Below are positions 1 through 39,565 of a stretch of DNA of 39,565 bases, in pieces. The stretch is from an uncultured Bacilli bacterium (lineage in GTDB: Bacteria > Bacillota_I > Bacilli_A > RF39 > UBA660): positions 1 to 39,565 of the forward strand of contig CALVVR010000013.1 in assembly GCA_944363915.1 (NCBI GenBank). The letters run 5' to 3'. The notes beneath the pieces were generated by a model. It was not told the DNA's origin. It did no database searches and saw only the letters and a list, made by a program, of their open reading frames with translations. The translations under genes and the position numbers were made by a program. Position 1 is the first letter of the stretch. Every line of letters starts with the position of its first letter.

Positions 1-1
1 T

Positions 2-79
2 TGTTTAAAAGGAAAAGGTCATTGTGAAGATGCACTGATTAATCCCGAAGAACATATTAAAACATTAAATAAAGTATAA
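2..79 (+). CDS. C-terminal tail of an unidentified protein (cut by window start)
   Basis: An open frame enters from the left edge and ends at TAA 77-79. It gives 25 residues including GKGHCEDALINPEEH. This is too short to identify. It is called coding only because the frame is open from the window edge and the next gene follows on the same strand after a short AT-rich gap. It may be the end of an enzyme; no family is claimed. Confidence 0.4.
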   Translation, partial: CLKGKGHCEDALINPEEHIKTLNKV

Positions 80-149
80 AAAAAATAAATTTAAATTACA
101 ATTTAGTGATCTGTTAAATAAATAGTAATTTATTGAATGGAGGTGTTAT

Positions 150-347
150 ATGTTAATTACAGGAATTTTAATTACAATAGTTGCAATTTTTATGGTTTTA
201 TTTCCTCAATTTTTTATGGGACTTAAAAATCCTAGAATTCCCGATAAATTATTAAAAAATCCTAAAATGAAAATTGTTCTTAGAGTATGGGGTGGCATTT
301 TTGTAATAGTGGGAATTTTATTGATTATTTTCGCAACTATTAAATAA
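150..347 (+). CDS. small two-TM membrane protein (DUF6199-like)
   Basis: A 65-residue protein with hydrophobic segments at about 3-24 and 44-63. A short basic/proline loop lies between them (PRIPDKLLKNPKMK). A strong GGAGGTG ribosome site at 139-145 fixes the ATG start. The layout (helix, loop with Trp/Pro, helix) resembles the small DUF6199 family, but this is from memory of the pattern and is tentative. The function is unknown. It sits alone between the partial gene and an XRE regulator, about 70 bases from the next ribosome site. Confidence 0.6.
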   Translation: MLITGILITIVAIFMVLFPQFFMGLKNPRIPDKLLKNPKMKIVLRVWGGIFVIVGILLIIFATIK

Positions 348-435
348 GATATTATAATTTTATATACCCTCGATATATTTCCTGTTAAAAATAGCTTTTA
401 CATTATAAAATATTAATGTGAAAGGAGCAAAATTT

Positions 436-1146
436 ATGGATCAAGAAAAAATTGGAAAATTTATTGCTAGTTGTAGAAGAAAGAAAAATATCACACAGCA
501 AGAGTTGGCAGAAAAATTAGGTGTGTCAGATCGAACTATTGGAAATTGGGAAAATGGAAGGAATATGCCTGATTTATCATTGTTTAAACCTTTGTGTAAT
601 GAGCTTGATATTACTTTAAATGATTTAATGAGTGGCGAAAAAGTAAACGAAAAAGAATATCAAGAAAAATTAGAGGAAAATATCATCAATACCATTAACT
701 ATACAAATAAAAAAATAAAAAATCGCAATAATCTTATTGGATTAATATTAATTATTTTTGGGGTATTGATTTCAATTACGGCTGTCGCAATATTTCCTAG
801 TGAAAGTAGTTGGGGATCTATTTATTCTATTTTTGGTGCAATAATTTCTTTAGTTGGTGTTAGTAGATTTACCAAACGGTTAGCATATTCAAAAAGATTA
901 ATATGTAATTTTAGTTATTTTTTAATATTTATAATGGTATTAATGACAATAGATTATATTGGTGTCATTAATATTCATCAAGCACCAAGATTTTCATTGA
1001 TAAAAGTTTCCGGAGCTAATGTTATCTATTATGATACTCCATTTTATGATGTAGTTAGATGTAATGTTGATAAAGATAATGAAACATTTAAAGTTATTAA
1101 AAATCAAAAGTATGATAGAGATAATATAGATAATTTTTGCAAATGA
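436..1146 (+). CDS. membrane-anchored XRE-family regulator
   Basis: A 236-residue protein. An N-terminal Cro/C1-type helix-turn-helix spans about residues 1-65 (QQELAEKLGVSDRTIGNWENG). It is followed by a Lys/Glu-rich linker, three hydrophobic segments (about 100-122, 130-150 and 158-182) and a C-terminal outside or cytoplasmic tail of about 50 residues. The ATG at 436 is chosen because AAAGGAG (421-427) lies 8 bases upstream; a GTG at 418 would overlap that site. The next gene begins 28 bases downstream, so the two are probably co-transcribed. Membrane-tethered XRE proteins are common in Firmicutes, usually with an unknown signal. The DNA target and effector cannot be read here. A second protein with the same design lies at 4619-5299. 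Confidence 0.8.
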   Translation: MDQEKIGKFIASCRRKKNITQQELAEKLGVSDRTIGNWENGRNMPDLSLFKPLCNELDITLNDLMSGEKVNEKEYQEKLEENIINTINYTNKKIKNRNNLIGLILIIFGVLISITAVAIFPSESSWGSIYSIFGAIISLVGVSRFTKRLAYSKRLICNFSYFLIFIMVLMTIDYIGVINIHQAPRFSLIKVSGANVIYYDTPFYDVVRCNVDKDNETFKVIKNQKYDRDNIDNFCK

Positions 1147-1174
1147 TAAATCATGGTTAAAGGAGATGATTCTT

Positions 1175-1570
1175 TTGAAAAAATATATTCAAGCTATAGG
1201 TATATGGTTTTTAATTGTACCACTAGCAATTTTAAACGGTGGATTAAGAGAAAATATACTGGTTAAATTAGGTAGCATTGCTCTACCATTAAGTGGAATT
1301 ATTTTAAGTATTTGTATATTTGTAGTGGCATTATTGTTAATACCAAAAATTAAAGAGTGCAAATCAAAAGATTACATTATTTTTGGTATTATTTGGTTTG
1401 TTTTAACAAATTTATTTGATTTATTGATGTATATTAGTGAAGGTAAAGGAATCAACGAATTATTAAATTCATATAACTTTCTAAATGGCAATTTATGGAT
1501 TTTAGTTGTAATAACTGCATTTGTATCTCCAATAATAGTATCAAAAATAAAATGTTTAAAACAGTCTTAG
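1175..1570 (+). CDS. four-TM integral membrane protein, unknown
   Basis: A 131-residue, almost entirely hydrophobic protein with about four membrane segments (roughly 8-28, 36-56, 66-88 and 105-124) and a short basic C-terminus (KIKCLKQS). The start is placed at TTG 1175, because AAAGGAG (1159-1165) lies 9 bases before it. The ATG at 1166 abuts the ribosome site and is unlikely. It follows the membrane-anchored XRE gene closely and may be its partner, for example a sensor or a regulated membrane protein. I do not recognise a family. Confidence 0.6.
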   Translation: MKKYIQAIGIWFLIVPLAILNGGLRENILVKLGSIALPLSGIILSICIFVVALLLIPKIKECKSKDYIIFGIIWFVLTNLFDLLMYISEGKGINELLNSYNFLNGNLWILVVITAFVSPIIVSKIKCLKQS

Positions 1571-1615
1571 TGTTTTAAAAGTTGTTATCAAAAGATGCTT
1601 CAACATTATTTTAAT

Positions 1616-1650
1616 AAAAAATATCAACACTCAATAGTTGATATTTTTAT
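1616..1650. terminator. bidirectional intrinsic terminator
   Basis: A perfect 12-bp inverted repeat (AAAAATATCAAC at 1617-1628, GTTGATATTTTT at 1637-1648) with an 8-base loop. A-runs on the left and T-runs on the right let it serve both strands. It ends the 436-1570 pair and also the minus-strand TetR remnant. Confidence 0.75.
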
Positions 1651-1870
1651 TTTGATATTCTTCGATAAGGATTTGATTAATTTCTTCAGGATTTTCTTTA
1701 CAACCATTATATAGCCATTTTTTAATAATAGCATTAATTCCCACCATAAAAAACTCGATATGATATTCAATGTGATCGTCATTGTATAACATTTTAGATA
1801 AATTAGAATCATATTTATTCTTACTTAAAAGGTAATAAAGAATAATTAAGTAGAGATATTTAATCTCCAT
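1631..1870 (-). pseudogene. TetR-family regulator remnant (C-terminal domain only)
   Basis: A 79-residue minus-strand frame. Its second half (EFFMVGINAIIKKWLYNGC, then KENPEEINQILIEEY) matches the typical end of TetR-family regulators, where a ligand/dimerisation helix 'FF..GI..IIKKWL..GCKE.PEEI' precedes the terminus. The N-terminal helix-turn-helix is missing. Upstream of the Met there is no ribosome site and no further coding similarity, so this looks like a truncated remnant and not an intact gene. The terminator 1616-1650 follows it. A small chance remains that it is expressed as a dimerisation-only fragment. Confidence 0.55.
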
Positions 1871-1906
1871 TTTTTATGATATAATTATTAAAGAGGTAAT
1901 TAGATT

Positions 1907-2215
1907 ATGAAAAAGATAATCAATAAAATATTTATTCTAAATAAAGTAGTAGGAGCTATTTAATTTAGCTTTTATTTTACTGATATATGCATTTAGTAAT
2001 CATTCAGAAGATACGCTACTGGTTATGTTTGTTATTTACTATCAACCGATACCTTGATAATTTTTTGTATTTGGTTTTTTAAAGTTTGGAAATTTGGCAA
2101 TAATGATTCATCTTTTAAATCTGTTATGACCGGTTCGATGGGATTTATAGTATGTATTATAAATTCAATTATGTCTATTTATATGATAGTTAAGGCAAAT
2201 AGAAATTTAAAGTAA
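1907..2215 (+). pseudogene. frameshifted small membrane protein
   Basis: An ATG at 1907 with AAAGAGG (1890-1896) opens MKKIINKIFILNKVVGAI, then hits TAA at 1961. Coding-like hydrophobic sequence continues in the +1 frame from 1965 (LAFILLIYAFSNHSEDTLL, stop at 2055). It then returns to the first frame from about 2042 (STDTLIIFCIWFFKVWK and on) to TAA 2213-2215. Joined, these give about 100 residues with three hydrophobic segments and a Lys-rich end. Two compensating indels point to decay or assembly error. The family is unknown. Confidence 0.55.
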
Positions 2216-2229
2216 GGGAGAGATTGTAA

Positions 2230-2841
2230 GTGGAAAAGTGGTTAGAATTGATAATTGAAATTCAAAGTTTAGCGCAAAATGGGTTAGCTTATACTAATAA
2301 TGTCTATGATAAGGAAAGGTTTGAAAGATTACGCGATATATCAGCCGAAATGTTAAGTATGAAATCTGATTTATCACTTGAAAAAGTAAAGGATTTATTT
2401 TGTAATGAAAAAGGTTATCAAACACCTAAATTAGACACGAGAGCGGTTATATTTAAAGATGATAAAATTTTATTGGTTAAGGAAAATAATGGTACTTGGT
2501 CATTACCAGGAGGTTGGGTTGATGTTTTAGAATCAGTCGCTTCAAATACAGTAAAAGAAGCAAAAGAAGAAACGGGCTTGGATGTTGTACCCAAAAGAAT
2601 AATTGCTATTCAAGATAGAAATAAACATAATAAACCAATATATGCTTATGGTATATGTAAGATATTTGTTTTGTGTGAAGTAATAGGCGGAAAGTTTGAA
2701 AAAAATATTGAGACAATCGAAAAAAATTATTTTTCACTAGATGAATTACCATTATTAGCAGAAGCTAAAACAAATAAAGAACAAATAGAAATGTGCTTTA
2801 AAGCCGTAAATGATGAAAGTTGGCAAGTTCAATTTGATTAA
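2230..2841 (+). CDS. Nudix hydrolase with NUDIX_N-type N-terminal domain
   Basis: A 203-residue protein. Residues 1-60 (WLELIIEIQSLAQNGLAYT, then DKERFERLRDISAEML) match the N-terminal domain found in Gram-positive ADP-ribose/nucleoside-diphosphate-X pyrophosphatases (PF12535). Residues about 70-195 form the Nudix fold. The Nudix box runs from GGWVDVLES through AKEETGLDV; its acidic EE pair binds Mg2+. The usual Arg of 'REU' is Lys here (KEAKEETG). The expected reaction is cleavage of a nucleoside diphosphate linked to X; the substrate is not readable. The start is GTG 2230 with GGGAG (2216-2220) 9 bases upstream. It stands alone among accessory genes. Confidence 0.85.
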   Translation: MEKWLELIIEIQSLAQNGLAYTNNVYDKERFERLRDISAEMLSMKSDLSLEKVKDLFCNEKGYQTPKLDTRAVIFKDDKILLVKENNGTWSLPGGWVDVLESVASNTVKEAKEETGLDVVPKRIIAIQDRNKHNKPIYAYGICKIFVLCEVIGGKFEKNIETIEKNYFSLDELPLLAEAKTNKEQIEMCFKAVNDESWQVQFD

Positions 2842-2885
2842 TTTTATAAAATAATCAAATAATGTAATTGAAAGGTAGATGTTTA

Positions 2886-3359
2886 ATGAAAAAAAGATTA
2901 ATAATTTTATTATGTTTATTTGTTGTAGCTATTAATACTGGATGTGTAAGGAATACTGGTTTTTATCGAGATGTTGAAACTGTTAAAATTGGGGAGAAAT
3001 CAAATGTTCAAATTAATAATGATGTAGTTTCTCTATCTATTAAAGAAGGTACACTAACAAATAATAGTGTGACGGCAATTTTAAAAAATTCTAGCAATAA
3101 TACTATTATATATGATGATACTTATGAACTAGAAATAAAAAAAGATGGCTCTTGGTATAAAATAGATGTTGAATTGCTTTTTAATGAACCTATTTGGAAT
3201 TTAGATAGTGGTGCCTCAAAAGAGTTAGAATTTAATTGGGAAAAAAGCTATGGAGATTTAGATATCGGAACATATAGAATTATCAAAGCAATTTCTTTAG
3301 AAAAAACTGATGATGTTTATGAAGAATTTTATGTAGGATTTGAATTTACTATTAACTAA
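2886..3359 (+). CDS. putative lipoprotein with bacterial Ig-like domain
   Basis: A 157-residue protein. A basic and hydrophobic signal segment (MKKRLIILLCLFVVAINTGC) ends in Cys20 in a weak lipobox (NTGC; the usual Leu at -3 is Asn). The mature part has a pattern typical of the immunoglobulin-like domain PF20251: a 'NNS...I' strand, 'LEIKKDGSWYKI', a 'LDSGASKELEFNW' strand and 'YGDLDIGTYRIIKAI'. It is likely anchored on the outer face of the membrane; no enzymatic role is apparent. The ATG at 2886 is preferred over TTG 2868, because AAAGG (2871-2875) sits 10 bases before it and the signal peptide then begins at Met-Lys-Lys. Confidence 0.7.
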   Translation: MKKRLIILLCLFVVAINTGCVRNTGFYRDVETVKIGEKSNVQINNDVVSLSIKEGTLTNNSVTAILKNSSNNTIIYDDTYELEIKKDGSWYKIDVELLFNEPIWNLDSGASKELEFNWEKSYGDLDIGTYRIIKAISLEKTDDVYEEFYVGFEFTIN

Positions 3360-3384
3360 TTATATTTGAAAGTGAGGTAATAAT

Positions 3385-4551
3385 ATGTCCGTAGTCGTCA
3401 ATATTAAACAAAATCCTAAAAAAACCAAAAAGATTGGTTTAAAATTTTTAAATGGCTGGCTTAGGACCTGTAATTTATGTTTTGGTGTTCCTAATCAAGC
3501 TTATTGTTTAGAAAATTATGAAGGAAAAGAAGATTTAAGAAATCAATTACTTATCATTTATAATCCTAAAAGTTTAGGACGAGGATTTAGTTTTACAATC
3601 GAAGAAAATTATGATGTTGAGTTGGTTTTAAACTTTCCAGCTACTAAAAATGATATTATTTTATTTTATAAATTTATCGATTTATTTTGTTCTAATTTTA
3701 AAATTAAAACTTTTATTCATGAAGGAGAAGAATATAGCTTAGATAAAATAGAAAGTTTAATGAATGCGACAATTGCATTTAATAAAAAACTAGTTAAAAA
3801 TGATTTAGAGTCTGATCTTACTATTTTTGGTTGTATTTATCCGATTGTTCTAGAAAAAGATTTTATCAAAAAAATAAAACAGTTAAATGAAGATGAAGCT
3901 TATCAATTATATGAAGAATATCTAAATAAAAAACAAAAAGAAGATTATTATTTTGCTAAACCAATAATATATGAAGATAAAAATAAAAAATACTATGCTA
4001 AATATGCTTTGACGGAAAATGTTCCAACCATTTTTCCTATTGAGACATATTTACCATTTGGTTATGATCAAAATCTAGAAAAGAATATCAAAACGTGGAA
4101 TGTATCTTTAATTGAAAATAAAAATGGTAAATTTGATTTGCTTGATGAAATATCTTATGATAATTTTTGTAAATTAGTCGATTTAAGTAAGTATCCAAAG
4201 TTTGATGAAAAACATATTATCATTACCTTTAATCAAGAAATTTTAGAAAAAACAGATAAATATTTAATTGATAAAGCTAAAATTGAATTAGAAAATTGGC
4301 TATCAGACATAAGAGAACTAGGACGTAAACCGGTAAAAATAGAATATACTAATACATTTGAAGAAAACGGCATAAAATGTTATATTTTTAAATACAAAAA
4401 AACTTTATTAAGTAAGTGGTTTTTAGGAATAGTAAGTGATTCTGGAACTTTTAGCGAAATGAAAGAGTACAATAAAAATACTGAGGTAGAAGATGCTAAA
4501 AGAATAATAAAATTACTACAAGAAATTTGGAAAAAGACAGTAGATAATTAA
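3385..4551 (+). CDS. hypothetical protein, 388 aa (weak DUF4299-like pattern)
   Basis: A soluble, Lys/Glu-rich protein without signal peptide or membrane segments. The N-terminal half has a 'LNFPATKNDIILFYKFIDLF' stretch that faintly recalls DUF4299 proteins of Firmicutes. The last ~95 residues (from LIDKAKIELENWLSDIREL) look like a separate compact domain with alternating strands (IKCYIFKYKK, KWFLGIVSDSG). No catalytic motif was recognised. GTGAGG ahead of ATG 3385 supports the start. It is followed directly by an XRE regulator gene. Such proteins are scattered among Firmicutes accessory regions; the function is unknown. Confidence 0.6.
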   Translation: MSVVVNIKQNPKKTKKIGLKFLNGWLRTCNLCFGVPNQAYCLENYEGKEDLRNQLLIIYNPKSLGRGFSFTIEENYDVELVLNFPATKNDIILFYKFIDLFCSNFKIKTFIHEGEEYSLDKIESLMNATIAFNKKLVKNDLESDLTIFGCIYPIVLEKDFIKKIKQLNEDEAYQLYEEYLNKKQKEDYYFAKPIIYEDKNKKYYAKYALTENVPTIFPIETYLPFGYDQNLEKNIKTWNVSLIENKNGKFDLLDEISYDNFCKLVDLSKYPKFDEKHIIITFNQEILEKTDKYLIDKAKIELENWLSDIRELGRKPVKIEYTNTFEENGIKCYIFKYKKTLLSKWFLGIVSDSGTFSEMKEYNKNTEVEDAKRIIKLLQEIWKKTVDN

Positions 4552-4576
4552 GTGAACCAATAGTATGTGTATTTTT

Positions 4577-4603
4577 TATATCAATATTGTTAAAATTGAT
4601 ATA
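4577..4603. promoter_or_regulatory. inverted repeat upstream of XRE gene (possible operator)
   Basis: A 9-bp perfect inverted repeat (TATATCAAT / ATTGATATA) with a 9-base spacer, 16 bases before the ATG of the XRE gene. No T-run follows, so a terminator is unlikely. The 18-bp centre spacing suits a dimeric Cro/C1-type operator (autoregulation). This is inference. Confidence 0.4.
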
Positions 4604-4618
4604 GAAAAGAGGATGATT

Positions 4619-5299
4619 ATGAATCAAGAAAAAATCGGAAAATTTATTTCTAAGCAAAGAAAAGAAAAACAATTAACTCAAGAACAACTTGCAGAAAAGT
4701 TAGGCATTAGTAAAAATGCTGTTAGTAAATGGGAAAGAGGTTTATCGTTAATGGATATTTCATTAATAGAACCGTTATGCAATATTTTAGATGTTACTAT
4801 TCCTGAACTTCTACATGGAGAGATAATTAGTAAAAAAGAAAAAGATAAAAAAAACGAAGAAACAATAAATATTGTTATTACTATTTCTAAAGAAAAAATA
4901 AATAATTATAAAAGAAAAGTTATGTTATCTGCTTGTTTTTTGATTAGCTTGTTACCAATGCTGATGAATCAATTTGGTGGTTTTAGAGATGTTCAAGAAA
5001 TAAGTGGAATTATCAACTTAACTAATCCGATTGGTTTAATTTCTGCTTTTATTTTTTTCTTTGGTGTGTGGTATAACTTTAAAAATAAGTATTTTAATAT
5101 AATAGTAGGTGCTATAGGTGTTATTGGTATAATTTTATCTGAGGTAGTAAATTTTTTTGCATGGGGATATCCTAATATATCTTGCTTAGATAAAATAAGT
5201 AAATGTTTTAATAATGTTTTATTTCCAGAATTTTATATTGGATTATTATTTTCTATAGTAATGTTGATAGTATATTTTTATATTGTAAAGAAAAAATAG
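4619..5299 (+). CDS. membrane-anchored XRE-family regulator
   Basis: A 226-residue protein. An N-terminal helix-turn-helix (about residues 1-65; TQEQLAEKLGISKNAVSKWE) is followed by a linker and four hydrophobic segments (about 100-122, 140-158, 164-190 and 202-222). The start is ATG 4619, 6 bases after AAGAGG (4607-4612); the longer frame from 4565 would run through the inverted repeat 4577-4603. The first ten residues (MNQEKIGKFI) nearly match the regulator at 436 (MDQEKIGKFI), so the two are paralogues with diverged membrane parts. Probable function: a transcription factor responding at the membrane. The target is unknown. Confidence 0.8.
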   Translation: MNQEKIGKFISKQRKEKQLTQEQLAEKLGISKNAVSKWERGLSLMDISLIEPLCNILDVTIPELLHGEIISKKEKDKKNEETINIVITISKEKINNYKRKVMLSACFLISLLPMLMNQFGGFRDVQEISGIINLTNPIGLISAFIFFFGVWYNFKNKYFNIIVGAIGVIGIILSEVVNFFAWGYPNISCLDKISKCFNNVLFPEFYIGLLFSIVMLIVYFYIVKKK

Positions 5300-5367
5300 T
5301 TTTCCAATATAATGAAAAAAATTAATAAGATATATTTTTAATATGATAAAGTTATATGGGTGATTAT

Positions 5368-5616
5368 ATGAAAAATGTAGAAAAAATAATAATTAATACT
5401 GACGAAAAAGAAATGGAAAAGGTTAATTGGACTAATGCTTGGAGTAAAAAATATCATGTTTTAGCTAACTATCAAAATAAAGTGGATATTGAATATTATC
5501 AAGAAGAAATAAGAAAATTATTAGATAGTTTAGAAGAGGAATATGGTTATAATAAATTAGATGCTATGTTAGTGTTAAAAGATATTTTATATCATGAATG
5601 GAAAGATAATAAATGA
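5368..5616 (+). CDS. small hypothetical protein upstream of ogt
   Basis: An 82-residue, charged, probably helical protein (VDIEYYQEEIRKLLDSLEEE, then YGYNKLDAMLVLKDILYHE). The start at ATG 5368 uses GGTGATT (5359-5365), a ribosome site form seen repeatedly in this window; ATG 5356 overlaps it. The stop TGA overlaps the ATG of ogt (ATGA at 5613-5616), implying translational coupling. No family was recognised. The coupling suggests a role with the downstream alkylation-repair gene, but that is inference. Confidence 0.6.
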   Translation: MKNVEKIIINTDEKEMEKVNWTNAWSKKYHVLANYQNKVDIEYYQEEIRKLLDSLEEEYGYNKLDAMLVLKDILYHEWKDNK

Positions 5617-6146
5617 TTTATAAAACATATTATAGTTCACCTATTGGTAAATTGCTCTTAGCTAGTGATGGGGAAAGTTTAACAGGTTTATGGATAGAAG
5701 GTCAAAAACATTATCTTTATAAAATAAATGAACAATTAGTTACTAATGATAATTTAGAAATATTTAAAGAAGTTAAAAATTGGTTAAATAAATATTTTAA
5801 AGGTGAAAAAGTTAATATTAATAATCTAAAGCTGAATCATAGTGGTACTAAATTTCAAAAAGAAGTGTGGAAAGTGTTATGTGACATCCCATATGGCGAG
5901 ATTATTACGTATAAGGAAATATCAAAAAAAGTAGCGCACAATTTAAATAAGGAAAGAATGTCTTTTCAGGCTGTAGGTAGTGCTATTGGACATAATCCAA
6001 TTACAATTATTATTCCCTGTCATCGTGTTGTTGGCAGTGATGGTAATTTAACTGGTTATGCTGGTGGAATAGATAACAAGATAAAGCTACTACAAATTGA
6101 AGGACATGATATAAATAAGTTTTATTATAAGAAAAGAAGTGATTAA
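5613..6146 (+). CDS. ogt: methylated-DNA--protein-cysteine methyltransferase
   Basis: A 177-residue O6-alkylguanine-DNA alkyltransferase. An N-terminal RNase-H-like part (residues 1-75) precedes the C-terminal DNA-binding/active-site domain with FQKEVWKVLCDIPYGEIITY, the arginine-finger region (residues about 116-127) and the acceptor motif PCHRVV, in which Cys136 takes the alkyl group. It ends in the usual GYAGG...K.LL.IE. It repairs O6-methylguanine in DNA by suicide transfer. It is coupled to the upstream 82-aa gene (4-base overlap). The DUF1848 gene starts 2 bases after its stop, so all three form one operon. Confidence 0.95.
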   Translation: MIYKTYYSSPIGKLLLASDGESLTGLWIEGQKHYLYKINEQLVTNDNLEIFKEVKNWLNKYFKGEKVNINNLKLNHSGTKFQKEVWKVLCDIPYGEIITYKEISKKVAHNLNKERMSFQAVGSAIGHNPITIIIPCHRVVGSDGNLTGYAGGIDNKIKLLQIEGHDINKFYYKKRSD

Positions 6147-6148
6147 TT

Positions 6149-7036
6149 ATGATCCTTTTTGTAAGTGGTAGAACCGATATAGTAGCATTTTATTCTAATT
6201 GGTTTATGAAACGTTATGAAGAAGGGTATTTTGATGTTAGAAATCCATTTAATCCTAAGTTAGTAAGTCGCATTAATATAAATGATGTTGATGCGATTCT
6301 TTTTTGTACAAAAAATCCACTTCCTATTTTAAACGATATAAATAAAATTGATAAACCAATCCTTTTCCATGTTACTCTAACTCCTTATCATAAAGATATT
6401 GAACCAAATGTACCTCCCAAAGGTCTTATTATTGAAGCTATAAAAAAATTATCTAATTTAATTGGCATTGACAATATATATGTTCGTTATGATCCAATTT
6501 TTATAAGTGATAAATATACTTTAGATTATCATATTAAAGCTTTTGATAAAATGTGTAATTTATTAAATGGTTATGTAAAAACGATTATTGTATCATTTTT
6601 AGATAATTATAAAAATGTGCGAAAAAATAAAAGTGTTTTAAAATATCGTCCTCTAACGGAATTTGATTATCAACAGATTGGTATTAATTTTAGTAGAAGT
6701 GCTAAAGAAAACAATATGACTGTCCAAACTTGTTTTGAGGATAGAAATTTAGTTGAATATGGATTTATTAAAAATGATTGTTTGTCGCATGGATTAGCTT
6801 ATAAATTAACTGGTAAAAAATATAAAACTTGGAAAGCAAGAAAAGATAAAAAATGTAATTGTGTTGAATTAGTTGATATTGGTTGTTATAATTCTTGTAA
6901 GCACATGTGTAAATATTGTTATGCTAATTTTGATGAAGATAAAGTTAATGCTAATTTTTCTAAACATGATATCAATTCTTCTTTGTTAATTGGGCAAATT
7001 GAAAAAGATGATACAATAAAAGTTAGGATAAAATAA
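6149..7036 (+). CDS. DUF1848 family protein with Cys cluster
   Basis: A 295-residue protein with the features of DUF1848 (PF08902): an N-terminal 'SGRTDIVAFYSNWF', the central 'FCTKNPLPIL' and 'FHVTLTPY', and 'VRYDPIFIS'. A C-terminal cysteine cluster (CNCVELVDIGCYNSC, then KHMCKYCYANFD) looks built to bind a metal or Fe-S centre. The family's barrel-like part and CxxxC-type cluster have been likened to radical-SAM/spore photoproduct lyase-like proteins; the biochemistry is not established. It is the third gene of the 5368-7036 operon, right behind ogt, which hints at nucleic-acid damage handling. The hint is inference. Confidence 0.8.
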   Translation: MILFVSGRTDIVAFYSNWFMKRYEEGYFDVRNPFNPKLVSRININDVDAILFCTKNPLPILNDINKIDKPILFHVTLTPYHKDIEPNVPPKGLIIEAIKKLSNLIGIDNIYVRYDPIFISDKYTLDYHIKAFDKMCNLLNGYVKTIIVSFLDNYKNVRKNKSVLKYRPLTEFDYQQIGINFSRSAKENNMTVQTCFEDRNLVEYGFIKNDCLSHGLAYKLTGKKYKTWKARKDKKCNCVELVDIGCYNSCKHMCKYCYANFDEDKVNANFSKHDINSSLLIGQIEKDDTIKVRIK

Positions 7037-7060
7037 TTTACTTAAAATTAATATTTTTTA

Positions 7061-7090
7061 TTGACAAACATATATTCGCTATGATATGAT
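7061..7090 (+). promoter_or_regulatory. promoter of the ORF6N array
   Basis: TTGACA (7061-7066) and TATGAT (7085-7090) are separated by 18 bases, a good sigma-A-type promoter 48 bases before the first ORF6N start codon. Confidence 0.7.
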
Positions 7091-7118
7091 TGACTTGTAG
7101 GAGTTAATCATATTTTTA
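7085..7118 (+). promoter_or_regulatory. hairpin with T-run overlapping the -10 (operator or attenuator)
   Basis: TATGATTGACT (7085-7095) and AGTTAATCATA (7102-7112) form an 11-bp stem with one wobble, followed by TTTTT. Its left arm is the -10 hexamer itself, so as DNA it could be a repressor site. The T-run also allows a terminator reading. It lies directly upstream of the ORF6N array. Confidence 0.45.
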
Positions 7119-7137
7119 TTATCTAGGGATGTTAGTA

Positions 7138-8031
7138 ATGAATGAAATAATTGTAAAAAATGAAGTAAATATTGAAAATTTAATTTATGAAATAAGAGGA
7201 GTTCAAGTGATGCTAGATAATGATTTGGCCTTGTTATATCAAGTTGAAACAAAAAGAATAAATGAAGCAGTTCATAGAAATAAAGAAAAGTTTCCAGAAA
7301 GGTTTAGCTTTAGAATTTCTGAAGAAGAATATAATCTTTTGAAGTCGCAAATTTCGACTTCAAAAGGTGGTTCAAGAAAAGGACATACTGTTTTTACTGA
7401 GCAAGGAATAGCTATGCTTGCAACAATATTAAAGACAAAAGTAGCTACCCAAGTAAGTATAAAAATAATGGATGCTTTTGTAGCAATGCGAAAATATATA
7501 TCAACTAATTTAATTGAACAAAAATATATAAATGATTTAGTATTAGAAGATCATGAAAAGAATAAAACATTAGAATTATCATTTGCTAAATTTGAAGAAA
7601 AAAAGAAAGTTAACGAAATCTATTTTAATGGTCAAATTTATGATGCTTATTCTAAAATTCAAGAAATATTTGACGAAGCCACTAAAGAAATTATAATTAT
7701 TGATAGTTATGCTGATTATACTTTACTTGATATTATTAAAAGACTAAAAATAAAAGTAATAATTATAACAAAACCTAATAATTTGTTAACTAAACAAGAT
7801 ATTATGAAATATAACAAACAGTATAATAATTTAAAAGTTGTATATGATAATACCTTTCATGATCGTCATTTTATTTTAGATAACAAAATAGTTTACCATT
7901 GTGGGGCTAGTATAAATAGAATCGGTTATAAAACTTTTTCTGTTACTTTAATTAATGATGAAGAAATATGTCAAACATTAATCAACAAAGTTTATAAGAT
8001 TATAAAAGAAAGTGAGTTAAAACATGAATGA
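7138..8031 (+). CDS. ORF6N-domain protein with PLD-like C-terminal domain, copy 1
   Basis: A 297-residue protein. An ORF6N-type DNA-binding domain (about 1-115; IYEIRGVQVMLDNDLALLY, VFTEQGIAMLATIL) is typical of phage antirepressor/KilA-N-associated proteins. A helical linker (about 116-165) and a C-terminal domain (about 165-295) follow; the latter's FHDRHFILDNKIVYHCGAS resembles the phospholipase-D-like H-x-x-x-x-x-x-D...GS core in degenerate form. ATG 7138 is used because AGGGA (7125-7129) precedes it and the sequence then aligns with copies 2 and 3. The ORF6N part carries the palindrome 7337-7365. Its stop overlaps copy 2 by 8 bases. Such proteins occur in prophages and islands; the true activity is unproven. 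Confidence 0.85.
   Translation: MNEIIVKNEVNIENLIYEIRGVQVMLDNDLALLYQVETKRINEAVHRNKEKFPERFSFRISEEEYNLLKSQISTSKGGSRKGHTVFTEQGIAMLATILKTKVATQVSIKIMDAFVAMRKYISTNLIEQKYINDLVLEDHEKNKTLELSFAKFEEKKKVNEIYFNGQIYDAYSKIQEIFDEATKEIIIIDSYADYTLLDIIKRLKIKVIIITKPNNLLTKQDIMKYNKQYNNLKVVYDNTFHDRHFILDNKIVYHCGASINRIGYKTFSVTLINDEEICQTLINKVYKIIKESELKHE
7337..7365. repeat. intragenic palindrome, ORF6N copy 1
   Basis: An 11-bp perfect arm TTTTGAAGTCG and its reverse complement around CAAATTT. It lies inside the codons for KSQISTS of the ORF6N domain. It corresponds by alignment to the palindromes at 8232, 9137 and 9268 although the arm sequence differs. Confidence 0.85.
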
Positions 8032-8938
8032 AATAATTGTAAAAAACGAAGTAAATATAGAGAATCTAATTTATGAAATAAGAGGAATTCAAGTAATGTT
8101 GGATAGTGATTTAGCCAAACTTTATGAATGCGCCAACGGAACTAAAACAATTAATTTAGCTGTTAAAAGGCATATTAATAGATTTCCTAAACGCTTTATG
8201 TTTCAATTATCAAAAGACGAATATTATAAAATTCTAAGGTTTCAATCTGAAACCTTAGAACTAGAACAAGGGAAATATTCTAAATATTTACCGTATGCAT
8301 TTACCGAACAAGGAGTAGCAATGTTAGCCACTGTTCTTAGAACTAAAGTGGCTGAAAAAGTAAGTATAAAAATAATGGATGCTTTTGTAACAATGCGAAA
8401 ATATATATCAACTAATTTAATTGAACAAAAATATATAAATGATTTAGTATTAGAAGATCATGAAAAGAATAAAACATTAGAATTATCATTTGCTAAATTT
8501 GAAGAAAAAAAGAAAGTTAACGAAATCTATTTTAATGGTCAAATTTATGATGCTTATTCTAAAATTCAAGAAATATTTGACGAAGCCACTAAAGAAATTA
8601 TAATTATTGATAGTTATGCTAATTACACTTTACTTGATATTATTAAAAGATTAAATATAAAAGTAATAATTATAACAAAACCAAATAATTTATTAACAAA
8701 ACAAGATATTATAAGATATAGTAAACAATATAATAATCTAAAAGTTATATATGATAATACTTTTCACGACCGTTATTTCGTTTTAGATAACAAAATAGTT
8801 TACCACTGTGGAACTAGTATAAATAGAATTGGTTATAAAACATTTTCGATTACTTTAATTAATGATAAAGAAATATGTCAAGCATTAATTGGCAAAGCTT
8901 ATAAAATCGTAAAAGAAAGTGATGTAAAATATGAATGA
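8024..8938 (+). CDS. ORF6N-domain protein with PLD-like C-terminal domain, copy 2
   Basis: A 304-residue paralogue of copy 1. The first 22 residues and the C-terminal half are nearly identical, while the middle of the ORF6N domain differs (LAKLYECANGTKTINLAVKR instead of LALLYQVETKRI). A 261-base tract (8360-8620) matches 7453-7713 of copy 1 with one substitution, the mark of recent gene conversion or duplication. The PLD-like motif reads FHDRYFVLDNKIVYHCGTS. It overlaps copy 1 and copy 3 by 8 bases each (ATGAATGA), so translation is probably coupled. The palindrome 8232-8260 sits in the ORF6N part. Confidence 0.85.
   Translation: MNEIIVKNEVNIENLIYEIRGIQVMLDSDLAKLYECANGTKTINLAVKRHINRFPKRFMFQLSKDEYYKILRFQSETLELEQGKYSKYLPYAFTEQGVAMLATVLRTKVAEKVSIKIMDAFVTMRKYISTNLIEQKYINDLVLEDHEKNKTLELSFAKFEEKKKVNEIYFNGQIYDAYSKIQEIFDEATKEIIIIDSYANYTLLDIIKRLNIKVIIITKPNNLLTKQDIIRYSKQYNNLKVIYDNTFHDRYFVLDNKIVYHCGTSINRIGYKTFSITLINDKEICQALIGKAYKIVKESDVKYE
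8232..8260. repeat. intragenic palindrome, ORF6N copy 2
   Basis: Perfect 13-bp arms TTCTAAGGTTTCA / TGAAACCTTAGAA around ATC. They encode part of LRFQSETLE. Confidence 0.9.
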
Positions 8939-9293
8939 AATAATTATAAAAAACGAAGTAAATATAGAGAATCTAATTTATGAAATAAGAGGAGTTCAAG
9001 TAATGTTAGATAGTGATTTAGCTAAACTTTATGAATGTGCTAATGGAACTAAAGATATAAATAAAGCGGTTAAGAGAAATATAGAAAGATTTCCTGAAAA
9101 TTTTATGTTTCAGCTAACAGATGAAGAATATAGTTGTTTGAGGTTCCAAACTGGAACCTCAAATACAAAAGGTGGTAGAAGATACAATCCATATGTGTTT
9201 ACCGAACAAGGTGTTGCTATGCTAACAACTATTATGTTTCAACTAACAGATGAAGAAATAAAAAACTTTCAAGGTTTCAAGTTGAAACCTTGA
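8931..9293 (+). pseudogene. ORF6N-domain gene, copy 3, truncated
   Basis: The frame encodes 120 residues. Residues 1-101 are a normal ORF6N domain up to VFTEQGVAMLTTI. The frame then jumps to MFQLTDEEIKNFQ, which repeats the sequence found some 43 residues earlier (MFQLTDEEYSC), and it ends at TGA. It therefore lacks the linker and the PLD-like domain and is fused to the start of a fourth, decayed ORF6N segment. Unequal recombination between paralogues at the MFQLTDEE codons is the simplest cause. It may still make a short DNA-binding protein lacking the C-terminal domain, a possible dominant-negative form; that is speculation. Confidence 0.7.
9137..9163. repeat. intragenic palindrome, ORF6N copy 3
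   Basis: Perfect 12-bp arms TTTGAGGTTCCA / TGGAACCTCAAA around AAC, in the codons for LRFQTGTSN. Confidence 0.9.
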
Positions 9294-9410
9294 ACAAAAG
9301 AGGATCTAACATTAAATACTTATTTGTGCTTACTTAATAAGGAAAATCTATGTTTAAAACAATATTAAAATAAAAGTAACTATACAAAATGAATAGGATA
9401 TATTTGTAAT
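9234..9410 (+). pseudogene. decayed ORF6N segment, copy 4
   Basis: After the MFQLTDEE repeat the correct ORF6N frame continues in another phase from 9272 (RFQVETLNKRGSNIKYL, then stop). Beyond it, AAGGAAAATCTATG and AACAATATTAAA at about 9339-9372 still align with the 'EQGIAMLATILK' codons of copy 1 (7402-7439). The reading frame is broken several times. This explains most of the apparently empty stretch 9294-9410. Confidence 0.7.
9268..9294. repeat. intragenic palindrome, decayed ORF6N copy 4
   Basis: Perfect 13-bp arms TTCAAGGTTTCAA / TTGAAACCTTGAA around a single G. The palindrome is intact although the gene around it is broken. Confidence 0.85.
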
Positions 9411-9478
9411 TATAAAATATATATTTTCAATAATTTATCAAGATAATGCCAACTATAAGTAAATAATTATAATATCTC

Positions 9479-9507
9479 TTGTTTCTTTTTTAAATAATTG
9501 GTAAAAT
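9479..9507 (+). promoter_or_regulatory. promoter of dedA
   Basis: TTGTTT (9479-9484), a 17-base spacer, TAAAAT (9502-9507). It is 25 bases upstream of the dedA start, whose AAAGGAG ribosome site follows. Confidence 0.6.
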
Positions 9508-9531
9508 ATTATAAAGAAAAAGGAGCAAAAT

Positions 9532-10149
9532 ATGGAAGAATTTATATTATCGATGATGAATCAATTTGGCTATATTGGTGTTTTTCTATTAATAGCCATT
9601 GAAAATATATTCCCACCAATTCCTTCAGAAGTAATTTTACTTTTTGGTGGTTTTATGACAACTTATAGTGAGCTTAATATTGTTTTAATGATTATTTTTG
9701 CAACTTTAGGTTCCTTAATTGGGGCAATAGTTTTATATTATATTGGCAAAATATTAAATAAAGAAAGACTAAAAAAAATAATTGATGGTAAAATAGGAAA
9801 AATATTAAGACTTAAAAATAGTGATATTGATAAAGCTGATGAATGGTTCGATAAAAAAGGAAATAAAACAGTTTTCTTCTGTCGCTTTATTCCAATTGTT
9901 AGAAGCTTAATTTCTATTCCTGCTGGTATGAGTGAAATGCCACTCGGTAAGTTTTTCTTATATACTACGACCGGTTCATTAATTTGGAATACTGTTTTAA
10001 TTATTATCGGCGCAATTGTCGGTGAAAAATGGGAATCAATATTAAATATTTTTGATACTTATTCTAATATTGTTTTAGTATTATTAGTAATTATTTTTAT
10101 CGTTGGTGTTTATGTTTTCTACCACACTAAAAATAAAAAGAAAAGTTGA
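9532..10149 (+). CDS. DedA family membrane protein
   Basis: A 205-residue protein. It has the DedA/SNARE-associated signature: 'ENIFPPIPSEVILLFGG' near the N-terminus with its re-entrant acidic/proline motif, a glycine-rich membrane helix (LGSLIGAIVLYYIGK), and 'FFCRFIPIVRSLISIPAGM' with the two conserved arginines, followed by a final pair of membrane helices. DedA proteins act in the cytoplasmic membrane; some members recycle undecaprenyl phosphate or flip phosphatidylethanolamine. Which lipid this one handles cannot be read. A strong AAGGAG site supports the ATG. The TGA stop overlaps the -35 of the argS T-box promoter. Confidence 0.9.
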   Translation: MEEFILSMMNQFGYIGVFLLIAIENIFPPIPSEVILLFGGFMTTYSELNIVLMIIFATLGSLIGAIVLYYIGKILNKERLKKIIDGKIGKILRLKNSDIDKADEWFDKKGNKTVFFCRFIPIVRSLISIPAGMSEMPLGKFFLYTTTGSLIWNTVLIIIGAIVGEKWESILNIFDTYSNIVLVLLVIIFIVGVYVFYHTKNKKKS

Positions 10150-10174
10150 CAAGAAAGATAAAAACTGTTAAAAT
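10146..10174 (+). promoter_or_regulatory. promoter of T-box-argS
   Basis: TTGACA (10146-10151), 17 bases, TAAAAT (10169-10174). The -35 overlaps the dedA stop codon. Confidence 0.8.
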
Positions 10175-10180
10175 TAAACA

Positions 10181-10390
10181 CATTGAAAACGAGGAAGAGA
10201 AATAGTAATAAAATCAATTATTTTAAAGTGAGTTATCGGTTGGTGGAAGATAATAATAATATTTTATGAACGCGTCTTGGAGTTTTAAAGCAGATCTGCT
10301 ATAAAGATTAAAGTGTATAGGTTTCTATAAAATAAGGTGGTACCGCGATAATTCGTCCTTATATTTATAGGGACTTTTTATTTTAGAAAG
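10181..10390 (+). promoter_or_regulatory. T-box riboswitch, arginine (specifier CGC)
   Basis: The leader shows the stem I elements GAGGAAGAG and GGTTGGTG, and the specifier loop GAACGC, whose CGC (10271-10273) is an Arg codon. This matches the gene it controls. The T-box AAGGTGGTACCGCG is at 10334-10347. The terminator hairpin is GTCCTTAT / ATAGGGAC (10355-10374) with a T-run. Uncharged tRNA-Arg should stabilise the antiterminator and raise argS expression. The same GAA-codon placement occurs in the aspS leader at 36795-36800, which supports the codon choice. Confidence 0.93.
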
Positions 10391-10399
10391 GGTGATTTT

Positions 10400-12061
10400 A
10401 TGTATAAAGATTATATTATTAAATTAGTTAAAGAAGTAATTGGCGATAAAAATGTCATTGTTGAAACCCCACCAAAAAAAGAAATGGGTGACTATAGTGT
10501 TCCTTGTTTTAGTTTTAAAGATGATGTTAATAAAAATCCTTTAGAAATAGCTAATAAAATTAAAGAAAATATCAATGACAAAGATAATATTTTTAATAAA
10601 ATAGAAACAATGGGACCTTATGTTAATTTTTATCTTAATTATGATAAAGCAAGTAATATTATTAAAGAAATATTAGATAAAAAAAATAACTATGGTTCAT
10701 TAAATCAAGGACATAATGATGCTTTATTGATCGAACACACTTCCATTAATCCTAACGCCGAACCACATATGGGAAGATGCCGTAATAGCTTAATTGGTGA
10801 TTTCTTAGCTAATTTATTTAAGTTTGTTGGTTATGAAGTAGAAAGACATTATTTTATCAACGATTTAGGTAAAAAAATTGCTTTACTTGTTATTGGTATT
10901 GAAAAATATGGATTAAAAACTGATAGCTTTAGTGATATATTAGATGTTTACGTTAAGATAAGCAATGAGGCTAAAACTGACGAAACTTTAGAAAAAAAAG
11001 CTTTTGATTATTTAGAATTAGTTGAGTCTGGTAACCAAGAAATGATTAATAAATTTAAAAACATTACTGATAAATGTGTCGAAGGACAAATGAAAATATT
11101 TAAGGAATTAGAAATTAATTTTGATGTTTTCACCCATGAGTCAGATTATGTTTACAACAATTATTTAACAAATATTTTAAATAAATTAGATGAAAAAGGT
11201 AGATTAAAACTTGATGAAAATGGTAGATATTATGTTGATTTATCTGGTTATGATATTCCAACTAAAGAGCCAGTTTTAGTTTTAACAAGATCAAACAAAA
11301 CATCACTTTATCCGATTAAAGATATTGCTTATACAATGCATAAAATGGATTTAAATAGTACTAATAACTATATTGTTTTAGGTGAAGATCAAGAAGTATA
11401 TATGAAACAAATAGCTGCTACTTTAGATATTTTAGGCTATAAAGCCCCTAAATTAATTAGTTATTCTTATGTTTTATTAGATGGCGATAAAATGAGTACA
11501 TCTAATGGTACTTTAGTTTTAGTAACTGATTTTATTAAAGCATTAAGAGAAAAAATTAAAAAAGAATTTGAAAATAGAAGTTTGGAATGTAATGAAGATA
11601 CTTTAAAAATATTAACTAATGCTTGTATTAAATATACAATGCTTAACGTATCAAGAAATAAAATAGTTAATTTTAATTTTGATAATGCAACTAGTTTTAC
11701 TGGAGAATCAGCTATTTATATTTTATATAGTATTGTTAGAATTAATTCGATTTTAAGAAATAATAAATATCAAAATACCGAAATTAAATTAACAGATGAG
11801 TTAGAATATCAAATAGTTAAAGATTTAATTGAATTTCCTAGTTTAGTTAATGATTTATTAGTAACTAGTGAACCAGTATTGTTAACAAAATACATCTTTA
11901 ATTTAACCCAAAAATTCTCATCATATTATGAAAAAATCAATATTAGTAACATAACTGATATTCAAATTAAAAATTCTAAATTGTTATTATTAGAAGCAAT
12001 AAAAATAGTTTTAACTAATGGTTTAAGTATTTTAGGAATTAAAACAATTGAAAAAATGTAA
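10400..12061 (+). CDS. argS: arginine--tRNA ligase
   Basis: A 553-residue class I ArgRS. The N-terminal additional domain spans about 1-100 (ends in GPYVNFYL). The HIGH-like motif is EPHMGRCRN, the KMSKS-like loop is DGDKMSTSNG, and an all-helical DALR-type anticodon-binding end covers about residues 430-553. 'HTSINPNAEPHMGRCRN' and 'YFINDLGKKIA' resemble the archaeal-type ArgRS branch more than the classical Bacillus form; this is an impression only. It charges tRNA-Arg. The T-box leader controls it. The exonuclease gene follows after 9 bases and is likely co-transcribed. Confidence 0.95.
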   Translation: MYKDYIIKLVKEVIGDKNVIVETPPKKEMGDYSVPCFSFKDDVNKNPLEIANKIKENINDKDNIFNKIETMGPYVNFYLNYDKASNIIKEILDKKNNYGSLNQGHNDALLIEHTSINPNAEPHMGRCRNSLIGDFLANLFKFVGYEVERHYFINDLGKKIALLVIGIEKYGLKTDSFSDILDVYVKISNEAKTDETLEKKAFDYLELVESGNQEMINKFKNITDKCVEGQMKIFKELEINFDVFTHESDYVYNNYLTNILNKLDEKGRLKLDENGRYYVDLSGYDIPTKEPVLVLTRSNKTSLYPIKDIAYTMHKMDLNSTNNYIVLGEDQEVYMKQIAATLDILGYKAPKLISYSYVLLDGDKMSTSNGTLVLVTDFIKALREKIKKEFENRSLECNEDTLKILTNACIKYTMLNVSRNKIVNFNFDNATSFTGESAIYILYSIVRINSILRNNKYQNTEIKLTDELEYQIVKDLIEFPSLVNDLLVTSEPVLLTKYIFNLTQKFSSYYEKINISNITDIQIKNSKLLLLEAIKIVLTNGLSILGIKTIEKM

Positions 12062-12070
12062 GGAGGTATT

Positions 12071-12607
12071 ATGATGTGTGATGATTATGTTGTTTTTGAT
12101 ATTGAAACAACAGGTTTAAATAAAGATAATGATTATATAATTGAAATAGGTGCGTTAAAATATAAAAATAATATTTTAGTTGATGAATTTAATTATTTAA
12201 TTAATCCTAAAATAAAATTACCAGAGATTATAACAACAATTACAGGAATTAAAGATGAAGATTTAATTAATCAAGATACAATTGATAATGTTTTGCCTAA
12301 ATTTATCGATTTTATTGAAGATTTACCTTTAATTGCTCATAATAATGAATTTGATTTAGGATTTATCAATAAAAATATTAAAGATTTAAATCTAAATAAA
12401 TTAAATAATAAAATGATTGATACTTTAGCACTTGCTCGTATTTATTTACCGCAAATGTATAACTATAAATTAGAAACATTAAAAAAATATTTTAATATTA
12501 AACAAGTATCGCATCGAGCAATAGGGGATTGTTATACGACTAATTATGTTTATCAAGAATGTAAAAAAAGGGCAGCTGTTAAAAATCAAAAAAGCTTATT
12601 CGTTTGA
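12071..12607 (+). CDS. DnaQ/PolC-type 3'-5' exonuclease (DEDDh)
   Basis: A 178-residue, single-domain exonuclease. Exo I is FDIETTG (Asp10, Glu12), Exo II is LIAHNNEFDLGF (Asp94), and Exo III is SHRAIGDC (His147, Asp152), so all catalytic residues for two-metal hydrolysis are present. It resembles the proofreading epsilon subunit and the exonuclease insert of PolC, but stands alone; roles in proofreading, RNA turnover or repair are all possible. AGGAGG (12061-12066) gives ATG 12071 or the adjacent ATG 12074. It lies 9 bases after argS. The final codons form part of the terminator 12588-12618. Confidence 0.88.
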   Translation: MMCDDYVVFDIETTGLNKDNDYIIEIGALKYKNNILVDEFNYLINPKIKLPEIITTITGIKDEDLINQDTIDNVLPKFIDFIEDLPLIAHNNEFDLGFINKNIKDLNLNKLNNKMIDTLALARIYLPQMYNYKLETLKKYFNIKQVSHRAIGDCYTTNYVYQECKKRAAVKNQKSLFV

Positions 12608-12618
12608 ATAGGCTTTTA
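12588..12618. terminator. bidirectional terminator between exonuclease gene and minus-strand gene
   Basis: AAAAGCTTATTC and GAATAGGCTTTT pair with one mismatch around GTTT, with A- and T-runs on both sides. The stem includes the last codons of the exonuclease gene and abuts the stop of the convergent gene 12616-13122. Confidence 0.7.
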
Positions 12619-13122
12619 TTCTACTTCAACTGTTTCTAACCATTTTTCAAATTTTGGGAAATAAGTATCTTTATTTTTTTCTTCGCAAAATAAATTAATT
12701 ATCCAAAAAGCATTACTTCCTTTAGTAACAGCTGTCATATAAGAATAATCTTTACCACTTATGGTATCATCATAAGTGTAATACATTATTTGGTCATTTA
12801 AATTTTTATATTCATTGTCTTTTTCATTGACATAAGAAATTAGTTCGGCATATTCTTCTAATGAAGTATTTTCATCGATTTCTAAAGAACTTAAATCTTC
12901 AAAAGTCTCTTTAACAACAGAAACACCAGCATTTTGACTTTCATAATAAAAAGTTGCTCCAATGTAATCTTTTTCATTAAAACCATCTTCCATCGTTATT
13001 GTAAATCCACTATCAGAATAAATTTTTTCTTCAACATCATTTCCCATCAATGCTACAGCAACAATAAATACAGCAATAAAACCAACCACCCAAGCAATTA
13101 CTTTAATGACATTTTCCTTCAC
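12616..13122 (-). CDS. membrane-anchored hypothetical protein
   Basis: A 168-residue protein with one N-terminal membrane segment (residues about 6-26, VIAWVVGFIAVFIVAVAL) and an acidic extracytoplasmic domain (SGFTITMEDGF, then ATFYYESQNAGVSVVKE). The domain's opening, with a 'GF.I..P/DGF' strand and a 'V.....F' strand, loosely recalls PsbP/DcrB-like folds, but I would not assign it. The start is GTG at 13122 with AAAGGAGG 7 bases upstream. It is convergent with the exonuclease gene and 34 bases from the next minus-strand gene, so the two minus genes may share a transcript. Confidence 0.65.
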   Translation of the reverse strand: MKENVIKVIAWVVGFIAVFIVAVALMGNDVEEKIYSDSGFTITMEDGFNEKDYIGATFYYESQNAGVSVVKETFEDLSSLEIDENTSLEEYAELISYVNEKDNEYKNLNDQIMYYTYDDTISGKDYSYMTAVTKGSNAFWIINLFCEEKNKDTYFPKFEKWLETVEVE

Positions 13123-13155
13123 AAAACTTCCTCCTTTATATAATTATACCTAAAA

Positions 13156-13434
13156 TTATTCATTATTACTAGATTTTAAACCTAATTTTCCTTTAAATAT
13201 TTTATATAAAGATTCTGCTCCAATAATTACTATAAAGCCACACCATAAAGAGTTAACTAATCCTAAGTTAGTAAAAGATAAAGCAAATAATGTCCCGATA
13301 ATAAATTCTAATATGACAAAAACAAAACAATTATTAATTTTAAAATTATCTTTAATATATTGAATAGTTTGGGTAACAATTAAACTAGCTAAAGATGAAG
13401 TTGTTAAAATATCGATTAATGTATTTAAATTCAT
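13156..13434 (-). CDS. small membrane protein, holin-like layout
   Basis: A 92-residue protein with about two to three hydrophobic segments (SLASLIVTQTIQYI, FVFVILEFIIGTLFALSF, SLWCGFIVIIGAESLYKIF) and a charged C-terminal tail. Its size and layout resemble phage-type holins, but there are no other phage genes nearby, so this is topology only. The start is placed at ATG 13434 because AAAGGA (13444-13449) sits just before; ATG 13443 would abut it. It shares a divergent upstream region with tcdA. Confidence 0.6.
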   Translation of the reverse strand: MNLNTLIDILTTSSLASLIVTQTIQYIKDNFKINNCFVFVILEFIIGTLFALSFTNLGLVNSLWCGFIVIIGAESLYKIFKGKLGLKSSNNE

Positions 13435-13516
13435 TAAAATCATTCCTTTCTAATTCTTTATTTTATGATAATATTTTTAACCGGCTTATATTCCTGACTA
13501 TAAAATTCATTATATC

Positions 13517-13545
13517 TTTACTTTTCAAGCGTTTTTCGATATAAT
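13517..13545 (+). promoter_or_regulatory. probable promoter of tcdA
   Basis: TTTACT (13517-13522), 17 bases, TATAAT (13540-13545), ending 18 bases before the tcdA start. The -35 is weak; the -10 is consensus. Confidence 0.5.
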
Positions 13546-13563
13546 TATAATGGTGTTTAGGAT

Positions 13564-14244
13564 ATGGAAGAAAGATTAATTTGGCTACTTGGCGATAAAT
13601 TAGAAATAATTAAAAACAAGACTGTTTTAATAGTTGGTCTAGGTGGGGTAGGAAGTTATGCTTTAGAAACTTTAGCTAGAACTTGTTTTAATAAATTAAT
13701 AATTGTCGATAATGATACAATTGATATTACTAATTTAAATAGGCAATTAATGAGCAATATTGATAATATCGGTAGATATAAGACTGATGTTTGGGAAGAT
13801 AGAATAAAAAAAATAAATCCTAATTGTCAAGTAATTAAAATAACTGAATTTATTACTAAAGATAATTTAACTGATTTATTTAAAGAGAAAATTGATTATG
13901 TTATCGATGCCTGTGATACATTAGAAACTAAAAAAGAACTAATTAAATATTGTCTACAAAACAAGATTAAATTTATTTCTTCTTTAGGAATGGCTAATCG
14001 AATAGATGCAACGAAAGTTAAAATTAGTTATTTAGATAAGACAGCTTACGATCCTTTAGCTAAAAAGTTAAGATTATTAGTAAAAAAAGAAAATATTAAA
14101 GGTAAAATTCCAGTTGTTTATAGTGAGGAAATACCAATAAAAAGTTCCAAATTAGGTTCAATTGCTCATGTCCCAGCTATAGCAGGATTATTGTGTACAA
14201 ATTATATTATCAACGATATTTTAAAAGGAGTTAATCATGAATAA
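13564..14244 (+). CDS. tcdA: tRNA threonylcarbamoyladenosine dehydratase (ThiF/MoeB family)
   Basis: A 226-residue E1-like enzyme. An ATP-binding GLGGVGSYA (residues 25-33), 'IIVDNDTIDITNLNRQL' (about 46-62) and 'YVIDACDT' match the TcdA subgroup, which cyclises the t6A base of tRNA at position 37 using ATP. 'SLGMANRIDATKVKI' and 'IPVVYSEE' further favour TcdA over MoeB or ThiF. The CxxC zinc pair of MoeB is absent, as in TcdA. The start ATG uses GGTG (13552-13555). It overlaps the next gene by 8 bases. Confidence 0.88.
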   Translation: MEERLIWLLGDKLEIIKNKTVLIVGLGGVGSYALETLARTCFNKLIIVDNDTIDITNLNRQLMSNIDNIGRYKTDVWEDRIKKINPNCQVIKITEFITKDNLTDLFKEKIDYVIDACDTLETKKELIKYCLQNKIKFISSLGMANRIDATKVKISYLDKTAYDPLAKKLRLLVKKENIKGKIPVVYSEEIPIKSSKLGSIAHVPAIAGLLCTNYIINDILKGVNHE

Positions 14245-14737
14245 ACTAAAAACTATTGTAAAAAAATTAAGTGGTAATGTTTTGGGGATTGGTTTAAGTG
14301 AAGATTTAACTACTTTAATCGAAAACAATAATAATATTATAGAATGTAATTTATTAAATTCTTATGTTAAAGGTAAATTTAAGAAAAGTTTTTTTAAGAA
14401 AACAATTAGAATAAAAAAAATAAGAAAAGTTTTTAAAAAGAAAAAGATTGATTATATTGTTTGTAATTATGATGAAATAAGCAATTATCTTAATACCTTT
14501 GTTAAAGATAGTATTTATATCAATAAAGGTAAAATATATTTTTATGGTAATGTCGATATTGATTTATTAAAATTAAAATATGGACGATATGATGTTAAAA
14601 TAAATTTAGTTGATAAAAAAATCATCGAAATTGATACTAGTTTAGCTAAAAATAATTTTTTTAAAGATAATTATTATCGATTAGTGGATTTTAAAAATCA
14701 TCTAATTGAGATTATTGGTGACGTTTTGATGAATTAG
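14237..14737 (+). CDS. hypothetical protein coupled to tcdA
   Basis: A 166-residue, very basic protein. A central poly-Lys/Ile stretch (KIRKVFKKKKIDYIVCNYDE) is followed by strand-like segments (SIYINKGKIYFYGN, YDVKINLVDKKIIEID). The N-terminal 'NVLGIGLSEDL' and 'IDYIVCNYDEI' could be parts of a Rossmann-like nucleotide fold (a methyltransferase-like remnant), but the SAM motifs are not clear and I make no assignment. It overlaps tcdA by 8 bases (ATGAATAA), and the prepilin-like gene starts 9 bases after it. Confidence 0.65.
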   Translation: MNKLKTIVKKLSGNVLGIGLSEDLTTLIENNNNIIECNLLNSYVKGKFKKSFFKKTIRIKKIRKVFKKKKIDYIVCNYDEISNYLNTFVKDSIYINKGKIYFYGNVDIDLLKLKYGRYDVKINLVDKKIIEIDTSLAKNNFFKDNYYRLVDFKNHLIEIIGDVLMN

Positions 14738-14746
14738 GAGGAAATT

Positions 14747-15586
14747 ATGAAGAAGGGATTTACATTAGCAGAATTATTAGGAGTAATTGTCTTATTAGGT
14801 GCATTAGCCTTAATTATTGTACCATTAGTTAGCAGTTCGATGAAAGGTTCAGAAGAAGCTTTATATAATGATCAAATTGAAAGTATTAAATTATCTTTAT
14901 CGCTTTGGATGAGTGATAATCAAAAACCTGCTGAAGGAGAAACCATAACTTTATCTCTTAGTCAGTTAAAAGAAGCAGGACTTGTAGAATTAGATATAAC
15001 TAATCCTTTAACCAAAGAATTATTTCCTAATGATATGATATTAAAAATTATTAATAATAATGGTATTATTGAATATGAAATAAATGATAATGGAAGCAAT
15101 AAAGAAGACTATAATTTAATTCCTAGTATTAAAGTTAATGGTAACGTTTTAGATTATGTTGAGGTTAATAGTGAGAATTATAACGATTTAGGAGTTACTG
15201 CCAAAGACGCTAATAATAGTGTTTTAACCGATGTTAGTGTTGCTACTTCTCCTAATTTAGACTTAACGCAAATGGGAACTTATTTAAGAAGTTATACTGT
15301 TACTGCTAATGGATATAGTAATATAGCTTATAGAACAATTATTGTAAGAGATACAACTGGACCAGTTATCGAGTTTACTGGTGATTTAACTTTAAATTTA
15401 AGTCAAGTTGATAATTATGATTTCAAATCAGATATTACGGTTACTGATAATAGTGGTCAAGAAGTAGAAGTAACTGTTACTGATAATATTTACCCTCTAG
15501 CTGGCAGTTATACAGTTGAATATAAGGCAACTGATACATCAGGAAATGTTAGTACTAAATTAAGAAAAGTGGTTGTTACAGAATAG
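14747..15586 (+). CDS. prepilin-like protein with extracellular Ig-like (DUF5011/HYR-type) repeats
   Basis: A 279-residue protein. A type IV pilin/pseudopilin leader MKKGFTLAELLGVIVLLGAL has the cleavage site after Gly4 and a hydrophobic stalk. A pilin-like head follows (to about 125), then two beta-rich repeats: about 126-200 (KVNGNVLDYVEVN ... LRSYTVTANGYSN) and about 201-279, which begins 'DTTGPVIEFTGDL' and ends 'GSYTVEYKATDTSGNVSTK', a DUF5011-type pattern. It is presumably processed by a prepilin peptidase and displayed outside. A second prepilin-like gene lies at 38808, but no assembly ATPase or PilC homologue is in this window. GGAGG (14737-14741) supports the ATG. smc follows after 11 bases. 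Confidence 0.85.
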   Translation: MKKGFTLAELLGVIVLLGALALIIVPLVSSSMKGSEEALYNDQIESIKLSLSLWMSDNQKPAEGETITLSLSQLKEAGLVELDITNPLTKELFPNDMILKIINNNGIIEYEINDNGSNKEDYNLIPSIKVNGNVLDYVEVNSENYNDLGVTAKDANNSVLTDVSVATSPNLDLTQMGTYLRSYTVTANGYSNIAYRTIIVRDTTGPVIEFTGDLTLNLSQVDNYDFKSDITVTDNSGQEVEVTVTDNIYPLAGSYTVEYKATDTSGNVSTKLRKVVVTE

Positions 15587-15597
15587 GAGTAAGGCTT

Positions 15598-18543
15598 ATG
15601 TATTTAAAAGCGATTAAAGCACATGGATTTAAGTCATTTGCTGATAAAACATTAATTGAATTAGATAATAAAATAACAGGTATTGTTGGACCTAATGGAA
15701 GTGGGAAAAGCAATGTTGTCGATGCTATTCGTTGGGTTTTAGGAGAGCAGTCTGTCAAATCATTACGTGGTGATGGTAATATGACAGATGTTATCTTTTC
15801 GGGGAGTAAATCAAGAAATCCTTCTAATGTTGCTTCAGTTACTTTAATATTAGATAATACTGATAAATATTTTCCTTTAGAGTTTAATGAAATAGCTATT
15901 AAAAGAAGAGTTTATCGTGATGGAACTAATGAATATTTTTTAAACAATGAAAAAGTTAGATTAAAAGATATCACTAATATCTTATTAGATAGTGGTATAG
16001 CTAAAGAAAGTTTTAACATTATCTCCCAAGGTAAAATAGAGGAAATTTTATCTAACAAACCAGAAGAAAGAAGAGTTATCTTTGAAGAAGCAGCTGGCGT
16101 TTTAAAATATAAAAGAAGAAAAGAAGATGCTCTAAGAAAGTTAGATAAAACTCATAATAATATGGCAAGAGTTAATGATATTATTAATGAACTAGAAAGT
16201 AGAGTAGAACCATTAAGAGTTCAAAAAGAACAAGCTATAAAGTATAATACTTTAACTGAAGATTTAAAATCGGTTGAAGTAGCATTGATTGTTAATGATA
16301 TAACTAATTTAAACTTTGAATATCAACAAGATAAAAATAAAATCGATTTTTTACAATTAGAAATATCTCAGTTAAGTACTAATAACAGTGTCGGTGAAGC
16401 TAAAGTAGCTGAATATAAAAAAAATATTACTAATTTGGAAGTTGAAATCAAAAAATATCAGGATTATTTAATCAAATTAATTAGCGATGTTGAAAAGATC
16501 AATAGTCGTAAAGCAATTATTTTAGAACGTCAAAAGTATAATGTTGCTGATAGTAAAATTCATGAAAATTTAATTTTATTAAAAGAAAAAGAATATAATT
16601 TAAATTTAGAAATTACTAAATTAAATAATGAAATTAAAAATATTGAGTTAAATGGTGTTACTATTTCTCAAAAATTAACTAAAGAAAATGATAAATTAAA
16701 CGAAATAAAAAACAATAAATTAGCTTTAGAAAATGAATTACAAGAAAACATTCGTAAAGAAAATAATTTAAATTTAAAAATCGAATCGTTAAGATATAGT
16801 ATTGATAACAATAGTAGTTTGCCAATTGCTGTCAAAAAAATATTAGAAAATCCTAAATTACGTGGAATTCATAATATCATTGGTAATTTGTTTGATACTG
16901 ATGAAAAATACTCTTTAGCTATTTCAACAGCACTTGGAGCAAGTTCTGTTAATATTGTAACCGATAATGAATATGTAGCTAAAGAAGCAATTAATTATTT
17001 AAAAGAAAATAAATTAGGTAGAGCTACTTTTTTCCCTTTAAATGTTATTAAACCAAAATATATTGATAATGAAACTTTAAATATCGTTAAAGGTTTAAAT
17101 GGTTATTTAGGCGTAGCTAGTGATTTAATTAAATATGATCGTACTTATCAAAATATCATCTTAAATCAATTAGGTAATGTTATCGTAACTGATAATATTG
17201 ATAATGCTAATATTGTTGCTAAAGCTATTAGTTACCGTTATCGTATTATCACATTAGACGGTGAAATATTACACGTTGGTGGTTCATTAACTGGTGGTGC
17301 GGTTGCTAAAGCAAGAAATATTATTTTGGAAAAATATGAATTAGAAAAATTAATCAAAGAAGCTAATCTAATAGTGGAAAATATTAAAAATATCGAAGAA
17401 AAAATTAATGAAATAGATAATCAATATCGTGCTTGGGAAGATAAAATTTATTTAATTAATAAAGAGAAAATCGATAATGATATCTTATTAGATAATCATA
17501 AAAAAGAAAGTATTAAAAAACAAGAAGAATTAAAAACAGTTACTTATGAAATAACAGGTAATAATAATATTTTAACTAATCAATTAGCTAACGAAGAGCA
17601 AGCTGTTTTAAAAGAATATTATGAAACTTTAGAAAAGAAAGAAAAAGTAGAATTATATTTAAATAGTTTAAATAAGAAGAAAGACGATTTAACTAGTGAA
17701 TTATCTGATTATGAATTGATGATTAAAAAAGAAAACAGTTTATTTAATGAAAAAAGAGAAGTTTTAAATCAATTAGAGATAACAGTTAATAGATTAGATG
17801 TTAAATTAGATAATTTATTAAATACTTTATCCGAAACTTATTCTTTAACTTATGATTCTGCTGTTGCTAAATACAAATTAGAAATCGATGCTTCTTTAGC
17901 AAGAACACAAGTTAATAATTTAAAGCGTCAAATTAAAGAACTTGGAACTGTTAATTTAGGTGCAATTGAAGAATTTGAAGAAGTTAATAAAAGATATGAA
18001 TTTTTACTTGCTCAAAGAAATGATTTAACTAATGCTGAAAACACGTTATTAGAAATAATTGATGAAATGGATAAAGTTATGGAAAATGAATTTACTAATA
18101 CTTTTAAAACTATTAAGGAAAATTTTGCTGTTACTTTTAAAGAATTATTTAAAGGAGGAACAGCTGATTTAAAACTAACTGATCCCGATAATGTTTTAGA
18201 AACAGGTATTGAAATTGTAGCCAGTCCTCCAGGTAAAAAATTAACGACTATTTCTTTACTTTCTGGTGGGGAAAAGACATTTACAGCTATTAGTTTGTTA
18301 TTTGCTATTTTAAAATCGAAACCAGTTCCATTTTGTGTTTTAGATGAAGTAGAAGCGGCATTAGATGATGTTAATGTTGATTCATTTGGTAAATATGTTA
18401 GATCTTTAAAAGATAAAACGCAATTCATTATAATTACCCATAAGAAAAAAACGATGGAATATGTCGATACATTATATGGAATTACGATGCAAGAATCAGG
18501 AGTTAGTAAATTAGTTAGCGTTAAATTAGAAGAAATTAATTAA
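15598..18543 (+). CDS. smc: chromosome partition protein SMC (short form)
   Basis: A 981-residue SMC ATPase. The N-terminal head carries Walker A GPNGSGKS (residues 31-38) and the Q-loop. A hinge lies at about 406-560 (GIHNIIGNLFD, GGSLTGGAVAKA). Coiled-coil arms of about 240 residues lie on each side. The C-terminal head has signature LSGGEK (about 886) and Walker B FCVLDEVEAALDD (about 912). It acts with ScpA/ScpB in chromosome organisation. The Bacillus protein is about 1186 residues, so the arms here are about 100 residues shorter each. It follows the prepilin gene by 11 bases; neither rnc nor ftsY, its usual neighbours, is adjacent. Confidence 0.96.
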   Translation: MYLKAIKAHGFKSFADKTLIELDNKITGIVGPNGSGKSNVVDAIRWVLGEQSVKSLRGDGNMTDVIFSGSKSRNPSNVASVTLILDNTDKYFPLEFNEIAIKRRVYRDGTNEYFLNNEKVRLKDITNILLDSGIAKESFNIISQGKIEEILSNKPEERRVIFEEAAGVLKYKRRKEDALRKLDKTHNNMARVNDIINELESRVEPLRVQKEQAIKYNTLTEDLKSVEVALIVNDITNLNFEYQQDKNKIDFLQLEISQLSTNNSVGEAKVAEYKKNITNLEVEIKKYQDYLIKLISDVEKINSRKAIILERQKYNVADSKIHENLILLKEKEYNLNLEITKLNNEIKNIELNGVTISQKLTKENDKLNEIKNNKLALENELQENIRKENNLNLKIESLRYSIDNNSSLPIAVKKILENPKLRGIHNIIGNLFDTDEKYSLAISTALGASSVNIVTDNEYVAKEAINYLKENKLGRATFFPLNVIKPKYIDNETLNIVKGLNGYLGVASDLIKYDRTYQNIILNQLGNVIVTDNIDNANIVAKAISYRYRIITLDGEILHVGGSLTGGAVAKARNIILEKYELEKLIKEANLIVENIKNIEEKINEIDNQYRAWEDKIYLINKEKIDNDILLDNHKKESIKKQEELKTVTYEITGNNNILTNQLANEEQAVLKEYYETLEKKEKVELYLNSLNKKKDDLTSELSDYELMIKKENSLFNEKREVLNQLEITVNRLDVKLDNLLNTLSETYSLTYDSAVAKYKLEIDASLARTQVNNLKRQIKELGTVNLGAIEEFEEVNKRYEFLLAQRNDLTNAENTLLEIIDEMDKVMENEFTNTFKTIKENFAVTFKELFKGGTADLKLTDPDNVLETGIEIVASPPGKKLTTISLLSGGEKTFTAISLLFAILKSKPVPFCVLDEVEAALDDVNVDSFGKYVRSLKDKTQFIIITHKKKTMEYVDTLYGITMQESGVSKLVSVKLEEIN

Positions 18544-18571
18544 CTTTTTTATAAAATAGGTTTATATTTTT

Positions 18572-18902
18572 ATGATAGATTGGTTAGACGAACTTTGTAT
18601 GAGCATAGTTCCAACAATGTTAACTTTTATAAAACCTCTTGTTAGAAAAAAATGGAATAGTTGTATTTTAAAGCAGATTTACAAGGCTTAATTAATGAGT
18701 TAAGTAAATATAGTTCATTAGATGAAGCATTGGATTTAGTTCAAACCGTTGACTATATTAATGTTGACTATATTAATTATATAATTTTAAATCATAGCTT
18801 AGGTGTAAGTCCTGTAAAAAAAGTATTACTTTGGCTGAAGGAATTATTAGTGATATTGCTAATACTAAAAATCAAATGGAAAATCAATTTAGTCAAAAAT
18901 AA
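18572..18902 (+). pseudogene. decayed ORF between smc and pyrG, family unknown
   Basis: Three coding-like pieces occur in successive frames: ATG 18572 (MIDWLDELCMSIVPTML...), from about 18667 (DLQGLINELSKYSSLDEALD), and from 18825 (ITLAEGIISDIANTKNQMEN), ending at TAA 18900-18902. Joined they give about 110 residues. A 15-bp tandem repeat GTTGACTATATTAAT (18748-18777) lies within the middle piece and duplicates five codons. Two frameshifts indicate decay. Apart from this and the pyrG promoter I see nothing else in the 18544-18982 gap. Confidence 0.5.
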
Positions 18903-18912
18903 AATAAACATC

Positions 18913-18941
18913 TTGTATCTAATTTATAAGTGTGTTATAAT
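18913..18941 (+). promoter_or_regulatory. promoter of pyrG
   Basis: TTGTAT (18913-18918), 17 bases, TATAAT (18936-18941). It implies a transcript beginning near 18948, only about 35 bases before the pyrG ATG. Confidence 0.75.
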
Positions 18942-18950
18942 TAAAAAGAG

Positions 18951-20598
<1,648 letters not shown>

Positions 20599-20603
<5 letters not shown>

Positions 20604-21147
20604 TTAGTCTAATTTCATTTTCATTGAAAAAAGGTTTTTTAGGATTGATATGGTCATAAAACAATATTCCATTTAAATGATCGATTTCATGTTGAAAGGC
20701 AATTGATAATTCTTCTCTAGCTCTTATTTTAATTTTATTACCATCAATATCATAACCTTCAACTGTTACTCTAGCATGTCGTGGAACATGTCCTTCGACA
20801 TCACGATTGACGGATAAGCATCCTTCACCTGCTTCGGCAGCGATCATTTCTTCGGAATAAGAAACAATTTTCGGATTGACAAAAACGTATTCGTCAAATA
20901 CTCCATCTTCAACTTCATGAACGATAATAATAATTCTTTTATTTAAACCAAGTTGGGGAAAAGCTAGTCCCATTCCAGGTCTTAAGTCATATTTTTTAGA
21001 TAATTCTTCGATTTGACTATAAGTTAATTCGTCAATAGCTTGTTTAATTAATTTTTTTTCCTCTTTAGTAATAGGGAAAGTAGCATCTTTACTAATTTGT
21101 CTTAATCTTTTATCTTTTTCATCTAAAATATTTAATTTTTCAAACAT
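20599..21147 (-). CDS. def: peptide deformylase
   Basis: A 182-residue metalloenzyme removing the N-formyl group from new proteins. Motif I is GMGLAFPQ (58-65; Phe replaces the usual Ala), motif II is EGCLS with metal ligand Cys110, and motif III is QHEIDHLNG with His153, Glu154 and His157. The length and N-terminal extension match the Gram-positive type II enzymes. The ribosome site GGAAGTGAG lies upstream of the ATG. It is convergent with pyrG. It would be essential if fMet initiation is used. Confidence 0.95.
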
Positions 21148-21229
21148 AAAAACTCACTTCCTTTCACTAAACATTAGTATTTTATCACATTTTATTAAAA
21201 AAGCAAAATAAAAAGGAAGAAATTTCTTC

Positions 21230-21430
21230 CTATCTATTACATGGCGATGGAGATTGACATTGACAAGAATTGTTGTTTTCAAATGCACGAGCTCCGATAA
21301 TTATTACTAGTAAGATGAATAATACTAATAAAATAGCAGCGCCATATCCTGAACCATTGCCATAACCATAACCATAGCCACCATATGGTTGACCACAGCC
21401 ATAGCCACTATATCCTCCGTAATAATACAT
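21230..21430 (-). CDS. YjcZ-like sporulation peptide with Cys-rich tail
   Basis: A 66-residue protein. The first 30 residues are Gly/Tyr-rich (YGGYSGYGCGQPYGGYGYGY), then a membrane segment AAILLVLFILLVIIIGARAF, then a tail with three Cys (SCQCQSPSPC). Gly/Tyr head plus 'FILLVLFILLVIIG' is the hallmark of the YjcZ family of small spore-associated proteins. The Cys-rich tail is unlike the usual short YjcZ, so cross-linking in a coat is conceivable (inference). AAGGAGG lies before the ATG. It is divergent from the FtsW-family gene. Confidence 0.75.
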   Translation of the reverse strand: MYYYGGYSGYGCGQPYGGYGYGYGNGSGYGAAILLVLFILLVIIIGARAFENNNSCQCQSPSPCNR

Positions 21431-21558
21431 ATTATTACCTCCTTCTTGCTAATATATTTTATTTATTTATAAATTTTTTGTTCATTTAAAAAACCTATTT
21501 TTTTAAGATAGTGTTTTCAAAATATAAAAAATATGGTATCATTATTAAGGTGAAAGGT

Positions 21559-22737
21559 ATGAAAAAGCTGTTTTCAAATTTGCGAAATTTAATATCTAAA
21601 ATGGATAAACCATTATTAGTCGTTACCATTTTATTTTTCTTGTTTGGATTACTTAATATTGTAACTGCCTCAAGTAGGGAAGCCGTAGTTAGATATGAAG
21701 TTTCAACTTATTACTATTTCTTTAAACAATTACAAATGTTAATAATTGGCCTTATATTATCTTATGTTATCGTTAATTTGAAAACAAAATATTATAAAAA
21801 TTTAATTGTTTTTGCCTATATAGGAGTCTTAATTTTAGTTTTATTATTATTCCCGTTTGGTACAGAAGTAAATGGGGCTAAAAACTGGTTACCAATACCT
21901 GGGGTTGGGACAATTCAGCCAAGTGAATTAGCTAAACCAGTAACAATTATTTTAATAGCTGTTATTTTTGAACAATATTATCGAATATTTAGATCGGATA
22001 ATCCTAAACGATATAGTAAAATAGGTATATTATTAATTATCTTTATTTTAATTCCTATTTTAACTTTTATGCAAAAAGATTTAGGTAGTGCTTTAATTAT
22101 GTTATCTATTTTTGGTGTTATGTTTTTAGCTAGTCCAATTAGAAGAATTGATAAGTTAAGAACAATTGGTTTAGTTTTTGTTGTTGGAATTTTAGGGGCA
22201 TCAATTCTTGTTTTAAAGCAAGGTTATTTATTAAGTGACGCTCAATTATCACGGTTTGATTTTTTTAATCCGTGTTCTAAATATGAAACAACGGGTTATC
22301 AAGTTTGTAATGGCTTTATTGCTTTAAATGATGGCGGATTATTTGGTTTAGGAATTGGTAACAGTAAACAAAAGTATTCTTATATACCAGAACCACATAC
22401 TGATAGTATTTTTGCTATAATAGGTGAAGAGTATGGCGTTATTAAATGTAGTTTTATCTTTATAGCATATATTTTTGTTATTTTTAGAATTTTAAAAATT
22501 GCTACTAATTCAAATACTATTCGCGGAAGATTTATTTGTCTTGGAATAGCTACTTATATATTTATGCATATCTTTATTAATTTAGGGGGACTATTTGGAA
22601 TTATTCCATTAACTGGTGTACCTTTACCATTCTTATCTTACGGTGGAACTTATGCAATTAGTTTAATGTGTTCATTAGCTGTTGTTCAAAGATTCCATAT
22701 CGAGAAAAAAGAAGAAAAATTTAAATTAAATCACTAA
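21559..22737 (+). CDS. FtsW/RodA/SpoVE family SEDS protein
   Basis: A 392-residue polytopic membrane protein with about ten helices. SEDS signatures: 'LNIVTASS' in the first helix, 'NWLPIPGVGTIQPSELAKP', 'KDLGSALIM', 'LFGLGIGNSKQKYSYIPEPHTDSIFAIIGEE' (split here as GLGIGNSKQKYSYIPE and HTDSIFAIIGEE), and 'GVPLPFLSYGG'. SEDS proteins polymerise peptidoglycan from lipid II with a partner class B PBP, in division (FtsW), elongation (RodA) or spore cortex synthesis (SpoVE). The position beside sporulation genes does not decide which. The ATG at 21559 is preferred over 21511 because AAGGTGAAAGG precedes it. A strong terminator follows. Confidence 0.9.
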   Translation: MKKLFSNLRNLISKMDKPLLVVTILFFLFGLLNIVTASSREAVVRYEVSTYYYFFKQLQMLIIGLILSYVIVNLKTKYYKNLIVFAYIGVLILVLLLFPFGTEVNGAKNWLPIPGVGTIQPSELAKPVTIILIAVIFEQYYRIFRSDNPKRYSKIGILLIIFILIPILTFMQKDLGSALIMLSIFGVMFLASPIRRIDKLRTIGLVFVVGILGASILVLKQGYLLSDAQLSRFDFFNPCSKYETTGYQVCNGFIALNDGGLFGLGIGNSKQKYSYIPEPHTDSIFAIIGEEYGVIKCSFIFIAYIFVIFRILKIATNSNTIRGRFICLGIATYIFMHIFINLGGLFGIIPLTGVPLPFLSYGGTYAISLMCSLAVVQRFHIEKKEEKFKLNH

Positions 22738-22766
22738 AACGACAAAATTTTAGTGATTTTTTTTTT
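22728..22766 (+). terminator. intrinsic terminator after the SEDS gene
   Basis: A perfect 12-bp stem AAATCACTAAAA / TTTTAGTGATTT (22728-22739, 22748-22759) and a T-run. The left arm covers the last codons and stop of the gene. Confidence 0.85.
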
Positions 22767-22791
22767 ATAATTTTATTCGAGGTGATGGATA

Positions 22792-23562
22792 ATAAAAATA
22801 TATTTAGATTTGTTAATGATTCTTAATTTCTTTTTTGATTTTATTTTACTTTTGTCAGTTTCGATTTTATTAAGAAGAAATGTTAGTATCTATAAAATAT
22901 TAGGTGGTGCTTTTATTGGGGGCGTTAGTATATTATTTTTATTTATTGACCTTAATTCTTTAACTTTATTTATTTATAAATTTATAATTAGTATTTTAAT
23001 GATTTTAGTAAGTTTTGGTTATAAAAATATTAAATATACATTTAAAAATATTTTATATTTATATACTGCTAGTATTATTTTAGGTGGCTTTTTATATTTT
23101 TTGAATGTTGAATTTTCCTATCAACAATATGGTCTTGTTTTTATAAATAATGGTTTATCAATAAATGTTATTTTTTTAATCATATTTTGTCCAATTATTA
23201 TATATATTTATGTTAAGCAAGGATTATGGCTAAAAAATAATTATAGTAATTATTATAAAGTAACAATTTATTATGATAATAAAAAATATTTATTAAATGC
23301 TTTTTTGGATACAGGTAATAATTTAGTTGTTCCTTTTACGAAAAAACCAGTTATTTTAATTAATAAAAAAATAAAAGTTGATAAATTTTTCTATATTCCT
23401 TATAAAGGAGTTAATAATCAGGGAATGATTAAATGTTTTAAAGTGGATAAGATTGAAATAAATAATTTAGTTAGAAAAAATATTATTGTTGGATTATTAA
23501 ATGAAAAAATTAAAATTGATGGCGTTGATTGTTTATTGAATAAAAAATTATTGGAGGGATAA
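22792..23562 (+). CDS. spoIIGA: sporulation sigma-E factor processing protease
   Basis: The protein has five N-terminal membrane helices (about 1-150) and a C-terminal aspartic-protease-like domain with [14 protein letters not shown] (catalytic Asp about 173). It cleaves pro-sigma-E in the mother cell after SpoIIR signalling. Its target sigE follows by 1 base. The conserved beginning of the family, MKIYLD...LNFFFDF, is encoded from 22792 as ATA-AAA-ATA-TAT-TTA-GAT, with GAGGTGAT (22779-22786) at the ideal distance. No ATG, GTG or TTG lies in frame before 22810, and the frame is closed at 22783. So either AUA is the start codon or a shorter form begins at TTG 22810 or ATG 22816. Confidence 0.88.
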
Positions 23563-23563
23563 A

Positions 23564-24247
23564 GTGTTAACAAAACTAAAAAATTTAATTATTAAAATAT
23601 TTACACAAGAAATATTTTATGTTGGTAGTGCTGATAAACTACCACCCCCTTTATCAAAAGAAGAGGAAGTTTTATATGTGACTAAATCAATGGAAGGTGA
23701 TGAATTTGCTAGAGCCAAACTAATAGAACATAATTTAAGATTAGTTGTCTTTTTAGCCAAAAAATATGAAAATACTAAAATTGATTTAGAAGATTTAGTA
23801 AGTATTGGAACTATTGGCTTAATAAAAGGCGTTAATACATATAAATTAGATAAAAATATTAAATTAGCTACTTACGCATCACGTTGTATCGATAACGAAA
23901 TATTAATGTTTTTAAGAAAAAATAAAAAAAGAAAAGGCGAAGTTAGTTTTGAAGATAGTTTAAGTTATGATGCTGAAGGTAATGAATTACACCTAGAAGA
24001 TATATTAGGAACCGATGCTGATATTGTTACTAAAGGATTAGAAGAAGAAACTAATCGTAAATTGTTATATCAAGAGATAAATAATTTAAATAAAAGAGAT
24101 AAACAAATAATGATATTAAGATATGGTTTGTTTAATCATGAAGAAATGACGCAAAAAGATGTCGCTGAAATATTAGGTATATCGCAATCTTATATTTCAC
24201 GGATTGAGAAAAAAGTAATTAGAAGACTTAAAAAAATTCAAAAATAA
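23564..24247 (+). CDS. sigE: RNA polymerase sporulation sigma factor SigE
   Basis: A 227-residue sigma-70-family factor. An amphipathic pro-sequence (about residues 1-17, [12 protein letters not shown]) precedes '[18 protein letters not shown]', matching the start of mature sigma-E. Region 2 follows ([46 protein letters not shown]), then region 4 with the helix-turn-helix ([20 protein letters not shown]). It directs early mother-cell transcription and is activated by SpoIIGA, encoded directly upstream. The start is GTG 23564 with GGAGG (23555-23559). sigG, which often follows in Bacillus, is absent here. Confidence 0.94.
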
Positions 24248-24258
24248 GTCTTTTTGTT
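24223..24258 (+). terminator. probable terminator after sigE
   Basis: AAGACTTA (24223-24230) and TAAGTCTT (24245-24252) pair across the sigE stop, followed by TTTG and TTTT. Confidence 0.6.
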
Positions 24259-24284
24259 TTAAATTGAAATATTTTAGAATAATA

Positions 24285-24313
24285 TTGACAAGAGAAAAAT
24301 ATTAGTGTATAAA
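24285..24313 (+). promoter_or_regulatory. promoter of topA
   Basis: TTGACA (24285-24290), 17 bases, TATAAA (24308-24313), just before the GAGGAG ribosome site. Confidence 0.75.
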
Positions 24314-24335
24314 CTATATACGAGGAGTGATTATT

Positions 24336-26366
24336 TTGAAATTAGTCATTGTTGAGTCCCCAAGTAAAAGTAAAACAATAGAAAAATATTTAGGTAAAGA
24401 CTATGAAGTTTTATCTAGTAAAGGTCATATAAGAGATTTATCGACTAAAGGTAAATATGGATTGGGTGTTGATTTAGAAAATGATTTCAAACCTGATTAT
24501 GTTACGATAAAAGGTAAATCAAAATTAATTAATGATTTAAAAAAAGAAGTTAAAAAAGCTGACTTTGTCTATCTTGCTACCGATCCCGATAGGGAAGGAG
24601 AAGCCATTTCTTGGCATCTATTTGATACTTTAGGTTTAAAAGATAGTAATTATGAACGAATTGTTTTTAATGAAATAACTAAAAATGCAATTTTAAATTC
24701 TTTTAAACATGCTCGTAAGATTGATCAAAATTTAGTTAATAGCCAAGAAACAAGAAGAATATTAGATCGAATAATTGGTTTTCGATTAAGTAAATTAATG
24801 CAAGCTAAAACTGATGGTACTTCAGCTGGTAGAGTTCAAAGTGTGGCTTTAAAATTAATTGTCGATAAAGAAAGAGAAATTGAAAAGTTTGTTCCTGAAG
24901 AATATTGGACAATAACAGGTGTTTTTAAAGATTTTGAAGCAGAATTATTTAATTATAACAACAAAGAAATTACTATTAAAAATGAAGCTGAAGCTAACGA
25001 AATATTAGCTAAATTAAGTAAGTCATTTAAGATTGCTAGTGTCGATAAGAAAAATAAAAATAAAAAATCTAATCCACCTTTTATAACTAGTACTTTACAA
25101 AGACTAGCTTCTAGTAAGTTGGGATTTAATGCGAAAAAGACAATGTCTTTAGCGCAAAAGTTATATGAAGGAATCGAACTTAAAGATGAAACAGTCGGAT
25201 TAATTAGTTATATGCGTACTGATTCCGTTCGTTTATCCGATGAATTTATTAAATCAACTTATGGCTTTATTAAAGATAAATATGGTGAGGAATATATTGG
25301 TTATGTTAAGACTAATAAGAAAACTGAAAATGTTCAAGATGCTCATGAGGCAATTAGACCAACTAGTATCAATCGTACACCAGAAAGTGTGAAACCATAT
25401 TTAAGTAATGATGAATATAAATTATATAAAATGATTTATTACCGTGCTTTAGCTAGTTTAATGAAAGATGCGGAAACGACTAATACAACTGTTATTTTAG
25501 ATAATAATAATTATCAATTCAAAGCAACAGGTCAAGTTATTGTTTTTGATGGTTATTTAAAAGTATATAGTGAATATGAAGATACGAAAGAAAATATTTT
25601 ACCACCTTTTGATACTTATAATTCTAATGTGATAGTTGCTAACGATATAACTAAAGAACAACATTTCACGAAACCTCCTGCTCGTTATACGGAAGCTAAA
25701 TTAATTGAGGAAATGGAAAAATTAGGTATTGGAAGACCTAGTACTTATGCGACAACCATGGAAACATTAAAATTAAGAAAATATGTCGATGTTGTCGATA
25801 AGAAATTTATTCCTACTAAAATAGGTATTGAAATAACTGATAAATTACAAGAATGTTTTAGTCATTTAATCAATGTTGAGTATACCGCCAATATGGAAAA
25901 TGATTTAGACAAGATAGCTGAAGGTAAAGAAAATTGGGTTGAAACATTAAGAAACTTTTATAATGATTTCGAACCAGCTTTAAAAGAAGCTTTTGATAAA
26001 TTACCTAAAAAAGAAGCTGTTAAAACAGGAGAGGATTGTCCAAATTGTGGTAGTCCATTAGTGATTAGAAATGGTAAATATGGCGAGTTTACAGCATGTA
26101 GTAATTATCCAGCTTGTAAATATATAAAACAAGAGGAAAAAGAAGTTAAAGAAATTATTGATTGCCCTAATTGTGACGGAAAAATAGTCGAAAAAAGAAG
26201 TAAAAAGGGTAAAATATTTTATGGTTGTAACAACTATCCTAAATGTAAAACTGCTTATTGGGATATGCCGATAGCTGAAAAGTGTCCAAATTGTGGTAGT
26301 TTGTTAACGATTAAAGGTAAAAAAATAAAATGTAGTAGTTGTGATTATGTAAAAGAAGATTCTTAA
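24336..26366 (+). CDS. topA: DNA topoisomerase I
   Basis: A 676-residue type IA topoisomerase that relaxes negative supercoils. The Toprim domain begins LVIVESPSKSKTIEKYLG and has YLATDPDREGEAISWH. The catalytic Tyr is in LISYMRTDSVRLS (about residue 292). GRPSTYATTMETL follows. Three C-terminal four-Cys zinc modules are present (CPNCGSPL...CSNYPACKY, CPNCDGKI...CNNYPKCKT, CPNCGSLL...CSSCDY). The start is TTG 24336, 8 bases after GAGGAG (24322-24327); a GTG at 24327 overlaps that site. The terminator 26357-26385 follows, so it is monocistronic. Confidence 0.96.
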   Translation: MKLVIVESPSKSKTIEKYLGKDYEVLSSKGHIRDLSTKGKYGLGVDLENDFKPDYVTIKGKSKLINDLKKEVKKADFVYLATDPDREGEAISWHLFDTLGLKDSNYERIVFNEITKNAILNSFKHARKIDQNLVNSQETRRILDRIIGFRLSKLMQAKTDGTSAGRVQSVALKLIVDKEREIEKFVPEEYWTITGVFKDFEAELFNYNNKEITIKNEAEANEILAKLSKSFKIASVDKKNKNKKSNPPFITSTLQRLASSKLGFNAKKTMSLAQKLYEGIELKDETVGLISYMRTDSVRLSDEFIKSTYGFIKDKYGEEYIGYVKTNKKTENVQDAHEAIRPTSINRTPESVKPYLSNDEYKLYKMIYYRALASLMKDAETTNTTVILDNNNYQFKATGQVIVFDGYLKVYSEYEDTKENILPPFDTYNSNVIVANDITKEQHFTKPPARYTEAKLIEEMEKLGIGRPSTYATTMETLKLRKYVDVVDKKFIPTKIGIEITDKLQECFSHLINVEYTANMENDLDKIAEGKENWVETLRNFYNDFEPALKEAFDKLPKKEAVKTGEDCPNCGSPLVIRNGKYGEFTACSNYPACKYIKQEEKEVKEIIDCPNCDGKIVEKRSKKGKIFYGCNNYPKCKTAYWDMPIAEKCPNCGSLLTIKGKKIKCSSCDYVKEDS

Positions 26367-26385
26367 AACTTAAGAGTCTTTTTAT
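26357..26385 (+). terminator. terminator after topA
   Basis: GATTCTTAA / TTAAGAGTC around AAC with a T-run. The stem includes the last codons and stop of topA. Confidence 0.7.
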
Positions 26386-26429
26386 TTTAAATTAAATATG
26401 TTATAATAATTTTGAGGAAAGTGAGTAAA

Positions 26430-28565
26430 ATGAATCAAGATATAATTAAACAAACAAGTATTGAATTAAATATAAAACCTCATCAAGTTGAGGCTGTTTT
26501 AAAACTATTAAGTGAAGGAAATACTATTCCTTTTATTGCAAGATATCGTAAGGAAGCGACTGGTGCTTTAGATGAAGAACAAATTAGAAAAATTAATGAA
26601 TTATATGAATATCAAGTTAATTTATTAAAAAGAAAAGAAGATGTTATTAGACTAATTGATGAAAAAGGGTTATTAACTGAAGAATTAAAAAATCAAATTT
26701 TAAATGCTAGTAAATTAGTGGAAGTAGAAGATTTATATCGTCCATATAAAGAAAAGAAAAAAACTAAAGCAACTGATGCAATTAATAATGGATTAGAACC
26801 TTTAGCTAAAATAATTATGTCATTTCCAACTAAAGGTAGCATTAATGAGATTGCTAGTAAATATTTAAATGATAAAGTTAAAACAGTTGAAGATGCGAAA
26901 GAAGGGGCTAAATATATTATTGCTGAGTGGATAAGTGATAATGCGTCTTATCGTAAATGGATTAGAAATTATACTTATCGTAATGGAGTGATTATAACTA
27001 AAATAAAGAAAGATGCTAATGATGAAAATAAAACATATGAGATGTATTATGACTATCAAGAAAAAGTAAAAGAAATTAAACCGCATCGTGTTTTAGCTAT
27101 CAATCGAGCAGAAAATGAAAAGGTTATTAGTGTTAATATCGACATTGATAAAGATGAAATAATTAATCATATAAAAACTAAAATAATTAAAAATGATAAA
27201 TCATTTGTTTTAGATATTGTTATTGATGCGATTAATGATGCTTATAAAAGATTGATATCTCCTTCAATTGAAAGAGAAATAAGAAGTGAATTAACGGAAA
27301 AAGCAGAAGAAGTAGCGATCGATAATTTTGGTAAAAATTTAGAAAAATTATTATTACAACCACCGATGAAAGATAAGATGGTATTAGGTTTAGATCCAGC
27401 TTACAGAACCGGATGTAAATTAGCTGTTTTATCGCCAGTTGGCCAAAGTTTAGAGATAGCTGTTATCTATCCGCATGAACCAGTTAAAAAATACGATGAA
27501 GCTAAAAAGATTGTTTTAGATTTAATTGATAAATATAAAATCGATATTATCGCAATTGGTAATGGAACAGCGTCTCGTGAAAGTGAAGCTTTTATAGCTG
27601 ATGTCATTAAAGAATCTAATAGAAAAGTAGAATATATTATTGTTAGTGAAGCAGGCGCTAGTGTTTATTCAGCTAGTAAAATTGCTATTGAGGAATTTCC
27701 TGATTTGACCGTTGAAAAAAGAAGTGCGATTAGTATTGGTCGAAGATTACAAGATCCATTAGCTGAATTAGTTAAAATCGAACCAGAAAGTATAGGCGTT
27801 GGTTTATACCAACACGATGTTTCCAATAAAAAACTAACTGAAAGTCTAGACTTTGTCGTTAGTAGTGCTGTTAATAAAGTTGGAGTTAATGTCAACACAG
27901 CTAGTCCTTCTTTATTTAAATATGTATCAGGAATTACGAAAAAAAATATTGAAAAAATATTAGAGTATCGTAATAAGAATAGAATCAAAAATAGGGAAGA
28001 AATTAAAAAAATATTATCTGATAAAACGTATGAACAAGCAATTGGTTTTTTAAGAGTTGTCGATGGAACTAATCCTTTAGATGTAACAGGAATCCATCCG
28101 GAAAGCTATGATATTACTTTAAAATTACTTGCGATGTTAGATTTAAGTATTACTGATTTAGGTACTGATAAATTAATTGAAAAGTTAGATATTGATATTA
28201 ATGATTATAGTAAAAAATTAAATACCGATATTTATACTTTACAAGATATCATTGAATGTTTGAAAAAACCTAATCGTGATCCACGTGATGAGATGCCTAA
28301 ACCAATTTTAAGAAGTGATATATTACATATTGAAGATTTACAAGTGGGCATGAAATTACAAGGAACTGTTCGTAATGTCGTCGATTTTGGTGTATTTATC
28401 GATATTGGTCTTAAAAATGACGGCTTAGCGCATATTTCTAAATTAACTAATAAATATATTAAACATCCAATGGAAGTAGTTAATGTTGGTGATATTGTCG
28501 ATTGCTATGTCGATGGAATTAATTTAGAAAAAAATAAAGTTTCATTATCATTATTAGAAAGGTGA
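26430..28565 (+). CDS. tex: Tex family RNA-binding transcription accessory protein
   Basis: A 711-residue protein with the full Tex order: an N-terminal helical region (TIPFIARYRKEATGALDEEQ), a YqgF/RNase-H-like domain (MVLGLDPAYRTGCKLAVL, AIGNGTASRESE), helix-hairpin-helix modules (VGVNVNTASPSLFKYVSGI, FLRVVDGTNPLD) and a C-terminal S1 domain (MKLQGTVRNVVDFGVFIDIG). It binds RNA and acts in transcription or RNA surveillance. The ATG at 26430 is preferred to TTG 26412, because GAGGAAAGTGAG lies before it. It overlaps the ribosome site of the downstream lipoprotein gene. Confidence 0.94.
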   Translation: MNQDIIKQTSIELNIKPHQVEAVLKLLSEGNTIPFIARYRKEATGALDEEQIRKINELYEYQVNLLKRKEDVIRLIDEKGLLTEELKNQILNASKLVEVEDLYRPYKEKKKTKATDAINNGLEPLAKIIMSFPTKGSINEIASKYLNDKVKTVEDAKEGAKYIIAEWISDNASYRKWIRNYTYRNGVIITKIKKDANDENKTYEMYYDYQEKVKEIKPHRVLAINRAENEKVISVNIDIDKDEIINHIKTKIIKNDKSFVLDIVIDAINDAYKRLISPSIEREIRSELTEKAEEVAIDNFGKNLEKLLLQPPMKDKMVLGLDPAYRTGCKLAVLSPVGQSLEIAVIYPHEPVKKYDEAKKIVLDLIDKYKIDIIAIGNGTASRESEAFIADVIKESNRKVEYIIVSEAGASVYSASKIAIEEFPDLTVEKRSAISIGRRLQDPLAELVKIEPESIGVGLYQHDVSNKKLTESLDFVVSSAVNKVGVNVNTASPSLFKYVSGITKKNIEKILEYRNKNRIKNREEIKKILSDKTYEQAIGFLRVVDGTNPLDVTGIHPESYDITLKLLAMLDLSITDLGTDKLIEKLDIDINDYSKKLNTDIYTLQDIIECLKKPNRDPRDEMPKPILRSDILHIEDLQVGMKLQGTVRNVVDFGVFIDIGLKNDGLAHISKLTNKYIKHPMEVVNVGDIVDCYVDGINLEKNKVSLSLLER

Positions 28566-28570
28566 TTAAT

Positions 28571-28978
28571 GTGAAAAAAATAGTTATTTTATTGTTATGC
28601 TTTATGTTAACCGGTTGTTTTGAAAACAGTGGCTATTTAGTTAAAACTTGTACTAAAGAAGAAAAATCAGATACATTTACAGGTATTACAACTTATACTT
28701 TTGGGTTTAAAAGTGATGTTATCGATGATTTAAAAATAACATATGATTATCAAGATAGTAATAGTGATACCATTGAAGCTTTAAAATTATCTTTAACTAC
28801 CCAAAATAATTATTTAAATTTAAGTGAAGAAGTTTTAGTTGATAATGCTAATCAATATAAAATAACTTATCAATTACCCCTTGAACCTAGTGATGAAGTT
28901 GATGAAAAATTTGTTATTAGAACAAGTCGCACTGATTTAGTTAATAAGTTAAAAGAGGAAGGATTTACTTGTGAGTGA
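28571..28978 (+). CDS. lipoprotein, unknown function
   Basis: A 135-residue protein with a signal peptide (KKIVILLLCFMLTGC; lipobox LTGC, Cys about 16) and a beta-rich mature part that repeats Thr/Asp-rich strands (TYTFGFKSDVIDDLKITYDY). The start is GTG 28571 after AAAGGTGAT; the in-frame GTG 28562 lies inside that site. It overlaps tex only by the ribosome site and overlaps the next lipoprotein gene, so tex and two lipoproteins form one operon. The layout recalls DUF1307-type lipoproteins, not assigned firmly. Confidence 0.75.
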   Translation: MKKIVILLLCFMLTGCFENSGYLVKTCTKEEKSDTFTGITTYTFGFKSDVIDDLKITYDYQDSNSDTIEALKLSLTTQNNYLNLSEEVLVDNANQYKITYQLPLEPSDEVDEKFVIRTSRTDLVNKLKEEGFTCE

Positions 28979-28982
28979 TTAT

Positions 28983-29525
28983 ATGAAAAAGATATTGTTA
29001 TTATTTAGTTTAGTATTATTAGTTGGTTGCTTTAACAGTAATGATATAAAAAAATTTAAAAAAGAATATGAAGCTTTAAATGATGGCCCAATTCCCGTAA
29101 ATATTAATCTTGAATATCAAGTAACTTATGTTGATTCTGATGAGGCAGCTGATTTCTTAAATAATGATATAGGAATTATTTTGTTTGGTAATCCGGAAGA
29201 TTTACAAACAAGATCGGTTGTTGAAACTCTTTTTAAGGTGGCTTTCGATAATGATTTAACTTTAAAATATTATAATCCAAGCACTTATGAAGATAATGGT
29301 ATTGATGAGTTTGCTGAGATAGTAGGGGCGTTAAGTGCTTTCTTACCAACTAACGATGATGGCGAAAAACTACTGCGAACCCCTGATGTTTATTTTGTTA
29401 AAGATGGCGAAATACTCGGTAACTTTTATGGTAGCATTGATGAATTTGACGATGAAGAATTAACTGATGAACAAAAAGAAGAATTATATGATCACTACAA
29501 TCAATTAGCTAAATTAATAAAATAA
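28983..29525 (+). CDS. thioredoxin-fold-like lipoprotein lacking the CxxC motif
   Basis: A 180-residue protein with a lipoprotein signal (MKKILLLFSLVLLVGC). The mature part reads like a thioredoxin fold: 'GIILFGNPEDLQTRSVVETL' where 'FGxPxCPxC' would stand in bacteriocin-accessory or PedC-like thioredoxins, then 'LKYYNPSTY', then 'LLRTPDVYFVKDGEILGNFYG', equivalent to the cis-Pro strand and Gly turn. Both catalytic Cys are replaced (Glu/Asp/Leu/Gln), so it cannot be an ordinary oxidoreductase. ATG 28983 begins the signal peptide; GTG 28971 is an alternative start. It ends before a terminator. Confidence 0.7.
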   Translation: MKKILLLFSLVLLVGCFNSNDIKKFKKEYEALNDGPIPVNINLEYQVTYVDSDEAADFLNNDIGIILFGNPEDLQTRSVVETLFKVAFDNDLTLKYYNPSTYEDNGIDEFAEIVGALSAFLPTNDDGEKLLRTPDVYFVKDGEILGNFYGSIDEFDDEELTDEQKEELYDHYNQLAKLIK

Positions 29526-29551
29526 CACTAACTAACTCGTTAGTGTTTTTA
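29526..29551 (+). terminator. terminator after the tex-lipoprotein operon
   Basis: ACACTAAC / GTTAGTGT around TAACTC, followed by a T-run. Confidence 0.8.
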
Positions 29552-29590
29552 ATTTGTTCAAAATAGTGTATAATTTAAACAGGTGATTGT

Positions 29591-30259
29591 ATGAAAATAC
29601 TAATTGTTGAAGATGATAGTACTATAAGAAGTGGTTTAAAATATTGCCTAGAATATGAAGGCTATGAAGTAGTTGAAGCTTCTTGTGGTAAAGAGTGTTT
29701 AGAAAAATTAAATAATATTGCTTTAATATTGTTAGATGTTAATTTACCAGATATCAATGGTTTTGAATTGTTTAAAAAAATAAAAAACATTAAAAATATT
29801 CCAATTATTTTTTTAACGGCTAATGATTTAGAGCCTTCAATTGTAATGGGACTAGATATGGGAGCTGATGATTATGTTACTAAACCTTTTAAAACAAGAG
29901 AATTAATTTCCAGAATTAAAAATATTTTAAGAAGAAATAATCATCATGAAGTAATTAATATTAAAAATATAATAATCGATTTAAAACAAGCTAAAGTATT
30001 TAAAAATGGCGTTGATGTTAATTTAACCGCTTTAGAATATAAAATATTATTAGCTTTAGCTTTAAATCCTAATCAAGTTTTTACAAGAGAAAAATTATTA
30101 GCTGATATTTGGGATGTCAATGAAGAATATGTCTATGACAATACCTTAACTGTCTACATCAAAAGAATAAGAGAAAAAATTGAAGATGATATAACTGATC
30201 CTAAAATTATTAAAACAGTAAGAGGAATTGGTTATAAAATAGGTGATGATGATGATTAA
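29591..30259 (+). CDS. OmpR/PhoB-type response regulator
   Basis: A 222-residue protein. The receiver domain (1-115) has acidic pocket Asp8/Asp9, phospho-acceptor Asp49 (LILLDVNLP), Thr76 and Lys98 (TKPF). The winged-helix DNA-binding domain (about 125-220) has LTALEYKILLALALNPNQVF and TVRGIGYKIGDD. It should be phosphorylated by the kinase that overlaps its 3' end. The likely target is the ABC transporter operon downstream (31986). A TATAAT (29570-29575) lies just upstream of the start. Confidence 0.93.
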   Translation: MKILIVEDDSTIRSGLKYCLEYEGYEVVEASCGKECLEKLNNIALILLDVNLPDINGFELFKKIKNIKNIPIIFLTANDLEPSIVMGLDMGADDYVTKPFKTRELISRIKNILRRNNHHEVINIKNIIIDLKQAKVFKNGVDVNLTALEYKILLALALNPNQVFTREKLLADIWDVNEEYVYDNTLTVYIKRIREKIEDDITDPKIIKTVRGIGYKIGDDDD

Positions 30260-31436
30260 AAATAAAGAAATTAAACAATTAATTTTAGTAGAAATAATAT
30301 TTTTAATTATTATAATTATCTTTAGTATTTTTATTTCTAATATTATTAATAATAATTATAAACAAGAAATAATCAATAATAATAGTTATATTGTTGGTAG
30401 CTTAATTGCAAAACATCCGGAATTAGAAGATGATATTATAGCGAGTATTGTTTTAAAAGAAAATTATGAGTTAGGTAATAGTATTTTAGATAAATATCAG
30501 TTAAATAATGTCGATTATGTTGATTACAACAATAATTATTTAATTTTAATACTAGCTATTGTTATTTATTTAGGTTTATTAATCATTAATTTTATCTTTA
30601 TTTATAACACTTATCGAAAAATAAAGAAAATAGATCAATACATGGATAATATTTTAAACGGTGATTATTCACTTGATATTAAGGAATATTGCGAAGGTGA
30701 CATCAGTAATTTAAAAAACGATGTTTATAAAATGACCGTTAAATTAAAAGAACAAAGTGAACTATTAACTAAAGATAAAAAATATTTAGAAGAAACTCTA
30801 GAAGATATATCCCATCAAATCAAAACTCCTTTAACTAGTATGTATATGATTAATGATATTTTAAGTAATGAAAAGAATGAGAAAATAAGAAAAGAATTTT
30901 TAATTAAAAATAAAAATCAAATCGAAAGAATTGAATGGTTAGTAATTAGTTTACTTAAAATGTCGAAACTCGATAGCGGCACAGTTAAACTAAAAAAAGA
31001 AAAGATTAAAGTTAAAGATTTAATTAATAAAGCAATCGAACCAATTAAAGTATCTTTAGATTTAAAGTCGATTGATTTAGATTTGAATTTATCTAATGAT
31101 ACTATTTTAGTTGATATTAATTGGACTAAAGAAGCTATATTAAATATTATTAAAAATGCTTATGAACATACTAAAGACAAAATTATTATTACTTCTAAAA
31201 GTAATCCTCTTTACTTAGAAATAAAAATAACGGATAATGGTAAAGGGATAGTTAAAAAAGATTTAAAACACATTTTTGAAAGGTTTTATAAAGGTAGTGA
31301 TAATAAAGATAGTATTGGAATTGGTCTTAATATGTCCAAAAAAATTATCAATCTAGAACAGGGAATAATCGAAGTTGAAACAAAAGAAAATGTCGGTAGT
31401 ACTTTTATAATCAAATTATATAAAAATAATATATAA
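30249..31436 (+). CDS. sensor histidine kinase
   Basis: A protein of about 395 residues. Membrane helices lie at about 10-32 and 98-119 (numbering from 30249), flanking an extracytoplasmic loop of about 60 residues. A HAMP-like linker and the DHp box EDISHQIKTPLTSM (phospho-His about 189) follow, then an ATPase domain with IIKNAYEHT, ITDNGKGI, FERFYKG and GIGLNMSKKI. ATGs at 30246, 30249 and 30252 are possible; AGGTGATG precedes them. The gene overlaps the response regulator, so the pair is translationally coupled. The signal is unknown; the FtsX-type exporter nearby suggests cell-envelope or peptide stress. Confidence 0.93.
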   Translation: MMIKNKEIKQLILVEIIFLIIIIIFSIFISNIINNNYKQEIINNNSYIVGSLIAKHPELEDDIIASIVLKENYELGNSILDKYQLNNVDYVDYNNNYLILILAIVIYLGLLIINFIFIYNTYRKIKKIDQYMDNILNGDYSLDIKEYCEGDISNLKNDVYKMTVKLKEQSELLTKDKKYLEETLEDISHQIKTPLTSMYMINDILSNEKNEKIRKEFLIKNKNQIERIEWLVISLLKMSKLDSGTVKLKKEKIKVKDLINKAIEPIKVSLDLKSIDLDLNLSNDTILVDINWTKEAILNIIKNAYEHTKDKIIITSKSNPLYLEIKITDNGKGIVKKDLKHIFERFYKGSDNKDSIGIGLNMSKKIINLEQGIIEVETKENVGSTFIIKLYKNNI

Positions 31437-31476
31437 GTAATGAAACACAGTTTTACAAATTGATTTAGTATTTTCA

Positions 31477-31505
31477 TTGCTAAAAATATTTACGAATGTT
31501 ATAAT
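31477..31505 (+). promoter_or_regulatory. promoter, plus strand, upstream of small-RNA locus
   Basis: TTGCTA (31477-31482), 17 bases, TATAAT (31500-31505). No gene of size follows. It probably feeds the RNA region 31578-31697 as a second promoter. Confidence 0.55.
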
Positions 31506-31542
31506 AAATATAGATAAAATAATTAATATGAATAAACGGTAG

Positions 31543-31571
31543 TTGACAGATAAATTAATTTATAGTAAAAT
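31543..31571 (+). promoter_or_regulatory. promoter of plus-strand small RNA
   Basis: TTGACA (31543-31548), exactly 17 bases, TAAAAT (31566-31571), one of the best promoters in the window, with no gene downstream on this strand before a terminator. Confidence 0.75.
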
Positions 31572-31577
31572 GTATGT

Positions 31578-31697
31578 AGATGAGGAAATCTCATATAATA
31601 AAAAGAGATACATTTAATATTCGTGTGTTAGATGTTCTCTCTATAGGTTTTTATAAAGAAAACACCGTCTCAAAAGTTGAGTTGGTGTTTTCTTTTA
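31578..31697 (+). ncRNA. putative small RNA (antitoxin-like)
   Basis: A predicted transcript of about 120 bases between promoter 31543-31571 and terminator 31658-31697, with no ribosome site and no convincing ORF. It contains a local hairpin ATGAG/CTCAT (about 31580-31594) and two 8-base words, AAAAGAGA (31601-31608) and TCTCTATA (31638-31645). The same words occur in the same order at 31820-31827 and 31853-31860, in the 5' part of the opposing transcript. The two RNAs would be complementary at these words and at the shared terminator, as in par/fst-type loci. Confidence 0.5.
31658..31697. terminator. strong bidirectional terminator shared by convergent RNAs
   Basis: GAAAACACC / GGTGTTTTC plus an inner CTCAA / TTGAG stem, interrupted by a 2x2 mismatch. 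TTTT follows on the plus strand, and TTTATAAAAA follows on the minus strand. Confidence 0.85.
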
Positions 31698-31700
31698 AGG

Positions 31701-31766
31701 CTAGTCTTTTTTAAGGACTAGAATTGTATAAAATACAATAGTTACAAAAATAACTACTAATTCCAT
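31701..31766 (-). CDS. small hydrophobic peptide, candidate type I toxin
   Basis: A 21-residue peptide, MELVVIFVTIVFYTILVLKKD: one membrane helix with a Lys-Lys-Asp end, the usual form of Fst/TxpA-type toxins. AGAAAGG lies 10 bases before the ATG. The ATG sits in a 7-bp palindrome (AATTCCA/TGGAATT). A strong ribosome site (GGGGGTGGG, 31805-31813) instead serves an overlapping frame from ATG 31800 (29 residues, 31711-31800). If one A of the AGAGAAAGG run were absent, the two frames would fuse into a 32-residue peptide MINNFREGLIPMELVV... So the toxin may be frameshifted, or the peptide may be made by coupling. Confidence 0.45.
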   Translation of the reverse strand: MELVVIFVTIVFYTILVLKKD

Positions 31767-31863
31767 TGGAATTAAACCTTTCTCTAAAATTATTAATCAT
31801 AAATCCCACCCCCTTTTTTAAAAGAGAGTAAAACACCTAACTATTAAATATATCTCTATATTA

Positions 31864-31892
31864 ATTATAAGTTAATTGTAGGCTAAAGTCAA
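31864..31892 (-). promoter_or_regulatory. promoter of the minus-strand peptide mRNA
   Basis: On the minus strand, TTGACT (31887-31892), 17 bases, TATAAT (31864-31869). The transcript would start near 31857 and run to the shared terminator at 31658. Confidence 0.7.
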
Positions 31893-31910
31893 CTACAGAT
31901 TAATATATTA

Positions 31911-31936
31911 TGACTAATTTGTCACTAAAATAGTCA
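31911..31936. promoter_or_regulatory. inverted repeat upstream of ABC operon (possible regulator site)
   Basis: TGACTA ... TAGTCA (6-bp arms) flanks TTTGTCACTAAAA, upstream of TATAAT (31959-31964) and the ABC ATPase start. It could bind the nearby response regulator. Tentative. Confidence 0.3.
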
Positions 31937-31985
31937 TTTGATTGTAATAATTGTTTAATATAATTATTTTGGAAGGAGAAAAAGT

Positions 31986-32666
31986 ATGGAAATTTTAAGA
32001 GTTGAAAATTTGTGCAAAAATTATGGCAAAGGTGAAACTTTAGTAAAAGCATTAGACAATGTTAGTTTTACCGCTGAAAAAGGTGAGTTTATTGCTATCG
32101 TTGGTAGTAGTGGTAGTGGTAAATCAACTTTACTACACATTTTAGGTGGTGTTGATCGTCCGACTAGTGGTAAAGTTTATGTCGATGGAGTTGATGTTTA
32201 TAAATTAAATGAAAACAATTTGGCTATTTTCCGTCGTCGTCAAGTTGGTTTGATTTATCAGTTTTATAACTTAATTCCTATTTTAAATGTCAAAGAAAAT
32301 ATTACTTTACCAATTTTATTAGATAATAAAAAACCAGATGAAAAATATTTAGATGAATTAATTGAAACTTTAGGCTTAACTAATCGCGTTAGTCATTTAC
32401 CTAACGAATTGTCAGGGGGACAACAACAAAGAGTAAGTATTGGTAGAGCATTGATGAATCGTCCAGCTTTACTTTTAGCTGATGAACCAACTGGTAATTT
32501 GGATAGTAAAGCTAGTCGTGAGATAGTTGAACTATTAAAATTATCTAATCAAAAATACAAACAAACAATTATTATGATTACCCACGATCATAATTTAGCT
32601 TTAAATGCTGATCGAATTATTACTTTAGAAGACGGTAAAATAATTTCTGACGAAAAGGTCAAATAG
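31986..32666 (+). CDS. ABC transporter ATP-binding protein (LolD/MacB-type)
   Basis: A 226-residue ATPase with Walker A GSSGSGKST, Q-loop GLIYQFYNLIP, signature LSGGQQQRVSIGRAL, Walker B LLLADEPTGNLDS and His-switch MITHDHN. It belongs to the family pairing with FtsX-type permeases (LolD, MacB, BceA, VexA), which drive mechanotransmission or export of peptides and lipids. GGAAGGAG precedes the ATG. The permease begins on the base after its stop, so they form one operon. The two-component genes upstream suggest a Bce-like detoxification or signalling module. Confidence 0.94.
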   Translation: MEILRVENLCKNYGKGETLVKALDNVSFTAEKGEFIAIVGSSGSGKSTLLHILGGVDRPTSGKVYVDGVDVYKLNENNLAIFRRRQVGLIYQFYNLIPILNVKENITLPILLDNKKPDEKYLDELIETLGLTNRVSHLPNELSGGQQQRVSIGRALMNRPALLLADEPTGNLDSKASREIVELLKLSNQKYKQTIIMITHDHNLALNADRIITLEDGKIISDEKVK

Positions 32667-35300
32667 ATGAATATATTAAACAATTTAACAATCAAACATT
32701 TAAAGTCAAATAAAAAAAGAACTGTCGTTACAATAATAGGCATTATTTTATCGACGGCTTTAATGGTGGGAATTGGTCTACTTTTTTCAACAGTTCGTGA
32801 TAATTCATTAAAAATGGTTATCGAAAATAATGGCGATCATCATATTGCAATTGATGTGCCAAAAGATAAGTTGGATTTTGTAGCTAAAAATGAAAGCGTG
32901 TTAAAATATAAATACAAATCTAGTTTAGGTTTTGCGTTATTTGAAGGAATAACAAATGAATATAAACCTTATATCCAAGTATATTCCGCATCAGATGAAT
33001 ACTTATCTGATTTAAAACTAATTGAAGGTAATTTACCAACTAATAGTAGTGAAATTGTTATCTCTAATCATTTAAGAACTAATGGCGAAGTTGAAATAAA
33101 TGTTGGAGATAAAATAACTTTAGATATTGGTGAACGAGTTTCTAATGATGGTGTTTTATTAGAAGATACTCCTTATGCATATGAGCGTGTATGCGACACG
33201 AATGGCGTATGTACATTTCATAACACTGAAGAACATTTAATCAACACTAAATCTTATGAATATACCGTAGTTGGTATTGTCGAAAGAGATATATTAGAAG
33301 ATTATTCTAGTACTGGATATAGTGCTTTTACTGTTGATGCTGACACCGATGATTTAAAAGTTTATGTAACATTTAAAGATGCTACCAAAACTTATCAAAA
33401 TACTGATAATTTAGTTAGTAGTTTAGGGTATGATAAAACAATATATGATGATGTTATCTATTGTGATGAGGTCACTTATAATGATAGTTTATTAGGATTT
33501 TATGGTGTTACTAATTATAGCAATTTAGTTGATGCTTTAGCTTCACTTATTATCATTATTTTATCTTTAGTTTCTATAGCTTGTATTATTGTTATCTATA
33601 ATTCTTTTGCAATATCAGTTATGGAAAGAAAAAAACAATTTGGATTATTCTCAAGTATTGGAGCAACTAGAAAGCAATTAAAATATACAGTATTTTTTGA
33701 AGCATTTATTGTAGGAATTATTGGTATTCCTCTTGGAGTATTATCGGCTTATTTAGGTATTGGCATCGTTTTAAAAATAGTTAATTACTTATTACCAGAT
33801 GTCTTTGGCTTTCCTTTAGCTTTAACAACTTATCCACTATTCATTATCATTCCAATTTTATTTATGATCATAACGATAATCATATCAGCTTACTTACCAG
33901 CAAAAAGTGCCTCTAAAGTAAGTCCAATTGAGGCAATTAGATTAAATGACGATATTAAAATAAAATCTAAAAAATTAAAAACTCCGAAAATAATCACTAA
34001 ATTATTTGGTGTTGAAGGAGAAATAGCTTATAAAAACATGAAACGTAATAAGAAAAAATATCGTATTACTATTGTTTCTTTATTTATCAGTATTGTTTTA
34101 TTTATATCCTTTAGTTCATTATTAAAATATGGTCTTGAAGGAGCATATGATTATACGGAATTACCAGAATATGAATATATTATTTATGGCAATAGTAGTG
34201 AAGAAAATAAAGATGTTTTAGATAATATTATTAATCAAGTATTAAAGGTTGATGGTGTTAAAGAGTATTCTATTGTTGAGTCGATTGGTTTGTATACTGA
34301 TTTTAATGTTGATATATTTACTGATGAAGTATTAAATGTTTTAGGTTATACTAAAGAAGATATTGCTTCATCAGATGTTCAAAATGTTAATTTAATTAAA
34401 TTGAATAATGAAGAGTATGAAAACTATAAAAAAGAATTAGGTTTAAGTGATAATCGTCCGATTTTATTAAATACTTATAGTACTATTAAATATACTGATA
34501 CTTCTAGAAAACAAATTACAGTTAAACCATATAATAATATTAGTGATTTAAATATTTATTTTTATGATTATACCAATGATGTGCCATATGATACAACATA
34601 TAATTTAGATAATATTTATATGACTGATGTTTTACCATTTGGCGTTAGTGTTGACTACCCGGAAGTGTTAAAAATTGTTGTTAGTGAGGAATTCTTTGAT
34701 GAAGTTAATAGTGATATAAATAATCCATCTCGTGATATGGCTGCATTTACTGTTTATTTAACCGCTAATAAATATGATGAAATTGATAAGTTATTAGATA
34801 GTGATAGTAATACTAATATCTTAAACGAAAAAGTATCTATTTCAACCGTTAATATTAAAGAAGAAATGAAACTAATCAGTAATGTTATTATTGTAATTAA
34901 AATTTTATTATATGGCTTTATCAGTTTAGTTACTTTAATTGGTGTTACTAGTGTTATTAATACTATCAATACTAGTATTGCTTTAAGAAAAAAAGAGTTT
35001 GCTGTTTTAAGAAGTATTGGGCTTACTCCTCATGGATTTAATAAAATGTTATTATTTGAATGTATCTTATTTGGAGTTAAATCATTATTATATGGTATAC
35101 CAGTAGCTTTATTAGTAACAGTTTTATTACACTTATCGATGACCGATATTGTTTCATTTGATAGTATTATGATCCCATATAGTAGTATTTTAATAGCTAT
35201 TGTTGGTGTATTTGTTATTGTTATGATAAGTATGTGGTATGCGACAAGAAAGATTAAAAAAGATAATATTTTAGATGCTATTAGAGAAGAAAATATTTAA
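32667..35300 (+). CDS. FtsX-type ABC transporter permease
   Basis: An 877-residue protein with two FtsX modules. An N-terminal helix (about 15-38) is followed by an extracytoplasmic domain (about 45-280) and three helices (about 285-415) containing ERKKQFGLFSSIGATRKQL. Then comes a second start helix (about 465-490), a second outer domain (about 495-725) and three last helices (about 730-865) with LRKKEFAVLRSIGLT. The 'KKxFxxLxSIG' coupling helix occurs in both modules. It works with the ATPase encoded just upstream. The large outer domains suggest handling of an outside substrate such as an antimicrobial peptide; the substrate is not known. Confidence 0.92.
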   Translation: MNILNNLTIKHLKSNKKRTVVTIIGIILSTALMVGIGLLFSTVRDNSLKMVIENNGDHHIAIDVPKDKLDFVAKNESVLKYKYKSSLGFALFEGITNEYKPYIQVYSASDEYLSDLKLIEGNLPTNSSEIVISNHLRTNGEVEINVGDKITLDIGERVSNDGVLLEDTPYAYERVCDTNGVCTFHNTEEHLINTKSYEYTVVGIVERDILEDYSSTGYSAFTVDADTDDLKVYVTFKDATKTYQNTDNLVSSLGYDKTIYDDVIYCDEVTYNDSLLGFYGVTNYSNLVDALASLIIIILSLVSIACIIVIYNSFAISVMERKKQFGLFSSIGATRKQLKYTVFFEAFIVGIIGIPLGVLSAYLGIGIVLKIVNYLLPDVFGFPLALTTYPLFIIIPILFMIITIIISAYLPAKSASKVSPIEAIRLNDDIKIKSKKLKTPKIITKLFGVEGEIAYKNMKRNKKKYRITIVSLFISIVLFISFSSLLKYGLEGAYDYTELPEYEYIIYGNSSEENKDVLDNIINQVLKVDGVKEYSIVESIGLYTDFNVDIFTDEVLNVLGYTKEDIASSDVQNVNLIKLNNEEYENYKKELGLSDNRPILLNTYSTIKYTDTSRKQITVKPYNNISDLNIYFYDYTNDVPYDTTYNLDNIYMTDVLPFGVSVDYPEVLKIVVSEEFFDEVNSDINNPSRDMAAFTVYLTANKYDEIDKLLDSDSNTNILNEKVSISTVNIKEEMKLISNVIIVIKILLYGFISLVTLIGVTSVINTINTSIALRKKEFAVLRSIGLTPHGFNKMLLFECILFGVKSLLYGIPVALLVTVLLHLSMTDIVSFDSIMIPYSSILIAIVGVFVIVMISMWYATRKIKKDNILDAIREENI

Positions 35301-35316
35301 AAGTATTTTCTTTTTC
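35286..35316 (+). terminator. terminator after the ABC operon
   Basis: AAGAAAATA / TATTTTCTT pair around the stop region, followed by T-rich sequence. The left arm is the final codons of the permease gene. Confidence 0.7.
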
Positions 35317-35344
35317 TATGGTATAATTTAAATGGGTGGTTGAA

Positions 35345-36235
35345 TTGAAAGTTTTAAGTTTAAAAGAACCTTATGCTAGTTTAATAAAAGAAAAAAAGAA
35401 ATTGATTGAAACAAGAAGTTTTAAAACTAATTATCGAGGAGAATTATATATTCATGCTAGTATTAATAAAAGTAAAAAAGATAATAATCTTTTAGAATTA
35501 GTTGAAAACTTAGATTTAAATTGTGGATATATAATTTGTAAATGTAACTTAGTCGATTGTATTTATATGACTGAAGAATATATCAATAATATGAAGAAAA
35601 ATAATTATCAAGAATACATATGTGGGGAATATAAAGTAGGAAGATATGCTTGGATATTAGATGATGTTGAAGAAATACAACCAATTAGAGCTAAAGGAAA
35701 TCTTAATATATGGAACTATTATAATGAATTTGATGTTTTAGATTTAATGCAAGATATAAAAGATGGATGGTTAGATAAAAATAATCATAAACATTTTTTA
35801 GATAATGATTTGTTTTTAGACAATTATATGTTACAAACTCCTCAAGAAGTTTTGAAAAATGAAGTAGGAGTATGTTGGGATCAAGTAGAGCTTGAAAGAT
35901 ATTTACTTAAAAATAATGATTGGAATATAAAGACATATTTTATCGTTCATTATGATGATATATGTCCAACTCATACCTTTTTGACATTTAAAAAAAATAA
36001 TAATTACTATTGGTTAGAACATGCATGGGAAAAATTTAGAGGAATTCATGAATATAGTAGTTTAAATGAATTGTTAAATGATGTTAAGAGTAAATTTATT
36101 GAATTTGAATTAAAAAGCAATTATCAAACAAATAAATTAATCATTTATGAATATAGAAAACCGAAATATCATATTTCAGTAGCAGAATTTTATAAACATT
36201 GTGAAAATGGTGATGTTGTTAATTTGGTTGACTAA
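35345..36235 (+). CDS. ASCH domain fused to transglutaminase-like domain
   Basis: A 296-residue protein. Residues 1-125 form an ASCH (PUA-like) domain: LSLKEPYASLIKEKKKLIET, YRGELYIHAS, GRYAWILDDVEEIQPI. Residues about 130-290 resemble the cysteine-protease/transglutaminase core: GVCWDQVELERYLL with Cys177, CPTHTFLTF with His210, and YYWLEHAWEKFRGIH with an acidic/His pair. ASCH domains are thought to bind RNA or modified nucleotides; the C-terminal part could be a peptidase or deamidating enzyme. The start is TTG 35345 after GGGTGG, with GTG 35336 as alternative; an extended -10 TGGTATAAT (35319-35327) lies upstream. It is probably monocistronic. Confidence 0.75.
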   Translation: MKVLSLKEPYASLIKEKKKLIETRSFKTNYRGELYIHASINKSKKDNNLLELVENLDLNCGYIICKCNLVDCIYMTEEYINNMKKNNYQEYICGEYKVGRYAWILDDVEEIQPIRAKGNLNIWNYYNEFDVLDLMQDIKDGWLDKNNHKHFLDNDLFLDNYMLQTPQEVLKNEVGVCWDQVELERYLLKNNDWNIKTYFIVHYDDICPTHTFLTFKKNNNYYWLEHAWEKFRGIHEYSSLNELLNDVKSKFIEFELKSNYQTNKLIIYEYRKPKYHISVAEFYKHCENGDVVNLVD

Positions 36236-36275
36236 TGTTTATATCTAGAATATAATTATATAAAGAAGTTGTTTT

Positions 36276-36500
36276 ATGAAAGAAATAGTAACTGATAAAG
36301 GTTTATTGAAAATAAGTCGAAATTTAGGTGTCTTGGGAACTGCTGGGTTTGTTTTATTTAGTGCTGGTTTTGCGACCGGCGCAATTGAAACAATAGATCC
36401 AGTCGTTAAATATATTGCTTGTAGTGGACTAGTGTTAAATGCAGGTATTGCTGGGTCAATGACTTATGATATTCATAAACAATTAAAAAAACTAAAGTAA
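36276..36500 (+). CDS. small two-TM membrane protein
   Basis: A 74-residue protein. A charged N-terminus (MKEIVTDKGLLKISRNL) precedes two Gly/Ala-rich membrane segments (GVLGTAGFVLFSAGFATGA; YIACSGLVLNAGIAGSMTY) and a basic tail. There is no family call. The last codons form the terminator 36488-36515, which also abuts the convergent small gene. Confidence 0.6.
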   Translation: MKEIVTDKGLLKISRNLGVLGTAGFVLFSAGFATGAIETIDPVVKYIACSGLVLNAGIAGSMTYDIHKQLKKLK

Positions 36501-36515
36501 ATCTTTAGTTTTTTG
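36488..36515. terminator. bidirectional terminator
   Basis: AACTAAAG / CTTTAGTT around TAAAT, with A-run left and T-run right. It is shared by the genes at 36276-36500 (+) and 36505-36636 (-). Confidence 0.8.
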
Positions 36516-36636
36516 GTACGATTAATTTTTTAGTTAAAAAGCGCATAAACATAATTAATAATATTAATGGTGTTAAAATAATAAATAAAATGGTTGAAAT
36601 AGTAATTCCACAGCCAGCAATTAAAATGCCACGCAT
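36505..36636 (-). CDS. 43-aa single-TM membrane peptide
   Basis: An ORF with AGAGGGA at a good distance before its ATG (36634-36636). It begins MRGILIAGCGITISTILFII, continues with TPLILLIMF, and ends in the basic FLTKKLIVPKN. A long membrane helix followed by Lys residues is typical of real small membrane proteins. It converges on the gene at 36276 and shares its terminator. The function is unknown. Confidence 0.5.
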   Translation of the reverse strand: MRGILIAGCGITISTILFIILTPLILLIMFMRFLTKKLIVPKN

Positions 36637-36680
36637 AATATCCCTCTTTTCGTTTTATAGTATATCACATTATAAAAATA

Positions 36681-36708
36681 TTGACAAGTTTTAAAAATAT
36701 GTTAAAAT
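36681..36708 (+). promoter_or_regulatory. promoter of T-box-aspS
   Basis: TTGACA (36681-36686), 16 bases, TAAAAT (36703-36708). Confidence 0.75.
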
Positions 36709-36714
36709 ATAGTT

Positions 36715-36910
36715 ATATTATTTGTTTGAAGGAGTATATATAATAATTTAAATAGAGAGCTGATGGTTGGTGAAAATCAGTTAATAGTTATATAGAAGAC
36801 ATCAAACGTTAAATAACCGGGTAATTCCGTTAAAAATTAAAGTGCATAGATTCTATGAAATAAGGTGGTACCGCGATAATTCGTCCTTATGTTTATAGAA
36901 TTTTTTTAAT
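36715..36910 (+). promoter_or_regulatory. T-box riboswitch, aspartate (specifier GAC)
   Basis: Stem I elements AGAGAGCTGATGGTTGGTG and a specifier loop GAAGAC, with GAC (36798-36800) an Asp codon that matches aspS. The T-box AAGGTGGTACCGCG is at 36862-36875. The terminator is AATTC...GAATTTTTTT (36878-36908), while ATAAGG/CCTTAT forms the competing antiterminator. Uncharged tRNA-Asp should switch aspS on. Confidence 0.93.
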
Positions 36911-36924
36911 TATAGGAGGAAGTT

Positions 36925-38661
36925 ATGAAAATAAATAATAATGGAAAATTTAATATTAAAAATGTTGGTGAAGTGGTAACATTATATGGTTGGGTAGCTA
37001 AAAAAAGAAATTTAGGTGGTTTAATTTTTATTGATTTAAGGGATCGTAGTGGTATGATTCAGTTAGTAATTAAGCCAGAAAATAGCTGTTATAATTTAGC
37101 TGAAACTTTAAAAAACGAATATGTAATTAAGGTAGTCGGTAAAATTGAGATAAGAGAAAGTAAAAATTTAAACTTAGCGACAGGAGAAATTGAAGTTATC
37201 GTCGATAATTTAGAAATTTTAAATACTAGTATCGATATTCCATTTAGTATTACCGATGACACAACTGCTTTAGAAGATACTCGTTTAAAATATCGTTATT
37301 TAGATTTAAGAAGAAGCGAATTACAGAATAAAATGATTATGCGTCATAAAATTACTTTTGCCATTCGTGAATACTTAAATAAGTTAGATTTTTTAGAAAT
37401 TGAAACTCCAATTTTATGTAAAAGTACACCAGAAGGAGCAAGAGACTACTTAGTACCATCAAGAATATTTAATGGTAAATTTTATGCTTTACCCCAATCA
37501 CCACAAATTTTTAAACAATTATTAATGGTTGGTGGTATGGAAAGATACTTTCAAATTGCTAAATGTTTTCGTGATGAAGATTTAAGGGCTGATCGTCAAC
37601 CTGAGTTTACGCAAGTTGATATGGAAATGAGTTTTGTTGACGAAAATGATGTGATGACAACTGTCGAAGGTTTAATTGCTCATGTCTTTAAAGAAATTAA
37701 AAATATTGATATTAAATTACCTTTAAGAAGAATGAAATATGATGATGCGATTAATGATTATGGATCTGATAAACCTGATTTAAGATTTGATATGAAAATT
37801 AATGATATAACAGATATTTTTAAAGATACTGACTTTACAATATTTAAAGATACAATTAATAATAATGGTATTATTAACTGTTTAGTTGTTAAAAATAGTG
37901 CTGATAAGTTTTCAAGAAAAGATTTAGATAAATTAACTGATTTTATTAAAACTTATAATGCTAAAGGATTAGCTTACTTAAAATTTGATAATGAGGTAAC
38001 TGGAAGTATTGCTAAAGTTATTAAAGAAAATGAACTAAATGAGTTAAAAAATAAATTAAATTTAGAAAACAATGATTTAGTTTTAATTATATCTGATAAG
38101 AAAAATGTAACTAAACAAGCATTAGGTGCTTTAAGATTAAAACTAGGACGTGACTTAAATTTAATTAGTAAAAATTTTGAATTATTATGGGTTGTTGACT
38201 TTCCATCTTTTGAATACAGTGAAGAAGAGAAAAGATATGTCGCTTGTCATCATCCATTTACTGCTCCTAAAGACGAAGATGTTGATAAGTTACTAACTGA
38301 TAAAGCTAATTGTTACTCTAAAGCTTACGATATTGTTATCAATGGCTATGAAGTTGGTGGGGGATCAATTAGGATTCATGATCAGGAAGTTCAAAATAAA
38401 ATGTTTGAAGCTTTAGAACTAACAGAAGAACAAATAAAAGAAAAATTTGGATTCTTTGTTGAAGCTTTAAAATATGGTACTCCTCCACATGGTGGTTTAG
38501 CGTTAGGTTTAGATAGATTAGTTATGTTACTAACTGATACAGATAATATTAGAGATGTTATAGCATTCCCTAAAACTGCTAGTGCTAATGATTTGATGAG
38601 TGAGTGTCCAAATGTCGTTGATGAAAAACAATTAAAAGAATTAGGAATTAAAATTGTGTAA
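36925..38661 (+). CDS. aspS: aspartate--tRNA ligase
   Basis: A 578-residue class II synthetase of the bacterial type. An N-terminal OB anticodon domain (about 1-105; VTLYGWVAKKRNLGGLIFID) is followed by motif 1 (LDFLEIETPIL), motif 2 (CFRDEDLRADRQPEFTQVD), the bacterial GAD insertion (about 275-400) and motif 3 (GGLALGLDRLVMLL). It charges tRNA-Asp. It cannot be told here whether it also charges tRNA-Asn. GGAGG (36916-36920) is before the ATG. The last codons fall in the terminator 38660-38686. Confidence 0.96.
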   Translation: MKINNNGKFNIKNVGEVVTLYGWVAKKRNLGGLIFIDLRDRSGMIQLVIKPENSCYNLAETLKNEYVIKVVGKIEIRESKNLNLATGEIEVIVDNLEILNTSIDIPFSITDDTTALEDTRLKYRYLDLRRSELQNKMIMRHKITFAIREYLNKLDFLEIETPILCKSTPEGARDYLVPSRIFNGKFYALPQSPQIFKQLLMVGGMERYFQIAKCFRDEDLRADRQPEFTQVDMEMSFVDENDVMTTVEGLIAHVFKEIKNIDIKLPLRRMKYDDAINDYGSDKPDLRFDMKINDITDIFKDTDFTIFKDTINNNGIINCLVVKNSADKFSRKDLDKLTDFIKTYNAKGLAYLKFDNEVTGSIAKVIKENELNELKNKLNLENNDLVLIISDKKNVTKQALGALRLKLGRDLNLISKNFELLWVVDFPSFEYSEEEKRYVACHHPFTAPKDEDVDKLLTDKANCYSKAYDIVINGYEVGGGSIRIHDQEVQNKMFEALELTEEQIKEKFGFFVEALKYGTPPHGGLALGLDRLVMLLTDTDNIRDVIAFPKTASANDLMSECPNVVDEKQLKELGIKIV

Positions 38662-38686
38662 AAGTCTTTAATTAGACTTTTTTTGT
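38658..38686 (+). terminator. terminator after aspS
   Basis: AAAGTC / GACTTT around TTTAATTA, followed by a T-run. The left arm overlaps the aspS stop. Confidence 0.75.
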
Positions 38687-38728
38687 TAAGAATATGTAAA
38701 AACTTTTCGTGTGTGTGTAATTTTTATC

Positions 38729-38757
38729 TTGACTATAGCTTAATTGTGTGTTAAACT
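38729..38757 (+). promoter_or_regulatory. promoter of prepilin-like gene
   Basis: TTGACT (38729-38734), 17 bases, TAAACT (38752-38757). The similar word CTTGACTTATAG recurs 26 bases downstream of CTTGACTATAG, making an imperfect direct repeat. Confidence 0.5.
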
Positions 38758-38807
38758 TGACTTATAGTAAAGGTAGACAAATCTTACTTAGAGAGGAGTT
38801 TTTTTAT

Positions 38808-39565
38808 ATGAAGAAAGGATTTACTTTAATCGAATTATTAGCTGTAATTATAATACTCGCTATAGTAGCATTAATCGCAACACCAATTATATTAAATGTT
38901 ATTAATGATGCACGTGTATCGGCAGGAAGATCTGAAGCCCAAATGATATATAGTGGTATTAATAATTATTGTGCAACATCAGCAATGGGAAATCAGTTAA
39001 ATGGAAAAACTGATATATGTGCTGATGGAGTAACAACTACTGAAATATCATAAATGGTTAATTTAGGTAATGCAATTGTTACTGAAATAGCATATAGTAA
39101 TGGAAGGGTTACTAATTTAGTAGTAGAAAGTAATACTCATACTTTTACATTATGTGGCGATGGAACATTTGCCATGGATGATGAAGAGTGTGGAGTAACT
39201 CCACCAGAAGTAGCTATAACAACCGGACCATTAATTGATATTTTAATGCAACAATATGATGAAACAAATGAAACAGGATTAGTCCAAGATGAAACAAATA
39301 GTAATATTTATTATTATACAGGAACTAATGAGCAAGTAAGTAATAATTATTTATGGTATGGTGGCCATCATTGGCGAGTAGTAGAATTTGATACAGATGA
39401 TGATACTTTATTGCTTATTTCCCAACAACCATTAACAGCTATTCAACCGGCTAGTGCTGTATGGGAAACTAAAGAAGCATATGAAAGTAGTTATATCAAC
39501 ACATGGTTAAACGAATATTTTTATAATAGTTTAGATAGTAGTGTACAAAACAGTATTGTTAGTAA
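38808..39565 (+). pseudogene. prepilin-like protein with DUF6273-like domain, split by an in-frame stop, cut by window end
   Basis: MKKGFTLIELLAVIIILAIV is a class III/type IV prepilin leader with cleavage after Gly4. The pilin-like head follows with a Cys pair (YCATSAMG, TDICADG). TAA at 39051-39053 interrupts, but the same frame stays open to the window edge: MVNLGNAIVTEIAYSNGRVT, FTLCGDGTFAMDDEEC, then a WYGGHHWRVVEFDTDDDTLL and SYINTWLNEYFYNSL region, the pattern of DUF6273-like outer domains. The TAA replaces one codon (AAA Lys is one base away). Translation could restart at ATG 39054, giving a part without leader. GAGAGGAG (38791-38798) fixes the start at 38808. Confidence 0.7.

Follow-up and report, generated by a model that had tools for sequence, protein, structure and literature searches.

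ORF6N genes, which encode a widespread family of proteins from bacteria and phages with a predicted DNA-binding ability, carry a palindrome at a homologous place within their own coding sequence, and the bases of this palindrome track residues in the recognition helix predicted for the product of the same gene. The palindromes at this site are real, and the reading of each as a self-encoded site, recognised by the DNA-binding domain of the gene in which it lies, is strongly supported by the sequence comparisons. Judging from these comparisons and a structure model, it is very likely that the palindrome tracks its own gene's helix and that a dimer of the protein binds the gene encoding it, most likely repressing its expression.

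We analysed a 39,565-nt stretch of DNA (the window), which contains four ORF6N copies (Table 1). Copies 1, 2 and 3 score 107, 98.5 and 123.3 bits against the Pfam ORF6N model (PF10543, cut-off 27.8 bits) and are the only three matches in the genome, which is 91.86% complete, while copy 4 is a remnant around its palindrome. An initial annotation had reported one perfect inverted repeat per copy. All four repeats are present where it had placed them, and the arms are indeed perfect in copies 2 and 3 and in the decayed copy 4, but not throughout copy 1, where perfect arms of 12 bp, rather than 11 bp, flank 7 nt and the single mismatch is pair 3 from the centre. Its codon comparisons between copies 2 and 3, in which self-complementarity is kept while the protein changes, were correct on reading the sequence. 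The palindromes sit 210-222 bp past the start codon, and when random synonyms were drawn over the first 110 codons (first 100 for copy 3), arms this long came up once for copy 1 and never for copies 2 and 3 in 1500 draws. A Pfam scan of copies 1-3 returned ORF6N and Phage_pRha only, with no match to KilA-N, to which a remote kinship is possible. Active phospholipase D-type nucleases carry an HxKxxxxD motif; in the PLD-like C-terminal part HDR replaces HxK, and all 28 aligned sequences keep H248, D249 and R250.

Table 1. ORF6N copies, predicted recognition helices and intragenic palindromes, in coordinates of the whole 39,565-nt window (forward strand of contig CALVVR010000013.1).
Feature	Position	Strand	Remarks
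ORF6N copy 1, PLD-like C-terminal part	7129..8031	+	ORF of 300 aa; homologous start at 7141; C-terminal part assigned by the fold of copy 2
Copy 1, predicted recognition helix codons	7249..7278	+	K42, R43, E46, R50 = alignment columns 23, 24, 27, 31; helix by homology to the copy 2 model
Copy 1, intragenic palindrome	7336..7366	strandless	14/15 pairs
ORF6N copy 2	8024..8938	+	304 aa
Copy 2, predicted recognition helix codons (residues 40-49)	8141..8170	+	code residues K41, T42, L45, R49
Copy 2, intragenic palindrome	8232..8260	strandless	13-bp perfect arms, 3-nt centre; encodes residues 70-79
Copy 2, codons K87 and Y88 (alignment columns 54, 55)	8282..8287	+	linked to half-site positions 10 and 8, respectively
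ORF6N copy 3, truncated	8931..9293	+	ORF of 120 aa; runs into the copy 4 remnant
Copy 3, predicted recognition helix codons	9048..9077	+	K41, D42, K45, R49; helix by homology to copy 2
Copy 3, intragenic palindrome	9137..9163	strandless	12-bp perfect arms, 3-nt centre
Copy 4 remnant	9234..9320 (right end approximate)	+	read from the sequence; no Pfam ORF6N match of its own
Copy 4 remnant, palindrome	9268..9294	strandless	13-bp perfect arms, 1-nt centre

The palindrome is a feature of the family. Among 348 ORF6N domains from several phyla and phages (426 matches before incomplete domains were dropped), we observed perfect arms of at least 9 bp at the site in 255, compared to 10 of 1044 synonymous-random versions, and arms of at least 12 bp in 213, compared to 2 of 1044 versions in each of the two control sets, synonymous-random and synonymous-shuffled. 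The comparison of related ORF6N genes with codon-shuffled controls, which the initial annotation had proposed, gives a clear excess. The same DNA core persists whether it is read in one frame (319 genes) or in a second (19 genes), so that selection on the protein alone fails to explain the palindrome, as had been suspected, and is rejected. A dependence on the PLD-like C-terminal part is rejected as well, as mean pairing at positions 2-13 is nearly the same whether that part is long (0.954, 181 genes) or short (0.949, 123 genes). Among the matches listed in the open-access literature we found no earlier report of this intragenic site.

The bases of the half-site are predicted by residues about 25 codons upstream, lying on one face of the predicted recognition helix. 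After dropping seven weakly paired genes and three with a misplaced axis, mutual information between residues and half-site bases singled out alignment columns 31, 27, 23 and 54. In the count tables, Arg31 goes with C3 (284/288) and Asn31 with A3 (46/48); Glu27 with C5G4 (78/79), Lys27 with T5C4 (39/39), Gln27 with C5A4 (122/145) and Leu27 with T5T4 (18/21); Lys23 with G7 (252/252); and Arg54 with G10 (201/203). The link of Lys55 to A8 holds in only 34 of 60 genes and in none of 10 half-sites of second-frame genes, and column 23 outranks column 55 at position 8 in sister pairs. This residue-to-base code is confirmed by independent sister pairs and held-out genes. Across 161 disjoint sister pairs, the code columns ranked top at positions 3, 4, 5, 7 and 10 (p 8e-14 to 7e-27). 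In 43 held-out genes, from which domains with DNA identical to training had been removed although some loci came from genomes already used, 431 of 452 half-site bases were predicted correctly, compared to a mean of 65.1% and a maximum of 75.9% in 5000 re-pairings of sites. The 19 second-frame genes also follow the helix rules, with 38/38, 37/38, 38/38 and 38/38 half-site bases.

In a model of copy 2, built without DNA, the code residues lie on one helix in helix-turn-helix order, and the palindrome codes for a loop of low confidence. The initial annotation had suggested an operator read by each paralogue's own domain, with the palindrome encoding a variable loop of that domain. The first part stands, in that the bases follow the predicted recognition helix, whereas the linked residues lie on the helix and just past the loop, not within the stretch encoded by the palindrome. 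Taken together, model and code suggest that the ORF6N protein is a winged helix-turn-helix dimer whose recognition helix would read half-site positions 3, 4, 5 and 7, with K87 and Y88 of copy 2 associated with positions 10 and 8. The loop probably hosts the site because it tolerates very different peptides. A dimer bound 210-222 bp past the start codon might, with the chances for and against about equal, hinder transcription of its own gene, and the same even weight applies to the consequence that a self-regulating address would then move with the gene, whatever the promoter.

A palindrome could also persist with no protein reading its bases, through a hairpin or cruciform or through template switching between the arms, and the initial annotation had listed an mRNA hairpin and palindrome correction by template switching among its options. 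Such processes would account for arms that pair regardless of the base (3843 of 4044 cells at pairs 2-13), and snap-back copying would yield arms extending far past the core, such as the 26-bp arms of locus L130. However, they predict neither bases that track helix residues about 25 codons away, a pattern that sister pairs and held-out genes show too, nor where most of the mismatches lie, which is at bases for which the residue variant shows no preference. Where column 27 is Arg, 20 of 53 genes are mismatched at position 4, but only 6 of 284 where it is Glu, Gln, Lys or Leu; position 7 is mismatched in 15 of 58 genes with Arg23 but in none of 252 with Lys23. Position 5, which is linked to Arg27, is mismatched in 9 of the 53 Arg27 genes, a result that the simplest reading fails to predict. 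As mismatches concentrate at bases that seem not to be read, hairpin formation and template switching are disfavoured as the main cause, and we regard them as highly improbable; G-T mismatches at pairs 2-13, moreover, are no commoner than A-C (48 and 64), so that the G-U preference of an mRNA hairpin is absent. Template switching may nevertheless lengthen some arms, as in L130.

It is also improbable, if a little less so, that the palindrome is a recombination point at which paralogues swap the region that sets their specificity along with the target that belongs to it. In its favour, identity between copies 1 and 2 falls from 91.7% and 92.9% at the two ends to 61.5% in the middle, and arrays of palindromes with differing cores adjoin some genes. 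The identity breaks in the window, however, flank the palindrome on both sides with none at the palindrome itself, and recombination alone would leave the residue-to-base code unpredicted. The recombination or insertion site proposed in the initial annotation found no direct support; given the palindrome arrays, such a role may exist as a side effect.

The role of the predicted binding by a gene's own protein would most likely be autoregulation, with self-immunity of the BstA/aba type as the main rival. Extra palindromes within 160 bp upstream have the same core as the gene they precede in 11 of 29 cases (5.7 expected, p 0.0035). No more than 28 of 375 genes, however, show an upstream palindrome within 300 bp, so that autoregulation of the classical kind, from an operator at the promoter, is probably not the general rule. 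By analogy with BstA, the protein might instead attack foreign DNA and be switched off by the site in its own gene, which we consider rather unlikely. BstA combines a KilA-N-like domain with an own-locus DNA element, aba, acting only on the cognate protein, yet aba spans the gene start, has terminal direct repeats and no palindrome, according to the part of the study drawn on here (PMC8585504). The window proteins match the defence candidate PDC-S05 of PADLOC (copy 2 matches its profile models at E 1.3e-84 over residues 4-292, and locus L038 matches them too), but PDC-S05 is a defence candidate only. For two Rha genes and one Ant gene of phages LP.2 and F10, a match with at most 2 mismatches was seen nowhere but at the own site, whereas the upstream palindrome copies of some genes suit autoregulation at least equally well. 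An ordinary regulator with many operators was considered and rejected. A search of 141 family genomes with the site pattern gave matches in 43, many of them not self-complementary and many in or beside ORF6N genes; others lie elsewhere, e.g. G069:C11, whose locus (L447) has no ORF6N match, and G122:C1. Orthogonality of tandem copies was also considered and rejected, as none of 35 tandem paralogues have six code bases in common (1.6 expected from matched random pairs) and the three-base core is common to 7 of them (7.1 expected), the difference in sites being not significant.

Similar palindromic sites occur in Bro-N and Rha genes. Perfect arms of at least 10 bp were found in 8 of 29 Bro-N ORFs, with 0.4 expected, and Bro-N thus failed as a negative control. 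After partial Bro-N matches and early stops or duplicates of Rha and Bro-N had been dropped (42 to 34 and 80 to 74 loci), the best helix column in Rha and Bro-N sister pairs (31 and 16) reached p 0.003 to 0.01, uncorrected for about 75 columns x 10 positions, and because these tests are weak the two codes rest on count tables. A clear palindrome was absent in two of seven phage genes examined, mEp460 Rha and F10 antirepressor 49. We suggest tentatively, leaning slightly against it, that a whole winged-helix superfamily from viruses and bacteria (ORF6N, Bro-N, Rha and perhaps KilA-N) could be self-addressed, each gene encoding the target of its protein in the loop of the protein's own DNA-binding domain, with its own gene as the main or only genomic target and a self/non-self tag among mobile elements as the outcome. 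If so, thousands of protein-target pairs would be readable from sequence, giving a recognition code without experiment.

The targets of regulators usually require experiments or regulon reconstruction, but ORF6N genes appear to hold both halves of the pair, so that one can derive a recognition code from many genomes and put it to the test in a single step. If, as is likely, each protein binds its own gene, its target could be read directly from that gene. Abundant proteins of phages and bacteria that often bear the label antirepressor, or have no assigned function, may thereby gain a first function and a tie to self-recognition of the BstA/aba type. The comparisons also show selection on DNA within a coding region that holds a site across a change of reading frame.

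Binding sites inside the gene of the acting protein have precedents. The origin iterons of lambda lie inside the O gene, in a stretch encoding a tolerant part of the O protein, and resemble the ORF6N site in being located in the binder's own gene and in a part tolerant of change; they are, however, replication iterons of one phage group, whereas ORF6N genes carry one palindrome in the DNA-binding domain, across phyla. The nicking origin of plasmid pT181 lies inside repC and is likewise an inverted repeat within a gene whose product, RepC, acts on it, although that repeat is a plasmid origin, whereas the ORF6N comparisons point to neither nicking nor replication. The PDC-S05 models of PADLOC, which copy 2 matches, include no site. 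BstA/aba shares with ORF6N a DNA element within the locus, cognate to the protein, with specificities that vary among homologues, but aba extends over 63 bp that include the gene start, its direct repeats matter, and direct binding is not shown in the part of the source consulted (PMC8585504); ORF6N differs in its palindrome 210-222 bp into the gene and its residue-to-base code, a role in immunity being a candidate. For GntR regulators, the part of the study used here (PMC4494728) describes mutual information between residues and site bases with links of the Arg-G and Asn-A type, as in ORF6N, but for sites near regulated genes obtained via regulon reconstruction, whereas the ORF6N site lies in the gene's own coding sequence.

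Palindromes at this site also occur well outside the window. ORF6N genes were collected from the window's own family and phylum, from 80 loci (whose titles name Bacilli, Clostridia, Bacteroidota genera, Campylobacteraceae, Desulfohalobiaceae, Spirochaetales, Neomarinimicrobiota, one Saccharibacteria MAG and one Nanoarchaeota MAG), from 39 viral contigs and from additional genome searches and sequence stretches, the 426 domain hits yielding 348 distinct full-coverage domains. We found perfect arms of at least 9 bp in 255 of these; of two control sets of 1044 versions each, the one with synonymous codons drawn at random reached this length 10 times and the one with synonymous codons shuffled 21 times. 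Arms of at least 12 bp occurred in 213/348 domains versus 2/1044 versions of either control, and of the shorter N-terminal parts of these domains 1/348 had arms of at least 9 bp. With mismatches allowed, at least eight of positions 3-12 (half-site positions, counted outward from the palindrome centre) were paired in 341/348 domains, including three with a misplaced axis, a looser count made without a shuffled control. By base counts over the set, the most frequent form is AACTTGAGGTCACAA plus its mirror around one central base. One comparison locus (L130) has very long arms of 26 bp, four others (L027, L110, L111, L165) apparently carry two consecutive units within the same loop, and three genomes from the Spirochaetota search (G1058, G1055, G1057) hold up to 18 ORF6N matches per genome.

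In the window itself, the four inverted repeats lie where they had initially been described, but the claim that all are perfect fails for copy 1, in which 14 of 15 pairs match and pair 3 does not. The three Pfam ORF6N matches in the 1.14 Mb genome each hold one window palindrome, and the fourth palindrome lies inside an ORF6N remnant. Arms as long as those observed arose 1, 0 and 0 times per 1500 random synonymous-codon draws for copies 1, 2 and 3. A genome search with the core form of copies 2-4 matched exactly those three copies and, at two mismatches, three other places; the reversed control pattern gave five matches.

Features in the window and in comparison loci (L handles)
Feature	Sequence	Coordinates	Remark
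Palindrome, copy 1	window	7336-7366	
Palindrome, copy 2	window	8232-8260	
Palindrome, copy 3	window	9137-9163	
Palindrome, copy 4	window	9268-9294	
Inverted repeat, 8 bp	window	7084-7091 / 7106-7113	by eye; immediately upstream of copy 1, of another kind than the palindromes
Copy 1 versus copy 2	window	7141-8935	identity 91.7% and 92.9% at the two ends, 61.5% in the palindrome-containing specificity region
Copy 2, C-terminal part	window	8024-8935	weak match to VPA1262 family domain
Palindrome array	L448	799-1184	differing cores, adjoining ORF6N gene
Palindrome array	L450	988-1026	as L448
Palindrome array	L451	1031-1251	as L448
Palindrome array	L465	969-1249	as L448
Palindrome array	L449	1081-2484	as L448
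KilA-N gene of phage mEp460	L652	37157-37966	palindrome ~184 nt into gene

To relate palindrome to protein, we masked the palindrome and asked the remaining residues for their power to predict its bases (337 genes, effective number ~91). The best predicting alignment columns were 31 for position 3, 27 for positions 4 and 5, 23 for position 7 and, downstream of the loop, 54 for position 10; columns 23, 27 and 31 show helical spacing and lie ~25 codons upstream of the palindrome.

Residue-to-base assignments (genes in agreement)
Position	Assignments
3	Arg31, C 284/288; Asn31, A 46/48
5, 4	Glu27, C,G 78/79; Gln27, C,A 122/145; Lys27, T,C 39/39; Leu27, T,T 18/21
5	Arg27, G 42/53
7	Lys23, G 252/252; Arg23, A 35/58
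10	Arg54, G 201/203; Lys54, A 80/92
8	Tyr55, G 189/199; Lys55, A only 34/60

Window copies 1-3, which belong to the training set, satisfy these rules at 35/36 half-site bases and fail only at the base that is mismatched in copy 1. When 161 disjoint sister pairs were compared, the columns named above again ranked top of all columns for positions 3, 4, 5, 7 and 10 (p 8e-14 to 7e-27), and pairs in which only the base changed numbered 0, 2, 0, 0 and 1. At position 8, column 23 outranked column 55. With the rules fixed beforehand, we then turned to 43 held-out genes from Campylobacterota and Spirochaetota searches (median identity to the closest training gene 0.72, some from genomes already used). 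All 43 carried the palindrome, and the six links gave the right half-site base in 86/86, 81/86, 83/86, 82/86, 44/50 and 55/58 cases, versus 60, 35, 76, 80, 37 and 45 for a majority-base rule. In total 431/452 bases were right, compared to a mean of 65.1% and a maximum of 75.9% in 5000 re-pairings (positions 3-5: 250/258 versus 60.6% and 74.8%); for the 26 genes below 75% identity to any training gene the counts were 52/52, 50/52, 50/52, 48/52, 14/20 and 37/40. This residue-to-base code makes it likely that each ORF6N protein binds its own gene.

The structure model of copy 2 (mean pLDDT 79.7, pTM 0.47) has helices at 27-33 and 40-49, ordered as in a helix-turn-helix, with the code residues K41, T42, L45 and R49 on the second and with K87 and Y88 directly before strand 91-93. 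The palindrome-encoded residues 70-79 fall mostly within loop segments (73-79, 81-85) at pLDDT <50. The C-terminal part resembles PLD-like folds, including the archaeal regulators TrmBL2 and TrmB, and has HDR where HxK is expected; the palindrome also occurs in genes lacking this part. A PDB sequence search returned no relative containing the ORF6N part.

In 319 genes the palindrome axis coincides with codon position 1 and in 19 with codon position 2, so that the core GGTCGCAA-N-TTGCGACC encodes R-S-Q-x-A-T in one gene set and V-A-x-C-D in the other: the palindrome is conserved as DNA, not as protein. In the 19 second-frame genes, with their different loop peptide, the helix rules hold at 38/38, 37/38, 38/38 and 38/38 half-site bases (positions 3, 4, 5 and 7) and the position 10 rule at 10/10, the Lys55 rule at 0/10. 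An RNA hairpin would allow G-T mismatches between the arms, yet these were no commoner than A-C (48 versus 64 among 4044 cells). Mismatches at position 4 occur in 20/53 Arg27 genes and 6/284 genes with Glu, Gln, Lys or Leu27, and those at position 7 in 0/252 Lys23, 15/58 Arg23 and 8/14 Gly23 genes, indicating that symmetry is relaxed mostly at protein variants without a firm base preference, which speaks for reading by a protein rather than for a hairpin. Counter to the simplest form of this reading, 9/53 genes with Arg27 have mismatched arms at position 5 too.

Outside ORF6N matches, 109 palindromes of this general form were found in 2.02 Mb of loci versus 1 in simply shuffled loci, and not all resemble family members; several of the tabulated arrays have no recognisable ORF6N sequence around them. 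Palindromes also turned up in Bro-N genes, which had been intended as a negative control; most lie ~160-190 nt from the gene start. On viral contigs at least 10 of 12 positions were paired in 30/34 Bro-N and 18/74 Rha genes (2.0 expected each). Bases again followed residues, at Rha position 5 with column 24 (D to G 24/26, H to C 11/13, N to T 11/11) and Bro-N position 3 with column 33 (R to C 23/23, K to A 9/9), the sister-pair tests being weak in these small sets. In LP.2 and F10, both complete phages, three genes (two Rha, one Ant) have no match to their own site at up to two mismatches other than that site itself. The same is true of the KilA-N gene's palindrome in mEp460. Since this KilA-N gene has a palindrome, KilA-N may belong among the palindrome-carrying families. 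Phage LPM4 has, besides the own site, at least three places that match with two mismatches, one of which precedes the Ant gene by 66 bp. A clear palindrome was absent from mEp460 Rha and F10 antirepressor 49.

As to the effect of binding, autoregulation would be the simplest reading: a dimer bound 210-222 bp downstream of the start codon would impede transcription of the gene. Autoregulation fits with the upstream copies seen in some genes, as 28/375 genes with sufficient upstream sequence have an additional palindrome in the 300 bp before the domain. Of such palindromes no more than 160 bp away, 11/29 have the same core as the gene they precede versus 5.7 expected (p 0.0035). The main alternative is self-recognition as in BstA/aba, where the locus of the protein itself contains a cognate DNA element that shields the encoding phage (PMC8585504). 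The protein of copy 2 also has a match in PADLOC, to the phage-defence candidate PDC-S05.

For novelty, related work was considered (PMC8263062, PMC4257102, PMC4494728). Among the papers listed by full-text searches of open-access literature, none dealt with a palindrome inside the coding sequence of ORF6N, Bro-N or Rha. A protein's site within its own gene is as such already known from Lambda O and pT181. What seems new here is an own site inside the DNA-binding domain, across a family and with a readable residue-to-base code, a combination of which we know of no earlier case.
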